Origin: Pseudomonas sp. Seg1
GTDB lineage: Bacteria; Pseudomonadota; Gammaproteobacteria; Pseudomonadales; Pseudomonadaceae
NCBI RefSeq assembly: GCF_018326005.1
Contig: NZ_AP021903.1
Location: 2,854,001 to 2,918,000, forward strand
Direction: 5' to 3'
DNA length: 64,000 nt
How positions within the stretch are numbered: the stretch's first letter is position 1; every line of letters begins with the position of its first letter. The notes under the pieces are model-generated. The model made no database searches and was not told where the DNA came from. It saw only the letters and a program-made list of their open reading frames with translations. The translations under genes were made by a program, and so were the position numbers. Of the stretch, positions 1 through 64,000 are shown one piece after another.

Positions 1-500
1 AGTGGCGAGTAGGTGGTGATCCCGGCGCAGAGCAGTGGCGCGACGGCTGCCAGTTGCGCGTCGGGATGGCGGATGCGCAGCACGTAGCGTTCATGCACGA
101 CGATGTTTTGCGAGTAGCCGCCGAGCGTCCAGCCGGGGGCGTCCGGCGTCGGGAAGTTGTAGGTGCCGATCATGCCGTCGCAGTAGTTTTCCAACCCGGT
201 TTCGCAGTCATCGCAGTGTTTGCAGCTGTCGACAATGCAACCGACACCGACCAGATCACCCACTTTGAAATCCGCGACATGTGCGCCAATCGCCGAGACG
301 CGCCCGACAATTTCATGGCCCGGTACGCAGGGGAATTGCGTGCCGGCCCATTCGGCGCGCACCTGATGCAAGTCCGAATGGCAGATGCCACAGAAGGCGA
401 TATCGATCTGCACGTCATGGGCGGCCGGCGCGCGGCGCTTGATCTGCATCGCCTCAAGGGGTTTGTCGCCAGCGTGGGCACCGTAGGCTTGTACGAGCAT
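1..500 (-). CDS. Zinc-dependent alcohol dehydrogenase, 3' part cut off by window edge
   Basis: The minus-strand frame begins with ATG at 498-500 and stays open to the window edge (about 166 residues visible). It shows the medium-chain alcohol dehydrogenase GroES-like domain. Catalytic-zinc ligands are seen at about C37 (FCGICHSDLH) and H62 (PGHE). The structural-zinc cysteines are at about C93, C96, C99 and C107. The pattern is that of the YahK/cinnamyl-alcohol dehydrogenase branch, NADP-dependent cytoplasmic enzymes that reduce aldehydes or oxidise alcohols. The Rossmann cofactor domain lies outside the window, so cofactor preference cannot be read. It is divergent from the galactose dehydrogenase gene, with about 180 bp between them that must hold both promoters. 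Confidence 0.9.
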   Translation of the reverse strand, partial: MLVQAYGAHAGDKPLEAMQIKRRAPAAHDVQIDIAFCGICHSDLHQVRAEWAGTQFPCVPGHEIVGRVSAIGAHVADFKVGDLVGVGCIVDSCKHCDDCETGLENYCDGMIGTYNFPTPDAPGWTLGGYSQNIVVHERYVLRIRHPDAQLAAVAPLLCAGITTYSP

Positions 501-684
501 GGGAGCGTCCTCAATGGGGTTATCGAACGCACATCTTTGCCTTTTTGCCCGGCATTGAAGTAGTGCATTCCTGTGCAATGCTTGCCTGATCCTGCGAGGC
601 CTTGTGACGTTGTGCAGACAGACGATCGAAGTGTTTGCAGGTAATCTGCCGGTTCGCTGACTAAAACAAAAACAGGAGCCATTG

Positions 685-1617
685 ATGCAACCGATCCGTC
701 TCGGTCTGGTGGGCTACGGCAAGATTGCCCAGGATCAACATGTCCCGGCGATTCTCGCCAATCCCGCATTCCAGTTGCTGTCTGTCGCCACGCAAGGCAA
801 GCCCTGCGCCGGTGTCGAGAATTTCCAGTCGCTGAGCGAATTGCTCGCAAACGGCCCGCAGGTCGACGCGATCGCCTTCTGCACGCCGCCGCAAGGACGA
901 TTTGCGTTGGTGCAGGAAGCGCTGGCCGCCGGCAAACATGTGCTGGTGGAAAAGCCGCCCTGTGCAACGTTGGGTGAGGCAATGGCATTGGTCAGTCTGG
1001 CCGAGCAGCACGGCGTCAGTGCGTTGTTCGCCTGGCACTCGCGCTATGCGCCCGGCATTGCCGCCGCCCGCGACTGGCTCGCCACCCGCACCCTGCAAAG
1101 TGTGCACATCGACTGGAAGGAAGACGTGCGCAAGTGGCATCCCGGCCAGACCTGGATCTGGCAACCGGGTGGTCTGGGCGTTTTCGATCCGGGCATCAAC
1201 GCCTTGTCGATTGTCACGCACCTGCTGGCGCTGCCGTTGTTTGTCGAGTCCGCCGAACTGCGCGTACCCGAAAACTGCCAGTCACCGATTGCCGCTTCGA
1301 TCAAAATGTCTGATGCGCGCCACCTCGACGTGCGCGCCGAATTCGACTTCGACCATGGTCATGACGAACTCTGGAGCATCGAAATTCGCTGCGCCGAAGG
1401 TGTGTTGCGACTGGATAACGGTGGGGCGCTGTTAAGTATCGATGGTGCGCGCCAGACGGTTTCGGAAGAGGGCGAGTACGCGGCGGTGTATCGGCATTTT
1501 CAGCAGTTGATTGGCGACAAGGCCAGTGATCTGGATCTGCAGCCGTTGCGGTTGGTGGCGGACAGTTTCTTTGTCGGGAGTCGGGTGTTGGTGGAGGCGT
1601 TTTACGACGCCATTTGA
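685..1617 (+). CDS. D-galactose 1-dehydrogenase (Gfo/Idh/MocA family)
   Basis: A 310-residue cytoplasmic oxidoreductase. The N-terminal Rossmann motif GLVGYGKIA is at residues 7-15 and the family EKP motif (HVLVEKPP) lies near residue 92. The sequence closely resembles my memory of the P. fluorescens D-galactose dehydrogenase, which oxidises D-galactose to galactonolactone with NAD(P)+. ATG at 685 is chosen because AGGAG sits at 674-678; an in-frame TTG at 682 is also possible. It stands alone, divergent from an alcohol dehydrogenase gene and convergent with the hydroxyproline operon across a REP array. Other sugar substrates such as arabinose or fucose are possible for this family. Confidence 0.85.
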   Translation: MQPIRLGLVGYGKIAQDQHVPAILANPAFQLLSVATQGKPCAGVENFQSLSELLANGPQVDAIAFCTPPQGRFALVQEALAAGKHVLVEKPPCATLGEAMALVSLAEQHGVSALFAWHSRYAPGIAAARDWLATRTLQSVHIDWKEDVRKWHPGQTWIWQPGGLGVFDPGINALSIVTHLLALPLFVESAELRVPENCQSPIAASIKMSDARHLDVRAEFDFDHGHDELWSIEIRCAEGVLRLDNGGALLSIDGARQTVSEEGEYAAVYRHFQQLIGDKASDLDLQPLRLVADSFFVGSRVLVEAFYDAI

Positions 1618-1672
1618 GATCTGACGCCGTCTCATTGTGGTTGTCCCCTTAGCCAAAGTTCAGCAAAAACCT

Positions 1673-2558
1673 GCGGGAGCTGGCTTGCCAGCGATGGCGG
1701 TGGGTCATTCAACAACGATGTTGGCTGGCCCGACGCTTTCGCGGGCAAGCCCGCTCCCACAGTGATTGTGGCTGTACCCTTCGCCCAAGTTCACCGCGAG
1801 AACCTGTGGGAGCTGGCTTGCCAGCGATGGCGGAGGGTCATTCAACAACGATGTTGTCTGGCCCGACGCTTTCGCGGGCAAGCCCGCTCCCACAGTGATT
1901 GTGGCTGTACCCTTCGCCCAAGTTCACCGCAAAAACCTGTGGGAGCTGGCTTGCCAGCGATGGCGGAGGGTCATTCAACAACGATGTTGTCTGGCCCGAC
2001 GCTTTCGTGGGCAAGCCCGCTCCCACAGTGATTGTGGCTGTACCCTTCGCCCAAGTTCACCGCGAGAACCTGTGGGAGCTGGCTTGCCAGCGATGGCGGT
2101 GGGTCATTCAACAACGATGTTGGCTGGCCCGACGCTTTCGCGGGCAAGCCCGCTCCCACAGTGATTGTGGCTGTACCCTTCGCCCAAGTTCACCGCGAGA
2201 ACCTGTGGGAGCTGGCTTGCCAGCGATGGCGGAGGGTCATTCAACAACGATGTTGTCTGGCCCGACGCTTTCGCGGGCAAGCCCGCTCCCACAGTGATTG
2301 TGGCTGTACCCTTCGCCCAAGTTCACCGCGAGAACCTGTGGGAACTAGCTTGCCAGCGATGGCGGAGGGTCATTCAACAACGATGTTGGCTGGCCCGACG
2401 CTTTCGCGGGCAAGCCCGCTCCCACAGTGATTGTGGCTGTACCCTTCGCCCAAGTTCACCGCGAGAACCTGTGGGAGCTGGCTTGCCAGCGATGGCGGTG
2501 GGTCATTCAACAACGATGTTGGCTGGCCCGACGCTTTCGCGGGCAAGCCCGCTCCCAC
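1673..2558. repeat. Tandem REP array: seven 133-bp units (14 REP palindromes)
   Basis: Seven units begin with a GTGGGAGC-type palindrome at about 1673, 1806, 1939, 2072, 2205, 2338 and 2471, an exact 133-bp period. Each unit carries a GGGAGCTGGCTTGCCAGCGA REP, a spacer with CAACAACGATGTTG, and an inverted second REP (GCGGGCAAGCCCGCTCCCAC). A 44-bp linker joins the units. Copies are nearly identical; the sixth has GGGAACTAGC and the third has a CGTGGGCA variant. The array fills the gap between two convergent genes. Such bacterial interspersed mosaic elements are known in Pseudomonas and are mobilised by RAYT transposases; none is encoded in this window. Confidence 0.95.
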
Positions 2559-2566
2559 GATTTTGC

Positions 2567-3838
2567 TTAGAAACGGTCAAGCGCGTAAGGGTCGCTTGCC
2601 GGCAAATCCCCCATTCGTTTTTCTACCTCCGGCAACACCATCCGCGCAACCATCTCCGCCGTCACCGCCGCTTGCGTCAGCCCCAGATGCTGATGCCCAA
2701 ACGCAAGCAACACCTTGCCCCCGCACGCTTGATCAATCACCGGCAACGAATCCGGTAGCGATGGCCGAAACCCCATCCATGGCGTCGCCGCCTCAGCGCT
2801 CAGATCCTTGCGGAACAACCCCTGAGTCAACCGATGCAACTGCCACGCGCGTTCCATGCTCGGTGGCCGCTCCAGCCCGGCGAACTCGACCGTGCCCGCC
2901 AGGCGCAAGCCTTCAGACATCGGCGTCATGATGAACTTGCGCTCCAGCGAGGTGACCGGGAAGGGCAGGCGGTTGTGTTCCTGCGGCAACATCAAGTGAT
3001 AACCGCGCTCGGTGTCCAACGGGACTTTCTCGCCGGTGAGTGCGGTGGTGAGTTTTGCCGAGTGCGCTCCGCAGGCGATCAAGACGCGGCTCGCGGTCAA
3101 ACCACCGGTTCCGGTGATCAGCGAAACACCGTGCTCCCGCACATAACCGCCCTGAACCTGTTGCCTCACAAAACTCACGCCGCTGGCCTTGGCTGCTTCG
3201 ACCAACTCGCAGACCACGCGATATGGATCGAGAAAGTGGCCGGTGCGCGGAAAGAACAAACCGCCCTGAATCTGATCGCTGAATTGCGCTGCGGATTCCC
3301 GTACCGCGCCAGCCGGCCAGAAATCGACCGGCACTTGCTGCTGGCGCAAGCGAACCTGGAGCGCATCGATGGCCTGCCGCGATTCCGGGCGCTCGAAGAC
3401 CAGCAACGATCCATCGACCTTGAGCAGGTCAGGACGTTGAATATCCCCCAGCAAACGATGCCAGGCATCCAGACTGCTTTCATTCAGCGCCCGCAAACCC
3501 GCCACGGTTTTCTGAAAGGGCTCCGCCCGCAGGTTCAGCAACAGCCGCGTAAACCAGGGCAGGGCGCGGGGCATGTATCTCCAGTCCAGGCGCAGCGGGC
3601 CCATCGGGTCCATCAGCATTGCCGGCAAGCGCTTGAGAATCGACAGGTCGGCAATCGGAAACACCTGCTCGGTCGCCAGATGCCCGGCGTTGCCGAACGA
3701 TGCGCCGTGCCCCGGTTCCTGTTGATCGATGACCACCACACGCTGGCCTTGGCGGGCAAGACGCAGTGCGCAGGCGACGCCGATGATGCCGGCGCCGACC
3801 ACGGCGATGTCGTGCGAGACGTTATTCGGGCTGGTCAT
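2567..3838 (-). CDS. FAD-dependent D-amino acid dehydrogenase, probable cis-4-hydroxy-D-proline dehydrogenase
   Basis: A 423-residue DadA-like flavoprotein with the dinucleotide-binding motif VVGAGIIG near its N-terminus and a late [10 protein letters not shown] segment typical of glycine/D-amino acid oxidases. In the hydroxyproline pathway this step oxidises cis-4-hydroxy-D-proline to delta1-pyrroline-4-hydroxy-2-carboxylate and passes electrons to the respiratory chain. It is the last gene of a five-gene minus-strand run and overlaps the aldehyde dehydrogenase gene by 17 bp. ATG at 3836-3838 is preferred, with AAGGGAAG upstream; an earlier in-frame ATG at 3856 would lengthen the overlap. 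The substrate is inferred from context; DadA-type D-alanine dehydrogenase is the alternative. Confidence 0.8.
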
Positions 3839-5414
3839 GCGCTTCCCTTTGCCCATCGAGCAGGCGACGCAATTGCAGGGGATTGGCCTGTTTCAGTGCC
3901 GAGGGCAACAAGCTGTCGGGGAAATCCTGATAGCACACCGGACGCAAGAATCGGTGGATCGCTGCTGTGCCAACAGATGTCGACCGCGCGTCGGATGTGG
4001 CCGGGAACGGCCCGCCATGTACCATCGCATCAGACACTTCGACACCGGTGGGCCAACCGTTGACCAGCAACCGACCGGCCTTGCGCTCCAGCGCTGGCAG
4101 CAGCGCGCGGGCCTGCTCGAGGTCTTCGTCGTCCAGGTGCAATGTGGCAGTCAGTTGGCCTTCCAGATGTTCGATCACTTGACGCATCTCCTCGTCATCG
4201 CTGCATTGCACAATCAACGACGCCGCGCCAAAAACTTCGGCCTGGAGGTTCTGATCGGCGAGAAAATCGCTGGCTTGGGTGACGAACAGGTGGGCCTGGC
4301 ACTGATTGGGTTGCGTGCTCATCTGACCCACAGCCGAAATTTGCGCATGGGGGTTCTCGGCCAAGGCATTCACGCCAGCCTCATAGGCATTGAAGATGCC
4401 TGGCGTCAGCATCGTCTGCGCGGGGCTTTGTTGGAGCCGTTCGGCAGTGGCGGCGACAAATTTGTCCAGCGCGGGCCCCTTATGCGCAATCACCAGACCA
4501 GGATTGGTACAGAACTGCCCGGCACCCACAGTCAGTGAAGTGACGAAGCCCTGCGCCAATGCTTGCACGCGATTGCGTAATGCCGCGGGAAACAGCAACA
4601 CCGGATTGATCGAACTCATTTCCGCATACACCGGAATCGGCTCGGGTCTTGCCTGTGCGGCTTGAACCAGTGCCAGACCACCGCTGCGCGAACCGGTAAA
4701 ACCCACGGCTTTGATGCGTGGATCGGTGACCAGCGCGATACCCACTTCGCGACCGGAACCGTACAACAACGAAAACACCCCCTCCGGCAGACCGCAGGCT
4801 TGCACCGCTCGCGCCACTGCGCGGCCGACCAGTTCACTGGTGCCGGGATGCGCGCCATGGGCCTTGACGATCACCGGGCACCCGGCCGCCAGCGCCGACG
4901 CCGTGTCGCCACCCGCCACCGAGAACGCCAAGGGGAAATTGCTCGCGCCAAACACCGCCACCGGCCCCAACGGCACTTGGCGTTGACGCAGGTCCGAGCG
5001 CGGCATCGGCTGCCGCTGCGGTTGCGCTGTATCAACGCGCACATCCAGCCATTCACCGGCCCGTATTGTGCGGGCAAACAGTCGCAGTTGCTGACACGTG
5101 CGGCCACGTTCGCCAAGCAAACGGGCGCTCGGCAGGCCGGTTTCGGCCATGGCACGGTCAATCAGCTCATCGCCAAGGGCTTCGATTTCCACGGCAATGC
5201 GTTGCAGAAATTCAGATCGGGCATCCAGCGTCGTTTCGCGATAGCGGTCCAGCGCTGCCCAGGCCAGCGCGCAGGCCCGCTCGACATGTTCGGCCGAACC
5301 GCCGGCATAGGCAGGCTCCAGCGTCATCCCCGTGGCCGGGTTGATCCCCCGAACGGCTTCGCGATTGCCCGCAACAGTGTGCTGTCCGATCAGCATGTGG
5401 CCCGTCAGAGTCAT
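3822..5414 (-). CDS. 2,5-dioxovalerate (alpha-ketoglutaric semialdehyde) dehydrogenase
   Basis: A 530-residue aldehyde dehydrogenase, the length of the NADP-type KGSADH group. Visible family features are a cofactor-site segment ([16 protein letters not shown]), the general base Glu in AEMSSINPV and the nucleophilic Cys in GQFCTNPG. It should convert alpha-ketoglutarate semialdehyde to alpha-ketoglutarate, the last step of hydroxyproline breakdown, feeding the TCA cycle. It lies between the deaminase gene, 67 bp upstream with a small hairpin in the gap, and the dehydrogenase gene it overlaps. The same enzyme can serve sugar-acid pathways, but the context points to hydroxyproline. Confidence 0.85.
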
Positions 5415-5440
5415 GGTTTATTCCTGATGAGAAAAGATTG

Positions 5441-5461
5441 CCCGCCGCTACAGTCGGCGGG
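5441..5461 (-). terminator. Small intercistronic hairpin
   Basis: CCCGCCG and CGGCGGG form a 7-bp stem with a 7-base loop between the deaminase gene (stop at 5482) and the aldehyde dehydrogenase gene (start at 5414). No U-tract follows on the minus strand, so it is more likely an mRNA-processing or attenuation hairpin than a full terminator. Confidence 0.35.
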
Positions 5462-5481
5462 CACGAAAACGCAGCGAGGGA

Positions 5482-6429
5482 TCAGGCGAAGTTCTGCTCC
5501 GCCGACCAGTTCTCGTACCAGTGACGGAACAGCGCGTACTGGTTCTCTGCATAGCGGCGTTGTGAGTCGCTCAACGCATCGGTTTCATTGAAATGCAGGG
5601 TGTATTCCTTGTCCCCGTTGAGCACCATCAGGTGCTTGTAATACAGCACCAGATCGCAGCCTTCGTCGAACGACGACAGCACCGCCAGCGCCGATTCCAG
5701 TTCCCGCGCCTGACGTCGTGCCTTGGCATCGCCCTTGGCCGCTTGCTTGCTCAGGGCCACCAGTTGCAGCACTTCGCGGGGCAGGGCGTTACCGATCCCG
5801 GTGATCGCACCGGTGGCGTTGCAGTTGACGAAGCCGTGCACCACTTGCGTGTCGACGCCGACCATCAGGGTTACGTCGTCATCCTTGGAGGTGATGTTTT
5901 CGGCGGCGTAACGCAGGTCGGCGCCGCCACCAAACTCCTTGAAGCCGATCAGGTTCGGGTACTCGCGGCGCAGCTCGAAAAACAGATCGGCGCGGGTGGC
6001 GAAGCCGTAGTAAGGGCTGTTGTAGATCACCGCAGGTAACTCGGGCGCGGCCTGCAGAATCGCGGCGAAGTGGGCTTTTTGCGCGGCGGCCGAAGCACCA
6101 CGGGACAGCACGCGGGGAATAACCATCAAACCCTGCGCGCCGACTTTCGCCGCGTGGGTCGCATGGGAAACCGCTTCGCGGGTGTTCACCGCACCGGTCC
6201 CGACAATCGTCGCAATCCCCGCCGCCACCAGCTGCGCCACGCCTTCCTGACGCTCGGCTTCGGTGAGCAACGGCCAGTCGCCCATGGACCCGCAATACAC
6301 CACGGCGCTCATGCCGATATCGATCAGCTCGCGCCCCTTGGCAACCAGCGCGTCGAAGTCCGGTTTGCGCTGGGCGGTGCACGGGGTCATCAGGGCTGGC
6401 ATGCAGCCGGTGAAGATGTTGTCGCTCAT
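5482..6429 (-). CDS. lhpC: Delta1-pyrroline-4-hydroxy-2-carboxylate deaminase (DapA-like)
   Basis: A 315-residue member of the dihydrodipicolinate synthase/N-acetylneuraminate lyase TIM-barrel family. The Schiff-base lysine is in IGFKEFGG and the catalytic tyrosine in YNSPYYGF. In hydroxyproline-degrading pseudomonads the enzyme of this family next to the epimerase deaminates the pyrroline intermediate to alpha-ketoglutarate semialdehyde. ATG at 6427-6429 is preceded by AAGGAG at a good distance; an ATG 21 bp further upstream lacks such a site. It lies between the epimerase and the semialdehyde dehydrogenase genes, the expected operon order. The symbol follows usage for this pathway and rests on family plus context. 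Confidence 0.87.
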   Translation of the reverse strand: MSDNIFTGCMPALMTPCTAQRKPDFDALVAKGRELIDIGMSAVVYCGSMGDWPLLTEAERQEGVAQLVAAGIATIVGTGAVNTREAVSHATHAAKVGAQGLMVIPRVLSRGASAAAQKAHFAAILQAAPELPAVIYNSPYYGFATRADLFFELRREYPNLIGFKEFGGGADLRYAAENITSKDDDVTLMVGVDTQVVHGFVNCNATGAITGIGNALPREVLQLVALSKQAAKGDAKARRQARELESALAVLSSFDEGCDLVLYYKHLMVLNGDKEYTLHFNETDALSDSQRRYAENQYALFRHWYENWSAEQNFA

Positions 6430-6484
6430 TGTTTTAACTCCTTGGCACATCGTTCAAATAAGGGTGGAAAGTCGGCGCGGCAGC

Positions 6485-7411
6485 TCAGATGCCCCACGCG
6501 AACGGATCTGTTTCATCGATCAGCAATGTGCTGTCGGCGGTCATGAAGGCGCGGCCAGTGATGTAGGGGCGGATGCGTTCACCTTCCCATTCGAAGCGGC
6601 CTTCGAACTGGCTACCGGTGATGCTTGCCTGTACCCAGCGCGCGCCGGGCTGCAGCTTGTCGTCGGCCGCAAGGCAGGCGAGTTTGGCGCTGGTGCCGGT
6701 GCCACATGGCGAGCGGTCGTAGGCTTTGCCGGGGCACATGACGAAGTTGCGGCTGTCGGCGTTGGTGTCGTCAGCGAACAGTTCGATGTGGTCGATGACC
6801 GCACCGTCCTCACCGCATATGCCTTGATCTTCGAGGGCCTTGAGCATCGCCCAGGTGTACGCCGTGAGGTGCTCGACGTTGTCCATCGTCAGGGTCTGGC
6901 CATGCTCGGACACAAGGAAAAACCAGTTGCCGCCATAAGCGATATCGCCGAACACCCGGCCGAATCCTGGCACGTCCACCGGCACCTGTTTGCGGTAGCG
7001 ATAAGACGCCACGTTGCCCAGCGTCACGGTGCTGTCTTCATGCAGCGTCGCGCTGACCGGGCCGACCGGTGTGTCGATCTTGTGCACGCCTGGGGCGATC
7101 TGGCCCAAGTGCTGTAACGAATTGATCAGGCCGATGGTGCCGTGGCCGCACATGCCGAGGTAACCGGCGTTGTTGAAAAAAATCACCCCGCACGTGGCGT
7201 CAGCCGACACCGGTTCGCAGTACAGCGCGCCGACCAGCACGTCGTTGCCGCGTGGTTCCAGCAGGCAGGCGCGACGCCATGCATCATGCTGATCGCGCAG
7301 AGCATCGCGCTTTTCAGCCATGGTGCTGCCGGGCAGTTCGGGAAAACCCTTCATCACCAGACGTGTGGGTTCGCCGCCGGTATGGGAATCGATGACGTGT
7401 ACTCGTTTCAT
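6485..7411 (-). CDS. lhpA: 4-hydroxyproline 2-epimerase (proline racemase family)
   Basis: A 308-residue cytoplasmic epimerase with both catalytic cysteines visible: MCGHGTIG near residue 88 and [12 protein letters not shown] near residue 236. The N-terminal [12 protein letters not shown] is the family signature. Having two cysteines, rather than the Ser/Cys or Thr/Cys pairs of the dehydratase-type relatives, supports epimerase activity: trans-4-hydroxy-L-proline to cis-4-hydroxy-D-proline, the entry step of the pathway. It is followed by the deaminase gene and preceded by the permease gene with only 22 bp between them, consistent with one transcript. Confidence 0.92.
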
Positions 7412-7433
7412 GGACGTCTCTCGTTTGAAGATT

Positions 7434-9059
7434 TCAGTAAGCGCCGGCAGGGCGCGCGTTCACGGTGGAGGCGGGGGCGGCGACTTCGCTTTCTTCATCG
7501 TCATCCTCAAGGTGCAGCAGATGTGCCGGTACGCCGGTCGCGGCGCCCCAGTAATAGATGCCCGTCGCACAAGCAGCGACGACGAGGGTGTCGAACGGGT
7601 GGGCGAGGATGCCGAGGCCGCCGAAGGTGCCGAGTTTCGACAGCACGATCGTCACCGCGTAGAAGGCGATCAGCCAGGCCGAGGAGCGCACTTGGCGAGC
7701 CAGATTCAGGTGCGCAGTCGGTACAAAACGACCGCACAGCAGGTAGACGACAAACATCAGGATTTGCAGGCCGAGCAGCCACGACACGGTGCTCCAGCCC
7801 GACCAGTAGACGATCAGTGCAGCGATGATGAACGACACCGGTCCGAGCACGCCCATGCACTTGACCCGGAACGGCCGCGGCATGTCCGGCGCATTACGGC
7901 GCAACGCAGCCACCGACACTGGCGCCACGGCGTAGCTCAACACCAGTGCGGCGGAAACCACGTTGATCAACGCTTCCCACGACGGGAAGGGCAGGGTCCA
8001 GAACACCGACAGCGCAAACGTCAGCCACAGCGCCGGACGCGGGATGCCGGACTTCTCATCGATGTGGGTGAACACCTTGAAGAATGTGCCGGTCTGCGCC
8101 CAGCCGTAGATCACCCGAGGCGTGGCGTTCATGTAGATGTTGCCGCAGCCGCTCGGTGAAATCACCGCGTCGGCGACCACCAGATACGCCAACCAACCCA
8201 CACCGAGCGCCAGCGCGATGTCGCGATACGGCAGGGCAAATTCCTTGCTCACACCGGCCCAGCCGTTGGCGAGCATTTCGGTCGGGATGCCACCGAGAAA
8301 AGCCATTTGCAGCAGCACATAAATCAGGGTCGAGAGCAGCACCGAGAGGATCAGCGCGATGGGAATCGTGCGCTGTGGATTCTTCACTTCGCTGGCCACC
8401 GAGATGATCGGCGTAAGGCCCAGATACGCGAAGATGATCCCGCCCGCCGAGACCGCCATCTCCACACCCGACAAGCCGAACGGCGCGAAGCCCTGGACGT
8501 GGAAGTTTTCCGGTTTGAAGAACGTGAACAGCACACCGATCACCAGCAACGGCACGATGAACTTGAAAATGCTCACCAGATTATTGGCTTTGGCGAAGGT
8601 CTTCACGCTGCGGTAGTTGAGCACGAAGAACAGGCAGAGCAGGCCGAACTGCACCAGCCAGCCGAGCAGTGTCGGATCACCGGTGCCGGTCTTGGTCAGC
8701 CCGGGAAACCACGCCGCGGCGTATTGGCGCGAGGCAACCACTTCGATCGCCACCAGACTGGAAAACGCGATCAGGGTGATGAAGCCCATCAGGTAACCGA
8801 GCAACGGCCCGTGGGAGTAAACCGGGTAGCGCACCACGCCGCCGGCACGCGGTAGGGCGGCGCCCAGTTCGCAGTAAACGATGCCCAGTAGCAACACGGC
8901 GAAACCGCCCAGCAACCAGGAAAATATCCCCGCCGGCCCGGCGATGGCGGACACGTGACTGGCCGCGAACAACCAGCCGGAGCCGAAGATCGCCCCGAGC
9001 CCGATAAACGTGAGATCGATCAGTGAAAGCTGTTTTTTGAACTTGCCTTGGCCTGACAT
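7434..9059 (-). CDS. APC-family amino acid permease, probable hydroxyproline importer
   Basis: A 541-residue inner-membrane transporter with about 12-13 hydrophobic segments. It starts with the short charged N-terminus and the [20 protein letters not shown] motif of the APC superfamily (first helix with the G-S-G unwound site). It is the first gene of the hydroxyproline operon and lies 222 bp from the divergent regulator. By context it imports hydroxyproline or proline. The C-terminal 30 residues are acidic (LEDDDEESE) and hydrophilic. The substrate is an inference from position only. Confidence 0.82.
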
Positions 9060-9281
9060 GGCATCGCCTTCTTGTGAGTTATTGGATAGGCAGTTGTGTC
9101 ACTCGGACGGCCAGACTTTGAACTCATCGGCAGCGTGGCGATTGATGTTTTGCGGTGGGATCAATGACGAATTCAGCACAATTGCGCTGACGGATTGCGG
9201 CGCTCGACAGGGTCGTGGTGTTGCTGCAATCTGCACGCGAACGGCGCATGGGCTATCCACGAACAGGGGAGAGAATCCTTG

Positions 9282-10052
9282 ATGCACAACGCGTTTTCGA
9301 TTCTTTGCCAGGGTGGCGACGGCAACCGTCCGCAGACCCTTGAAGAGCTGGTGGCCAGCGCTGCGCTGCTGTTGCCGATGCTCGATGTGATCCCCAACGC
9401 GGTGATTTTCATCAAGGATGTGCAGGCCCGGTATGTCCTGGCCAACCGCACACTGGTGCAGCGTTGCGGCTTGAAAGACTTGCGCCCGCTGCTCGGCAAA
9501 ACCAGCGCGCAGGTGTTCCCGGCGCAACTGGGGCCGGGCTACACCGAGCAGGATCGCAAAGTGCTGGAGGAGGGGTTTGTGCTGGAGGATCAGCTCGAAC
9601 TGCATCTTTATGGCAGTCGCGAACCCGGTTGGTGCCTGACCCACAAACAACCGCTGTACAACCGCGACGGGCAGATCATCGGTTTGGCTGGTATCTCCGT
9701 GGATGTGCAGTCAGCCAGCGAAACCCATCCGGCCTTCCAGCGACTGGCGGCGGTCGACGAACACATTCGCAACCATTTCAACCGCCGCGTCACGCTGGGC
9801 GAACTGACGCGCATCGCCGGTATTTCCGTCGCGCAACTGGAGCGTTACTGCAAACGTGTGTTCCACCTGACGCCCCGGCAAATGATCCAGAAAGTACGCC
9901 TGGAACACGCCCACCGACTGCTGCATACAGACCTGCCGATCACCGACGTTGCGCTGCAATGCGGCTACACCGACCACAGCGCCTTCACCCGCCAGTTCAA
10001 GGCCTCGACCGGGTTTACACCTCGGCAGTATCGTCAGGCTACATCCCTGTAG
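9282..10052 (+). CDS. AraC-family regulator with N-terminal PAS-like sensor
   Basis: A 256-residue regulator. Residues about 25-145 form a PAS-like domain (MLDVIPNAVIFIKDVQARYV opening, then IGLAGISVDV), and the last 100 residues carry the two AraC helix-turn-helix units, ending with CGYTDHSAFTRQFKASTGFT. ATG at 9282 follows GGGGAGAG; earlier in-frame codons lack a ribosome-binding site and read as low-complexity. It is divergent from the hydroxyproline operon, as expected for its activator. AraC-type LhpR proteins control this pathway in other pseudomonads, but whether this is the orthologue cannot be settled here. Confidence 0.85.
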   Translation: MHNAFSILCQGGDGNRPQTLEELVASAALLLPMLDVIPNAVIFIKDVQARYVLANRTLVQRCGLKDLRPLLGKTSAQVFPAQLGPGYTEQDRKVLEEGFVLEDQLELHLYGSREPGWCLTHKQPLYNRDGQIIGLAGISVDVQSASETHPAFQRLAAVDEHIRNHFNRRVTLGELTRIAGISVAQLERYCKRVFHLTPRQMIQKVRLEHAHRLLHTDLPITDVALQCGYTDHSAFTRQFKASTGFTPRQYRQATSL

Positions 10053-10054
10053 GT

Positions 10055-10126
10055 GCTGCCGAAGGCTGCGATCTTTTGATCGTGTTTTTAAAAACAAAAA
10101 ATCAAAAGATCGCAGCCTCCGGCAGC
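10055..10126. terminator. Long imperfect hairpin between convergent genes
   Basis: GCTGCCGAAGGCTGCGATC...TTTTGAT on the left is matched by ATCAAAAGATCGCAGCCTCC...GGCAGC on the right, giving a stem of more than 25 pairs around an A/T-rich loop. It separates the AraC-type gene from the convergent DUF6124 gene and probably ends transcription from both. The sequence also resembles a dispersed Pseudomonas intergenic palindrome. Confidence 0.7.
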
Positions 10127-10159
10127 TCTTACACAATCATTGTGGCGAGGGAACTGGTG

Positions 10160-10519
10160 TCAGTCCGGCATCTGCTGATTATCCAGCACCCGATTCACTG
10201 CCAGCTCCCCGAGCATGATCAGTTGCGCAATGCCCAGCAGCGCCCGACGCTGCGACGGGGGCAACAGACTGGCAACGTCCTGGGCAATGGTTTTAGCCGA
10301 AGCGAGCGTTTCACTGGCATCAGTCAGCAGTTCTTCGTTTTTGTTGTCCGCAGTCACGGCGTACATCCCACGGATTTTGCGTGGAGGTGGCGTGGACCCG
10401 GGCGGGCAGAGGTAGTGATCGAGAGCGCGGTCGGCGGCTTCGTTGAGCTTTTTCGAATCGAGGGATTCGTAGGGTGAGGTGGGGTCGGTTTCGGGCGGGT
10501 TTGGCGTTGGTTTTATCAT
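10160..10519 (-). CDS. DUF6124-type protein (copy 1)
   Basis: A 119-residue cytoplasmic protein with no signal peptide or membrane segment. It is paralogous to the protein at 60175-60537: both open with an N-terminal PPETDP.SPYES.DSKK segment, followed by A(A/E)(D/E)RALDHYL, and both close with an LLGIAQ..ML.ELAVNR(V/A)LD helix. The family appears restricted to Pseudomonas as far as I know, and its function is unknown. ATG at 10517-10519 follows AGAGG at an 8-base distance. That site lies at the edge of a helix in the long leader upstream (see 10520-10833), which suggests control of translation. The C-terminal half looks helical and could be an oligomerisation domain. Confidence 0.8.
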   Translation of the reverse strand: MIKPTPNPPETDPTSPYESLDSKKLNEAADRALDHYLCPPGSTPPPRKIRGMYAVTADNKNEELLTDASETLASAKTIAQDVASLLPPSQRRALLGIAQLIMLGELAVNRVLDNQQMPD

Positions 10520-10833
10520 CGGTGAAGCCTCTAGAGTAATGAAGCTGCCACCGTTCGCTGCTAACGAAGGAGGTGGCGGCTGTACGCGGGTTAGCAGACC
10601 AGGACTCTAGAACCCGGCGCACCGAAGTGCCCCACGCAAAGCCGCCATAACGACAACGGACTTTATGCGTCTAGAGATAACCCGGGCTGCTAAACCCGAT
10701 CGCTGATTCGTCAGCGACCGCACCACAATAGAACCCGTCCCCAAGGCGCACAAGCCGGCGGATTCTGGCGTAGCTGTAGGCAATTACGCAAGGTCGTGTA
10801 GCCTGATTACGTGTCTTTGCGTGTAATTTAAAC
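10520..10833 (-). promoter_or_regulatory. Structured 5' leader of DUF6124 copy 1, candidate translational RNA switch
   Basis: About 310 bp upstream of the DUF6124 gene match the region upstream of the second DUF6124 gene (60538-60874). Shared parts are: TTTAAAT at the far end (10826-10833); an identical 28-bp block (10746-10773); a GGG-loop-CCC hairpin (10684-10697); a 6-bp hairpin (10701-10706 with 10711-10716); a linker GTTAGCAG (10590-10597); a stem AGCTGCCACC/GGTGGCGGCT (10543-10552 with 10572-10581); and an outer helix TCTAGAGT/ACTCTAGA (10530-10537 with 10604-10611). The outer helix touches the AGAGG ribosome-binding site. The linker can pair with the inner hairpin loop (10558-10565, 8 bp) or with the upstream loop (10687-10693, 7 bp), but not both. 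Confidence 0.65.
10607..10648 (-). CDS. Possible 13-residue leader peptide (uORF) in DUF6124 leader copy 1
   Basis: ATG at 10646-10648 opens a 13-codon frame reading MAALRGALRCAGF that ends with TAG inside the outer leader helix. The second leader has an ATG at the equivalent place with a similar start (MAAVRRAPPG). No clear Shine-Dalgarno precedes either one, so translation is uncertain. Confidence 0.25.
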   Translation of the reverse strand: MAALRGALRCAGF

Positions 10834-11122
10834 ATTGGCGTTTAAAAGCGAAAGATCGCAAACCGTTTCAATCGAAAACACCAAGCCAGCATTGCTTCGA
10901 TTCCAGATGTCTTCCCCAAACGTCAATAGACGTAGCTTGGCCATCTACTAAGCTGACCCTGATAGTTGTCGTAAAACTGTGAACGCTGGTTTTTTTGATC
11001 TATTTGCTAATTCGGTGAAATGTGGGGGGATGTGACCATCCACCCCATTTTTTCTGTTTTGGTTCCTACTTGAATCATCATTAGTTAAGTGGAAAGAGCA
11101 TAAGTCGCCTGTTTTCCGTGGC
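10834..11122. other. Intergenic stretch between the leader and the giant gene
   Basis: About 290 bp of A/T-richer DNA without a convincing open frame. It should hold the promoter of the DUF6124 leader on the minus strand and the 3' untranslated end of the giant repeat gene. No clear stem with a U-tract was found after the giant gene stop at 11123. Confidence 0.5.
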
Positions 11123-14100
11123 TTAAAGTTCTCTAACTCTTAAGTTATCCAGGTTTACTGGCACTGTGCAGTAACCTGAATATGAATGCCAGTTTGTGAT
11201 TCTTATTAAAACATCTGCTTCTACAACTGGGTTGTATGTGTAGCGGGCCGAAAAAGCTATCCAGTCTGTCGGGCTTTTAGTTCTAAAGTCTTGAATCATC
11301 ACATCGTCTGCAAACATACGCAGGTTCATAGGGACGTAAGGAAGCATCGGAGTACCGCTTTTCCAAGCGAAACTAATCTCATACGTTTTTCCTTTTTTGA
11401 ACTTGAATAGCTTTTTTAAGCCTACGTGTTCAGCAAGATAGAGCTGGCCACCATTATTACGCCAATATGAATTTCCTGCCTCTGTAGTTTGTGCGCCCCA
11501 AGATTTATGGATGTTTGTCCATCCATTCCATTGTGAATTAGTAAAATCCGTAAAATCATTAAGTAGAACAATGACGGTCAGTGTCCTGACGGCCGATTCC
11601 GCACCCGCGCCATACAAGGCTTTGGCTTTGAAACTGTGCGCTGCAACGTTCAGGCCGGTGACGGTCAAGGTCCAGATACCGGATGTTGCATTGGCAGTGG
11701 TTTGACCCTTGGTGGTCGAGCCATCGAAGATTTCGACTTTCTGACCTTTTGCTGCGACCCCGCTCAGGGTCACGGCGGTTTCAATGGTCGAGCCGCCGTT
11801 AGGAATTTCAACCCCGCTCGGGCTGCCCTTGACCGACGTCAGCGTGGGGGCAGTGGCGGCGGTAACGGTCAGTGTCCTGACGGCCGATTCCGCACCTGAA
11901 CCATACAAAGCCTTGGCTTTGAAACTGTGCGCGGCCACGGTCAAGCCAGTGACGGCCAAGGTCCAGGCACCGGTCGATGCATTGGCGGTGACTTGGCCCT
12001 TGAATGTTTCGCCGTCGAACACGTTGATTTTCTGACCCTTGGCGGCGGCGCCGCTCAGGGTCACGGCCGTTTCGATGGTCAAACCGGCGTTGGGAATTTC
12101 AGCGCCGCTCGGGCTGCCTTTGACCGACGTCAGTGTCGGTGCAGTGGCGGCGGTAACGGTCAGCGTTCTGGCGGCGGATTCCGCACCCGCGCCATACAAA
12201 GCCTTGGCTTTGAAACTGTGCGCGGCCACGTTCAAGCCAGTGACGGCCAAGGTCCAGGCACCGGTCGATGCATTGGCGGTGACTTGGCCCTTGAATGTTT
12301 CGCCGTCGAACACGTTGATTTTCTGACCCTTGGCGGCGGCGCCGCTCAGGGTCACGGCCGTTTCGATGGTCAAACCGGCGTTGGGAATTTCAGCGCCGCT
12401 CGGGCTGCCTTTGACCGACGTCAGTGTCGGTGCAGTGGCGGCGGTAACGGTCAGCGTTCTGGCGGCGGATTCCGCACCCGCGCCATACAAAGCCTTGGCT
12501 TTGAAACTGTGCGCGGCCACGTTCAAGCCAGTGACGGCCAAGGTCCAGGCACCGGTCGATGCATTGGCGGTGACTTGGCCCTTGAATGTTTCGCCGTCGA
12601 ACACGTTGATTTTCTGACCCTTGGCGGCGGCGCCGCTCAGGGTCACGGCCGTTTCGATGGTCAAACCGGCGTTGGGAATTTCAGCGCCGCTCGGGCTGCC
12701 TTTGACCGACGTCAGTGTCGGTGCAGTGGCGGCGGTAACGGTCAGCGTTCTGGCGGCGGATTCCGCACCCGCGCCATACAAAGCCTTGGCTTTGAAACTG
12801 TGCGCGGCCACGTTCAAGCCAGTGACGGCCAAGGTCCAGGCACCGGTCGATGCATTGGCGGTGACTTGGCCCTTGAATGTTTCGCCGTCGAACACGTTGA
12901 TTTTCTGACCCTTGGCGGCGGCGCCGCTCAGGGTCACGGCCGTTTCGATGGTCAAACCGGCGTTGGGAATTTCAGCGCCGCTCGGGCTGCCTTTGACCGA
13001 GGTCAGTGTCGGTGCAGTGGCGGCGGTAACGGTCAGCGTTCTGGCGGCGGATTCCGCACCCGCGCCATACAAAGCCTTGGCTTTGAAACTGTGCGCGGCC
13101 ACGTTCAAGCCAGTGACGGCCAAGGTCCAGGCACCGGTCGATGCATTGGCGGTGACTTGGCCCTTGAATGTTTCGCCGTCGAACACGTTGATTTTCTGAC
13201 CCTTGGCGGCGGCGCCGCTCAGGGTCACGGCCGTTTCGATGGTCAAACCGGCGTTGGGAATTTCAGCGCCGCTCGGGCTGCCTTTGACCGAGGTCAGTGT
13301 CGGGGCAGTGGCGGCGGTAACGGTCAGTGACCTGACGGCCGATTCCGCACCCGCGCCATACAAGGCTTTGGCTTTGAAACTGTGCGCTGCAACGTTCAGG
13401 CCGGTGACGGTGAAGGTCCAGATGCCGGATGTTGCATCGGCAGTGGCTTGACCCTTGGTGGTCGAGCCATCGAAGATTTCGACTTTCTGACCTTTGGCGG
13501 CGACCCCGCTCAGGGTCACGGCGGTTTCAATGGTCAAGCCGCCATTGGGGATTTCAATCCCGCTTGGACTGCCTTTGACCGACGTCAGCGTGGGTGCAGT
13601 GGCGGCGGTGACAGTCAGTGTCCTGACGGCCGATTCCGCACCCGCGCCATACAAGGCTTTGGCTTTGAAACTGTGCGCTGCAACGTTCAGGCCGGTGACG
13701 GTCAAGGTCCAGATGCCGGATGTTGCATCGGCAGTGGCTTGACCCTTGGTGGTCGAGCCATCGAAGATTTCGACTTTCTGACCTTTGGCGGCGACGCCGC
13801 TCAGGGTCACGGCGGTTTCGATGGTCAAGCCGCCATTGGGAATTTCAATCCCGCTCGGGCTGCCTTTGACCGACGTCAGCGTGGGTGCAGTGGCGGCGGT
13901 GACAGTCAGTGTCCTGACGGCCGATTCCGCACCTGAACCATACAAAGCCTTGGCTTTGAAACTGTGCGCCGCAACGTTCAGGCCGGTGACGGTCAAGGTC
14001 CAGATGCCGGATGTTGCATCGGCAGTGGCTTGACCCTTGGTGGTCGAGCCATCGAAGATTTCGACTTTCTGACCTTTTGCTGCGACCCCGCTCAGGGTCA

Positions 14101-17100
14101 CGGCCGTTTCGATGGTCAAGCCGCCGTTAGGAATTTCAATCCCGCTTGGACTGCCTTTGACCGACGTCAGCGTGGGTGCAGTGGCGGCGGTAACGGTCAG
14201 TGTCCTGACGGCCGATTCCGCACCCGCGCCATACAAGGCTTTGGCTTTGAAACTGTGCGCTGCAACGTTCAGGCCGGTGACGGTCAAGGTCCAGATGCCG
14301 GATGTTGCATTGGCAGTGGCTTGACCCTTGGTGGTCGAGCCATCGAAGATTTCGACTTTCTGACCTTTTGCTGCGACCCCGCTCAGGGTCACGGCGGTTT
14401 CAATGGTCAAGCCGCCGTTGGGAATTTCAATCCCGCTTGGACTGCCTTTGACCGACGTCAGCGTGGGTGCAGTGGCGGCGGTAACGGTCAGTGTCCTGAC
14501 GGCCGATTCCGCACCCGCGCCATACAAGGCTTTGGCTTTGAAACTGTGCGCTGCAACGTTCAGGCCGGTGACGGTCAAGGTCCAGATGCCGGATGTTGCA
14601 TTGGCAGTGGCTTGACCCTTGGTGGTCGAGCCATCGAAGATTTCGACTTTCTGACCTTTTGCTGCGACCCCGCTCAGGGTCACGGCCGTTTCGATGGTCA
14701 AGCCGCCGTTAGGAATTTCAACCCCGCTCGGGCTGCCCTTGACCGACGTCAGCGTGGGGGCAGTGGCGGCGGTAACGGTCAGTGACCTGACGGCCGATTC
14801 CGCACCCGCGCCATACAAGGCCTTGGCTTTGAAACTGTGTGTCGCGGCGCTCAGGCCGGTAACGACATGGGTCCATACGCCGGAGCCATTGGCGGTGGGT
14901 TCGTGCAGTGCGGTGCTGCCATCGAGCAAGCGGACTTTCTGGTTGGGGCTGGCAGTGCCGGTGACGGTGACGGTACGGTCAAAGGTAATGCCACCGGGTG
15001 CGACCGTGCCTTTGGAGTCGGTGATGTTGGTGATGGTTGGCGTCACTGCTTGGGCGACGGTGAAAGTACGTGGCGGAGTCGACACCGGGCCATCGCCATA
15101 CAAGGCGAGTGCGGTGAGGCTGTAAGCCCTGACGGTCAATGCACTGACGACCTGGGTCCATACGCCGGAGCTGTTGGCAGTGGGTTCATGCAGTGTATTG
15201 GTGCCATCGCGCAAGCGGACTTTCTGGTTGGGGCTGGCCTTGCCAGTGACGGAAACGGAGCGGTCGAAGGTAGTGCCTCCTTGCAAGACCAGGCCTTTGG
15301 AATCGGTGACGTTGGTGATGGTTGGTGTCACTGCTTGGGCGACGGTGAAAGTACGTGGCGGAGTCGACTCCGGGCCATCGCCATACAAGGCGAGCGCGGT
15401 GAGGCTGTAAGCCTTGACGGTCAACTCACTGACGACCTGGGTCCATACGCCGGAGCCGTTGGCGGTGGGTTCATGCAGAGTGTTGTTGCCATCGCGCAAG
15501 CGGACTTTCTGGTTGGGGCTGGCCGTGCCGGTGACGGTGACATTGCGGTCGAAGGTAATGCCTCCTTGCACGACCGGGCCTTTGGAGTCGGTGACGTTGG
15601 TGATGGTGGGTGTCACTGCTTGGGCGACGGTGAAAGTACGTGGCGGAGTCGACTCCGGGCCATCGCCATACAAGGCGAGCGCGGTGAGGCTGTAAGCCTT
15701 GACGGCCAACGCACTGACGACCTGGGTCCATACGCCGGAGCCGTTGGCGGTGGGTTCATGCAAAGTGGTGTTGCCATCGCGCAAGCGGACTTTCTGGTTG
15801 GGGCTGGCCGTGCCGGTGACGGTGACATTGCGGTCGAAGGTAATGCCTCCTTGCACGACCGGGCCTTTGGAGTCGGTGACGTTGGTGATGGTGGGCGTCA
15901 CTGCTTGGGCGACGGTGAAAGTACGTGGCGGAGTCGACTCCGGGCCATCGCCATACAAGGCGAGCGCGGTGAGGCTGTAAGCCTTGACGGCCAACCCGCT
16001 GACGACCTGGGTCCATACGCCGGAGCCGTTGGCAGTGGGTTCATGCAGTGAATTGGTGCCATCGAGCAAACGGACTTTCTGGTTGGAGCTGGCCGTGCCG
16101 GTAACGGTGACGGTACGGTCAAAGGTAATGCCACCGGGTGCGACCGTGCCTTTGGAGTCGGTGATGTTGGTGATGGTTGGCGTCACTGCTTGGGCGACGG
16201 TGAACGTGCGCGGCGGAGCCGACACCGGGCCATCGCCATATAAGGCGAGTGCGGTGAGGCTGTAAGCCCTGACGGTCAACGCACTGACGACTTGGGTCCA
16301 AACGCCGGAGGCATTGGCAGTGGGTTCATGCAGTGTATTGGTGCCATCGCGCAAGCGGACTTTCTGGTTGGGGCTGGCCTTGCCAGTGACGGTAACGGAG
16401 CGGTCGAAGGTAATGCCTCCTTGCCAGACCGGGCCTTTGGAATCGGTGACGTTGTCGATGCTGGGTGTGACTTGCGCCACCACCTGCAATTCTCTGATGT
16501 CTGATTCAAGGCCTGAACCGTACAGCGCCTTGGCGGTAAAGCTGTGCTCCGCCAAGCTCAGGCCGGTCACCTCAAGTTCCCATCTGCCATTACTGGCACC
16601 CACCTCCGCGATGCCTTTGGACGTCACACCGTCAAAGATCTGGACTTTCAGGCGCGGTGTGCCGCCGCCGGTCAATGTGACGGTGGTATCGGGCGTGGTG
16701 CCTTTATCGGGGATCTCCACGCCTTTGGAGTCTTTCACCGAGGTGATGCTTGGTTTGATGGCATTGGAAAGTGTGACGACTCTGCCTAGCGATACCTGCC
16801 CCGTACCGTACAGCGCCTTGGCAGTGAGCGTGCGAGAACCAATGCCGGTCAGCGTGGTTTCGCAGGTCCAGATGCCAGCGTCATTGGCGGTGTATTTACC
16901 TTTTGAAGTCCCAATGTCGAACACTTCGACTTCCTGAAGCGGTGCTGCGGTGCCGGTCAGTTTGATCTTGGGATCGACCGTGCCGCCGTAATTCGGAATG
17001 TCTTCACCCTTGGAGTCTTGCACCGTGCTGATCACCGGTTTCACATCCTGCACGGCTTTGACGTTGTAAACGCGCGACGGGAAGGTCACGGCTTTGGCTT

Positions 17101-19543
17101 CATCGGTGCTGCCGTCGAAGGTCACCTTGAATTCGATTTCCAGTGTCGAGTTGTCCTTGAGACCGCGCAACTCGGCCACTGGTGTCGCCGGGTAAGGCCC
17201 TACGATCACGCCATTACCGCGTAGCGTTTCCCCCTCATAAGTCGTCTTTTTGTACTCCGATCCATCGGCTTTGGTGCCGCTGTAGCGCAGCCAGATTTTC
17301 TGATTCGCAGCAATCAAAGGCCAGGCAGCCACGCGTGTGGACGCATTGGCCAGGGTGGTCACATCGAGATCATCGTTGGACGCGCCATCGATGGTTGCCT
17401 TGGGCAGTTGAGCATGTTCATGCGGGATCGTCAGCACCGTCAGCGGCAAAACCTTTGAAGGCACAGGCGCACCACCGCGCGTCACGGTGTAACTCACCGT
17501 CACCGCTTTGCCCAGGTTGAAGGCCACGACCGCGTTTTTCAGCGTGATCGATTGTGGTCCCAGCGTGGTCACGGTTTTTTTCGCGGAGGTGTCCGAGCCG
17601 TTCGGCGTCGTGCCAGTCCAGGTAACGATGATGTCGTCACCAATCGCCATACCGGTGTAGTCGACGATGGCGGTCAGGCTGTCCTTGGCCGCGAACGGGT
17701 TGAGGCTGGTGCTGCCATTGGCCTCTTTGATCTTCGGCGCGTCCAGATCCAGCGCCGCGCCAATACGCAACGTCAACTCATGCGAATTCCCCAGCGTCAC
17801 TCCCGCCCGCTGAATGCTGTAATCGGCGACCACCCTGCCGTTGAGGTTGGCCGTCACGTATTGCTTGGCCACGGTGATGCGCACAGGTTTGCCGGCAGTG
17901 GCGGTGATCAGGTCGACGTGGTCGCTGGTGCTGCCGCCGCTGGCCGAGCCGCGCCAGGTCACGCGGTCCTTGTCGCGGGTGCCCAGGTACGGCACCACCA
18001 GCGTGGCGCCGAGCGGCGGCACTTTGTCCGGATCGAGCACGTCATTGTCTGCGCCCTCGACTTCCGGTCGGTCAAACGTCGGCAAGGGCACGCCGACCTG
18101 CATCGGAAATACCAGCGATTCGCGCACGCTCAGCAGCGCCGTTTCGCTGTTGGTGACCACGTAAAAGACCTTGACGTTCAGGCCGTTGAAGCGCCGGATT
18201 TCGGCATTGCTCACGTTGCGTTGGACGGGCTGGTTTTCCGCGATGTCGCCGACCGGACGTGGGTCTTCGTAATAGACCGTGCTACCACCCGGCGCCTGGG
18301 CTTGCCAGATCAGATTGATCAGGTCGCTGCTGTTGCGACCGGGATACCAGGGGATGTTCACCGTCGCCAAAGGCGTCTCCGGCGGCAAGGTGCCTCCCGG
18401 AGCTTCGTCCACAGTGGGAGCGCGCAATTGGCTGATGTCACCAATCACCGGGACGCTGGCGTTTTTCGAAGGGCGGTCGGCTGCACCGCTGCGCTGACAG
18501 ATGTAGCCGACCGAGGCGCTGCCCTTGGCGATGGCCCTGACCGATGCATTGGGAATGGGAAATTTCAGAGGAAACGATACGACCGCGACCGGCAATTCAA
18601 GTGGCCCGACGATGATCTGCGAGCCTTGCGCCGGGGTGCCTGTCCAGGTCAGGAACACCTTGTCACCGACCTTGAAATCAGCCTCCGGGGTATTGACCAG
18701 AACCACCACATCGTCATCGCCGAGCTGGTCGAGATTGATGCTGTTGGTCGGCTGGCCTTTGACCAGCACCAAGGGCTCCTTCAGTCGATTGCCGCCCAGA
18801 TTCACCAGCACTTTGCGAATGGCCGACCACGGCGCACGTTCGTCCGGATAGTTACCGCAGCGATCGACGACCTGATAAGCCACCGCCACTTCCGGGCCAT
18901 CACCCGCCGTCTCGATCACGGCGCGACTGAACACCACGTCGATCGGATGGCGGACCGGGTCCAGGGCCTGTTCCGGCGTGACGACGTGAGTGACCTGCTG
19001 ACTGCCCCAGCGGGCGAGGATGCGATCGTAGCGGGTGAGGTTGCGGTAAGGCACGATGCGCATCGTCACGCCTTTGGCCGGCAGGGTTTCATCGACCTCG
19101 TCATGGTCGAGGGAAAATTTCAGATCGGAGTGGCCGTCATCGCCAGCGATGTCATCGTATTCGCCGGGCCGCGTGAGCTTGACCAGCAGGATCAGTTCGG
19201 GTTTGGAATCTTCCGACGTCTGGTTCTTGTAGGTGATCCGGTAGAACACTGGCTTGGCCTCGCCGTCGAGCACGTGGGCCTTGGGAATGGTGAACGACAG
19301 GTCCTTGTTGAGCTCGATATCGAGATCGAGGGTCTTGCTCCAGATTGCCGAATTGGCATTGCCCCAGAACACCTCGGCCTTGTCGCCAATGCTCATGTTG
19401 AACCAGGCGGGAATGATGCCTTGCAGATCGTCCTCCACCGCCCGGATGGGAATGCCACCGCTGTAATGCTCGGCAGGATTCAGGGTGACCAGCGCAGGAA
19501 AGTACAGCGGTTTGAGGGCTAGCGGATGTTGGGGCGTGGTCAT
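11123..19543 (-). CDS. Giant Ig-like repeat protein, 2806 residues
   Basis: One uninterrupted frame. Residues 1 to about 830 are a unique N-terminal region of several beta-rich Ig-like modules. Then come about 19 tandem Ig-like repeats: two diverged, six of 95 residues ([12 protein letters not shown] type) and eleven of 97 residues ([14 protein letters not shown] type). Last is a 147-residue C-terminal module, rich in aromatic residues and jelly-roll-like (possible carbohydrate binding). No signal peptide, membrane segment or obvious type I secretion end is visible, so location is unknown; a surface adhesin or matrix protein is the usual guess for such architecture. ATG at 19541-19543 follows CGGAG; an in-frame ATG 66 bp upstream lacks a site and would run into the palindrome at 19607-19628. 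The region coding the C-terminal module is visibly A/T-richer than the repeats. Confidence 0.85.
11576..14771 (-). repeat. Eleven tandem 291-bp coding repeats (97-residue Ig-like type B)
   Basis: Period 291 bp. Three subtypes are seen: GVEIPNGG (first and last copies), GIEIPNGG (four copies) and [18 protein letters not shown] (five copies, about 12.0-13.4 kb). The five GA copies are almost identical at the nucleotide level, including silent sites, which suggests recent duplication or gene conversion. Boundaries are approximate. Confidence 0.92.
14772..16481 (-). repeat. Six tandem 285-bp coding repeats (95-residue Ig-like type A)
   Basis: Period 285 bp with the motif ITDSKG/VTDSKG, then DRxVTVTGxAS, then NQKVRLxDG, then LHEPTAN. 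The copy nearest the type B array (about 14772-15055) is a chimera: its first half is type A and its second half ([17 protein letters not shown]) is type B. This marks a recombination joint. Boundaries are approximate. Confidence 0.9.
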
Positions 19544-19606
19544 GGTGGCGGGCTCCGGTCGATGGTGGGGCGACAGAGTGATTGAACGTGGGATTGGCGG
19601 AATGCG

Positions 19607-19628
19607 CACCTGTCAGATCTGACAGGTG
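19607..19628. promoter_or_regulatory. Perfect 22-bp palindrome resembling a lux/las box
   Basis: CACCTGTCAGA followed at once by its exact complement TCTGACAGGTG. It fits the CT-N12-AG pattern of LuxR-family boxes with a CAGATCTG centre. It lies 64 bp upstream of the giant repeat gene and 97 bp upstream of the divergent lipoprotein gene, so it could control either. A TetR- or GntR-type operator would look similar. Confidence 0.6.
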
Positions 19629-19724
19629 TGGAGGGGTTTTCGACCAACGGTAGCAGGGTGAGCGCCGCTCATACCGGCTAGACTCAGTACGTCACAACCC
19701 TCTTGCTTTGACCGGAGAACTGCG

Positions 19725-20012
19725 ATGATCGGAACACGACCAGGCCGACGCTCGCTATGGCTCCTGCCTACCCTGATCGCCGTCAGCCTGACGCTGACCT
19801 CTGGCTGTTCAAACCGCAAACACTATCCACCCTCGGGCGTCGGCGACAGTTGCTACGCAAAAGCGCTGCCGACGGTCGGGGAGGGTGGTCTCGCCTGGGG
19901 TTCCAGCTTGAACATGGCCCGGCAAAAATCCATGGCCAACTGCATGCGGTATGCCGGGCGCTCCGGGGGCACGCCGGGTACGTGTCAGGTGGTGTTGGCC
20001 AAGTGCAAATGA
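19725..20012 (+). CDS. Small lipoprotein
   Basis: A 95-residue protein with a charged N-terminus, a hydrophobic segment (LWLLPTLIAVSLTLTSGC) and a lipobox ending at Cys about residue 28. The mature part of about 67 residues has three further cysteines (GDSCYAK, MANCMRY, GTCQVVLAKC). ATG at 19725 follows CCGGAG. It is divergent from the giant repeat gene and shares the palindrome-bearing intergenic region with it. I do not recognise a family. Confidence 0.75.
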   Translation: MIGTRPGRRSLWLLPTLIAVSLTLTSGCSNRKHYPPSGVGDSCYAKALPTVGEGGLAWGSSLNMARQKSMANCMRYAGRSGGTPGTCQVVLAKCK

Positions 20013-20133
20013 CTGGGGACGAGCAATGTGGTTTTCCAGAGCGGCTTGAGTTGGTTGGGGAGGCGCCGATACAGGGTTACGGCAGAAACGGGTCAGTCAG
20101 GCCCCGGTGCATGAGCGATCAGGAAGAGCCCCA

Positions 20134-20784
20134 TTGAATCTGCAGCATGAAATAGAGCGAATTTTTTCAGGCAAGGCCTTTGCGCGACCGTTGTTTTATT
20201 CCGTTGCGCAGGGATTGCGTTTCGAACTCGCTGAATCGGGCGGGATGATTGAAAGGTTTCTAATGGCCCTGCGCAAGGCAGAGGCCGTCTGTGGCGATGT
20301 GTTCACCGGTCACTCCGAACTCGTTGTCTGTTTGCGCACTCACTCCGGGAGCAACCGGTTCGCCCATCGGCCTTCGTTGCAAACGCTACGAACACTGGGC
20401 ATTGACATACCTGCAACGCGCTCGCTTTGGGATGAGCCGATTGATTCAGAGGATTGGTTCGACGAAAACCAGCCCGAGTATTGGCTCAACATCGCTTTCA
20501 CGGTGCCTGCGGCCCAACTGCAGACTTTTCTCTGGTGTGCATTGGCCAGAGATTTTGCCGCGATTGAGCCCACACTGCACTGCGCCGTGTACCTCTTCAA
20601 TCTGACAGATCGCGTCATGGTTTTCCCGTACGACGATCGAGGGATGGATGTTGTCGGGCCCAACAAGGCGCTGCTAAGTGATCTTTATCACCGGCACAAT
20701 GCCTGGCTGCTGGATTACGACCGGGCTGCAATGGATAGCGCATTTGCGGGCGCTGCTGTCGTTTCGAGTAATCAAATGTCGTGA
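20134..20784 (+). CDS. DUF3885-like protein
   Basis: A soluble protein of about 216 residues with no signal peptide. The segment FARPLFYSVAQGLRFEL, followed by a run of predicted helices and then WDEPIDSEDWF.ENQPEYW, resembles the DUF3885 family of small proteins of unknown function. The TTG at 20134 is preferred because AGGAAG lies 7 bases upstream (20121-20126); an ATG at 20107 in the same frame has no such site. The stop overlaps the GTG start of the next gene, suggesting coupled translation. Confidence 0.6.
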   Translation: MNLQHEIERIFSGKAFARPLFYSVAQGLRFELAESGGMIERFLMALRKAEAVCGDVFTGHSELVVCLRTHSGSNRFAHRPSLQTLRTLGIDIPATRSLWDEPIDSEDWFDENQPEYWLNIAFTVPAAQLQTFLWCALARDFAAIEPTLHCAVYLFNLTDRVMVFPYDDRGMDVVGPNKALLSDLYHRHNAWLLDYDRAAMDSAFAGAAVVSSNQMS

Positions 20785-21065
20785 CCGATAAGACCATGCA
20801 AGCCTGTCCTCGCTGTAAATCCGCCGAACAGGTGAGGCCTAAAGCCGTTCTGATCGGTGCAGCCAGCCCCGCAAAACGTTTCAACGGTGAGGAGAAAGCA
20901 GGCTATCAACGCCTCGATCAACTCGCCGTCGATGAGTGCAAGCCCGAGTACCTGAAAGCCCCGCCACTTGAGCAACTGGTCGACGGTTTTTACTGCGACC
21001 TGTGCGGGCACGGCTTTGTCGCCTCTGAGTGGCTAAAAGCCGAAGGCAATAGGCGCTCGCGGTAA
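20781..21065 (+). CDS. Zinc-ribbon-like small protein
   Basis: A 94-residue protein with two CxxC pairs, CPRCKS near the N-terminus and CDLCGHGF near residue 72, which together could bind one zinc ion. GTG at 20781 overlaps the upstream stop in a GTGA arrangement; ATG at 20796 is an alternative start. It is convergent with the methyltransferase gene, with a hairpin between them. Function unknown. Confidence 0.65.
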   Translation: MTDKTMQACPRCKSAEQVRPKAVLIGAASPAKRFNGEEKAGYQRLDQLAVDECKPEYLKAPPLEQLVDGFYCDLCGHGFVASEWLKAEGNRRSR

Positions 21066-21071
21066 CAAGCC

Positions 21072-21096
21072 GGGTGACGGCGAGCGAGCGTCACCC
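21072..21096. terminator. Hairpin between convergent genes
   Basis: GGGTGACG and CGTCACCC form an 8-bp stem around a 9-base loop, followed by GTCTTGT on the plus strand. It lies between the zinc-ribbon gene and the convergent methyltransferase gene and probably serves both. Confidence 0.6.
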
Positions 21097-21110
21097 GTCT
21101 TGTCACCGAA

Positions 21111-22655
21111 TCAAGCAATACCCAACGCCTTGAGAATCACCAGTGATTTCTCGGCAAACACGTGAGCACGCGCAGTGAACTCAGCGATGTTTTCTTCGGC
21201 GGTCATCAGCGGCTTGCCATCTTTGACGAGGACTTCGCCTTGTTCGCCGACGATCGCCCACGCCAGTTGCGCCCATTCAGCCGGGTGCGTTTGACCTTGC
21301 TTGATCGAAATGAGGAAAAGTTGCTCGAAGCGGCTGACGGTGACGCCGCCACCGGTGACCGGGCTTGCCAGCACCTGGATCTTGTCGCTCAACAACGAGC
21401 GCGAGCACAGCAGCAAGTTGAGATCGTTGCATCGCGCCCGCACCTGGTTTTCCGCCGCCACGCTTTGGCACGGTGCCACGGCACTCATACCGATCAAAAC
21501 GTTGAGGGCCTGCAATACGTCGTCATAAGGCAGCGCGGATGCCGCAGCAGCCAACTGGCGCAAGGTTTTCGGTGCGTAGTCGTTGGCTGCCAGCGCCAGC
21601 AGTACCGGGCCGTAGATTTCGCTCTGCAGCGAGGCTTCGCCCGCAGGGCCGCGGACATGTTGAGGGACGCTTTCTGCGGCTTGCAGCAGGATGAAACGAG
21701 TGTTGAACAAGCCTTGGCGCTGTTCGGCAGCGGACAGCCGGGTAGCGCCGCGCACGTAGAGATCACGACGGAAACTCTGATTGACGAAATAGTCGCGCGC
21801 CTGCTCACGCATGATCGGATGCTCGATCCCTTCCAGGAAGTCCATGCCATCGGCCCTGAGGTTGAGCGGGTCGACCGAGTCCAGCGGCACGGCGGTGGTG
21901 ACATAGTCGAGTTTGGCCGGGGCCATGGCATCGACGACGTCGGTGAAATACATGCAGTCCCAGCTGCGATTGAAATACTCATGGGCGATGTACTGACGAT
22001 TCTGCCCTTTGATGCTCTGCAGTTTTGCGTCGAGGTTCGGCACGCTGCTGGCGTAGTTGGGGTTGGCGGCCAGCAGTGCTTCGGAAAATTGCAGGGCGGC
22101 ATCGATGCGTTGATCGGGGCCTGCAGAAGCAGACTTGGAAAAGCGGTCGTGCAGGCTGAACAGATTGCGCAGCGGCGCCGCAGGCGACCAGCCGGGGAAG
22201 CAGTTGTAGCTGACGTACAGCATCCCGCCCGGTTTGAGATGGCGACGGGCAAACTCGACGATCAGTTTCTGGTTGTCGCGACTCACCCAGGTCCAGATGC
22301 CATGCAGGCTGATGCTGTCGAATTGCGGCAGATCATCGCGGGCGAGCAGTTGCTCGAAACTGTCGTCATACAGTCGCGCGTCGCTGTTCCAGTCGCTGGC
22401 GAGGGTGCTGGCGTGGGCGGCCTGTGAGGGTGTGAAATCGGTGCCGACCCAGGAACCCGGGTTGGCTGCGGCATGGATATTGATCGAAACGCCTTGGCCA
22501 AAGCCCAACTCGCAGTGATAGGCCTGCGTGGATTCCAGAGTGGCAAAGCCGCGCAACAACAAGCAGTAGCGCTGGAAGACAGGATTGATTTCCCGGCTGT
22601 AGCTGTAGGTGTAGCCTTCGTCGGTGAAATACCCTTCGTTCCAGGCGTCGCTCAT
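21111..22655 (-). CDS. SAM-dependent methyltransferase with methyltransferase regulatory domain
   Basis: A 514-residue protein. Residues about 25-230 form a class I Rossmann methyltransferase domain (ELGFGQGVSINIHAA as motif I, then WVGTDF, then FDSISLHGIWTWV and LKPGGMLYVSYNCFPGW). The middle carries the methyltransferase regulatory domain also found in Rickettsia outer-membrane-protein lysine methyltransferases. A protein substrate is therefore possible but unproven. ATG at 22653-22655 follows AGGAT; an upstream ATG at 22805 would add an unrelated segment. The gene is isolated, with a long repeat-bearing gap upstream. Confidence 0.78.
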   Translation of the reverse strand: MSDAWNEGYFTDEGYTYSYSREINPVFQRYCLLLRGFATLESTQAYHCELGFGQGVSINIHAAANPGSWVGTDFTPSQAAHASTLASDWNSDARLYDDSFEQLLARDDLPQFDSISLHGIWTWVSRDNQKLIVEFARRHLKPGGMLYVSYNCFPGWSPAAPLRNLFSLHDRFSKSASAGPDQRIDAALQFSEALLAANPNYASSVPNLDAKLQSIKGQNRQYIAHEYFNRSWDCMYFTDVVDAMAPAKLDYVTTAVPLDSVDPLNLRADGMDFLEGIEHPIMREQARDYFVNQSFRRDLYVRGATRLSAAEQRQGLFNTRFILLQAAESVPQHVRGPAGEASLQSEIYGPVLLALAANDYAPKTLRQLAAAASALPYDDVLQALNVLIGMSAVAPCQSVAAENQVRARCNDLNLLLCSRSLLSDKIQVLASPVTGGGVTVSRFEQLFLISIKQGQTHPAEWAQLAWAIVGEQGEVLVKDGKPLMTAEENIAEFTARAHVFAEKSLVILKALGIA

Positions 22656-22880
22656 GCTTTCGTATCCTTTTGTTTCGAGGCTGAAAAAGTTGCTCTTATA
22701 AGGGGTAGCGGTGACGTGCCACAAGGACAATATGCCGGTGAGTATGTCTTTTCGTTTCAGGTTTTCTGCCGCACACGTCTGAAGATCTTGAAAGTGTGCG
22801 ATCACATCCCGCCAAACTCAGGTCCAATTGCCCGTTTTGCCACTCGAGCATGCAGCAAGCTTGATACCGCGCCGCCTGCA
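22656..22880. other. Intergenic DNA upstream of the methyltransferase gene
   Basis: No gene is supported here. It must contain the minus-strand promoter of the methyltransferase gene. The remaining gap to 23376 holds an inverted-repeat element (22881-23153) and an A/T-rich stretch (TTTTATATATCG at about 23248) that probably forms part of the promoter of the oxygenase gene. Confidence 0.5.
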
Positions 22881-23153
22881 CCCCTCACCCTAGCCCTCTC
22901 CCGAGGGAGAGGGGACTGACCGGGTTGGTATAGCGAAGTGCACCAAGCTGCAACATCGCGTCGACCGCGGTTTCGCAAGCGATGAAGATCAGCTCCTTTT
23001 CCCCCTCGGCCCCTTGGGAGAGAGGGGACTGATCGAGTTGACCTTGCGAGCTACGCCGACCTGAACAGTCGAGTCGAGCCTGACTTTTGAAACCAATAGA
23101 GATCGGCTCCCTTTCCCCTCGCCCCCTTGGGGGAGAGGGCTGGGGTGAGGGGG
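22881..23153. repeat. 273-bp element bounded by inverted repeats
   Basis: The left end CCCCTCACCCTAGCCCTCTC (22881 on) and the right end GAGAGGGCTGGGGTGAGGGG (to about 23152) are inverted copies with one mismatch. Inside are two more stems of the CTCTCCC/GGGAGAG type at about 22896-22914 and 23005-23030. It looks like a MITE- or REP-like dispersed element. A related, shorter one lies at 35344-35519. Confidence 0.65.
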
Positions 23154-23376
23154 CAGCGATCTACCTGACACTCCACAAGGCTGACAAACACCAAAAAACC
23201 AAAAGAAATCCGACCTAAGCTAATGCAAAAAAGGTATTTGTCTGGCGTTTTATATATCGTTTAGTTTTGATTCATCAACGAATCAAAGCATCAAACCGAT
23301 AGACCCCCGATTGCCATGACGGCGCACGCTGAATCGATCAAAGGCTCTTCTGGTTTGGTTCACACGGGAGTGAATC

Positions 23377-24420
23377 ATGCCGCATACCCTCGACATCACC
23401 GCATTACCGACGCTCGACCTTTCGCAGTTCGAAGGCACAGCGCAACAGCGTTATGAACTTCTGGAAAACCTGCGCCACGCCGCTCGCGACGTCGGTTTTT
23501 TTTACCTGACCGGCCACGGCATCGACAGCGGCTTGCTCAAGCAAGTGCAGGACCACGCCCGGCAATTCTTCGCCTTGCCCGACAGTGAAAAAACCGCCGT
23601 CGGCATGATCAACTCTGCGCACTTTCGTGGTTACAACCGCGCCGCTTCCGAAATCACCCGGGGCAAGCCAGATCAGCGCGAACAGTTCGATATCGGCGCC
23701 GAACGCGAAGCCTTGCCGTTGCAACCCGACAGCCCGTTCTGGGCGCGCCTTCAAGGCCCGAATCAATGGCCAGAGTCACTGCCCGAACTGAAACCGTTGC
23801 TGCTCGATTGGCAGCAAGCCATGACGCGCATGTCCCTGCGTCTGTTGCAAGCCTTCGCCCAGGCCCTGTCGCTGCGCTCGGATGCGTTTGATCAGTTGTA
23901 CGGCGACAAACCCAACGAACACATCAAACTGATGCGCTATCCCGGTCAGCCGGTCGATGCGAGTAATCAGGGCGTCGGCGCACACAAGGATTCGGGTTTC
24001 CTCAGCTTTCTGTTGCAGGACGAACAGGCGGGTCTGCAAGTGGAGATCGAAGAAGGGCGCTGGATCGATGCGCTGCCTCGCGAAAATACCTTGGTGGTGA
24101 ACATCGGCGAACTGCTGGAACTGGCCACCAACGGCTATCTGCGTGCCACGGTGCACCGGGTGGTTTCGCCGCCGGGCAGCGAGCGCCTGTCCATCGCCTT
24201 CTTCCTCGGCGCGCAACTTGACGCCACGGTGCCGCTGTATCCCTTGCCGACCGCGTTGCTGCGCGAGGCACGCGGGCCGGCCAGTGACCCGCTCAATCCT
24301 CTATTTCGCGATGTCGGCTGGAACTACCTCAAGGGGCGTTTGCGCTCGCATCCCGATGTCGCGCAGCGCTTTTATGCCGATGCGCTACTGCCGCAAACGC
24401 CGGTTCGCAAAACCGCCTGA
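23377..24420 (+). CDS. 2-oxoglutarate/Fe(II)-dependent oxygenase, isopenicillin N synthase family
   Basis: A 347-residue cytoplasmic dioxygenase. The N-terminal DIOX_N region (LDLSQFEG, then VGFFYLTGHGI) is followed by the double-stranded beta-helix core. Iron ligands are visible as H and D in HKDSGF (about 202 and 204) and H in VHRVV (about 259), with the cosubstrate motif RLS near 269. The gene begins a run that continues with a methionine-type ABC transporter 27 bp downstream. Oxygenases beside such transporters often act on organosulfur or amino acid compounds; the substrate cannot be read. The A/T-rich promoter region lies at about 23240-23270. Confidence 0.82.
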   Translation: MPHTLDITALPTLDLSQFEGTAQQRYELLENLRHAARDVGFFYLTGHGIDSGLLKQVQDHARQFFALPDSEKTAVGMINSAHFRGYNRAASEITRGKPDQREQFDIGAEREALPLQPDSPFWARLQGPNQWPESLPELKPLLLDWQQAMTRMSLRLLQAFAQALSLRSDAFDQLYGDKPNEHIKLMRYPGQPVDASNQGVGAHKDSGFLSFLLQDEQAGLQVEIEEGRWIDALPRENTLVVNIGELLELATNGYLRATVHRVVSPPGSERLSIAFFLGAQLDATVPLYPLPTALLREARGPASDPLNPLFRDVGWNYLKGRLRSHPDVAQRFYADALLPQTPVRKTA

Positions 24421-24447
24421 ATCATCATTCGCTCAAGGACACAAAAC

Positions 24448-25257
24448 ATGTTGAAAAAAGCAGGTTTGACCCTGGCCGTCCTCGGCGCGCTGGTGACCTC
24501 GTTCGGCGCTCAGGCGCTGGAACCATTGCGTGTCGCCGCCGACCCGGTGCCCCACGCGCAGATTCTGGCCTACGTGCAAAAAATCGATCCGCAGCTGAAC
24601 CTGAAAGTCATCGAAATCCCCAACGGCGTGAACTCCAACGAGCTGCTGGTGCATGGCGATGTCGATGCCAATTACTTCCAGCATCTGCCGTACCTGAAGT
24701 CCCAGGAGCAGGCCCTCGGCGAGAAACTCGCAGTAGCCGCCACCGTGCATATCGAGCCACTGGGCATTTACTCGCACCGGCACAAAAACTTCGCCGACGT
24801 GCCGGTAAAAGGCACCGTCGCCGTGCCCAACAACGTCACCAATCTGAGCCGCGCGCTGTACCTGTTGCAGGACAACGGCCTGATCAGACTCAAGCCCGGA
24901 TTCAACGACCCTGCAACCGCTCAAGCGACGCCCAAGGACATCGCCGAAAACCCCAAACAGCTGAAGATCCTTGAGATCGAATCGCCACAGATTCCGCGTT
25001 CGCTGGATGATGTCGATCTGGCGGTGATCAACGGCAACTACGCGCTCGACGCCGGTCTGGTGCCGGCCAAGGATGCGCTGGGCCTGGAGAAGGCCGAGCA
25101 CAACCCTTACGCCAACATTCTGGTGACCACGCCGAAATTGCAGAACGATCCACGCATCGCGCAACTGGCCAAGGATCTGACCTCGCCGCAAGTGGCCAAG
25201 TACATCACCGATAACTTCGCCGGTTCGGTGATCCCGGTGGCGGCCGGCAAACCATGA
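24448..25257 (+). CDS. MetQ/NlpA-family substrate-binding protein
   Basis: A 269-residue periplasmic binding protein of the NlpA/MetQ family. A signal peptide ([19 protein letters not shown]) ends near AQA, but there is no lipobox cysteine, so it should be free in the periplasm rather than lipid-anchored. Family features include [20 protein letters not shown] and [27 protein letters not shown] precedes the ATG. Its last codons overlap the ATPase gene (ATGATC). It probably binds methionine or a related sulfur compound. Confidence 0.85.
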
Positions 25258-26054
25258 TCGTCGTCGAGCAGTTGAGCAAGACTTACCCGTCGGCATCGGC
25301 ACCTGCGCTGGATCAGGTGTCGCTGAGCATTCCCGACGGTGCGGTCTACGGCATTCTCGGGCGCAGCGGCGCGGGTAAATCGACGCTGCTGCGCTGCCTC
25401 AATCTGCTCGAACGCCCGGACAACGGGCGCATTCTGCTGGACGGTGTCGATCTGACGACGCTGTCCGACCGCGACCTGCGCCAGCAACGCCAGCGCATCG
25501 GCATGATTTTCCAAGGCTTCAACCTGCTGCACTCGCGTAATGTCTTCGACAACATCGCTGTGCCGCTGGAGATCGCCAAGGTCGCCAAACCGCAACGTCA
25601 TGAACGAGTTCGTGAATTGCTCGATCTGGTCGGTTTGAGCGACAAGGCCGAGGCGTTTCCATCGCAATTGTCTGGCGGCCAAAAACAGCGCGTCGGCATC
25701 GCCCGCGCGCTGGCGGCGCGGCCGGCTTATCTACTGTCGGACGAAGCCACCAGCGCCCTCGATCCGGAAACCACCGCATCGATTCTTGAACTGTTGCGCG
25801 ACATCAACCGGCAACTGGGCCTGACCATTGTCTTGATCACCCATGAGTTGGACGTGGTCAAGTCGATCTGCGATCACGCGGCGTTCATGGCCAACGGGCG
25901 TCTGGTCGAGTCCGGACCAGTGCCACGACTGCTCGCCGACCCACACTCGCATCTGGGCAGTTCGCTACGTCCGACCTGCGGACTGCCGCTGGGCCATGAC
26001 GCGCCCGGGCTGAGCTTTCTCAGGCAATACGGCGTACGGGCGGCGCACTCATGA
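25254..26054 (+). CDS. MetN-like ABC transporter ATPase
   Basis: A 266-residue ATPase with Walker [10 protein letters not shown], signature LSGGQKQRV, Walker [12 protein letters not shown] and switch His ITHELDV. It is shorter than standard MetN because the C-terminal NIL (methionine-sensing) domain is missing or reduced; only about 40 residues follow the core. Start and stop overlap both neighbours by 4 bp (ATGA), so the three transporter genes are translationally coupled. Confidence 0.88.
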
Positions 26055-26722
26055 ACCGCTCGATCAATTGGGATGAAATCCTGCAACTGGTGCTCAACGC
26101 CACTGGCGAAACCCTGTACATGGTCCTGCTCGCCGGGCTGTTCACACTGCTCATCGGTCTGCCATTGGGAGTGTTGCTGTTTATCAGTCGGCGCACCGGT
26201 CTGCTGCCAATGCCGCGCTTCAATGCGGCGTTGAGTGGCCTGGTCAATCTTGGGCGCTCACTGCCGTTCGTGGTGATGCTGATTGCTTTGATTCCGCTGA
26301 CCCGGCTGGTGGTCGGCACGACGCTGGGCAGCACCGCCGCTGTGGTACCGATCACCATTGGCGCCTTTCCGTTCTTCGCCCGCATCGTCGAAAACGCCCT
26401 GGACGAAGTCGACAAAGGCCGCATCGAAGCGATCCTCGCCATGGGCGGCGATATTCGTCATGTGATTTGCAAAGTGCTGTTGCCCGAAGCGCTGCCGGCG
26501 TTGCTGGCGGGGATCACCCTGACGCTGGTGATGCTCATCGGTTTTTCCTCGATGGCGGGGGTGATTGGTGGCGGCGGGCTCGGCGATCTGGCGATCCGCT
26601 ACGGCTATCAACGGTTCAACAATGAAGTGATGGTCGCCACCGTGGTGGTGCTGGTCATTCTCGTTCAAGGCGTGCAAAGCCTGGGCGATCGACTGGTGCG
26701 TGCGCTGGCACATCGACGTTAA
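26051..26722 (+). CDS. MetI-like ABC transporter permease
   Basis: A 223-residue inner-membrane protein with five hydrophobic segments. The EAA loop is readable as [20 protein letters not shown], the contact site for the ATPase. The order binding protein, ATPase, permease is compact. The gene ends 8 bp before a second ATPase gene belonging to a sugar-type transporter, so both transporters may share a transcript. Confidence 0.88.
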
Positions 26723-26730
26723 GGACATTT

Positions 26731-28287
26731 ATGAGTGCGCCTGTTTCTGTGGCGTCCACGCCGCTGATTCGTGTACGTGAAGTAAGCAAGCTATTCGGAT
26801 CAAATCGCGCGCTGGACCGGGTCAGCCTGGAGATTCATCCCGCCGAAGGGGTGGCGTTGCTCGGGGCCAATGGCGCGGGCAAATCGACGTTGGTGAAGAT
26901 TCTTGCCGGTAGTCAGACCGCCGACGGCGGCGAGATTCTGGTGGAGGGGCAGCCGCGGCATTTCAACTCGCCGCTGTCGGCGCGAAGGGTCGGGATTGTC
27001 GCGGTGCATCAGCAGATCAACGAAGGCATTGCGCCGGGTTTGAGCGTGGCCGAGAACCTGCTGCTCGATGAGCTGTGCCGGCCTGACGCGGATTTTTGGC
27101 TCAACCGCAAACGCTTGCTGGAGCGTGCGGCGAGCATTGCCGCCGGGCTCGGATTGACGTTGCCGCTGGAGCAACCGATCGAGCATCTGGGCCAGGCCGA
27201 ACGGCAATTGGTGGTGTTGGCCCGGGCGTTCGCCTTGCAGCCGCGTTTGCTGATTCTCGATGAGCCGACGGCGGCGTTGTCCGATGCGGAGGCGCAGCGC
27301 TTGTTCGGCTTGATCGACACCTTGCGCAGCCGTGGCGTGGCGATTCTGTACATCTCGCATCGGTTGTCGGATCTGCAGCGGGTGGCGGATCGCGCCATCG
27401 TCCTGCGCGACGGGCGACTGGCCGGGGAATTCACCGCGCAGCAATTGCCCGAAGCAGTGCAAGCCATGCTCGGGCAGGCGCTGGCCGCCCATGTCTATAC
27501 CCCGCGAGTGGCGGGGCGCGTGGTGCTGGAATTGAACGCGATAAAAGTTCTACCGAGCTCGCAAGCCTTCGACCTGAGCCTGCACGAAAACGAAGTGGTG
27601 GTACTGACCGGATTGCTCGGCGCCGGCAAAAGCGAGATCGCCGAGGTGCTGTTCGGGCTGCGTAAAGCGTTGGCCGGCAGCGCACAACTCGACGGGGTTG
27701 GCTGGCTGCCGGGCTCACCCCGTGAGGCGATTCGCAGTGGGGTTTTCTTCGCCGCCGAGGATCGCGCCAGTCAATCGCTGGTACCGGATTTTTCCCTGCG
27801 TCGCACGCTGACCTTGCCGTTTCTCGAACGCTTCACTCGAGGCGGCTTTATCCGCAATCGCGCTGAAGCGGCGGCGGTCGAGGCGCAAGTGGCGGCGCTG
27901 GGGATCAAGACCGTCGGTATCGATGTGCCGATAACCGCGTTGTCTGGCGGCAATCAGCAGAAAGTCGTGCTCGGCCGCTGGCTGCTCGGGGACGGGCGGG
28001 TGCTGATCCTCGATGAGCCGTTTCAAGGTGTTGACGTGCGTGCACGTCGGGAGATCGGCCAGTTGCTGCGCGACAGCGCCAAGGGCCGCGCGACACTGGT
28101 GATTTGCGCCGATGTCGATGAGGCCCTGGAAATCGCCGACCGGATTTTGCTGGTACGCGATCACGCGGTGGTCGCCGAATACCCGCGTGCCGGTCTCGAG
28201 CGCGCCACGCTGGTCGCCGCGCTGGCCGGCACCGATGATGATTTTTCTTCCCTTCAAGCCACGCCAAGGAGCAGAGCGAGTGCCTGA
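26731..28287 (+). CDS. Sugar-type ABC transporter ATPase with two nucleotide-binding domains (RbsA-like)
   Basis: A 518-residue protein made of two ABC domains. The first has Walker A GANGAGKST and Walker B LLILDEPTAAL. The second has a Walker-A-like GLLGAGKSE and LSGGNQQKV with ILDEPFQGVD. As usual in the ribose/xylose family, the second site is degenerate and probably less active. ATG at 26731 follows AAGGA. It overlaps the next permease gene by 8 bp. Confidence 0.88.
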   Translation: MSAPVSVASTPLIRVREVSKLFGSNRALDRVSLEIHPAEGVALLGANGAGKSTLVKILAGSQTADGGEILVEGQPRHFNSPLSARRVGIVAVHQQINEGIAPGLSVAENLLLDELCRPDADFWLNRKRLLERAASIAAGLGLTLPLEQPIEHLGQAERQLVVLARAFALQPRLLILDEPTAALSDAEAQRLFGLIDTLRSRGVAILYISHRLSDLQRVADRAIVLRDGRLAGEFTAQQLPEAVQAMLGQALAAHVYTPRVAGRVVLELNAIKVLPSSQAFDLSLHENEVVVLTGLLGAGKSEIAEVLFGLRKALAGSAQLDGVGWLPGSPREAIRSGVFFAAEDRASQSLVPDFSLRRTLTLPFLERFTRGGFIRNRAEAAAVEAQVAALGIKTVGIDVPITALSGGNQQKVVLGRWLLGDGRVLILDEPFQGVDVRARREIGQLLRDSAKGRATLVICADVDEALEIADRILLVRDHAVVAEYPRAGLERATLVAALAGTDDDFSSLQATPRSRASA

Positions 28288-29305
28288 TTCGAGTTCACTG
28301 ATATCGAGCGTACCGGCACCTGCCGAGCGCCTGCTGCAAGCATTGATTCGCTATGGCCTGTTGTGGCTGCTGGCGCTGATCGTGGTGTTTTTCAGTTTTG
28401 CCGAGCCGGCGTTTCTGCGCGTCGGCAACCTGTTCAGCATTTTGCAATCGGTGTCGATTGTGGCGCTGCTCGCGCTGGGCGTGACACTGACCATGGCCGT
28501 CGGCGGCCTCGATCTGTCCATCGGCGCGGTGGCGGCGATGAGCCTGATGATCGCCAGTTACGTGATGGTCGTGCTCGGCTGGGGCGCGGTGCCGGCGGTG
28601 CTGGTCAGTCTGGCGGGCGGCGCGCTGGTCGGGCTGCTCAACGGCTGGCTGATCGTCAAGCTGCGGGTGCCGGACATTCTGGCGACGCTGGGCAGCATGT
28701 TTCTGGTGATCGGTGTGCAACTGATTCCAACTGGCGGACGTTCGATTGCGGTGGGCATGACCTTGCCCAATGGCGTTGAAACCGAAGGCACCTTCAGTGC
28801 GGCGTTTCTGGCGCTGGGCCGTGGGCGGCTGTGGGACGTGGTGCCGGTTCCGGTGCTGATCACAGCGCTGGTGGCGCTGGCGGTCTGGTTGTTTCTGGAG
28901 CGCACGCGCATTGGCCGTTTGTTCTATGCCATTGGTGGCAACGAGCAGGCCGCGCGTCTGGCCGGGGCGCCGGTGCAGCGTTTCAAACTGCTGGCCTACG
29001 TGCTCTCGGCATTGCTGGCCTCGCTGGGTGGATTGCTGCTCGCGGCGCGGCTGGGGCGCGGCGATGTCAGCTCGGGCAACGGTCTGGTGCTCGATGCGCT
29101 CGGCGCGGCGCTGATCGGTTTTGCCGTCCTCGGCGCGAAGAAACCCAACGCCTTCGGCACCCTGGTCGGCGCGCTGCTGGTGGCTTCGTTGCTCAACGGT
29201 CTGACCATGCTCAACGCGCCGTATTACGCGCAGGATTTCGTCAAGGGACTGGTGCTGGTACTGGCCCTGATGTTCACGTTTGGCCTCGCGCATCGGGCGC
29301 GTTGA
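28280..29305 (+). CDS. Sugar-type ABC transporter permease (RbsC-like)
   Basis: A 341-residue membrane protein with about 8-10 hydrophobic segments and the family region GLDLSIGAVAAMS plus GNEQAARLAG. GTG at 28280 is chosen because AAGGAGC lies about 8 bases upstream; the longer open frame before it reads through the ATPase gene. It works with the ATPase before it and the binding protein after it. Confidence 0.86.
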   Translation: MPDSSSLISSVPAPAERLLQALIRYGLLWLLALIVVFFSFAEPAFLRVGNLFSILQSVSIVALLALGVTLTMAVGGLDLSIGAVAAMSLMIASYVMVVLGWGAVPAVLVSLAGGALVGLLNGWLIVKLRVPDILATLGSMFLVIGVQLIPTGGRSIAVGMTLPNGVETEGTFSAAFLALGRGRLWDVVPVPVLITALVALAVWLFLERTRIGRLFYAIGGNEQAARLAGAPVQRFKLLAYVLSALLASLGGLLLAARLGRGDVSSGNGLVLDALGAALIGFAVLGAKKPNAFGTLVGALLVASLLNGLTMLNAPYYAQDFVKGLVLVLALMFTFGLAHRAR

Positions 29306-29329
29306 GCCGCTTTCAGTCAAGGAAGTTGT

Positions 29330-30385
29330 ATGCACGGTTCAATCAAACAGTTCGCCCGTCACTGCCTCGCTGGCGCCGTGTTCTCGGCACTGGCGCTCAA
29401 CGCGCAGGCCAAGGCCTTGCCCGGCGCACCGGCACCGTTCGACAAGGGGCAGGTGCAGATCGCGTTGGTCGGTTATCTGTTTTCCGGGGATTTCCCCGAG
29501 GCGTATCTGCGCGGTGTGGAGCAACAGACTGAAGCGCTTGGCGCCAATCTGCGCGTATTCGATGCACGGCAGCAGGCGGCGAGTCAGGGCGAGATGATCG
29601 ATCAGGCGATTGATCTGGGGGTCGACGGGATCATCGTGCAGCTCGGTCTGGCGGAAACGCTCAAGGCGCCGATTGACCGGGCCATCGCCAAGGGCATCAA
29701 GGTTGTCGCGTTCGATGTCGATCTGAATTCGCCGCAGGTGACTCAGGTCGAGCAGGACCACCATGCGCTGGCGCGTTTGGCATTGGATCAAGCGGTGAAG
29801 GATAACGGCACCAAGTTTGATGCCGGATACGTGTACATCAGCGGCTTTACGCCGATGGAGCGGCGCGACGAGATCTGGAGTCAGGTGAAAAAAGCCAATC
29901 CGGGGATCGTCGAGAAGGCGCGGTTCGGCACGTTGAATCCACCGATCGCCAACTCGGTGGCGGATCAGGCCAGTGCGGTGCTGCGGGCGAATCCGGGAAT
30001 CAGCGTGATATTTGCGCCGTTCGACGAGTTCGCCAAAGGCGCGAAAATCGCCGTCGACGAGGCGGGGCTGGCGAGCAAGGTGAAGATCTACAGCGCCGAT
30101 ATTTCCACCGCCGATATCCAGATCATGAAAGAGCCGGACAGTGCCTGGGCGGCGACGGCAGCGGTCAATCCGCAAGTGGCCGGGGCGATCAGTGTGCGCA
30201 GTCTGGCGATGTTGATTGCCGGGGAGAATCCGGGGCACCAGGTGCTGGTGCCGCCGACGCTGATCACCCGCCAGCAACTGCTCGATCTGGACGTGAAAAA
30301 CGTACGCGACCTGGCGCAGAAGCTCCCGGCGTTTGGCGATACCGCGAATGTGGCGCGGGCTGAGTGGATACCCGTTCCGAACTGA
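29330..30385 (+). CDS. Periplasmic sugar-binding-type protein for ABC transporter
   Basis: A 351-residue periplasmic-binding-protein-like I protein (type of ribose- or galactose-binding proteins). The signal peptide ends near LNAQA. The fold is shown by VQIALVGYLFSGDFPEAYLR, GVDGIIVQLG and IKVVAFDVD. RBS AAGGAAG precedes ATG at 29330. The ligand cannot be read, and given the neighbours it may not be a sugar. A REP doublet follows the stop. Confidence 0.85.
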   Translation: MHGSIKQFARHCLAGAVFSALALNAQAKALPGAPAPFDKGQVQIALVGYLFSGDFPEAYLRGVEQQTEALGANLRVFDARQQAASQGEMIDQAIDLGVDGIIVQLGLAETLKAPIDRAIAKGIKVVAFDVDLNSPQVTQVEQDHHALARLALDQAVKDNGTKFDAGYVYISGFTPMERRDEIWSQVKKANPGIVEKARFGTLNPPIANSVADQASAVLRANPGISVIFAPFDEFAKGAKIAVDEAGLASKVKIYSADISTADIQIMKEPDSAWAATAAVNPQVAGAISVRSLAMLIAGENPGHQVLVPPTLITRQQLLDLDVKNVRDLAQKLPAFGDTANVARAEWIPVPN

Positions 30386-30410
30386 AACCTCAAATACAAC
30401 CATCAACCCT

Positions 30411-30498
30411 GTGGGAGCTGGCTTGCCAGCGATTGAGGCCCATTAATTTGGTATTCGGTTGACTGACACACCGCCATCGCTGGCAAGCCAGCTCCCAC
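30411..30498. repeat. REP doublet
   Basis: GTGGGAGCTGGCTTGCCAGC at 30411 and its inverted copy ending at 30498 enclose about 48 bp. The spacer shares GAGGCCC and CTGACACACCGCCATC with the doublet at 31212-31299. Confidence 0.9.
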
Positions 30499-30533
30499 AG
30501 GTTGAGGTTTCAAGTCATGAGGTTGGGGTGAAC

Positions 30534-31199
30534 ATGCACAACAAAGCTGCGCGATTACGCAAAAGCCGCTCTCCGAAAGCAGATCCTGCATTCGGCGGGC
30601 GGTTGCCTGCGGGTCAGGTGCTGACCGAGCGCTTCCCGATCCTGCACGAAGGCGCGGTGCCGGAATATGATCTGGCGAACTGGTCACTGTGTCTGTACGG
30701 CTCGCTCAAAAATCCTGTCGAGCTGCGCTACACCGACCTGCAAGCGCTGCCGCAACGCCAACTGCAATGCGACATCCACTGCGTCACGCGCTGGTCGAAA
30801 TTCGATACGCAGTGGAGCGGGGTGCACCTGCAGGATCTGTTGCAAGCTTTCGATATCCAGCCGCAAACGAATTTCGTTATGGCCCACGCCGATCACGATT
30901 ACCAGACCAACCTGCGGCTTGATGACTTGCTGCATCCGCACACCCTGCTGGCGACTCACTACGCAGGCCAACCGTTAACCGCGCAACATGGCTGGCCACT
31001 CCGTCTGGTGGTAGCGGGGCGGTACTTCTGGAAGAGCGCGAAATGGCTGCGCGGGCTGGAATTTATCGACCAGGAGCAACCGGGGTTCTGGGAGCGCAAC
31101 GGCTTTCACCTACATGCTGATCCGTTTGCCGAACAGCGCTTCAGTGCCGAAGCGTTGGACATTGCCGAAGATGCCTGGCTGGAAAAGGACTTCGACTAA
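30534..31199 (+). CDS. Sulfite-oxidase-like molybdopterin oxidoreductase
   Basis: A 221-residue protein of the sulfite oxidase-like group (COG2041 type) with the conserved molybdenum-ligand cysteine in CDIHCVTRWSK and the FWKSAKWLRGL segment. No signal peptide is seen, unlike MsrP/YedY, so it should be cytoplasmic. It lacks heme and dimerisation domains. ATG at 30534 follows GGGGTGA; an in-frame ATG at 30459 would start inside the REP doublet and is rejected. It is flanked on both sides by very similar REP doublets. Physiological substrate unknown. Confidence 0.82.
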   Translation: MHNKAARLRKSRSPKADPAFGGRLPAGQVLTERFPILHEGAVPEYDLANWSLCLYGSLKNPVELRYTDLQALPQRQLQCDIHCVTRWSKFDTQWSGVHLQDLLQAFDIQPQTNFVMAHADHDYQTNLRLDDLLHPHTLLATHYAGQPLTAQHGWPLRLVVAGRYFWKSAKWLRGLEFIDQEQPGFWERNGFHLHADPFAEQRFSAEALDIAEDAWLEKDFD

Positions 31200-31211
31200 G
31201 ACACTTACCCT

Positions 31212-31299
31212 GTGGGAGCTGGCTTGCCAGCGATGAGGCCCGTGCAGTCACTATTTGTGTTGCCTGACACACCGCCATCGCTGGCAAGCCAGCTCCCAC
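31212..31299. repeat. REP doublet
   Basis: GTGGGAGCTGGCTTGCCAGC at 31212 and the inverted copy ending at 31299 surround a spacer that shares GAGGCCC and CTGACACACCGCCATC with the doublet 800 bp upstream. Both have the same 88-bp length. Confidence 0.9.
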
Positions 31300-31629
31300 A
31301 GGGGCTGAGATTACAGGTGTGTTAGTTGTTTGTTAGTTGGTGAAGGTGTTGGCTCAGCAACACTTGTGCTGAACTAAGAACACTCCTTTATAGCGATCTA
31401 ACCTAAGTGTTATTGGTTCTTTTGCGAAAGTCTTCCCCTCGTCTAGCATCGGGCTTCAAGGGGGAAACATTCACTCTGGGGATACTGCGCCTTACCGATA
31501 CTTAACGTTTCAACAGCCTTCGCTGCCTTCCTGATTTCTAAAACTACAGCAGACATTGCCGTGCATTGATTGCCGACTTTCTTTTGTCGGTGACGGCCGG
31601 GTATTAACTGCGATTCAAGGAGCTGTTAT
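31300..31629. other. Intergenic promoter region upstream of the TonB receptor
   Basis: About 330 bp with no gene. It contains an A/T-rich patch (about 31375-31450) and a ribosome-binding site CAAGGAGC at 31617-31624. I see GTTGGCTCAGCAACACTTGTGCTGAAC, a set of short GTTGAGCA-like inverted pieces near 31349-31375, but no certain operator. Confidence 0.4.
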
Positions 31630-34017
31630 ATGCATTACCGTTCCCGTTCATTACTGGCCGCCGCTGTTGTCAGTGCAATCTGGCAACTGCCTGCACAGGC
31701 CGAAGACACGTCCACCAGCGCTGAAAGCGAATCCCGCCTCGGCACCGTTTTGGTCACGGGCACACGCGGCACCTCTCGTACCGTGCTCGACTCGCCGGTT
31801 CCCGTGGATGTGTTGACCGCCGAAGACCTGAAGACCGCCGGCGCCGCTGACGGTGAATTGGGCGCGGCGTTGCAGACATTGCTGCCGTCCTTCAGCCTGC
31901 CGCGCCAGTCCAACTCCGGCGGCGCCGACCATATTCGCGCCGCACAACTGCGCGGCATGAGCCCGGATCAGGTGCTGGTGCTGGTCAATGGCAAGCGTCG
32001 CCATACGTCGGCAGTGGTCAACGATTCGTCGAAAATCGGTCGCGGCACCGCGCCGGTGGATTTCAACTCGATCCCCATCAGCGCGATCAAACGCATCGAA
32101 GTGCTGCGTGACGGCGCCGGTGCGCAATACGGCTCCGACGCGATTGCCGGGGTGATCAACATCATCCTCGACGACGCCCCCGAGGGCGGCGAAGTGTCCA
32201 CCAGTTACGGCGCTTATCACACCCATCAGGACGCCATCGACAAGACCACCACCGACGGCCAGAACAGTGTGACCACCGCCAAGATCGGTACGCGTCTCGG
32301 CGAGGAGGGCGGCTTCATCCGGGGCGGTACCGAGTACAAGGATCGCAACCCGACCAACCGCGCAGGCTTCGACGGTTTCGCCGATACACCGGGCCAGCGC
32401 AACTACGTGATGGGTGACGGCCTCGCCCGTGACGTCAATCTCTGGTTCAACAGCGAACTGCCGCTGGCCGGCGGCAAGGCCTACAGCTTCGGCACTTACA
32501 ACCAGCGCCACACCACGGGTGCGGAGTTCTATCGCTACCCGTACGAACAACCGCAGTTCTACCCCAACGGTTATTTGCCGCAGTCATTGGGCGACAACAA
32601 GGACGTCTCCGCCACCGCCGGTTTCAAAGGCATGATCGGCGACGACTGGGACTTCGACAGCAGCGTCACCCATGGCCGCAACCGCTTCGAATCGTCAACC
32701 CGGCGCACCCTCAACGTCAGTCTTGGCGATGATTCGCCGACGAAATTCGACACCGGCGATTACGAGTTGCGCCAGACCACCAGCAACCTCGATTTCAGCC
32801 GCGAATTGCGCCTCGGCGGCCGTTCGTTTGTCCTCGCCGTCGGCGGCGAATACCGCTACGAAAACTACCTGACCTACGCCGGTGACGAAGCCTCTTACAT
32901 CGGCTCTGGAGCCGACGGCGCCAATGGCCTGCGCCCGAGCGAAGAGTCGGATCTGGACCGCAACGTGTTCGGCAGCTACGCCGAATTGTCCGGCGATCTC
33001 ACGGATAACTTCTTCGTCGACGCGGCCACTCGCTGGGAGCATTACGATGATGCCGGCAGCAAGCTCACCGGCAAACTCAGCGGCCGCTACAAACTCACCG
33101 AGCAATGGGCATTGCGCGGCGCGGTGTCGAACAACTTCCGCGCACCGTCGCTGGCGCAGAGCGGTTTTCAGAACACCACCAGCAACTTCGGCGACGGCGG
33201 CACGCTCACCGACATCCGCGTGCTCTCGGTCAACGACCCGATCGCTCGCGCCCTCGGCGCCGAAAAGCTCGATCCGGAAACCTCGAAAAACTTCAGCCTC
33301 GGCCTGACCTTCCAGTTGAACGAGCGCTTCGACGCGTCGCTGGATGTGTTTCGCATCGACGTCAAGGACCGCATCACTCTTTCGCAACGCATTGGCAGCG
33401 ACGCCCTGGAAACCTTCATCAACGACAACTACGGCGTGGCTGGCGTGCACGACGTCAACTTCTTCACCAACGCCGCCGACACCAGCACCCACGGCGCCGA
33501 ACTGGTGCTCAATTACCATCAGCCGTTCTACGAGGGGCAACTGGGCCTGACCACCGCGTACACCTACAACCACACCAAAGTCACCAGCACCAAAGGCACG
33601 CCTTCGCAGCTGACTGCACTGGGGATCGGCAACGACGCACTGGTCGGCGTGGAGGAGACCAACACCCTGACCGACGCCGCACCGAAGGACCGCTTCATCT
33701 TTTCCGCGAACTGGGCGAGTGAACACTGGGGCCTGCTCGGACGCTTGACCCGCCAAGGCGAGACCACCCGAGTGTTCGATTTCGGCGACTCGCAACCGGA
33801 GCAAACCTACGGCGCGGTCTGGCAGCTGGATGCCGAAGTGACTTACAAATTCACGCCGAAATTCAACATCGCCGTGGGTGGTAACAACCTCACCGACAAC
33901 TATCCGGAACGCTCCGGTTCGGCGATCAACTACGGCGGTAACCTGCCATACGACGTGCTCTCGCCGATCGGCACCAACGGCGCTTACTACTACGCCCGCG
34001 CCACTTATGGCTTCTGA
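31630..34017 (+). CDS. TonB-dependent outer-membrane receptor
   Basis: A 795-residue receptor with a signal peptide cut near LPAQA, a plug domain (RTVLDSPVPVDVLTAEDLK, then IEVLRDGAGAQYGSDAIAGVINI) and a 22-strand barrel ending in the outer-membrane signal YARATYGF. A TonB box-like stretch LGTVLVTG follows the signal peptide. No N-terminal signalling extension is present, so it is not a sigma/anti-sigma transducer. The APC permease gene overlaps its end by 11 bp, which suggests outer- and inner-membrane import of the same nutrient rather than a siderophore. Confidence 0.9.
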   Translation: MHYRSRSLLAAAVVSAIWQLPAQAEDTSTSAESESRLGTVLVTGTRGTSRTVLDSPVPVDVLTAEDLKTAGAADGELGAALQTLLPSFSLPRQSNSGGADHIRAAQLRGMSPDQVLVLVNGKRRHTSAVVNDSSKIGRGTAPVDFNSIPISAIKRIEVLRDGAGAQYGSDAIAGVINIILDDAPEGGEVSTSYGAYHTHQDAIDKTTTDGQNSVTTAKIGTRLGEEGGFIRGGTEYKDRNPTNRAGFDGFADTPGQRNYVMGDGLARDVNLWFNSELPLAGGKAYSFGTYNQRHTTGAEFYRYPYEQPQFYPNGYLPQSLGDNKDVSATAGFKGMIGDDWDFDSSVTHGRNRFESSTRRTLNVSLGDDSPTKFDTGDYELRQTTSNLDFSRELRLGGRSFVLAVGGEYRYENYLTYAGDEASYIGSGADGANGLRPSEESDLDRNVFGSYAELSGDLTDNFFVDAATRWEHYDDAGSKLTGKLSGRYKLTEQWALRGAVSNNFRAPSLAQSGFQNTTSNFGDGGTLTDIRVLSVNDPIARALGAEKLDPETSKNFSLGLTFQLNERFDASLDVFRIDVKDRITLSQRIGSDALETFINDNYGVAGVHDVNFFTNAADTSTHGAELVLNYHQPFYEGQLGLTTAYTYNHTKVTSTKGTPSQLTALGIGNDALVGVEETNTLTDAAPKDRFIFSANWASEHWGLLGRLTRQGETTRVFDFGDSQPEQTYGAVWQLDAEVTYKFTPKFNIAVGGNNLTDNYPERSGSAINYGGNLPYDVLSPIGTNGAYYYARATYGF

Positions 34018-35413
34018 GTCGGGGCAGGGGCCGGGTCGGCATCTGCCGGTGTTTCAGGCGCTGTTGATCACGCTGGGTATGGTGATCACCACCGACATCC
34101 TGAAAACCGCGCCGACCGTGGCACTCAACGTCGGGCCTGAGCACTTCTACCTGGTTTGGGTGCTCGGCGGCGTGGCGTCGATGATCGGTGCGCTGTGTTT
34201 TGCCGAGATGGCCACGGCGTTTCCGCATCCGGGTGGCGACTATCACTTTCTGCGCACGGCTTACGGCGAGCGCATGGGATTTCTGTTTGCCTGGTCGCGG
34301 TTTTCGGTGATGCACACCGGGTGGATTGCGTTGTCGGCGTTCATGTTTGCCGATTACGTCAACGCCGTGGTGCCGCTCGGGCAGTACGGCTCGGGGCTGT
34401 TTGCCGGCGCGGTGATTGTTGCGTTGGTGCTGCTCAATCTCACCGGCAAGCACATTGGTTTTATCACTCAGACGCTTTTGGTGGGACTGTTGGCGTTGGG
34501 TTTTCTGAGCATTGCCAGTGCGGGTGTTTTTCTCGCCTGGCAAGGCATCGAACCGCCCGCGCCGAACGTCATCGCTGTCCCGGAAAACACGGGTATGGCC
34601 GGGTTTTCAGCGGCGATGATTTTTGTCTTCCTGGCGTTCGGTGGCTGGAGTGATGCCGCGACATTGTCGGCAGAAGTGCGTGACGGTCGGCGCGGGATTT
34701 TCATCGCCATGCTGGGCGCATTGACCGTGTTGATGGTGATTTATCTGGCGCTCAATTGGGCGTTCATCCAGGGCTTGGGATTCGCCGGACTGGCGGCCAG
34801 CAATGCGCCGGCGGTTGAACTGTTGAACCGCGCATTCGGTGCGCCCGGGGTGATGCTGATTCTGCTGATGGTCGGCATCGCCGCAATCGCGACCATCAAT
34901 TCGACCCTGCTGGTCGGCGCCCGCACCACTTACGCCGCTGCTCGCGATGTGCCGCAGTTGCGCAGCTTCGGAAGCTGGGATGATCGCCACGGCGTACCGC
35001 GTAAAGCGCTGCTCGCGGAAGGTGCTGTGGCGTTGCTGTTGGTGCTGTTTGGCAGCTTTACCCAGAGCGGGTTCAACACCATGGTCGAGTACCTGACGCC
35101 GGTGTACTGGTTGTTTTTGAGCTTGAGCAGTGTGGCGCTGATCATTTTGCGGCGGCGGTTTCCCGAGGTGCCACGGCCGGTGAAGGTGCCGCTGTATCCA
35201 CTGTTGCCGCTGCTGTTTTTCGGCTTGTGTCTGTACATGCTGTATTCGAGCGTGACGGTGGTGGGCTGGGGAGCTTTTTTGGGGATTGGGGTGTTGCTGA
35301 TTGGCGCAGTGTTTTTAGCCGTGTTGAGCCGCCTGACGCCATACCCTTACCCTGATCCTCTCCCAGAGGAAAAGGGGGCCGACCGCAGAGTCTTGCGGGA
35401 TACATCAACCTGA
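34007..35413 (+). CDS. APC-family permease with repeat-derived C-terminal tail
   Basis: A 468-residue amino acid/polyamine-type permease with about 12 hydrophobic helices. ATG at 34007 overlaps the receptor stop by 11 bp. Helix 1 (ALLITLGMVITTDILKTAPT) and the FLAFGGWSDAATLSAEV segment fit the family. The final 25 or so residues (LTPYPYPDPLPEEKG...) are not permease-like: they are coded by the left end of the inverted-repeat element at 35344-35519, so the original C-terminus was probably replaced when that element arrived. Substrate unknown. Confidence 0.85.
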   Translation: MASESGQGPGRHLPVFQALLITLGMVITTDILKTAPTVALNVGPEHFYLVWVLGGVASMIGALCFAEMATAFPHPGGDYHFLRTAYGERMGFLFAWSRFSVMHTGWIALSAFMFADYVNAVVPLGQYGSGLFAGAVIVALVLLNLTGKHIGFITQTLLVGLLALGFLSIASAGVFLAWQGIEPPAPNVIAVPENTGMAGFSAAMIFVFLAFGGWSDAATLSAEVRDGRRGIFIAMLGALTVLMVIYLALNWAFIQGLGFAGLAASNAPAVELLNRAFGAPGVMLILLMVGIAAIATINSTLLVGARTTYAAARDVPQLRSFGSWDDRHGVPRKALLAEGAVALLLVLFGSFTQSGFNTMVEYLTPVYWLFLSLSSVALIILRRRFPEVPRPVKVPLYPLLPLLFFGLCLYMLYSSVTVVGWGAFLGIGVLLIGAVFLAVLSRLTPYPYPDPLPEEKGADRRVLRDTST

Positions 35414-35519
35414 AAAACGGGTCGATTATGGATTCAGCGAAAAGCGCTCAAGTCGCTGTACTTCTCAAATATCCCCCAATCAGTCCCCTCTCCCATCGGG
35501 AGAGGGCTAGGGTGAGGGG
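35344..35519. repeat. 176-bp inverted-repeat element overlapping the permease 3' end
   Basis: The left end CCCTTACCCTGATCCTCTCC and the right end GAGAGGGCTAGGGTGAGGGG are near-inverted copies of each other and of the ends of the 22881-23153 element. The first 70 bp are read as codons of the permease. Confidence 0.6.
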
Positions 35520-35536
35520 CTCTTAAAAAACGGCGC

Positions 35537-35998
35537 TTAAAAAGACACCGCCGCCGGCTGCGAAAGCCGCAACACCGAAAGATCCCCGGTAATTCGCTTA
35601 TACGCCAGGCGAATCGCCTCAATACTCCCCTCATTCTTCGCACTGCTCTCATGCAACACCACAATCACCTTGGTGCTCAGCCGCTCAGGCTCTTTCGCCC
35701 CGTGATCCTTCCACTGCCCATACGCATCGAACACCGTGAATCCGTCGGGAAACCTCGGCGTCACTTCCTTATCCAGAAACTCGCGCCAGCGCGCCGGGCT
35801 GACCGCGCCGTCCTTGCCATCCAGAGAGCCCACCGAAAAGTACAACTCGGTCCGCGTCCATTGCGCCTGCGCCGGGCGCGTCGCGTCCCCCTGCAAGGTC
35901 GAGCTGGCAGGATCTTTGGTATGCACGGAAACCGGAGGAGGGCTGGTACACCCTGCGACCGCCACAAACAGTGCCGCCAGTAAAAGACGTTGAGGCAT
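35537..35998 (-). CDS. DUF3574-like lipoprotein
   Basis: A 153-residue lipoprotein with the signal MPQRLLLAALFVAVAGC and lipobox VAGC at residue 17. The mature part (TRTELYFSVGSLDGKDGAVS, then FLDKEVTPRFPDGFTVFDAYGQW and STKVIVVLHE) fits the DUF3574 family of unknown function. RBS AGGAAG precedes the ATG. It is convergent with the permease gene, and divergent from the methionine-rich gene across a 390-bp A/T-rich gap. Confidence 0.8.
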   Translation of the reverse strand: MPQRLLLAALFVAVAGCTSPPPVSVHTKDPASSTLQGDATRPAQAQWTRTELYFSVGSLDGKDGAVSPARWREFLDKEVTPRFPDGFTVFDAYGQWKDHGAKEPERLSTKVIVVLHESSAKNEGSIEAIRLAYKRITGDLSVLRLSQPAAVSF

Positions 35999-36389
35999 GG
36001 AACTTCCTTATTGTTGACAGTAGTTGGCAATTATAAGGCGCACGGTTAATAGCGTTAAAAGATTAAAAAGTCTCGCGAGGCTCGATTTGTGGAATATGCG
36101 GCGCGAAGAAATTAATACGAAGCGGTTAGATCAATAATTTCTTTCGGTTATTTAAATAGTGCTGCTTCGAATATCTATAGCTTGTAAAACGAAGCGCGTG
36201 CATTTGATATTTCTGTTATCGCGCCTACTCTGCTGTTCCTGCGCCTCAAGACGCATGGAACGCTGCGCTTGAGGCGTTTGAACAGCCGTTTTTGCTGTTT
36301 GATGGGCATCTTGTTCAGGAATCGTCAGTCCTTAGAATCGGCCCCCATCAACTTCTCATCCAGTTCTTAAATCCTCAGGGAGCTTCACC
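35999..36389. other. A/T-rich divergent intergenic region
   Basis: About 390 bp between the lipoprotein gene and the methionine-rich gene, A/T-rich at 36050-36200. Near its right end lie an inverted repeat CGCCTCAAG/CTTGAGGCG (36242-36250 with 36268-36276), a second short stem AACAG/CTGTT and a candidate promoter at 36311-36338. Confidence 0.5.
36311..36338 (+). promoter_or_regulatory. Sigma70-like promoter for the methionine-rich gene
   Basis: TTGTTC at 36311-36316 and TAGAAT at 36333-36338 are 16 bases apart. Transcription would begin near 36345, about 45 bases before the ATG at 36390. Confidence 0.5.
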
Positions 36390-36899
36390 ATGATGAACGC
36401 CATGCAGATGCAAATGCCGATGAACGCCAACATGCCAATGATGCCGATGATGGGCATGCCGATGATGATGGCGACCATGACTTGCGAAATGATGGACGAC
36501 GGCATGATGTGCAAGATGATGCCGGCCGCTGGCATGGACATGGCCATGTTCAAGAACAGCGGCGAAATGATGCAGATGATGATGAACTGCGGCATGCCGA
36601 TGATGATGCACTGCGGCAACATGACCATGATGTGCATGTCCCAGGCGGCCATGGCCATGCCGATGATGAACATGATGATGCCAATGCCGATGATGGGCAT
36701 GCCGATGCCATCGATGAAGTGCGTGATGGAATGCACCATGATGGCCGATTGCATGATGTGCAAGATCATGCCGATGGCGGGCATGAACATGGACATGATG
36801 AAGAACTGCTGCGCCCTGATGATGAAAATGATGAACGACTGCAGCATGCCAATGATGATGAGCTGCAACGGCATGCCGATGATGTGCTGCACCTGCTGA
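36390..36899 (+). CDS. Methionine/cysteine-rich protein (73 Met of 169 residues)
   Basis: A 169-residue protein: by my count 73 Met (43%) and 16 Cys, with one His and no Trp, Tyr or Arg. No signal peptide, so probably cytoplasmic. It is an internal duplication: residues about 33-83 (MMCKMMPAAGMDM...NCGMPMMMHCGNMTMMC) align with about 122-166 (MMCKIMPMAGMNM...DCSMPMMMSCNGMPMMC). Non-Met codons are typical Pseudomonas (GGC, TGC, AAC, GAC), AGGGAG precedes the ATG, and a strong terminator follows 14 bp after the stop, so it is a real gene. Met/Cys clusters could bind Cu(I) or Ag(I), quench hypochlorite or peroxide, or store methionine. No family is recognised. It resembles periplasmic Met-rich scavenger MrpX only in composition. 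Confidence 0.85.
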   Translation: MMNAMQMQMPMNANMPMMPMMGMPMMMATMTCEMMDDGMMCKMMPAAGMDMAMFKNSGEMMQMMMNCGMPMMMHCGNMTMMCMSQAAMAMPMMNMMMPMPMMGMPMPSMKCVMECTMMADCMMCKIMPMAGMNMDMMKNCCALMMKMMNDCSMPMMMSCNGMPMMCCTC

Positions 36900-36912
36900 T
36901 CCCGGGCAGCAT

Positions 36913-36950
36913 AAAAAAAGCCCCCGAGGCCTCAAGGCCCGGGGGCTTTT
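36913..36950 (+). terminator. Rho-independent terminator after the methionine-rich gene
   Basis: An A-tract, then GCCCCCGAGGCC, a TCAA loop, GGCCCGGGGGC and TTTT. It is a strong G/C stem with A and T flanks, usable in both directions. Confidence 0.95.
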
Positions 36951-36977
36951 GCATTCCATAGACCACTGCAAACCTCT

Positions 36978-37065
36978 GTGGGAGCTGGCTTGCCAGCGAT
37001 AGCGGTGGATCAGTCGATTTAAATGCTGGATGTGCCGACGTCATCGCTGGCAAGCCAGCTCCCAC
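36978..37065. repeat. REP doublet
   Basis: GTGGGAGCTGGCTTGCCAGC at 36978 and the inverted copy ending at 37065, with a spacer unlike those of the doublets at 30.4 and 31.2 kb. Confidence 0.9.
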
Positions 37066-37098
37066 AGGGGATTGTGTTAAAGCAAAGAGAGGTAAGGA

Positions 37099-37746
37099 TC
37101 AGTCGAGGCGTTCGGGGTAGGTGACGACCAGGTAGGCGACGGCTTCGCTGTCGGCCGGGTTGCGGTAGCGGTGGGGCTGGTCGGCGTAGAACAGGATCGA
37201 GTCGCCAGTCGAGAGCAGGTAGCGCTCGTCGTTGACGCTGATCTCCAGCACGCCTTGAGCCACCACCAGGTTTTCCTGCACGCCCGGGCCGTGGCCCTCG
37301 GATTGGTCTTCACCCAGCGGGCTCAGGCGCAATTCGTAAAACTCGGACTGACGCGCCACGTCGAACGGAAACAAGGCCCGACTGACAAATGCACCGCTGG
37401 CACTGACCAGCCGTTTGCTCTGGCTCGCCGACAACACTGCCACACCTTCAAACGCCCGGTGCTCGAGAAACGCCGCCACCGACACCTTCAAACCCTTGGC
37501 GATTTTGCACAGCACCTTGATCGACGGCACGCTGCGCCCGGACTCGATCTGCGCCAACATCGCCCGGCTCACACCGCACTGGCGCGCCAGCCCATCCAGC
37601 GACAAATGACGCTTGCTGCGCAGACGCTGCAGATTCTGTGCGACCCGTTCGCAGATCGGGTCTTCTTCCAGTGATTCGAGGTTGTTCAGATCCAGCACAG
37701 GCTCATCCGCGCTCGCCAGAAAACGCGAGGGGTCACGGGCGTTCAC
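37099..37746 (-). CDS. XRE-family regulator with C-terminal cupin domain
   Basis: A 215-residue regulator. Residues about 28-85 hold the helix-turn-helix (VAQNLQRLRSKRHLSLDGLA, then GVSRAMLAQIESGRSVPSI), and a cupin sensor fills the C-terminal third (GVQENLVVAQGVLEI, YADQPHRYRNP). GTG at 37744-37746 overlaps the stop of the small upstream gene (GTGA), which explains the absence of a strong ribosome-binding site. Regulators of this type often respond to small metabolites such as amines or amino acids. Its target is unknown. Confidence 0.82.
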   Translation of the reverse strand: MNARDPSRFLASADEPVLDLNNLESLEEDPICERVAQNLQRLRSKRHLSLDGLARQCGVSRAMLAQIESGRSVPSIKVLCKIAKGLKVSVAAFLEHRAFEGVAVLSASQSKRLVSASGAFVSRALFPFDVARQSEFYELRLSPLGEDQSEGHGPGVQENLVVAQGVLEISVNDERYLLSTGDSILFYADQPHRYRNPADSEAVAYLVVTYPERLD

Positions 37747-37904
37747 GCTTGGCGCGGCTCGTTGGAATGCGCAGCCTGCACCCACTGAAACGCCTGATAA
37801 CCGGCATTGCGCGCATACATTTCCCACATCGCCCGCGCAAGCTTCTGGGCCTGGCGGCGTTTACGGTAAGCGGCGAAGTCGATCAGGTTGGCAGTTGGAT
37901 TCAT
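37743..37904 (-). CDS. Small basic protein translationally coupled to the XRE/cupin regulator
   Basis: A 53-residue protein starting MNPTANLIDFAAYRKRRQAQ, with a basic N-terminal half and an aromatic C-terminal half. ATG at 37902-37904; the stop TGA overlaps the GTG of the regulator gene by 4 bp arrangement. Codon use fits the genome. Function unknown; it may modulate the regulator or only lead its translation. Confidence 0.65.
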   Translation of the reverse strand: MNPTANLIDFAAYRKRRQAQKLARAMWEMYARNAGYQAFQWVQAAHSNEPRQA

Positions 37905-38022
37905 GGCGCACTTCACTGTGATCAATGACGGGATGAAAGTGAGCGTACGCCAATATTTTTATAACGATAAATACTGATTTTGTATTTGTTAATTCGTTTT
38001 GGTTCTTTGTGAAGGCAGCCCG

Positions 38023-38934
38023 TCAGGCCCCCTCATGTTGCTTGCGATAAGCCCCCGGCTGCACGCCCACCGACTTGGCAAATGCCCGGGTAAACGCCGC
38101 AATCGATTGATAGCCGACCGCCGCACACACCTGCTCGACCGTGTGATTGGCCCGCAATAACTGGCAAGCGTGGCGCATGCGCAGGGCCAGCAACACTTGC
38201 CCCGGCGACTGCCCGGCCAGTTCATTGAAGCGTTTGAAGAACGCCGAGCGCGAAACGCCGATGCACGCCGCCATGCTTTCCAGCGACCACGGCAACTGTG
38301 GCTGTTCGATCAGTTGATCGAGCAGCGGCGCGAATTGCGGGTTACGCGCCAGTGCGACCAATCCGCCGAGGTGCTGGTTGTCAGCCATCTGCTGGCGCAG
38401 GACATAAAGAAACAGCAGATGGCTCAGGCGTTCAAGCAGCGTCGAGGAGGGCGCCGGCAAGCGTTCGCATTCCTCCAGAATCAATTCGAACAAGGCTCGG
38501 GCCGCGCTAGAGGAAGGATCTCCGGCGCGCAGAATGATCCAGTCCGGCAAACCTTCGATGATCAGCGACGACAACCCGGACTTGAAATGAAAGAAGCCAC
38601 AGACCAGGCCCACACCATCCTCGGCCGCACGATCCAGCGCGGTCATCGCCATGCGCGGCAGCGTCTGCGCCAGCCGCGAGTCTTCAGCGCTGGACAGGCG
38701 ATAATCGAGATCGCGCAACAGGAACACTGCATCCCCGGCATTCAGCCGCAGCGCCGGTTCATGCCCGTCGATATGCAACCAGCAATGCCCCTGCACGACC
38801 AGATGAAAGCTGGCCCGCGCCAGGCCATGAGTGCTGGCATGCCAGCCACCGCAATAGCGGCCGACGTGAAACAGACTCGCATCGAGTTCGAGGCTTTCTA
38901 ATAACCAATCAACCAGTGGGCTGGACGAAATCAT
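38023..38934 (-). CDS. AraC-family regulator with cupin-type N-terminal domain
   Basis: A 303-residue regulator. The N-terminal part (FHLVVQGHCWLHIDGHEPAL, then LNAGDAVFLLRD) is the cupin_6-type sensor of AraC proteins, and the C-terminal 100 residues hold both helix-turn-helix units (MAACIGVSRSAFFKRFNELA and VCAAVGYQSIAAFTRAFAKS). It is divergent from the AhpD-like gene at 39038 with about 100 bp between, so it probably controls that gene, as is common for AraC/AhpD-like pairs. Confidence 0.86.
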   Translation of the reverse strand: MISSSPLVDWLLESLELDASLFHVGRYCGGWHASTHGLARASFHLVVQGHCWLHIDGHEPALRLNAGDAVFLLRDLDYRLSSAEDSRLAQTLPRMAMTALDRAAEDGVGLVCGFFHFKSGLSSLIIEGLPDWIILRAGDPSSSAARALFELILEECERLPAPSSTLLERLSHLLFLYVLRQQMADNQHLGGLVALARNPQFAPLLDQLIEQPQLPWSLESMAACIGVSRSAFFKRFNELAGQSPGQVLLALRMRHACQLLRANHTVEQVCAAVGYQSIAAFTRAFAKSVGVQPGAYRKQHEGA

Positions 38935-39037
38935 CTAATGGAAACACTCAGGAGCAAGTAATCGCTACTTATGAATATGGATCGGAATTTTTATAACCAA
39001 CAGACTGGCCGGACACTCATCAGCAGGAGTCCTCACC

Positions 39038-39583
39038 ATGTCACGCGTCACTCTACACACCCTGCAAAGCGCACCCGAAGCAGCCCGGCCATTCCTCGAA
39101 AACGCGCAAAAGAACTCTGGATTCATCCCCAATCTGCTGGCGGTGCTGGCCAACGCCCCGGCCGCGCTGGAGACGTACGTTACGGTATCGGCGCTCAATG
39201 GCAAAGCCGAACTCAGTCTCGCCGAGCGCGAAGTGGTGCAACTGATTGCTGCAACCAATCACGGTTGCGATTTCTGTGTCGCAGGTCATACCGCCGTCGC
39301 GCTGAATAAGGCAAAACTGCCGGCGGAAGTGGTCAGTGCACTGCGCGAGAAAGCCACCGTGCCCGTGGAAAAACTCGAAACCCTGGCGGCGTTTGCCCGC
39401 GAAGTCATTGCCACTCGCGGCAAGGTCAGCGACCAGACCTATAACACTTTCAAGGCTGCGGGTTACACCGAGGGCAACGCGCTGGAAGTGATTCTTGGCG
39501 TGAGTCTGGCGACCCTGTGCAACTTCGCCAACGTGTTCGCCGATACGCCGCTCAACCCGGAGCTGGCAGCGTATCGGGCGTAA
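39038..39583 (+). CDS. Carboxymuconolactone decarboxylase (AhpD-like) family protein
   Basis: A 181-residue all-helical protein with the redox motif CDFCVAGH in the middle, where the CxxC pair and His form the AhpD-type alkylhydroperoxidase site. RBS AGGAG precedes the ATG. It is divergent from the AraC-type gene and 63 bp ahead of an acyl-CoA-dehydrogenase-like gene. It may protect the flavin enzyme downstream from peroxide. Confidence 0.85.
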   Translation: MSRVTLHTLQSAPEAARPFLENAQKNSGFIPNLLAVLANAPAALETYVTVSALNGKAELSLAEREVVQLIAATNHGCDFCVAGHTAVALNKAKLPAEVVSALREKATVPVEKLETLAAFAREVIATRGKVSDQTYNTFKAAGYTEGNALEVILGVSLATLCNFANVFADTPLNPELAAYRA

Positions 39584-39646
39584 TCGGCTCATTGATTCAG
39601 GCAGCGTCGTCTATGGTTGAGGCTGCTGCGTAAAAGGAGAAACGAC

Positions 39647-40717
39647 ATGCTCAATCCGGCATTGATGCAATGGCTGGACAACAACGCCCAGGCACTGGAT
39701 GCAGGCGACGGTGACCCGCAACACGTGCTCACGCAACTGGCGCAGGCCGAGGTATTGCGCGTCGGCATCAGCCCCGAACTCGGGGGCAGCGGTGGCCATG
39801 TGGCCGACGCCGTGGAAGTGCTGGCCGCCGTTGCCAGTCATTCGCTGGCGGCTGCGTTTGTGTTTTGGGGCCAGCGCGCCTTTATCGAATATCTGCTGCA
39901 AAGCCCTAATGTCGCGTTAAGAGAAAAACTCCTGCCGTCGCTGCTCAGCGGCGAACTGGCCGGCGCCACGGGTTTGTCCAACGCAATGAAATTCCTCTCC
40001 GGCATCGAAGCGCTGCAAGTGCGTGCCGCCACCGAGACTGACGGCTGGACTTTGCACGGGCGCCTGCACTGGGTGACCAATCTGCGCAAAAGCGGTTTTG
40101 TCGTGGCCGCCGCCATCGAGCACGGGGAGGGCGGTTCGCCGTTCGTGCTGGCGATCCCCGATGGTGTGGCCGGCGTGCAACGTTCTGCCGATCTGCAACT
40201 GATGGGCCTGCAGTCGAGCAACACCGCCGCGATCGAATTTTCCCGGGTGGCGGTCGGTCGTGAATGGCTGCTGCATGACGATGCGCGCAAGTTTCTGCCA
40301 GCGGTGCGGCCAGCCTTTCTCGGTTTGCAATGCGGCATGGCCATCGGTCTGGCGCGACGTGCGCTGGCGGAAGTCGAAGGGCATTTGCAGGACGGCCGCT
40401 CGATCTTGCTGGAACCGTTGCAGGAGCAACGCGAGCAGTTGGCGCACAGCGTCGATGAGCTGAAAAAAGGCCTGCACGACGGGCGTTTCCTGACGCAACC
40501 GGCAGCCTTGTTCCAGATCCGTATCGCCTTGGCCGAAGCCGCCGCGAACGCCGTGCAACTGGAATTGCAGGCCAGCGGTGGCAAGGCCTATCTCACCGAA
40601 CACGGCAGTGGTTTTGCCCGGCGCTGGCGCGAGTCGGCATTCGTGCCGATTGTCACGCCGAGCCTGGTGCAATTGCGCGCCGAACTGCAGCGACAAAAAC
40701 GGGAAGCGGCGGCATGA
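39647..40717 (+). CDS. Acyl-CoA-dehydrogenase-like flavoprotein of a sulfur-type ABC cluster
   Basis: A 356-residue member of the acyl-CoA dehydrogenase superfamily (helical N-domain, then the segment ATGLSNAMKFLSGIE, a beta domain and a C-terminal helix bundle). It is shorter than fatty-acid dehydrogenases (about 380 residues). Its place before a sulfonate-type ABC transporter suggests the SfnB/DszC-like branch of flavin monooxygenases or dehydrogenases used in sulfur acquisition. ATG at 39647 follows AAAGGAGAA. Stop and next start overlap (ATGA). Confidence 0.72.
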   Translation: MLNPALMQWLDNNAQALDAGDGDPQHVLTQLAQAEVLRVGISPELGGSGGHVADAVEVLAAVASHSLAAAFVFWGQRAFIEYLLQSPNVALREKLLPSLLSGELAGATGLSNAMKFLSGIEALQVRAATETDGWTLHGRLHWVTNLRKSGFVVAAAIEHGEGGSPFVLAIPDGVAGVQRSADLQLMGLQSSNTAAIEFSRVAVGREWLLHDDARKFLPAVRPAFLGLQCGMAIGLARRALAEVEGHLQDGRSILLEPLQEQREQLAHSVDELKKGLHDGRFLTQPAALFQIRIALAEAAANAVQLELQASGGKAYLTEHGSGFARRWRESAFVPIVTPSLVQLRAELQRQKREAAA

Positions 40718-41556
40718 GTGCGCCGCTGCTGCACGCGCAAGGCATCAGCCTCGGCTACCCACGGGAGCAGGGCTGGCACACCGTGCTGGAACAATTCGAC
40801 CTGCAATTGCAGCCCGGTGAAGTGGTGACCATTCTCGGCCCGAGCGGCGTCGGCAAATCGAGCCTGTTGCGCGTACTGGCTGGTTTGCAACAACCGCAGC
40901 AGGGCCGCGTGAGCCTGCTCGGCGAACTGTTGACCGGCGCACATCCGCGAGTCGCGGTGGCGTTTCAGGACCCGAGCCTGTTGCCGTGGCTGACGCTGGA
41001 AAAGAACGTCGCGTTCGGCCTCGACTTCGCCCGCCAACCGCACTTGAGCGCGGAGCAACGCAAGGCGCGCATCGATCATGCGATTGCCGCCGTCGGCCTC
41101 GAACACGCTCGTCAGCAACATCCCGCGCAACTCTCCGGCGGCATGGCCCAGCGCACCGCGCTGGCCCGTTGTCTGGCGCGTCAGCCGCAAGTGCTGTTGC
41201 TCGACGAACCCTTCGGTGCGCTCGACGAAATCACCCGTGCCGACATGCAACAACTGCTGCTGCAATTGATCGCTGACCATCAAACCGCTGCCGTGTTGAT
41301 CACCCACGACATCGACGAAGCCCTGCTGCTCTCCGAGCGGATTCTGCTACTGGGTGACAGCCCGGCGCACATCCTCGGCGAGTGGCGTATCGACCTGCCT
41401 CAGCCACGCGCCGAGTTGGTTGAAGAACTGGGCGCGCTGCGCATCGACATCCTCAAAACCCTTCGGCGGGCGAGCCGCAATCCTCACACCCATCCTTTGC
41501 CCGCAACGTCGGAGATTGACCATGTGCCTGGACGACTTCACTCACACACGTCGTGA
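40714..41556 (+). CDS. ABC transporter ATPase, SsuB/TauB type
   Basis: A 280-residue ATPase with Walker A GPSGVGKSS, the Q-loop FQDPSLLPWL typical of nitrate/sulfonate/taurine transporters, signature LSGGMAQR, Walker B LLLDEPFGALD and the switch ITHDIDEAL. It overlaps the upstream gene by 4 bp and the next by 35 bp. The C-terminal 20 residues are probably just read-through of the overlap. Confidence 0.88.
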   Translation: MSAPLLHAQGISLGYPREQGWHTVLEQFDLQLQPGEVVTILGPSGVGKSSLLRVLAGLQQPQQGRVSLLGELLTGAHPRVAVAFQDPSLLPWLTLEKNVAFGLDFARQPHLSAEQRKARIDHAIAAVGLEHARQQHPAQLSGGMAQRTALARCLARQPQVLLLDEPFGALDEITRADMQQLLLQLIADHQTAAVLITHDIDEALLLSERILLLGDSPAHILGEWRIDLPQPRAELVEELGALRIDILKTLRRASRNPHTHPLPATSEIDHVPGRLHSHTS

Positions 41557-42730
41557 CTTCCTCAAACTCAGCGCGCTGCTGACCGCTGGCGGCGCGTTGC
41601 CGCTGCTCAACAGCTTGAACGCCCGCGCCGCGTCCGAGCCAAATGCCCCGGTGCGCATCGGTTATTTGCCGATCACCGACGCCACGCCGTTACTGGTCGC
41701 GCACAATAACGGCTTGTTCGAGGCCGAGGGTATTCAGGCCGAGCGCCCGGTGCTCCTGCGCAGTTGGGCGCAGATGGTCGAGGCGTTCATTTCCGGGCAG
41801 GTCAACGTGATTCACTTGCTGTCGCCGATGACCGTGTGGGCGCGTTACGGCAGTAAAGTCCCGGCCAAGGTCGTTGCCTGGAACCACGTCGGCGGCTCCG
41901 GCCTGACCGTGGCGCCGGGCATCACCGAGGTCAAGCAATTGGGCGGGCAATCGGTGGCGATTCCGTTCTGGTATTCGATTCATAACGTGGTGGTGCAGCA
42001 GCTGTTTCGCGACAACGGACTGGTGCCGGTGAGCAAGTCCAACAGTGCTGCGCTGGCGCCAAACGAAGTCAATCTGCTGGTGTTGCCACCGTCGGACATG
42101 CCGCCCGCGCTGGCGAGCAAACGCATTGCCGGTTACATCGTCGCCGAGCCTTTCAACGCCTTGGCCGAAGACCTCAAGGTCGGCCGCGTGCAACGCTTTA
42201 CCGGCGACGTCTGGCGCAATCACGCCTGCTGCGTGGTGTTCATGCACGAGCAGGATCTGAACAACCGCCCCGAGTGGTCGCAAAAAGTCGTCAACGCCAT
42301 CGTCAAGGCGCAGGTATGGACCCGCGACAACCGCGACAACCGCGCCGAGGCCGCCAAGTTGCTGTCCAAGGACGGCAGCAACCGCTACACGCCGCACGCG
42401 CAACCGGTGCTCGACCGGGTGCTGTCGCCCGCCGTCAGCGACCGCGAACAATACCTGGCCAGCGGCGCGATCCAGCACAGCCATTGGGACGAGCAGCGCA
42501 TCGACTTCCAGCCGTACCCGTTCCCCAGCTACACCGAAGAACTGGTCAAACGCCTCAAGGACACCCTGATCGAAGGCGACAAGGGCTTCCTCGCCAACCT
42601 CGATCCGCAGCACACCGCGCGCGATCTGGTCGACGACCGCTTCGTGCGCAATGCCATTGCCGCTGTCGGCGGCATGCAGACCTTCGGCCTGCCGGACAGC
42701 TTCGAACGCAGCGAGGAGTTCAGCCTCTGA
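41522..42730 (+). CDS. ABC substrate-binding protein with Tat signal (sulfonate/nitrate type)
   Basis: A 402-residue binding protein with a twin-arginine signal THTRRDFLKLSALLTAGGAL and cleavage near LNARA. The mature part (VRIGYLPITDATPLLVAHNN, then GLFEAEGI) belongs to the SsuA/NrtA/ThiY group. Tat export suggests folding or cofactor loading before export. ATG at 41522 lies inside the end of the ATPase gene, and the stop TGA overlaps the permease ATG (TGATG). Substrate not certain. Confidence 0.86.
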   Translation: MCLDDFTHTRRDFLKLSALLTAGGALPLLNSLNARAASEPNAPVRIGYLPITDATPLLVAHNNGLFEAEGIQAERPVLLRSWAQMVEAFISGQVNVIHLLSPMTVWARYGSKVPAKVVAWNHVGGSGLTVAPGITEVKQLGGQSVAIPFWYSIHNVVVQQLFRDNGLVPVSKSNSAALAPNEVNLLVLPPSDMPPALASKRIAGYIVAEPFNALAEDLKVGRVQRFTGDVWRNHACCVVFMHEQDLNNRPEWSQKVVNAIVKAQVWTRDNRDNRAEAAKLLSKDGSNRYTPHAQPVLDRVLSPAVSDREQYLASGAIQHSHWDEQRIDFQPYPFPSYTEELVKRLKDTLIEGDKGFLANLDPQHTARDLVDDRFVRNAIAAVGGMQTFGLPDSFERSEEFSL

Positions 42731-43494
42731 TGCGCACGCAAACTTCATCGACACTCCACGGTGTGCTGGGCGTGGCCGGGCTGTTGTGCCTGTTGCTGCT
42801 GTGGTGGCTGGGCGTGCACGTGTTCGGCGGCAGCGACAGTCTGGCGCAGCGCTTTTCGCCCGAAGCAACGCTCGCAAGCCTCGGCGAACTGCTGCTGCGT
42901 CCGGAGCTGTACGAGCACGTGCTGGTCAGCCTGAAACGGATTCTGGTCGGCCTGCTACTGGCGTTGCTGATCGGCGTGCCGTTGGGCCTGATGATCGGCA
43001 GTTACCGCCCTCTGGAAGCAGCGACCACGCCAGCGTTTCAGTTTCTGCGGATGATTTCGCCGCTGTCGTGGATGCCGGTGGTGGTGATGCTGATGGGCGT
43101 CGGTGATCAGCCGATCTACTTTCTGCTGACCTTCGCCGCGGTGTGGCCGATCCTGCTCAACACCGTCGCCGGCGTGCGCCAACTCGATCCGCGCTGGCTG
43201 CAATTGAGCCGCAGCCTCAGCGCCACGCGCTGGGAAACGCTGCGCAAAGTGATTCTGCCCGGAGTGCTCGGCCACGTGCTGACCGGCGTGCGGCTGTCCA
43301 TCGGCATCTTGTGGATCGTCCTGGTGCCGTGCGAAATGCTCGGGGTCAGCGCGGGGCTGGGCTACTTCATTCTCGATACGCGTGATCGCCTGGCGTACTC
43401 GGAGTTGATGGCGATGGTGCTGCTGATCGGTGTGCTGGGTTTTGCCCTTGATGCGTTGGCGCGCTGGCTGCATCGGCGCTGGGCGCCGGCCTGA
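42730..43494 (+). CDS. ABC transporter permease, SsuC/TauC type
   Basis: A 254-residue inner-membrane protein with six hydrophobic segments and a clear EAA region (SLSATRWETLRKVILPGVL). The start overlaps the stop of the binding-protein gene by one base. It is the last gene of the cluster and is convergent with the LysR gene, only 2 bp away. Confidence 0.88.
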   Translation: MRTQTSSTLHGVLGVAGLLCLLLLWWLGVHVFGGSDSLAQRFSPEATLASLGELLLRPELYEHVLVSLKRILVGLLLALLIGVPLGLMIGSYRPLEAATTPAFQFLRMISPLSWMPVVVMLMGVGDQPIYFLLTFAAVWPILLNTVAGVRQLDPRWLQLSRSLSATRWETLRKVILPGVLGHVLTGVRLSIGILWIVLVPCEMLGVSAGLGYFILDTRDRLAYSELMAMVLLIGVLGFALDALARWLHRRWAPA

Positions 43495-43496
43495 GG

Positions 43497-44375
43497 TCAG
43501 TGGAAGGCGTTGAGCAGGAAATCGCGCACGTACAACAGGCTCGGGCTCTTGATCACGCTTTTGCGCCACACCAGATACAGCGCGTTGACCGGCGCTTCGT
43601 TGGGCAACGTCGGCGATATCAGCCGACCGTCAGCGATGGCGTCGGCGCACTGGTAATCCGGCAGGACACTCCAGCCGTGACCGCCGAGCAGCAGGTCCTT
43701 GATGATCCGCAGATCGGGGATGGTCAACGCGGCTTGCAGTTGCGGCGCGACCTGAAACTTCGTCGTCCACAACGGCCGTACCAGCGCCAGATCCTCGTCA
43801 AAAGCAATCAGCGGCACTTGCTTGAGTTGCTCTGCGGTCGGCTGTTGCCCGAGGCGTTCCAGCAGACTCGGCGCGTACACCAGCAACATGCGTTCGGTGA
43901 GCAGATGCGCGTAGCCATGGGAGTGTTCGTCGGGCATGGACGCGGTGATCGCAAAGTCGATCTGCTTCGATTCGAGCATTTCATAGATGCGCTTTTTAGT
44001 GCCCGTGTGAAAGCGCAGGGTGAAGCCTTCGTTCATCAACGGCGCGAGGCGAGCAGCGACTTGCGCGTGGATGAAGTCCGAAGGGCCGACCAGATGCACC
44101 GTGCCGCCCTTGATCAGGCCCGGGCGTAGCGAGGCAATCTTGCTTTCCAGTCCGTCGAGAAACGGCGCCACCGAGCGTGCCAGTTCATCGCCGGCTTCAG
44201 TCGGCTCGACACCACGTGGCAAGCGCTGGAACAGCGGTTTGCCGACCAGCGCTTCCACCGCTTGGATGTGCATTGATGCTGCCGGTTGGGTGATGCCCAG
44301 GTGTTCCGCTGCCCTGGAAAACGACTTGGCGCGGTAGGCTTCGAGGAAGGTTCGCAAGTGGGTGAGGTGGCTCAT
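43497..44375 (-). CDS. LysR-family transcriptional regulator
   Basis: A 292-residue LysR protein: N-terminal winged helix-turn-helix (LRTFLEAYRAKSFSRAAEHL, then GITQPAASMHIQAVE) and a C-terminal periplasmic-binding-like effector domain. ATG at 44373-44375 is used since the family begins within 5 residues of the first helix; a further upstream ATG adds an unrelated 22 residues. It is convergent with the ABC cluster and probably regulates it, although LysR genes are usually divergent from their targets. Confidence 0.85.
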   Translation of the reverse strand: MSHLTHLRTFLEAYRAKSFSRAAEHLGITQPAASMHIQAVEALVGKPLFQRLPRGVEPTEAGDELARSVAPFLDGLESKIASLRPGLIKGGTVHLVGPSDFIHAQVAARLAPLMNEGFTLRFHTGTKKRIYEMLESKQIDFAITASMPDEHSHGYAHLLTERMLLVYAPSLLERLGQQPTAEQLKQVPLIAFDEDLALVRPLWTTKFQVAPQLQAALTIPDLRIIKDLLLGGHGWSVLPDYQCADAIADGRLISPTLPNEAPVNALYLVWRKSVIKSPSLLYVRDFLLNAFH

Positions 44376-44430
44376 GGTGCTCCGGCGCCCGAAGGAGTGA
44401 AGGTTGCTTTTACCACTGTGCCTGCCGGAA

Positions 44431-44453
44431 CGGAACGCCATTACGGCGTTCCG
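44431..44453 (-). terminator. Hairpin downstream of the MFS gene
   Basis: CGGAACGCC and GGCGTTCCG form a 9-bp stem with a 5-base loop, 13 bp after the MFS stop. The U-tract is missing, so it may stabilise the 3' end or need Rho. Confidence 0.55.
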
Positions 44454-44465
44454 CCTATCGAGGCC

Positions 44466-45647
44466 TTACAGGTTCTCAGCCGCCCGATAGTTTGATGTGG
44501 CCGACATCTGACTCAGCACCAGCAACAAGCCCAGCGCCGAAACAGCTGCACCGGTGAGCCCGACGAAGCTCAGACCAAACTGACTGATCGTGACGGCGCC
44601 CAGTACTGACCCCAGCGCGATCCCGGAATTGAATCCGGCAATGTTCAACCCCGCCGCGACCCCATGAGCATGCGGCGCATGACGCTCGGCAACGCCGATC
44701 AAGCGCGCCTGCAACGCCGGCACCGCAGCGAAGCTGAACATACCCAGCAGGGCGACCAGCACACCCATCATCAACGCTGAACCTGAGAACGCCCACATGC
44801 CCGCCGTCACCAGCACGATGCCGGCGATCAACGCAGCACTGGCGCGGTCGACACCCCAGGCATCCGTCAATTTACCGCCCAACACATTGCCGATAGCCGC
44901 CATCACGCCGTACAACAACATGAACACGCCGACCGTGGCGGCGGTGGTGCCAGTGACCTCGGTAAGCACCGGTGCGATGTAGGTGTAGGCGACGAAGGAA
45001 CCGGCATAACCCAGCACCGTCACCAGTGCGCCGGCCAACAACTTGCCGTTGAGCAACGCCTTGAGACTGTGCAACGCCGAGCCGCTGTCGGCAGCTGTTG
45101 GCAGCGGATCACGCATGCCGAAGAGCAAACCGAAGAAGCCAATCGCACCGAACACCGCAATCGCCGCCAACACCAGACGCCACGACATCACACCGCCGAG
45201 ATAGGTGCTGATCGGCACACCAATCGCCATGGCCAAGGTAAAACCACCGAACACCACCGCAACCGCACTGCCGGCCCGACCGGGACCGGCCAACCGCGCC
45301 GCCGTACTCGAAGCCACTGCCAGAAACAGACCATGCCCCATGCCAGCGACAAACCGCGCGACCAGCATCAGCGTCAACGTCGTCGAAAACGCCGCCGCCA
45401 GGCTGCCGACGCTGAACACCAGCGCCGTGGCGAGCATCACGTTCTTGCGTGACCAACGGGCGGTCAATGCACTGAACAGCGGCGCGGACAGCGTGGCGCC
45501 CAAGGCATATGCCGTGACGGTCGCCCCGGTGGCTTCGACGTCGACGCCGAGACTGCGGGCCATGACGTCGGTCAGACCAATCGGCACGAATTCGGCCAGA
45601 CCCAGGGCGAAAGCGCTAAGGGTGAAGATGTAAATGACAAAGGGCAT
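44466..45647 (-). CDS. MFS transporter (AraJ/YdhP-like efflux group)
   Basis: A 393-residue major facilitator protein with 12 hydrophobic helices. Motif A is readable as LTARWSRKNVMLA, and the helix-5 region AGMGHGLFLAVASSTAARLA fits the drug:H+ antiporter AraJ group. ATG at 45645-45647 begins the first helix (MPFVIYIFTLSAFALGLAEF); an ATG 66 bp upstream would add a non-membrane leader. Substrate unknown. Confidence 0.85.
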   Translation of the reverse strand: MPFVIYIFTLSAFALGLAEFVPIGLTDVMARSLGVDVEATGATVTAYALGATLSAPLFSALTARWSRKNVMLATALVFSVGSLAAAFSTTLTLMLVARFVAGMGHGLFLAVASSTAARLAGPGRAGSAVAVVFGGFTLAMAIGVPISTYLGGVMSWRLVLAAIAVFGAIGFFGLLFGMRDPLPTAADSGSALHSLKALLNGKLLAGALVTVLGYAGSFVAYTYIAPVLTEVTGTTAATVGVFMLLYGVMAAIGNVLGGKLTDAWGVDRASAALIAGIVLVTAGMWAFSGSALMMGVLVALLGMFSFAAVPALQARLIGVAERHAPHAHGVAAGLNIAGFNSGIALGSVLGAVTISQFGLSFVGLTGAAVSALGLLLVLSQMSATSNYRAAENL

Positions 45648-45892
45648 GTGGGCTTCTCGCAGGAGTGGAAGATGGCGAGAAGGTAGGAGGACAGCTGCTA
45701 TTGATGAAATCATCGATTATCAGTGGCGGTATAAAAATAATTATGACTTCTGTGCCAATTAAAGGCTGACTTTTACTTCAAGGTGATACGCCGGGCATAC
45801 GGTCATTAATTGGACAAAATAAAAAACAGTGCCATCATTGTGCTATGTGTTGTTGGATAGGACATCAACTCGTTGTAAAAGGGAGAACGAAG

Positions 45893-47146
45893 ATGCTTCG
45901 ATTGGTTGCGTTATTTACAGGTTCGTCGATCATTGCCGGATGTACTACTTATCTTGATTCCGAGCGTGTTCCTCAGGGGATGGAACCCTCGAAACCTGGC
46001 TTTTCTTATTATCTTCCGCGACAAGCCTATAAAATTTCGGCCACCTACGAATTACAAAGCTGCCCGAATCTGGCGGGAAAAACCTCTGATGAAAAGAATG
46101 CGCAGCTAATCATTTCTCAAAGCGTAACAGTTACAGAAAACACTTATGCAGATCGAGAACAGCATTTCTCCATACCGCTCGATACGCTGACATCTGGATT
46201 GAAAACCACAACGGTCACCGTGGGCCTCTATCCCAATCAGACACTGCAGAATGTAGGGGTCACTGCTGAAGATAAAACGGCGCAAGTATTGAAGAATCTG
46301 GTAGGTACAGCGGTGACCATCGCTAAAATCAACAGTGGGATCTTTACAGCGCAAGCAGCCCCGAAGTCGTTATGTCGAGATGACATTTATGCATCGTTAA
46401 GAGCTATTCGAAAAGCGAGATTGTCCTTGCAGGACTCAAAGCTGGACGATAAAGGGCGGGCGCTGCAGGCAGCAATAATAACGTCTGCGAGAGAGAATCT
46501 TAAAATTGTCAGCAGTTTTAATTTCGACCCATCAGAAAAAAATCTCAGAGTTATCTTCCCATTCGATAAAGACTCTTTTATGAACTGGTTTGTGGATCCT
46601 GCACAAATTGGCGCGGGTGGTGGGAAACTCTATACACGAACAGTCACTACCGGGGCCGAGATAGTAGGTTATACCGCAAACGTCGAAAACCCTAATAAGC
46701 CTGCGGAGGCCACGAAAGGTGTTACTTATCGCACTGCTTTGCCGGTGAAATTAGCTATTTGTGCGGGCGACTGTTCATCGGCAGACAGAAAAGTACTTTT
46801 TGAAACAGATGTCCAATTGTCTCAGCTTGGCAGGTATGCCGTTATACCGTTGAAAAACGGGCCGTTTGCGAAGAATAACTTGTCTCTCACGTTTTCCGAG
46901 GGAGGCGTTCCCAGTTCGGTCACCTATGGTGAAGAGAGCAGGGTAGATAAAGCTACTGCGTTTCTGTCGGAATCGGCAGATTCGATACAAAAGTTAAAAG
47001 GCCAGAAAGCCGCAGTGAAAGATGCGGAGTCAGCGGCCGAAGCAGCAGCACCGCTGAATAGCATAAAAGCTGATACGGAGATCTTGAAAGCAAGAGCCGA
47101 GAACGTAGAAGCCCAGCAAAAGCTGAATGAGTTGATGGTGCCATGA
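45893..47146 (+). CDS. Lipoprotein with C-terminal helical tail, paired with a protease
   Basis: A 417-residue lipoprotein: signal MLRLVALFTGSSIIAGC with lipobox IAGC. The centre is beta-rich and of no family I know. The last 60 residues are alanine/lysine/glutamate-rich and look coiled-coil. ATG at 45893 follows AAGGGAGAA. The gene is A/T-richer than its neighbours, with unusual AAA/ATA/GAA codons, suggesting horizontal transfer. It overlaps the protease gene by 4 bp (ATGA), so the two are made together. It could be a partner, substrate or inhibitor of the protease. Confidence 0.72.
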   Translation: MLRLVALFTGSSIIAGCTTYLDSERVPQGMEPSKPGFSYYLPRQAYKISATYELQSCPNLAGKTSDEKNAQLIISQSVTVTENTYADREQHFSIPLDTLTSGLKTTTVTVGLYPNQTLQNVGVTAEDKTAQVLKNLVGTAVTIAKINSGIFTAQAAPKSLCRDDIYASLRAIRKARLSLQDSKLDDKGRALQAAIITSARENLKIVSSFNFDPSEKNLRVIFPFDKDSFMNWFVDPAQIGAGGGKLYTRTVTTGAEIVGYTANVENPNKPAEATKGVTYRTALPVKLAICAGDCSSADRKVLFETDVQLSQLGRYAVIPLKNGPFAKNNLSLTFSEGGVPSSVTYGEESRVDKATAFLSESADSIQKLKGQKAAVKDAESAAEAAAPLNSIKADTEILKARAENVEAQQKLNELMVP

Positions 47147-48420
47147 TCAGGTCAAGTACCGCTCTACTGGCAGCTCTCGCATTGGTCTATTCACACGCTG
47201 CCTATAGTGCTGAGTCGCGTTCATTTGAAGATTTGCCGCAAAAAAACTCAGTCGGGCAGCTTCTTTTGGATAATGCCTTTAAGGCTGGCGTCGTGACTGA
47301 GGTCGACAAGAAAATTATCGAAAATTCCGCTCAGTTATCCCCAAAGTTTATAGAGGGCGCAGCCAGCAAAGCGATAGGCGACGAAAGTTACTCTGAATTT
47401 TTATCTCGTGCCACTCAGGCGGAACTTGAAAATTACAGATCTGACATCCTTGCACGAGCCAAGATCCAGGGACTTTCCTACGGAATGGTATACGTTGATA
47501 AAACAACCGCGACAAAAGTGAAGGAAGCAGCGCCAGCCCTTGCCAGTCGAGAATTCAGTGCGTTCAAGATTCCAGAGGGTATCTCCGAAAAAATTGCCGC
47601 CGTGCTATCAGAAAGAAAATTGCTTTACCGTCCAATTTGCCCATCAGGGAAGCTTTCCAAGATAAAAGGCGTCTTTGTTCCCTGCATCGAAAATGATCCG
47701 TGGTCTGCCGATCTCTTTAGAACGGTCATTCCGGTGTCTGTAAATAAGGTTGTCGTGTGTACGGGAACGTTAATTGGCGAGGGTGTTGTATTGACGGCTG
47801 CTCACTGTGTACTAAATGAGAATCGAACCGCTATTGTACCAACTGAGCAAATTACTGTAGCGACCGCGAAGAATAAAATTACACCGTTAGTCGCCACTCC
47901 TTTTGTTCCGTCGGAGGCGCTAGGTGACTGCATGCCGGTCTGTGGAGATTCGGACTATGATTTCGCACTTTTGAGAGTCTCTGTCCCCAATAGTCAAGGA
48001 TTGGAACCTGTACCCGTTCTCAAGCTTGCGCAGAGACAAGACGATCTTGTCGTTACTATCGCAGGTTATGGGCGCACATCGTTTCCAGTCGAAATGTCCA
48101 AGGGAGAGTTTTTCATTGGGCGGCAGACACTTCCGAACTTCAATCCAGATGAGCCAATACGCTGGAATTTTAGCCTTTCCAATAGGCAACCCGGGAGTAC
48201 CAGTTGTTTTGGAGATAGTGGCGGTCCAGTCTTTCAAGGAAGTCCTCGCAAGACTGGCGATAAACTTGAGATTATTGGTGTGATCAGCGGGTATAACGGT
48301 AAAGATGTTCAATGCTTCAACGAGGCCGTTGCGAAGTCGGTCAATCTTTCTCAGCCGGGGCCACGATCAAGGCTGTGCGGTTATCTCGGCAGTCAGGACC
48401 AGTTTTGCAGTAGCCGTTAG
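47143..48420 (+). CDS. Secreted trypsin-like serine protease (S1 family)
   Basis: A 425-residue exported protein; the signal peptide MIRSSTALLAALALVYSHA is cut near AYS. A helical pro-region of about 180 residues comes first, then an S1 domain with the triad visible: His in TAAHC, Asp in YDFALL and Ser in GDSGGP. Several cysteines (CTGTL, AAHC, DCMPVCGD, SCFGDSG, CSS) suggest disulfides. The long pro-region could keep it inactive. Base composition is A/T-rich like the lipoprotein gene before it. The stop codon lies in a stem-loop. Confidence 0.82.
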   Translation: MIRSSTALLAALALVYSHAAYSAESRSFEDLPQKNSVGQLLLDNAFKAGVVTEVDKKIIENSAQLSPKFIEGAASKAIGDESYSEFLSRATQAELENYRSDILARAKIQGLSYGMVYVDKTTATKVKEAAPALASREFSAFKIPEGISEKIAAVLSERKLLYRPICPSGKLSKIKGVFVPCIENDPWSADLFRTVIPVSVNKVVVCTGTLIGEGVVLTAAHCVLNENRTAIVPTEQITVATAKNKITPLVATPFVPSEALGDCMPVCGDSDYDFALLRVSVPNSQGLEPVPVLKLAQRQDDLVVTIAGYGRTSFPVEMSKGEFFIGRQTLPNFNPDEPIRWNFSLSNRQPGSTSCFGDSGGPVFQGSPRKTGDKLEIIGVISGYNGKDVQCFNEAVAKSVNLSQPGPRSRLCGYLGSQDQFCSSR

Positions 48421-48441
48421 GAATTCGCACTCCCTAACGGC
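48413..48441 (+). terminator. Stem-loop at the protease stop codon
   Basis: GCCGTTAGG and CCTAACGGC form a 9-bp stem enclosing about 10 bases; the TAG stop lies in the left arm. No U-tract follows, and the convergent channel gene begins (3' end) 30 bp later. Confidence 0.5.
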
Positions 48442-48470
48442 CCAAGCAAAGAATGTTTGTTAGTGCAACA

Positions 48471-50852
48471 TCAGCCTTGGGGCTGCTTCGCCAACTCAAT
48501 CCCCGCCGCCCCCAATCGCTTGAGAATCTCGAACAACAAATCACTCTTGGTCACCCCGACAATCCTCGGGCTGCCCACATACCCCGTGATCGTCAGCGTA
48601 ATGCCCTCCGGCGACAACTTGCTGAAACGCACGAACGCCGCCGGTTTGTCGAGGATGCTTTCGTTCTCCCGGTAAGTGCTTAGCAGCAGTTCCTTGACTT
48701 GCTCGGGATCGATATCCAGCGGAAACATCAGCTCCAGCGACGCCACACCCTGAGCACTGCCACCCAGGGTAACGTTGCGCAGGTTCTGCGAGATCAGTTG
48801 CGAATTGGGCACGATCACAATCGAACGGTCGCTCAATTGAATCTCCGTGGCTCGCACGTTGATCCGGCGAATATCGCCCTCAACCCCACTGATGCTGATC
48901 AGATCCCCCACCTTCACCGGGCGCTCGGTCAGCAGGATCAGGCCTGAAACGAAGTTCTTCACGATCTCCTGCAAACCGAAGCCGATGCCCACCGACAGCG
49001 CACTGACGATCCACGCCAGATTGGTCCACTGCACCCCCAGCGACGACAGCGTCAGCAGGATCACCAGCGCATAACCGATATTGGAAAACAGCGTGCTCAA
49101 CGACGCGCACATGCCCGGGTCCATATCAGTCTTGGGCAGGAATTCGTTGTCCAGCCAACGGCTCAAGGCACGGATCAAGTAGATGCCGATCAACAGTGCC
49201 AAAACCGCGTTGAGCAAATGCCCGGGCACGATGTTCAACTTGCGCAATCCAGCACCACCGAGGATCGCCATGATGTTGTGGAACAACTGCCCCAGCGTCG
49301 TGCCGATGCCGCCAACAAACAGCGCGATGACTGCTAGCAGTAACAGCCCGGCGCGGCTGACCCCGGAGAGCAGAATCGAAATCTGATCCAGCCGTCGATC
49401 GCCAATGCCCAGCAACTGCTTGAGCGCCTTGCCGCTTGAATGCTTGGGCGAGAACACGTACTCGCAGCCGTCCTTGATGACCTGAATCAGCAAGTAAAAA
49501 CCCGACAGCACGATATAAGCCCACACCACTTCATAGGTGATGAACCGCGCCAGCGACACGTAACCGGTGAGCAGGGCAACGGCCGAGACAAACATCGCCA
49601 GACTGACAGCGGTGTAGATCACCCCGGCAAAGGTGTTGCCCGTCGCCTGCGGATCATTGGCGGCAAGCAAGCCTTTGCGCACTTTGCTCACGCGCAGCAG
49701 CATCGTCACGACGATGACCATCACCACCATCGCAATCACGCCCCGTCCGGCAATCACGATCTGGCTGCTCATGCCGGTGGCGTTGCTGACCTGGACCAAC
49801 GTCACCAGCACCAGCAAGGTGCCGGAAAGAATGCGCGGGTAGGGCTTCAACGCCAGCGCCACAGGATCGGCAATCGCCGGCAGCCGCCATGACGGGTGCC
49901 TGGTCGACAACAGCGCGCGGCTCAGCCCGGTGATCAGCACGCAGGCATAGACAACCTTGGCAAACTCCTCGGAAAACGTCTCCAGCACCGGCGGCAAAGG
50001 CGCGTGCCGGGTGCAAGCGTAAAACAGAATTTGCAGGGCAATCCCCGTGGTGACGATGGTCGCCAGCGCCGAAGCAAACGCCAACGCACTGCGTCGCACA
50101 CGCCCCTCCGGCATGCGATGAATACACAACCACGTCAGCCCCCGATCAGCCAGCCTGCGCCCGACTGTCCAGATCAGCAGTGCCAGCAACACCAGCACCG
50201 TTGTGTAAAACCGCTGCCCCGGCGCCCACACCGTGGCCCATGTATCGCCCACCTGGCCAACAAAAAAACGCAAACGCTGCCGATCGTCATCCCGAGGATT
50301 CACCAGCGGCGCCCAGAAATCCGGACTCAACACCGTGCCAGTGCCCAGCGTCAGCTCACTCTCCAGCAACGTGCGTCGGATCCCGGCAATCTGCGTGATC
50401 AGATCCGCCGCACTCTGCTTCAACGCCGCCAGGTTCTTCAGCGTCGCATCGACCTTGTTCTTCTGCTCCGCCAGCGACGCCCGCTGCGCGATGATATCCG
50501 CTTGCTCCGACGCCACCCCCGTATCCGGCGCCGCCCCCAACACCCCCAACTGCACCGCCAGTTGCGCCTGCTGCGGCAACAACGACGCCGACAACCGATC
50601 GACATCCAGAATGAACGCCTGCACCCGATCCTGCGGCCCTTCGAGCTGGTTGTAATTGTTCGCCGACGAAATCTGCTGCTTCAGCCCATCGAGCCGCTGT
50701 TGCAGGGCCTGCAAGTCACTTTGATTGATCACCGGCAACGGCGCGGCTGCGGTCTCGGAAGGCGCGGGCAGATCCGCCGCCCACGGTGAAGAACCGCCAG
50801 GGATGAGCAGGGTGAGTGCGATAAAAAACAGCGAGTTCAATGTGTTGCGCAT
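48471..50852 (-). CDS. Mechanosensitive ion channel of the MscS superfamily with DUF3772 domain
   Basis: A 793-residue inner-membrane protein with a signal-like N-terminus and a periplasmic coiled-coil region (residues about 40-190, the DUF3772 type). About ten membrane helices follow, then the MscS pore and beta domain (VGIGFGLQEIVKNFVSGLIL, then ERPVKVGDLISISGVEGDI). The gene stands alone and is convergent with the protease gene. It should release solutes on osmotic downshock. Confidence 0.86.
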   Translation of the reverse strand: MRNTLNSLFFIALTLLIPGGSSPWAADLPAPSETAAAPLPVINQSDLQALQQRLDGLKQQISSANNYNQLEGPQDRVQAFILDVDRLSASLLPQQAQLAVQLGVLGAAPDTGVASEQADIIAQRASLAEQKNKVDATLKNLAALKQSAADLITQIAGIRRTLLESELTLGTGTVLSPDFWAPLVNPRDDDRQRLRFFVGQVGDTWATVWAPGQRFYTTVLVLLALLIWTVGRRLADRGLTWLCIHRMPEGRVRRSALAFASALATIVTTGIALQILFYACTRHAPLPPVLETFSEEFAKVVYACVLITGLSRALLSTRHPSWRLPAIADPVALALKPYPRILSGTLLVLVTLVQVSNATGMSSQIVIAGRGVIAMVVMVIVVTMLLRVSKVRKGLLAANDPQATGNTFAGVIYTAVSLAMFVSAVALLTGYVSLARFITYEVVWAYIVLSGFYLLIQVIKDGCEYVFSPKHSSGKALKQLLGIGDRRLDQISILLSGVSRAGLLLLAVIALFVGGIGTTLGQLFHNIMAILGGAGLRKLNIVPGHLLNAVLALLIGIYLIRALSRWLDNEFLPKTDMDPGMCASLSTLFSNIGYALVILLTLSSLGVQWTNLAWIVSALSVGIGFGLQEIVKNFVSGLILLTERPVKVGDLISISGVEGDIRRINVRATEIQLSDRSIVIVPNSQLISQNLRNVTLGGSAQGVASLELMFPLDIDPEQVKELLLSTYRENESILDKPAAFVRFSKLSPEGITLTITGYVGSPRIVGVTKSDLLFEILKRLGAAGIELAKQPQG

Positions 50853-50924
50853 GGAAAGGACGGACCCGAATTGATCACACAGTCTATGAGGGTAGGTGAT
50901 CAGGGCACGGTTCGAGGAAAAGTT

Positions 50925-51383
50925 TCAGGGGAGCAGGTGGATCAGCTCGGGTTGCAAGGCGTCTGGAGTGACGTCGAGCAGGGCCAGCGTGACCGGCAGT
51001 TTGAAACGACGGCGACCGGCGCTGCCGGGGTTGAGGTACAGGCGATTGCCGCGCCATTCGATCAAGGGCTTGTGGGAATGGCCGGTGATGATGAGTTTGA
51101 TGGTGGGGTCGAGGTCGGTGGGGACGTCGGCGATGTCGTGGGTGAGGAGGGTTTGCCAGCCGTTGAGGTTGAAGGTGAGGTGGTCGGGGAGGGCGGCGGC
51201 CCAGGGGAGGTTGATGTCGTTGTTGCCGCGTACGGCGTGGAGTGGGGCGATTTCGGCTAGTTGGTCGAGGATTTCTGCGCTGCCGATGTCGCCGGCGTGG
51301 ATGATGAGGTCGACGCCTTGGAGGAAGGTAAGGGCTTCGGGGCGGAGGAGGCCGTGGGTGTCGGAGATGATGGCGGTTTTCAT
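50925..51383 (-). CDS. Metallophosphoesterase, YfcE family
   Basis: A 152-residue phosphodiesterase with the family metal motifs: SDTHG at residues 8-12, HAGDIG, GNND and TGHSHKP. It is a soluble enzyme, likely acting on phosphodiesters with Mn2+. ATG at 51381-51383. The coding strand of this small gene is plainly G-poor and C-rich but otherwise ordinary. Confidence 0.85.
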   Translation of the reverse strand: MKTAIISDTHGLLRPEALTFLQGVDLIIHAGDIGSAEILDQLAEIAPLHAVRGNNDINLPWAAALPDHLTFNLNGWQTLLTHDIADVPTDLDPTIKLIITGHSHKPLIEWRGNRLYLNPGSAGRRRFKLPVTLALLDVTPDALQPELIHLLP

Positions 51384-51410
51384 GAGGGGGAGATTAGCAG
51401 GGAATGGGGC

Positions 51411-51432
51411 TGCTTTCGGCCAGAAGCAGACG
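51411..51432. repeat. Dispersed TTGGCCGA-type palindrome, copy 1
   Basis: TGCTTTCGGCCAGAAGCAGA. It matches, in inverse orientation, the core found at 52016, 59791 and 60081. All copies noticed lie between 51.4 and 60.1 kb. Confidence 0.45.
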
Positions 51433-51522
51433 CCTATGAACGAAAGTGCTTAACTAATAACCAAGAACACACTGCTGATAAATTTCACTTGTGTTACCAC
51501 CCTATAGTTAGGTGCTCAGTTA

Positions 51523-51963
51523 ATGCGTATCCAGGATCATAAACTAGCGTGGCGCTGGATCGACCCAGCGTATGCGGTGTTGCCAGAGGAAATCCTCGTG
51601 CAGATGCAGGTAGTGCTGCCTGAGGAGGCGAGGGAGCTGCACAATCGAGCGCTAAAGTTTTTGGGCAATCACAGCTTGAGCATCGAGTTACGTCCTGAAA
51701 TATCCAACGCAGAAGAGGCCGCGTCGGAGGTTTGCTCCAATTGGCTGAAACAACTCCAGCCACATCTAGAGCAGCCGGTATCACTTTCTTGGGATGCAGA
51801 GACAGCCTTGCGCACAACATGGGAGGTGTTCATATCTTTCTGGCCGGAGTTCTGCTATCCGTCCTCGGATGATCTAGTTGTATTTCCAGAATCAGAGGCG
51901 TGGGTGCTCTTATACCATCATGACCGAGAGTTTCACTTTGGTAGACGATCGGGCAAAGCTTAG
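51523..51963 (+). CDS. Conserved hypothetical protein, possibly DUF2947-like
   Basis: A 146-residue soluble protein rich in Trp and Glu, with no signal peptide. The plan (WRWIDP..AVLPEE, then ending WVLLYHHDREFHFGRRSGKA) is a little like the DUF2947 family, but I cannot confirm it. No clear ribosome-binding site precedes ATG at 51523. It sits at the left edge of an accessory region with gene remnants. Confidence 0.5.
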   Translation: MRIQDHKLAWRWIDPAYAVLPEEILVQMQVVLPEEARELHNRALKFLGNHSLSIELRPEISNAEEAASEVCSNWLKQLQPHLEQPVSLSWDAETALRTTWEVFISFWPEFCYPSSDDLVVFPESEAWVLLYHHDREFHFGRRSGKA

Positions 51964-52015
51964 CAAGCCGCTGCAACTCGGCGCTTATCCTTGCGACAAC
52001 TTTAGACACATGGAT

Positions 52016-52072
52016 GTCCGCTTTTGGCCGATAGCTGCCGTCCACAAATGACTGCTTTCGGCCATAGGCAGT
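52016..52072. repeat. Dispersed TTGGCCGA-type palindromes, copies 2 and 3 facing each other
   Basis: GTCCGCTTTTGGCCGATAGC at 52016 and, inverted, ACTGCTTTCGGCCATAGGCA at 52051, separated by about 12 bp. The pair resembles a REP doublet in layout but differs in sequence. Confidence 0.5.
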
Positions 52073-52160
52073 ATGACGGGACTCCAGTAGAGCGGTCTGT
52101 AGGGCACGGACGAAATCGCTAGGGTGCGGCGTCGTCTTGGCATCGCCCACGCCGTAGCCA
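52073..52160 (+). pseudogene. Remnant similar to the 3' end of the DsbA-like gene
   Basis: TATGACGGGACTCCAG (about 52072) and GGACGAAATCGCTAG, later TTGGCATCGCCCAC (to about 52150), match in order the last codons and downstream flank of the DsbA-like gene (TATGACGGAGTTCCAG near 56211, GGACGAAATCGCTAG near 56270, TTGGCATCACCCAC near 56300), with a deletion between. No frame is kept. The rest of the gap to 52434 holds no supported gene, only the promoter region of the next gene. Confidence 0.5.
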
Positions 52161-52434
52161 CGGGTGAACAATCAGGCTTGAAAATCGCAGCGTTCGATCT
52201 GGCCACCTGCGGTGTCGTGAACGTCCGTAAAAGGGCGGATTTCCAAAAGTCGAGACAGCGAAGTCAGCCAGACGGCAACAATGTGATCCTGCTTTTTTTG
52301 TTAGATCTGAGTCTGTTTTTAACGGGGCGACGCTCTATAGAGTGTATATCCGACGCACAAGTGGACAGTGATCGGCCCGCTACTGTTTCTGGCTCTCTGA
52401 AGACCGGACGAATCGAGAGTCTTCAGGAATCACC

Positions 52435-54675
52435 ATGAATACTCGTCCAAGCTTTCAGAGCAAGACCTTCCCCCAATCGCAACGTGACATTCTCGGCATG
52501 ATCGCGACCGATCAGCATCTGGGCGATGTACTCTGCGCCATCTGCCAGATGCTCGACACACAGACTCCCGAAACCTACTGCTCTATCCTGCTGGCGGATG
52601 CAGAGGGCAAGCACTTACTCAACGGCGCGGCACCAGGCCTGCCGGCCGAGTACAGCGAGGCGATAGATGGAATGGCCATTGGTCCGCAGGAAGGGACCTG
52701 CGGCACAGCAGCGTTCCGGCGCGAGCTTGTAGTCACCGAAGACATCGCACGGGACCCGAACTGGGAACGTTTCCGCAGCCTGGCGCTGGGGCATGACCTG
52801 CGTTCCTGCTGGTCAGTCCCTTTGCTCTCCCATGAAGGAACGGTGCTGGGGACATTTGCCCTGTACCAAAAGAGTATCCATGCGCCGGACGAGGTGCAGA
52901 TTCAACAGCTGGTGTTTGCCGCGCAACTGGCAGTCATTGCGATCCGTCATGAGCGTGACGGTCGGCGATTGGAGGAGAGCGAACAACGTTTTCGTTCATT
53001 GTTCACCTATAACCCCAACCCGGTGTTCGCCCTCGATCTGGCCGGCAACGTCCAGAGCGTCAATCCTGCGGGCCTGAAGCTGAAACCGCAGACGGCCGTC
53101 AATTTCATTGGTCAGCACTTTTCCCATCTGGTACTCGATGAGGATCTGCAACGGGTCAGTCAGCATTTTTGCGCAGCCCGTGCCGGATCGCCTCAGCGCT
53201 TCGAGGCACAGCTTCGCGACGAAAGCGAGCAACTGTTGACCATGGATATCTCCAACCTGCCCATCATGGTCAACGGAGAGATTGTGGGAGTATTCGGCAT
53301 TGCCCGGGACATCAGCGCACAGAAAAATTTCGAACGCGAATTGAGCTTCAATGCCAGCCATGACCGGCTGACCGGTTTGCTTAACCGTGTTTCGCTTGAA
53401 GAGCGACTTGTTCGGGATTGCCACATCAGTCGTCGGCGTAATCGGCGTCTGGCGGTAATGTGCATTGATCTGGATGGATTCAAATCCATCAACGATTCGA
53501 TCGGGCATTACTTCGGCGATCAGGTGCTGATCGAAGTGGCGCAACGCATGACCGAGCAGGTTCGCCCCGGCGATACCATCGTGCGCATGGGCGGTGACGA
53601 ATTCATTGTGCTGCTGCCGGACCTGCTGCGTGACGAGGACGCAGTGCCAGTCGCCGAGCGCTTGATGGCCAGCATTGCCAGACCCTACTGCATCCAGGGC
53701 ATTGACCTGCATGTGAGTGCAAGTGTCGGCATCACCCTGAGCGATGGTCACATTGAGCAGCCGATGCAACTGATCCAGCAGGCTGACATGGCCATGTACA
53801 AAGCCAAGCAGCAAGGGCGCAACAACTTTCAGTGGTACACCAGCGAGCTCAATCAACGTGTTTGCGAGCACGCGAGCCTGCGCAATGACTTGCAAAAGGC
53901 TATCGAAACTCAATCCTTCCAGCTGCATTATCAACCGCAGATAGACGCACGCACGGGGCAGGTGGTCGGGATCGAAGCCTTGCTGCGCTGGGAGCATCCG
54001 GTAAAAGGATTTATCTCACCAGCGGTGTTTGTAACAGTGGCTGAAGACAGTGGTCAGATCATCCCGCTGAGCCTTTGGGTACTCGATACGGCCTGCGCGC
54101 AGTTGCGTCAACTGGGCGAGCAGGGCATCACAGGCATCTCGATGGCCGTGAATATTTCGCCGATGCATTTCCAGCGTGGGCAGTTCGTCGAGTGTATACA
54201 GGCAGTGCTGAACAGGTACGAACTTAGCGCCGGGCAGTTGGAACTGGAGATTACCGAGTCGCTTCTGTTGCATAACGTTGAGCAGGCGATCGACACGTTG
54301 CACCAGCTCAAGGCTCTAGGTGTACGCATTGCGCTCGATGATTTCGGCACCGGTTATTCCAGCCTCAGCTACCTCAAGCGCTTACCCATCGACAAAATCA
54401 AGATTGACCGTTCTTTCATCCGGGATATCGCTACCGACCATCACGATGCCGCGATCACCCAAGGCATTATTTCCATGGCCCATCACCTCAGCCTGACGGT
54501 GGTCGCCGAAGGTGTGGAAACCAAGTCTCAAGTGGATTTTCTCAAGGGCGGTCGCTGCGATGTTTTTCAGGGGTATTACTTTGCTAAACCGATGCCCTAT
54601 GCTGACCTCGAAGCTTTCCTAAGCCTTCGCGCGTCCCGGTCCCTGACGCCCGATCTTGTCTGTTCCGAAGTTTGA
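52435..54675 (+). CDS. Dual cyclic-di-GMP protein: GAF-PAS-GGDEF-EAL
   Basis: A 746-residue protein without clear membrane segments. A GAF domain (residues about 30-175, with EGTCGTAAFR) is followed by PAS (about 185-300), GGDEF (about 310-470) and EAL (about 485-735). The GGDEF motif is intact (RMGGDEFIVLL). EAL residues are intact too: GIEALLRW, the DDFGTGYSSL loop, KIDRSFI, AEGVET and the final QGYYF. Both synthesis and hydrolysis of c-di-GMP are thus possible, with the GAF/PAS part sensing a signal. RBS AGGA precedes ATG at 52435. It is monocistronic. Confidence 0.92.
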   Translation: MNTRPSFQSKTFPQSQRDILGMIATDQHLGDVLCAICQMLDTQTPETYCSILLADAEGKHLLNGAAPGLPAEYSEAIDGMAIGPQEGTCGTAAFRRELVVTEDIARDPNWERFRSLALGHDLRSCWSVPLLSHEGTVLGTFALYQKSIHAPDEVQIQQLVFAAQLAVIAIRHERDGRRLEESEQRFRSLFTYNPNPVFALDLAGNVQSVNPAGLKLKPQTAVNFIGQHFSHLVLDEDLQRVSQHFCAARAGSPQRFEAQLRDESEQLLTMDISNLPIMVNGEIVGVFGIARDISAQKNFERELSFNASHDRLTGLLNRVSLEERLVRDCHISRRRNRRLAVMCIDLDGFKSINDSIGHYFGDQVLIEVAQRMTEQVRPGDTIVRMGGDEFIVLLPDLLRDEDAVPVAERLMASIARPYCIQGIDLHVSASVGITLSDGHIEQPMQLIQQADMAMYKAKQQGRNNFQWYTSELNQRVCEHASLRNDLQKAIETQSFQLHYQPQIDARTGQVVGIEALLRWEHPVKGFISPAVFVTVAEDSGQIIPLSLWVLDTACAQLRQLGEQGITGISMAVNISPMHFQRGQFVECIQAVLNRYELSAGQLELEITESLLLHNVEQAIDTLHQLKALGVRIALDDFGTGYSSLSYLKRLPIDKIKIDRSFIRDIATDHHDAAITQGIISMAHHLSLTVVAEGVETKSQVDFLKGGRCDVFQGYYFAKPMPYADLEAFLSLRASRSLTPDLVCSEV

Positions 54676-55189
54676 AAAGGCGAATCTTCAGATTCGAACG
54701 AGTCCGGTTGCCCTGAACCACACTTCAGTTGCCACTTCGGTCCTGGAGCGTTCCTGTTGAGCGCTTCAGATCTTTTGCCGGGTCTAGAAGCGTTTGGGAA
54801 ACTGAGCGCTTTAGACCCAAGCTCTGCTCAACACGCCTGGCCGTGGACGCATTAAGCGCGTGACTGTTGTTGGCACTGGAGGGTATCGAAAATTCGTTCA
54901 GCGACTACGGCAAGCGTCATCAACGACTATAGTCATTGGTGAGCCAGAGCGAATCTGACCATTCCCCTGCCAACCTGGCCTAATCCAATTCCGCGATTAC
55001 ACGGCGGATCTTCTTGTGTTCCTTGATGCGGAACGTAAACGTTTCGCTGCCGAAATCACTCAGGCTCAGGCTGAGATCGAGGCAGCGTTGTCTTTTTTTG
55101 AACCCCTTGATGGTGGATGGAGTTATCCCGCCGGGCACGTCGTATCCCACTGAGCACGTCCCAACCACCCATCTATCAAGGTTCAAGCA
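54676..55189. other. Gene-poor stretch with a coding-like remnant
   Basis: About 510 bp with no supported gene. From about 54958 to 55153 the plus strand has an open frame without a start (FRDYTADLLVFLDAERKRFA and so on, ending WSYPAGHVVSH) whose amino-acid makeup looks protein-like; it may be a decayed gene end. The remainder shows nothing clear. AAGG before 55190 serves the next gene. Confidence 0.35.
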
Positions 55190-55732
55190 ATGAATACTTC
55201 AGAGTTAGATGATGCACAAAAAACCAATGGCGACCTGGTTCAGGGTCCGCTGCCGGCCGGCACTGTCGCGCCCGACTTCACTCTTCACGCAACCCCTGAT
55301 CAACAGTTGTCGCTGCGTGAGCTAAAGGGAAATCCCGTGATACTGGCGTTTTATCCCGCTGACTGGACTTCGGTGTGTGGTGACCAACTGACCTTGTACA
55401 ACCAGTTGTTACCCACCTTCAGAGAATATGGTGCGGTGCTATTGGGTATCTCGGTTGACAGCGCCTGGTGTCATCAGGCCTTTGCCAAAGATCGAAATTT
55501 CCACTTCAGCCTGCTGGCCGATTTCGAGCCCAAAGGGGCGGTGGCACGACAGTATGGAGCGTACGAGTCCCAGCTCGGAGTTTGTAAGAGGGCACTGTTC
55601 GTGATTGACAAGGAGGGGGTGGTCGCCTGGAGCTACGTCTCACCAATGGCAATCAACCCTGGGGCGGACGGCATTCTGGATGCGCTGGATGCTCTGGTGA
55701 ATTCGCCACAAAGCACGCCAACCAAAAATTAA
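55190..55732 (+). CDS. Peroxiredoxin (AhpC/TSA-type redoxin)
   Basis: A 180-residue thioredoxin-fold peroxidase with the active-site region FYPADWTSVCGDQL: the peroxidatic Cys is preceded by a Thr/Ser-type site, as in AhpE/Prx enzymes. A further cysteine in GVCKRALFVID may resolve it. No signal peptide. It lies 11 bp ahead of the DsbA-like gene, and together they could form a peroxide-reducing pair. The first 22 residues (MNTSELDDAQKTNGDLVQGP) are a short extra tail. Confidence 0.87.
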   Translation: MNTSELDDAQKTNGDLVQGPLPAGTVAPDFTLHATPDQQLSLRELKGNPVILAFYPADWTSVCGDQLTLYNQLLPTFREYGAVLLGISVDSAWCHQAFAKDRNFHFSLLADFEPKGAVARQYGAYESQLGVCKRALFVIDKEGVVAWSYVSPMAINPGADGILDALDALVNSPQSTPTKN

Positions 55733-55743
55733 CAGGTGATTAC

Positions 55744-56283
55744 ATGGCCACTCTCAAAGTCCCGGTAAGTGCCAACGACCATCGCCAGGGAAGTGCGCAT
55801 GCCAAGGTCACCTTGGTGGAATTTGGCGACTATGAATGTCCCTATTGCGGTGAAGCTTATTGGATGGTCAAGAATCTGCAACAGCATTTTCGCGATGACT
55901 TGCTGTTTGTGTTCCGTAACTTCCCTCTGACCACCGCTCACCCCCATGCATTGGGTGCAGCGGTCACCGCTGAGTATGCCGGGAGTCGAGGATTCTTCTG
56001 GGAGGCCCACGACGAATTGTACGAAAATCAGGATCGATTGGGCCTGCCGCTGTATCGCGCCATCGTTCTCAAACACGGCCTTCCCAAGGAGGAATTCGAT
56101 CTTGCAATGCAAGAGGATACTTACATTCCCAAAATACAAGCCGATTTCAATGGCGGTGTACGCAGCGGCGTGAATGGCACCCCAGCGTTTTACATTGACG
56201 GGCTTCGCTATGACGGAGTTCCAGAGTTCATCGGGATGAGTCAGATGATTGAGCTTTTGTTAGTGCGTGGACGAAATCGCTAG
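55744..56283 (+). CDS. DsbA-family thioredoxin-fold protein, cytoplasmic
   Basis: A 179-residue DsbA-like protein with the redox motif CPYC in FGDYECPYCGEAYW and the cis-Pro segment GVNGTPAFYIDG. There is no signal peptide, so it probably works in the cytoplasm as a reductase or isomerase, perhaps for the peroxiredoxin upstream. Fragments related to this gene lie on both sides: 52073-52160 and 58036-58149. Confidence 0.87.
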   Translation: MATLKVPVSANDHRQGSAHAKVTLVEFGDYECPYCGEAYWMVKNLQQHFRDDLLFVFRNFPLTTAHPHALGAAVTAEYAGSRGFFWEAHDELYENQDRLGLPLYRAIVLKHGLPKEEFDLAMQEDTYIPKIQADFNGGVRSGVNGTPAFYIDGLRYDGVPEFIGMSQMIELLLVRGRNR

Positions 56284-56381
56284 AGAGCCAAATCGGCTTG
56301 GCATCACCCACATCGGAGCCGAGGAAAAACCAACGTTAGCTTCCTTTTACATTAAAGAGGTGGATACGGAGCCGGCAACTA

Positions 56382-57482
56382 ATGAAATCTTTGAAGTATT
56401 ATGAAGAAAATCGACACGCCACATGGTTGGAGTTGTTTTTTGACCTGACTTTCGTTGTTACGATAGGCCAGGTTACGCACACTCTCGGACATGTTCATGA
56501 CGGCCACTTTGAACATAAGCAATTATGGACATTCTTACTGCTTTTTGTACCGTTGTGGTGGATCTGGTCCAGTCACACGATTTACTCCAACAGGTTCGAT
56601 ACAGACAGTAATCTTCACCGTTTGGCAACATTGTTCATAATGCTCCTGCTCATTGTGCTATCGGCACGGATTGGGGAAGACCTGGAAGTGAACTACCCGC
56701 TTATTATTGCCTGCTATTTTGGTATACGAGCGATCATCAGTGTTATGTACATTTCATCCATTAGTAAACTCGATTCTCGCGGCGAACTTTCCTCAAGGCT
56801 TGGTTTCGCCCTATTAGTTAGCGCAGTTATTAGTCTTTCATCCGTTATTTTTGACCCGCCCTTGCGTTACCTTGTTGCTTATATTGGGATTGTTCTTGAT
56901 ATTCTGTTTCCTGTATTTTTCTGGACTAAACTAAAACCGTTGCCAGCACACACGGAACATTTGGTTGAGCGCATAGGCCTACTCACCCTAATCTTATTGG
57001 GGGAGTCAATTATTAGCCTTTCCGGAGGCTTGTCTAACATTCAATGGGGTTATTATAATGTGATGGCGGCCATCACCGGATTTATCATGATTTGCAGTAT
57101 CTGGTGGATCTATTTTGATAGTTTTTACTTATTGAACAAACATCAAAGCAGTATGAGTGGGCACGCCTTAATCTACTCGCACCTTTTTCTTTTTATGGGG
57201 CTGGCACTTCTGGCAAATTTGATTAGGCATGCGATCCTGAATGACATTGCGATGCGCGATTTCCAGGTTATGTCGATCACCGGCATGGTCTTGTTTTTCC
57301 TGGGGAAGCAATATGGCTATTTCATAGCTGTGAGTCGAATAAGGAAATACATACTGCAAAACACCTTGATCGTGTTTTCTTTAGGTGGGTTAGTTATATT
57401 TCTACCGCGTGTCGAGTACATATTGGTCGGCTTGACAGTCACCATGATCTGTTATGTTCTCCTGAATTTCAGATATCGTTGA
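56382..57482 (+). CDS. LtrA-like (low temperature requirement A) membrane protein
   Basis: A 366-residue inner-membrane protein with about ten hydrophobic segments. The start region WLELFFDLTFVVTIGQ and the later LTLILLGESIISL are LtrA signatures. Its role is not established in bacteria. The gene is markedly A/T-rich (TTA, ATT, AAT codons) compared with both flanks, a sign of recent transfer from a lower-GC source. GGAG lies 9 bases before ATG at 56382. Confidence 0.85.
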   Translation: MKSLKYYEENRHATWLELFFDLTFVVTIGQVTHTLGHVHDGHFEHKQLWTFLLLFVPLWWIWSSHTIYSNRFDTDSNLHRLATLFIMLLLIVLSARIGEDLEVNYPLIIACYFGIRAIISVMYISSISKLDSRGELSSRLGFALLVSAVISLSSVIFDPPLRYLVAYIGIVLDILFPVFFWTKLKPLPAHTEHLVERIGLLTLILLGESIISLSGGLSNIQWGYYNVMAAITGFIMICSIWWIYFDSFYLLNKHQSSMSGHALIYSHLFLFMGLALLANLIRHAILNDIAMRDFQVMSITGMVLFFLGKQYGYFIAVSRIRKYILQNTLIVFSLGGLVIFLPRVEYILVGLTVTMICYVLLNFRYR

Positions 57483-57710
57483 GTCTTGATTATCAGGCCA
57501 CAGCTCGGGAAAAGTGATCACGCGGCTGGTCTGCGGTTTGCGCGCTGCCTACTACGTCATTCTCAGTGTCCGAGCGACATGCGACGCTACCCTTGGTCTA
57601 TTTGGGTTTGTAATCCTGGTATCGTCGACCATAGTTAAGAGTCTCGGATACCCCTCTTAGCTATCGCGATCTGATAGCGCCAGCGGCATCGTAACAACAG
57701 GAGCCACATC

Positions 57711-58013
57711 ATGGTCAAAGTAGCGTTGTTCGTTCGCCTGGAAGCAAAACCCGGGAAAGAAAAGGATGTAGAAAGCTTTCTTTTGGGCGGCCTTCCGTTA
57801 GTGGAGGAGGAGCCAGCCACTACAGCCTGGTTTGGAATCCGCTTGGGGCCGTCCACCTTTGGCATCTTTGACGCATTCCCGGATGAAGCGGGCCGGCAGG
57901 CTCATCTTTCGGGCAAGGTCGCGGCGGCGCTTATGGCAAACGCTGCCGAGCTGTTTGCCGAACCGCCATCAATCGAGAAGGTTGACGTCCTTGCAGCCAA
58001 GCTGCCCGGTTAA
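57711..58013 (+). CDS. Antibiotic-biosynthesis-monooxygenase (ABM)-like protein
   Basis: A 100-residue dimeric alpha/beta-barrel-type protein of the ABM/quinol monooxygenase group (VALFVRLEAKPGKEKDVESF, then FGIFDAFPDEAGRQAHLSG). RBS AGGAGCC precedes the ATG. Between it and LtrA are about 230 bp with no gene. It is followed by decayed gene fragments. Confidence 0.8.
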   Translation: MVKVALFVRLEAKPGKEKDVESFLLGGLPLVEEEPATTAWFGIRLGPSTFGIFDAFPDEAGRQAHLSGKVAAALMANAAELFAEPPSIEKVDVLAAKLPG

Positions 58014-58035
58014 GCAAATCCAACAGGAAGTTTCA

Positions 58036-58149
58036 TTCAGTTCGGGGAGGCTCACGATGTCTTGTATGAAAATCAGGATCGCCTGGGCCTGCCGCTGTCC
58101 CGGGCGGTGATCAATCAAAACACCTGTATTGAAGATAAATGTCATGGCT
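58036..58149 (+). pseudogene. Fragment of a second DsbA-like gene
   Basis: Reads FGEAHDVLYENQDRLGLPLS, then RAVINQNTCIEDKCHG and a stop. This matches the intact DsbA-like protein in its FWEAHDELYENQDRLGLPLY stretch (coded near 56000-56060). Neither the active-site part nor the C-terminus is present. Confidence 0.8.
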
Positions 58150-58201
58150 AAAGTGCCGTGTCCAGGATTCATGCCATGCTCGCGCGCTCGGTATAAGTGA
58201 A

Positions 58202-58381
58202 AGGATATGCGCGCAAATCGTGTCCATGGACGGCGTGGAAGCCGCACAGAATCTGCAAGGCAATGTGCTCATCACGGGTTTAGGCTGGGTAGGGTAGATT
58301 GCTTGCCGGGCACCGGTCGCTCATGGCGCGAAGATCTCCATCATTGATGTAGATCCGGAGGTCATCCGCGCCGTAACACTT
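58202..58381 (+). pseudogene. Fragment of a Kef-type K+/H+ antiporter RCK (TrkA-N) domain
   Basis: One frame reads VSMDGVEAAQNLQGNVLITG, LGWVG, a TAG stop at 58295-58297, then HGAKISIIDVDPEVIRAVTL before frame is lost. This fits the NAD-binding start of KefB/KefC regulatory domains (NVLI.GFGR.GQ...IDVD). It is a dead remnant with a nonsense codon and a frameshift. Confidence 0.65.
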
Positions 58382-58428
58382 TATGGTTTCGTCAAGTGAG
58401 CATTCGTCGGCGTAGCAGTGACCGATGT

Positions 58429-59412
58429 TCAATGCGCTGCCGGACGCGGCTGCACTCCGAACTGCGCAACGATGTGCGTACCCAATTCCTCGATAACCTC
58501 CGCCGCAGGGCGCTTGCCATATTTGAGATTGAGAATGACGTGGTCCACGCCGATTTCCTCAAGCGACTCCAGCAAAAACCGTAGATGGTAACGTCCCAGT
58601 CTGAAACCCAAATGGATACGTGTGGGTGGCGTGGACGGATTCTCATCGAGATCGATGTACAGCGACTGAGTAAAGGGCTTGTACACAGAGCCACATTGCC
58701 TGGTGACCTCCAGTCGCCAATCTTCCACGACCAGCCGCTGCATGTTCGGAATGCGTGGATAGTTGATCCATCCGTTGCTCTCACGCGCGATCCAATCCAG
58801 TGACTGGCGACTGTTGCCGGTCACGAGCATTGGAATGAATTGGGTGGTAGGTTTCGGAATCAGGTCTGCGCCTTGCATTTCACCAGTGCTCCAGTGGATG
58901 GGCTCAAAACTGGTGCTGTGGGCGCAGCGAATCACCTCGTAGTGTTCTCGAAAGATCTCTCCACGCTTTTCGGGATCGACGCCAAACGCCGAAAACTCCA
59001 CTGGCCGATCTCCCGAAGCAACCCCCAGAATCAAGCGACCAGTGCTCAACTGATCGACGCTGGCTGACGCCTTGGCCGTGTGCAGGGGATGGTGCAGCGG
59101 GATGGCGATGGAGGCGGTGCCAAGTGCAATCTCCGAGGTATGGGCGGCCATATAACCCAGGTAAACCCAGGGGTCGAAGACTTGGCCGACATCGCCGAAG
59201 CCAGGGTCGCGAAGCGGCACGTCGCGAAACCAGAGCGCGCAGAAGCCCAGCGCCTCGGCTTGTTTAGCCAGTGTGACCTGGTTGAGCATGCTCGGAGTGT
59301 CCCCGTCGAACGCCTCCATGGGAAAGAATAATCCAAGGCTCAAATGCCCCTGAGTGAAGGTTCGGCTGAACCCTCGATGCTGCTGGTAAGGAATCGTGCT
59401 CGGCCGATACAT
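58429..59412 (-). CDS. LLM-class flavin-dependent oxidoreductase
   Basis: A 327-residue luciferase-like monooxygenase family protein (LSLGLFFPMEAFDGDTPSML start, then ALWFRDVPLRDPGFGD, GTASIAIPLHHPLHTAKAS and GRLILGVASGDRPVEF). It needs reduced F420 or FMN; in pseudomonads FMNH2 is the expected cofactor. ATG at 59410-59412 is chosen because GAGGTC precedes it; upstream in-frame ATGs have no site. Substrate unknown. Confidence 0.8.
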   Translation of the reverse strand: MYRPSTIPYQQHRGFSRTFTQGHLSLGLFFPMEAFDGDTPSMLNQVTLAKQAEALGFCALWFRDVPLRDPGFGDVGQVFDPWVYLGYMAAHTSEIALGTASIAIPLHHPLHTAKASASVDQLSTGRLILGVASGDRPVEFSAFGVDPEKRGEIFREHYEVIRCAHSTSFEPIHWSTGEMQGADLIPKPTTQFIPMLVTGNSRQSLDWIARESNGWINYPRIPNMQRLVVEDWRLEVTRQCGSVYKPFTQSLYIDLDENPSTPPTRIHLGFRLGRYHLRFLLESLEEIGVDHVILNLKYGKRPAAEVIEELGTHIVAQFGVQPRPAAH

Positions 59413-59853
59413 ACGGATTGACCTCATGGCAGAACGTGAACAGCGCCCCCGTTTCCAGAGGTGCTGCGGCATCGGTCGCTTTTGAACGGCAGGTGGGGGG
59501 ACTGGGTCTGGCTTTTACCCGTTGCGCCGTACTGCTGGTCGTGTGGACCGGACTCAGGGGGCAGTTGCTGGCGATAGGCGCGGGTTGGTCCGGGTGGGTA
59601 TTAAGCGGACGGTCAAAGGAAGTCAGATCTCTCGGCTCTATACCACCAGATGGGCAAGGCGTTCGAGGAATCATTCTATAAGCGTAGGCGGTTTTGCAGC
59701 TCTCCGCCATATTCTTACAATCGAGCCGCTGGCGGGCGAAAGTCGCGTATCGAAGGCAGTTATCGGTCGTTTCCTGCCATTCCAGAACGGCCGCTATTGG
59801 CCGATAGTGGACATTTTGGCGTTTCAGGTAAATCCGGCAAGGAGAAAGGGCCA
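59413..59853. other. Intergenic stretch of 440 bp
   Basis: No supported gene. It contains the upstream region of the LLM gene and, at 59791-59812, a copy of the dispersed palindrome CCGCTATTGGCCGATAGTGG. Long open frames on both strands here have no ribosome-binding site and atypical composition. Confidence 0.5.
59791..59812. repeat. Dispersed TTGGCCGA-type palindrome, copy 4
   Basis: CCGCTATTGGCCGATAGTGG shares the TTGGCCGATAG core with the copy at 52016. Confidence 0.5.
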
Positions 59854-60039
59854 ATGGACTTCATTATCGATTTGATAGCTCATCGCATCGGCGTGTTTGT
59901 GCTGGGTTTGCTGAGTGGCGGCCGTTTCAAGGGTGAGAGTGGTTTTGCCTGGGGCTGGGCAGTTGTCGTCGGTGGACTGATTCTGCTATCTCCGTTTGCA
60001 GCAGTCATAGCTGTGCTCGTCTATACCAGTGCCCCCTGA
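59854..60039 (+). CDS. Small membrane protein
   Basis: A 61-residue protein with two hydrophobic stretches (IGVFVLGLLS and AWGWAVVVGGLILLSPFAAV). ATG at 59854 follows AAGGAGAAAGG, a strong ribosome-binding site that rules out the longer upstream frame. It is convergent with the second DUF6124 gene. No family recognised. Confidence 0.65.
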   Translation: MDFIIDLIAHRIGVFVLGLLSGGRFKGESGFAWGWAVVVGGLILLSPFAAVIAVLVYTSAP

Positions 60040-60080
60040 TTTCATGTCTGTAATGGGTCAGAAGCTGCATTTCTCGAACG

Positions 60081-60103
60081 GTAGCTTTTGGCCGAAAGCA
60101 GTC
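60081..60103. repeat. Dispersed TTGGCCGA-type palindrome, copy 5
   Basis: GTAGCTTTTGGCCGAAAGCA, same core as the copies at 52016 and 59791. Confidence 0.5.
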
Positions 60104-60131
60104 ACTTGCGAAGTTCACAGACGTGGCGTTG

Positions 60132-60165
60132 TTCTGTGGCGACGGATAAACCAGTCGCCACAGAA
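60132..60165. terminator. Hairpin between convergent genes
   Basis: TTCTGTGGCGAC and GTCGCCACAGAA form a perfect 12-bp stem with a 10-base loop, 10 bp beyond the DUF6124 stop. No U-tract, but position and strength suggest a terminator for both sides. Confidence 0.7.
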
Positions 60166-60174
60166 TGACCGCAA

Positions 60175-60537
60175 CTATCCAGCTACATCAACCTTATCCA
60201 AAGCACGATTCACCGCCAGCTCCTCAAGCATCACCACCTGCGCAATGCCCAGCAAAGTCTTGCGTATCGGCCCATCCACAAGCCCGGCAACATCACCGAG
60301 CATGACACTCGCCGAGGCCAACGATTCGCAGGCATTTGCCAGCAACGACTCAGCATCGGCCTCCGGATCAACCAGAAACATTGTGCTGGGTTTATACGGC
60401 GCAGCCATGATCGCCGCCGCTGGCTTGAGGTAATGGTCGAGGGCGCGTTCTGCCGCGTCGTGGAATTTCTTGGAATCGGGTGATTCGTAAGGGGAGGCCG
60501 GGTCGGTTTCCGGAGGGTCAGGCGTTTCTTTGCACAT
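60175..60537 (-). CDS. DUF6124-type protein (copy 2)
   Basis: A 120-residue soluble protein paralogous to the one at 10160-10519: N-terminal PPETDPASPYESPDSKKFHD, AAERALDHYL, then a variable centre and the C-terminal LLGIAQVVMLEELAVNRALD. ATG at 60535-60537. AGGA lies 10 bases upstream. The spacer and the A of the start codon itself are part of an 11-bp leader helix (see 60538-60874). Two paralogues 50 kb apart, both under the same kind of leader, suggest a family controlled by a common RNA-level signal. Confidence 0.8.
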   Translation of the reverse strand: MCKETPDPPETDPASPYESPDSKKFHDAAERALDHYLKPAAAIMAAPYKPSTMFLVDPEADAESLLANACESLASASVMLGDVAGLVDGPIRKTLLGIAQVVMLEELAVNRALDKVDVAG

Positions 60538-60874
60538 TTCTTCTTTTTCCTGTTTGTGGCTGCCGCTCCGAGCTACTAAACAGGGGGTGGCAGCTGTACG
60601 CAGGTTAGTAGACCGGGGAAAAGAAGAAAGCCGGCGCGCCCGGGGGCGCCCTACGCACAGCCGCCATCAAATGCAGGTAAGGGATACCTGTCTCAGCGAC
60701 GCTTGTGCACTTTCATTTACCTCGGGCTACTAAACCCGATCACTGGGAATCAGTGACGGAGATCAAGTTACCGATGGCCCTCCAGGCGCACAAGCCGGCG
60801 GATTCTGGCGTAGTCGTAGGCAACGACGCAAGGTGTTGTAGCCTTCTGGGCGTAACGCGGCGTGTCATTTAAAC
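60538..60874 (-). promoter_or_regulatory. Structured 5' leader of DUF6124 copy 2, candidate translational RNA switch
   Basis: Same architecture as 10520-10833, with changed bases that keep pairing. The outer helix TTTCTTCTTTT/AAAAGAAGAAA (60537-60547 with 60619-60629) is unrelated in sequence to the TCTAGAGT helix of copy 1 but has the same place. The linker TTAGTAG (60605-60611) pairs with the inner loop CTACTAA (60573-60579) or with the upstream loop CTACTAA (60727-60733). The small hairpin is CACTG/CAGTG (60741-60745 with 60751-60755) in place of CGCTGA/TCAGCG. The 28-bp block (60786-60813) is identical to that of copy 1, and TTTAAAT ends the region (60867-60874). Confidence 0.65.
60605..60667 (-). 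CDS. Possible 20-residue leader peptide (uORF) in DUF6124 leader copy 2
   Basis: ATG at 60665-60667 opens MAAVRRAPPGAPAFFFSPVY, ending in the TAA formed by the linker segment itself. It contains a Pro-rich stretch that could slow ribosomes. The equivalent ATG in copy 1 starts a shorter peptide. No Shine-Dalgarno is evident. Confidence 0.3.
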   Translation of the reverse strand: MAAVRRAPPGAPAFFFSPVY

Positions 60875-60989
60875 GTTCCCCGGAATCCCTTAAACAAGCA
60901 CTGAATATCGCTGCCAAAAGCACGCTGTTAAAGTGCATTCCCGCCGCCAAGGTCGGTGCATGGGGTGAACGGTTTTCCGGAGTCGGGTG

Positions 60990-61439
60990 ATGGGTTTTTC
61001 TGCAACGATGTGGGAGTGGTTTGGCCAGGATGAGTACGGCCGAGTCTTTGCCGTGTGCGAGGGGCTTCTGGCTCTGCATTTTCTTGCCATGACGCCGGAA
61101 GAGCAGCGGGGGGCGATTCCGTACTGCCCGGCCTGTGAGACATGGTCGGAAGTGATGCTGCCGCTGGAAAGAACGCTGACAGCGTGCGCCGGTGCGTTGC
61201 CGATGGACATCAGAACGCGACTGCAAAGTCTGTGGGAGCAATGTAATGGTCTGACGGAAGCGGCTTTTCACTGTGATGACTGGTTCATGTTTGATCATGC
61301 GCAATGGCAGCCGCTCAGAGTCGCGGCTGAAGAGTTGAAGCAACTGATGGAGTGGCAGGACATCGAGCCGTTTCGGGAGGAGTTGCTGGAGGATTGCCGC
61401 AATGCCATTCGCGGCATCAAGCGTCCAGTGACCGAGTAA
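60990..61439 (+). CDS. Hypothetical protein
   Basis: A 149-residue acidic soluble protein with several Trp and Cys residues (YCPACETW, TACAGAL, QCNGL) and helical character. ATG at 60990 follows GGAG. It lies between the DUF6124 leader and a methyltransferase gene. No family is recognised. CPAC with no second pair makes zinc binding unlikely. Confidence 0.6.
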   Translation: MGFSATMWEWFGQDEYGRVFAVCEGLLALHFLAMTPEEQRGAIPYCPACETWSEVMLPLERTLTACAGALPMDIRTRLQSLWEQCNGLTEAAFHCDDWFMFDHAQWQPLRVAAEELKQLMEWQDIEPFREELLEDCRNAIRGIKRPVTE

Positions 61440-61578
61440 GCCTCAGCAGAAAGAGGCGCACGGATGGTGGCGTGCTTGAACTGCGCATTCCTCATGGGAA
61501 TGCACCACATAAAATCAATGCATTTTTCTTATCCCGCCCCTCGGCGTACCTTGCTGCAAAGCCAAGGAGAATCGCCCA

Positions 61579-62295
61579 TTGAACGCATCCACCCCGACAC
61601 CTGCCGATAAATTCGACGCCTCCCGCGCCAACGAATACGCCAGACAAAGCCGCATCGCCCTGGCCGGATACGACGCCTGCCACGATCTCGCGGCGTGCAT
61701 GTTGGCCGCCCAACTCGGCCACTCGCCCTCGGCAAACGTGTTGGTGGTCGGCGCTGGCGGTACGGCGCAGGAAATCATTGCGATGGCGTCGCTGGAGGCG
61801 GACTGGCACTTCACGGCGGTGGATCCTTCCGAGCCGATGCTGGACGCCGCGACGCAGCATTTGCAGGCCCATGGTTTGCAACATAGAACGACGGTGCGGC
61901 TTGGGCTGGTCGACGACTTGCCGGCGGATGAGGTGTTCGACGCGGCTACGTTGATCGGTGTGCTGCATCATCTGAATGGCGATGAGCCCAAACGAGCCAT
62001 TTTGCGGTCCATTCAGGCTCGTCTCAAACCCGGCGCTCCTTTGATCGTTGCGGGCAATCATTACGCCTACGCCAGCCAACCGTTGTTGCTGGCGGCGTGG
62101 GGGCAGCGCTGGCGGCAGCAGGGTGCCAGTGCGGAGGAGATGAGTGCCAAGCTTGGCAAGATTCTGCAAGGTGCGGATCCGCCGCATTCCGAAGCGGCGG
62201 TTCAAACGCTGTTGCGTGAGGCGGGGTTTGGCGAGGCGACCCGGTTTTTCAGCAGTCTTTTTTGGGGAGCGTGGCTGACGTGTAAAAGGGACTGA
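61579..62295 (+). CDS. Class I SAM-dependent methyltransferase
   Basis: A 238-residue methyltransferase: motif I VLVVGAGGTAQEIIA, the acidic motif FTAVDPSEPMLDAA and motif IV ATLIGVLHHLNG. The start is TTG at 61579, supported by AAGGAGAA 8 bases upstream and the lack of a better ATG before motif I. It acts in the cytoplasm on an unknown small molecule or protein. Confidence 0.8.
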   Translation: MNASTPTPADKFDASRANEYARQSRIALAGYDACHDLAACMLAAQLGHSPSANVLVVGAGGTAQEIIAMASLEADWHFTAVDPSEPMLDAATQHLQAHGLQHRTTVRLGLVDDLPADEVFDAATLIGVLHHLNGDEPKRAILRSIQARLKPGAPLIVAGNHYAYASQPLLLAAWGQRWRQQGASAEEMSAKLGKILQGADPPHSEAAVQTLLREAGFGEATRFFSSLFWGAWLTCKRD

Positions 62296-62362
62296 GCGGA
62301 TGGTGTATCCTCTGCGCCGCACTCCCGGGACAGGATTCTCCCGGGACTAACAAGGATGATTG

Positions 62363-62479
62363 ATGAGTGAATATGGAAGTGTGCTTATTCCCGCCATACC
62401 CGAACCTCCACGAGATGAAAGAATTCACGCCGGTGAGACCACCGAATTGCGTGCTGTTTTCGCTGGTCGGAGTATTTAA
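62363..62479 (+). CDS. Possible 38-residue small protein
   Basis: ATG at 62363 follows AGGATGATTG; the frame reads MSEYGSVLIPAIPEPPRDER and continues to GRSI, then TAA at 62477. It ends 6 bp before the next gene. A good ribosome-binding site and normal codons support it, but it is short and of no known family. Two CTCCCGGGAC repeats lie just upstream at about 62321-62347. Confidence 0.45.
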   Translation: MSEYGSVLIPAIPEPPRDERIHAGETTELRAVFAGRSI

Positions 62480-62485
62480 GTCGTC

Positions 62486-63046
62486 ATGATGCGTTTCCTG
62501 AAATCGACAGCCCATATTCTGCTCTGCACGATTCAATACCTGGCCTGGGTTTTGATTAAGTTGGTGTTGGGTATCGCCGCAATACTGGCTTTGATTGTAG
62601 TTGTTCTCTACGCAACGGCTGATTCAACGGATCCCGAAATGGTGCCTCGGCTGGATACTCTGGTCACTGCATTTAACGGATATGGAATTTCTTATTATCA
62701 GGACCAGGACTGGTGCGAGAGTGTACGTGTCGAGTCGGCGGAGTATGCCAACTCGACCGCCTCGACTTGTGGAGTCGGCGACGAGAAAACGCCGTTTGAT
62801 GAATCAGGCACGGCGCTTTTTGCCAAAGCCAGGGAGGCGGCGAGAAAAGCAAAAATAGCCCCTATAAGGCTCAGCGTTGAGTCCGCGCAAGGCCGTGTGT
62901 CGTTCGCACAAATCCATCTTTCTTGCTTTCTTTGTTACGCATCTTATGTCTATTCACCGCTCGCGAAATACCAGCCTGACGAGGCAGAAAAAGCCATTGT
63001 CACTGAGATGGGCGGGGGTTGGTATTACGTGACGACAGGCATTTGA
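62486..63046 (+). CDS. Hypothetical membrane-anchored protein
   Basis: A 186-residue protein with one N-terminal hydrophobic helix (LLCTIQYLAWVLIKLVLGIA and on) and a soluble domain containing four cysteines (DWCESV, STCGVG, SCFLCYASY). ATG at 62486. A/T-richer than average. It is followed by another small membrane protein gene. No family recognised. Confidence 0.6.
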   Translation: MMRFLKSTAHILLCTIQYLAWVLIKLVLGIAAILALIVVVLYATADSTDPEMVPRLDTLVTAFNGYGISYYQDQDWCESVRVESAEYANSTASTCGVGDEKTPFDESGTALFAKAREAARKAKIAPIRLSVESAQGRVSFAQIHLSCFLCYASYVYSPLAKYQPDEAEKAIVTEMGGGWYYVTTGI

Positions 63047-63104
63047 TGCGCTCGATGAGCACATTTTTCGAATTTTTATATGTTTAGCTACTCAGGTCCC
63101 GAAA

Positions 63105-63425
63105 ATGAAAAATATGAAACTGTCAGTTGGTGTGCGGAACTTTTTGCTATGGATTTTTATGCTGTTGTTTATAGTCGCTACCAACACTTTGATCTATCTT
63201 TCGTCGCTTCTGGATTTCGGTGATGGTTCGCAGCTTATATTTGTCTTCAGTATTTATCTTCTTGTCTACGTGGTGTTTCTGATTTTATTAGTGTGGGCGT
63301 GGCAGTTTTTGCACAGACTACTGGCGCTTAAACCACTGCCGGGGCAGAAGATCCTCGTCACTTATGAGGTGACTTTTGACGAGTACGAAAAGCTCAAAAA
63401 TTACTTGGCAGAGATCAGAGCCTGA
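63105..63425 (+). CDS. Small two-helix membrane protein
   Basis: A 106-residue protein with two clear membrane helices (FLLWIFMLLFIVATNTLIYL and LIFVFSIYLLVYVVFLILLV) and a short cytoplasmic tail of charged residues. A/T-rich like its upstream neighbour, from which it is 58 bp away, so the two may be transferred together. Function unknown. Confidence 0.6.
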   Translation: MKNMKLSVGVRNFLLWIFMLLFIVATNTLIYLSSLLDFGDGSQLIFVFSIYLLVYVVFLILLVWAWQFLHRLLALKPLPGQKILVTYEVTFDEYEKLKNYLAEIRA

Positions 63426-63550
63426 AAGCAGTACTTGAGTGAGCGAGTACGCTGTGTCAGCTAATAAACGCTGGTCGACGGCAAGGAGGAAAGTGGTTAC
63501 GGATACTCAATCAGCTTTAATCGAACCGATCATAAAAGGAGCTTCCGTTC

Positions 63551-64000
63551 ATGCCCGCGCCACGCAATCGACCCGTCCAGGCAGCGGCGAAATCCGTTCT
63601 CGCCCAACTCGTTGATCACATCACCCCAGGCTCTACAGAAGCCTCTATCGCGAAGTTCGCCGCCGACCGACTGGCGCACGCGGGGTACCCGCATACCTGG
63701 TACTACGATTGCCCGGCCTTCGTACTTTTGGGGTCGCGTAGCCTGCTTTCAGTGTCCGGCCGCGATTATCAGCCCAGTGAAGAAAAGGTCGGCTTATATA
63801 ACCTGATAACCGTCGATCTCAGCCCGCGATCAGGCGATATCTGGGGTGATTGTGCTCGTTCGTTTTACGTTGAAGATGGAGTGTGTCGAACGGTGCCGGT
63901 GGGTGAGGAGTTCACTGGTGGATACGCGGTGCAACAGCGCTTGCATGCGCACATGCTGCAATTTGTTCGTCCTGAAACCACGTTTAACGACTTGTATGAG
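63551..64000 (+). CDS. M24-family metallopeptidase, cut off by window edge
   Basis: 150 residues are visible from ATG at 63551, preceded by AAGGAG. The sequence GYPHTWYYDCPAFVLLGSRS and, later, ITVDLSPRSGDIWGDCARSF fits the M24 (aminopeptidase P/creatinase) fold, where the Asp pair in DLSP/GDCARSF provides metal ligands. The remaining His/Glu ligands lie outside the window. It may be an Xaa-Pro peptidase or a relative. Confidence 0.75.
   Translation, partial: MPAPRNRPVQAAAKSVLAQLVDHITPGSTEASIAKFAADRLAHAGYPHTWYYDCPAFVLLGSRSLLSVSGRDYQPSEEKVGLYNLITVDLSPRSGDIWGDCARSFYVEDGVCRTVPVGEEFTGGYAVQQRLHAHMLQFVRPETTFNDLYE

Follow-up and report, generated by a model that had tools for sequence, protein, structure and literature searches.

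A chromosomal C4 antisense RNA cassette of the phage P1 type before a DUF6124 gene in Pseudomonas, and its many relatives with matched pairing addresses

What is the structured leader that precedes a DUF6124 gene on the minus strand of the 64,000-nucleotide stretch of Pseudomonas sp. Seg1 DNA analysed here (the window), and how might it act on the gene behind it? A first-pass annotation, made from the sequence alone, had read the leader as an RNA switch or thermosensor controlling translation and had known of no described RNA family for it. The latter statement has to be withdrawn, for the leader is a C4 antisense RNA together with its target sites, a described kind of RNA. A search of Rfam finds C4 (RF01695) at 10569-10652, minus strand, with 68.3 bits against a gathering score of 45, and c4-a1b1 (RF03163) at 10679-10731, minus strand, with 57.4 bits against 46.7; no Rfam families other than these two reach their gathering score in the window. 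With these models, phage P1's own region obtains 68.8 bits (C4) and 51.0 bits (c4-a1b1). By score, the window leader is as good a C4 cassette as that of P1 itself, and the gene behind it differs.

The leader extends from about 10753 to 10519, with all its elements on the minus strand. The c4-a1b1 element contains a first hairpin (10717-10700) and then the a1 hairpin (10698-10683), the loop of which, TTTAGCAG (10687-10694), is the a1 target site; the b1 target site, CTCTAGA, lies at 10670-10676. The C4 RNA, with three helices, carries b' in a loop (TTCTAGAGTCC, 10602-10612) and, further on, a' (CTGCTAAC, 10590-10597). Behind it come the a2 target site (GTTAGCAG, 10558-10565), set in a small hairpin (10568-10554), and the b2 target site (ACTCTAGAG, 10529-10537), which overlaps the Shine-Dalgarno sequence AGAGG (10532-10528). 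The DUF6124 gene (10160-10519, minus strand, 119 aa; PF19619, 67.2 bits, cut-off 27) begins with an ATG at 10519. Watson-Crick pairing extends over 8 nt between a' and a2 and 7 nt between a' and a1, and b' can pair with b2 over 8 nt, reaching into AGAGG, and with b1 over 7 nt. What the first-pass annotation had called a linker is a'. Of the two loops with which it could pair, the inner one is target a2 and the one in the upstream GGG..CCC hairpin is target a1, and the outer helix of that annotation joins b' to b2 at the ribosome-binding site. All the pairings it named are present in the sequence. Upstream of the cassette and in the same direction, a gene at 11123-19609 (minus strand) encodes a 2828-aa protein with bacterial Ig-like repeats.

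The window holds a second leader of this kind at 60.5-60.8 kb, in which the changed set CTACTAA/TTAGTAG reported earlier is indeed present. It consists of a C4 RNA (60583-60671, minus strand, 76.8 bits), a weak c4-a1b1 element (60719-60770, minus strand) whose 27.5 bits stay below the gathering score of 46.7, and a second DUF6124 gene of 120 aa (60175-60537, minus strand).

Is the fold itself maintained? The stretch 10500-10720 folds with z = -4.34 relative to shuffled sequences, and in an alignment of 38 C4 copies the 24 pairs of the three helices are paired in 97.6% of cells, a figure favoured by the derivation of this structure from the same 38 sequences. Control structures slid along the alignment drop to 34-45% paired. 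Covariation, the check proposed with the first-pass annotation, is evident in these 38 copies: 13 of the 24 pairs change on both sides, with 100 cells of two-sided change compared with 26.8 in shuffles. On this point the earlier description is borne out: the leader is structured and shows covariation, and its pairing extends to the ribosome-binding site. A fold of this strength would suit a ligand riboswitch or a thermosensor, yet Rfam labels the element an antisense RNA with its targets, and its variable parts are pairing addresses, unlike a ligand pocket; such a reading is scarcely credible, and as regards a thermosensor nothing that we found points that way.

The genome to which the window belongs contains 38 RF01695 matches, all above the 45-bit cut-off (the lowest at 48.7). 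RF03163 has 39 matches at E<=1, 37 at E<=0.02 and 17 over its cut-off, and DUF6124 has 37 matches, 36 of them over the cut-off. C4 stands directly upstream of a DUF6124 match in 31 of the 38 cases. In the remaining seven the gene behind C4 is a DUF3077 gene (L011), a Bro-N gene of antirepressor type (L014), a decayed DUF6124 (L018) or one of four small genes (L010, L037, L045 and L046) for which Pfam gives no match at E 0.1. Conversely, six DUF6124 matches have no upstream C4, and a full-sensitivity search around these six revealed no convincing extra copy (best 19.5 bits near L051, and 17.6 on the other strand).

Three of these loci are unusual. At L014 (G000:C1:6336052-6336137) the gene behind C4 corresponds to the PHROG anti-repressor Ant; the neighbours scanned belong to ordinary host families (ammonium transporter, Mg chelatase), and an integrase-family gene lies about 4.6 kb away. 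At L018 (G000:C1:3470875-3470961) a1 is intact, a2 and the gene are fused as if by deletion, and DUF6124 is reduced to its last residues. At L047 (G000:C1:6407969-6409300) a DUF6124 gene has an a1-type hairpin and no C4; its a-site fits, at 6 nt or more, only one of the 38 C4 RNAs, that of L044 (8 nt), which is encoded about 15 kb away. Judged from this sequence fit, L047 is a candidate for regulation in trans by the C4 of L044.

The pairing addresses of the 38 C4s mostly fit their own targets. We compared complementarity in fixed windows with 20,000 permutations of partners; the copies are related, and their kinship stays in the resulting z values, which are 15.5 for a'-a2 and likewise 15.5 for b'-b2 (n = 38 C4 leaders), 15.2 for a'-a1 and 12.4 for b'-b1 (n = 35 leaders with an a1b1 match), and -1.4 and -1.0 for mismatched controls. 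Watson-Crick runs of at least 6 nt with the own target are present for a'-a2 in 37/38 copies and for a'-a1 in 35/35, but for b'-b2 in only 30/38 and for b'-b1 in 27/35; the corresponding rates with non-own targets are 10.4%, 8.6%, 18.3% and 6.6%. Among the 26 copies that could be judged, b2 overlaps a leniently defined Shine-Dalgarno-like core in 19.

The 37 copies with a matched a2 display 21 different a' cores, and therefore many coordinated changes are needed on any tree. Over the 108 tips of a DUF6124 protein tree, parsimony needs 49 changes of a' type, the shuffled mean being 58.9; we take this tree as weakly resolved, and exchange of whole cassettes would give an equal count. This analysis omitted eight of the 38 own-genome cassettes (L010, L011, L014, L018, L036, L037, L045 and L046) and those related C4 copies that do not lie directly before the gene. 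The variety of matched a' sequences bears on the possibility that the cassettes are functionless, decayed remnants of phage immunity. Some copies have decayed, L018 having lost its gene body and 6/37 DUF6124 matches standing without C4, but the a'-a2 match is kept in 37/38 despite 21 different a' sequences, which argues for coordinated selection still at work or for a recent exchange of whole cassettes and makes a decayed remnant very improbable.

How private are these addresses? Among loci that have a' in common, b' still fits its own b2 better than those of neighbours (n = 22, p = 5e-5). When at least 6 nt of a' and at least 7 nt of b' are demanded together, 26/38 own pairs pass compared with 6/1406 non-own pairs; with at least 6 nt for both, the counts are 30/38 and 25/1406. 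Against strict privacy counts the fact that a 7-nt a' fit also occurs in 88/1406 non-own pairs. RNAduplex energies average -24.3 for own targets and -18.6 for others, but we rejected them as a gauge of private addresses, the own target being ranked first for only 12/38 C4s; what we claim is therefore matched addresses and not strict orthogonality.

The arrangement extends well beyond one genome. A similarity search with DUF6124 yielded 506 confirmed loci, and in all 78 of the best named Pseudomonas loci kept from these the C4 ends 45-60 bases before the gene. Over the Pseudomonas and viral-contig loci there are 90 C4 matches, of which 89 were used (one was skipped for an N) and 86 are distinct; one minus-strand match (L070) was left out of the distance and address counts. 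Among the 86 distinct related copies, a'-a2 runs of at least 6 nt occur in 85 and b'-b2 runs of that length in 68.

A second genome of the genus (G009), with 38 C4 matches, repeats the address pattern. Among its best 20 of these matches, six matches having been turned to the correct strand beforehand, a'-a2 pairing of at least 6 nt is found in 19, and 17 own pairs pass the 6 + 7 nt requirement compared with 3/380 non-own pairs; the b' code again holds within groups with a common a' (n = 12, p = 5e-5). On contigs C21, C17 and C58 of this genome C4 occurs in groups of three, with about 90-110 bases between copies in C21 and partly in C58.

Across 59 genomes of the genus, C4 is present in 54 (0-54 matches each) and DUF6124 in 47 (up to 43 per genome), and the two counts rise together with a Spearman coefficient of 0.88, uncorrected for kinship. 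In some genomes, however, C4 far outnumbers DUF6124, as in G009 with 38 and 2. Of 59 genomes sampled from the family, 3 have DUF6124, all among the 5 that belong to the genus of the window, and under strict filters C4 is found in 15 of 115 genomes of the order, with 1-6 matches each outside the genome of the window.

Where the C4-linked genes come from was also considered. A plasmid home of the DUF6124 gene was rejected for lack of any plasmid match, and a phage home likewise, the only phage record being a single one at 42.5% identity. Five DUF6124 loci lie on viral contigs, with the gene about 0.8 kb or less from the contig end, and four of the five have a C4 match; a scan of viral contigs that used the DUF3077 protein from L011 as query gave no confirmed match. 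Common ancestry of DUF6124 and DUF3077-like proteins was rejected as no profile match links them. The model of one DUF3077-like protein (pLDDT 78.5) has two long helices.

The proteins begin alike for about nine residues (MIKPTPNPP, MKKLVPDPP) where their bodies differ, and P[NDH]P[PQ] occurs within the first 22 residues in 32/38 C4-linked genes of the window's genome. An M-x-K-x-x-P-[ND]-P-P start is common to proteins with unlike bodies both there and in G009. This common N-terminal start may be a tag or a part of the RNA control.

Is the whole device transcribed together with the gene? The a1b1 element, C4 and the target gene lie on one strand and are accompanied by a recurrent promoter-like pair. 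At the window locus it consists of TTGTGC (10753-10748) and, after 17 bases, TATTGT (10730-10725), which together match 7/12 consensus positions. In 26/35 leaders the best -35/-10-like candidate within the 52-base stretch searched has this spacing of 17 bases and reaches 6-7 bases into the a1b1 match; it agrees with only 6-7/12 consensus positions. At the window locus a generic promoter scan did not call the pair. If the pair is used, transcription would begin at about the first hairpin and the whole device would be in the mRNA. The start so predicted lies ahead of the linker, and not downstream of it, where the first-pass annotation saw the case in which the leader would be missing from the message.

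The same region bears on a mode of action like that of P4 CI, in which processed C4 would bind nascent a1b1 and cause premature termination. The a1 addresses are as strictly kept as those of a2 (35/35 and 37/38 at 6 nt), P4 CI works in this manner on the flanking seqA and seqC according to the accessible part of PMC4825925, and a terminator-like hairpin is called at a1. Yet the tail behind this hairpin is an interrupted U-run, and we consider attenuation of this kind quite unlikely here.

We propose instead that the leader is very probably a chromosomal C4 cassette of the phage P1/P7 type, whose C4 blocks translation of DUF6124 in trans. A single transcript would start just upstream of a1b1 and span a1b1, C4, a2/b2 and DUF6124. 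Within it, C4 would take its three-helix form and RNase P would cut near the GG at 10646, which in the alignment with P1 marks the point where processed P1 C4 starts, leaving an RNA of about 77 nt; the details of processing in P1 are drawn from the accessible part of PMC5320573 and from the P1 GenBank record. The freed C4 would then act in trans, binding a2/b2 on further copies of this message, with a' on a2 and b' on b2 across the Shine-Dalgarno sequence, so that DUF6124 would not be translated. This mechanism of repression, taken over by analogy from P1, has good support. The a1b1 arm carries the same two sites; it may pair with b'/a' in place of C4 folding and, as a decoy, set how much C4 is made or free.

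Does the leader choose between these structures within one molecule? With a nested model that does not cover pseudoknots we folded 34 leaders, namely those with an a1b1 match except the decayed L018; L010, L044 and L046 lack such a match. At a predicted probability above 0.5, the C4 stem forms in 10 leaders and a'-a1 in 21; in cis, a'-a2 exceeds this level in 0/34 and b'-b2 in 1/34. Predicted formation of C4 is 0.32 with its own 5' arm, 0.86 with arms of other address and 0.90 with no arm, and it is lower with the own arm in 28/34 leaders (Wilcoxon 1e-6). A set of 85 related, non-independent leaders gives 0.42 with the own arm compared with 0.77, and the lower value goes with the own arm in 71/85. 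In most leaders the a1b1 arm and the C4 fold are therefore predicted to exclude each other. For P1, C4 is formed at 1.00 in the presence of its arm, and no competition from a1b1 is predicted, so that this step may belong to the Pseudomonas leaders or to the folding model. Taken by itself, the decoy step, with the a1b1 arm setting the amount of C4 made or free, is a model-based suggestion that we hold possible and somewhat short of probable.

These predictions also accord with activation of the IsrK kind, in which the leader would be mainly a switch in cis: a1b1 on b'/a' silences, and a short 5' RNA opens the structure in trans. Besides the predominance of a'-a1 in the predicted ensemble of 21/34 leaders, the same stretch has a sub-threshold match to isrK (30.2 of 50 bits in the window, 35.1 in P1), and experiments at the IsrK locus demonstrate such alternative structures, as the accessible part of PMC4825925 reports. 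What speaks against it is that in most of the folding models b2 and the Shine-Dalgarno sequence remain unpaired with b' in cis, that the isrK match lies below its cut-off, and that the one terminator-like call within the leader on this strand coincides with the a1 hairpin, whose T tail is broken, the region as a whole having 2 such calls where 1.0 is expected. We regard this alternative as unlikely. Under the preferred reading, repression by C4 in trans, the switch of the first-pass annotation survives in part: the a1b1 and C4 folds are predicted to be mutually exclusive, but repression is expected to come mainly from an antisense RNA that is processed and acts in trans. Its statement that the linker pairs with one loop or the other holds for the pairings as such, and not merely as a choice inside one molecule, because a' is expected, by analogy with P1, to pair in trans too.

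What would such an arrangement amount to? Tentatively, and as something that may rather than must be the case, we picture dozens of parallel C4 switches per Pseudomonas chromosome, with largely private a'+b' addresses and set by competition between the a1b1 decoy and C4 folding; an amplified phage immunity circuit would here have passed into host regulation of short proteins (DUF6124, DUF3077 and others), with some wiring in trans, as between L047 and L044. If this is true, the set of proteins under such C4 switches is specific to Pseudomonas, and the uncharacterised DUF6124 family would gain a regulatory context. The element itself is correctly filed as C4 RNA, and the interest lies in the set: 38 antisense RNAs per cell, almost all next to a target that matches and mostly with an address of their own, would be a natural test of how many RNA-RNA pairs can work in parallel without cross-talk. 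What deserves testing is the decoy role proposed for a1b1, together with the set of addresses across the genome. In a literature search that covered few subscription papers, the titles and abstracts contained no description of these cassettes, DUF6124 was not mentioned, and DUF3077 appeared only in an unrelated mention within the accessible text.

Weinberg et al. 2010 reported both elements from phages and, among bacteria, C4 from Proteobacteria and c4-a1b1 from gamma-Proteobacteria (accessible part of PMC2864571). The closest described system is that of P1/P7, whose C4 (RF01695) and a1b1 (RF03163) have the fold, the order of elements and close model scores in common with the window cassette, as well as the pairing of a' with a1 and a2 and of b' with b1 and b2, with b2 at the ribosome-binding site. 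The P1 GenBank record of the immI operon runs promoters, a1, b1, c4, a2, b2, icd, ant1; the element order of the window leader is the same, with DUF6124 in place of icd/ant, and control of icd/ant as in P1 does not apply at this locus. The P1 pairings span 7 nt for a' with either a1 or a2, 8 nt for b' with b2 and 7 nt for b' with b1. Gaps were compared with those of the 30 Pseudomonas copies whose b'-b2 run is 6 nt or longer. Between a2 and b2 there are 22 bases in P1 and a median of 24.5 (range 18-55) in these copies; between b2 and ATG there are 10 bases in P1 and a median of 7.5 (range -19 to 12). Unlike those of P1/P7, the Pseudomonas cassettes are chromosomal, their first gene is DUF6124 and not icd/ant, 38 copies with different addresses occur in the genome of the window, and the variable distance from a1b1 to C4 is shorter (25-63 bases in that genome, 67 in P1). 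Competition between a1b1 and C4 is predicted for the Pseudomonas leaders, whereas it is not for P1.

Other systems resemble the cassette in single features. The accessible text of PMC4825925 describes for IsrK of Gifsy-1 (RF01394) a 5' arm complementary to downstream RNA of the same transcript, with alternative structures whose cis pairing was established experimentally, as we likewise find predicted here, and an antirepressor-like gene downstream, which we count as a further likeness. Pairing of the 5' arm goes with silence at that locus, and a short RNA activates it in trans; the outcome thus differs, and the window leader stays below the family cut-off (30.2 of 50 bits). For P4 CI with seqA/seqC, the same text describes an antisense RNA cut from the transcript and two complementary flanking sites, a likeness by description and not by sequence; P4 CI differs in acting through transcription termination. 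Finally, group 1 of Acinetobacter baumannii comprises 21 chromosomal C4-like sRNAs whose a' loop varies and which, to judge by RNA-seq, seem to be processed out of longer transcripts; the accessible part of PMC5320573 names no target for them, whereas almost all C4s of the genome studied here are followed directly by a matching target.
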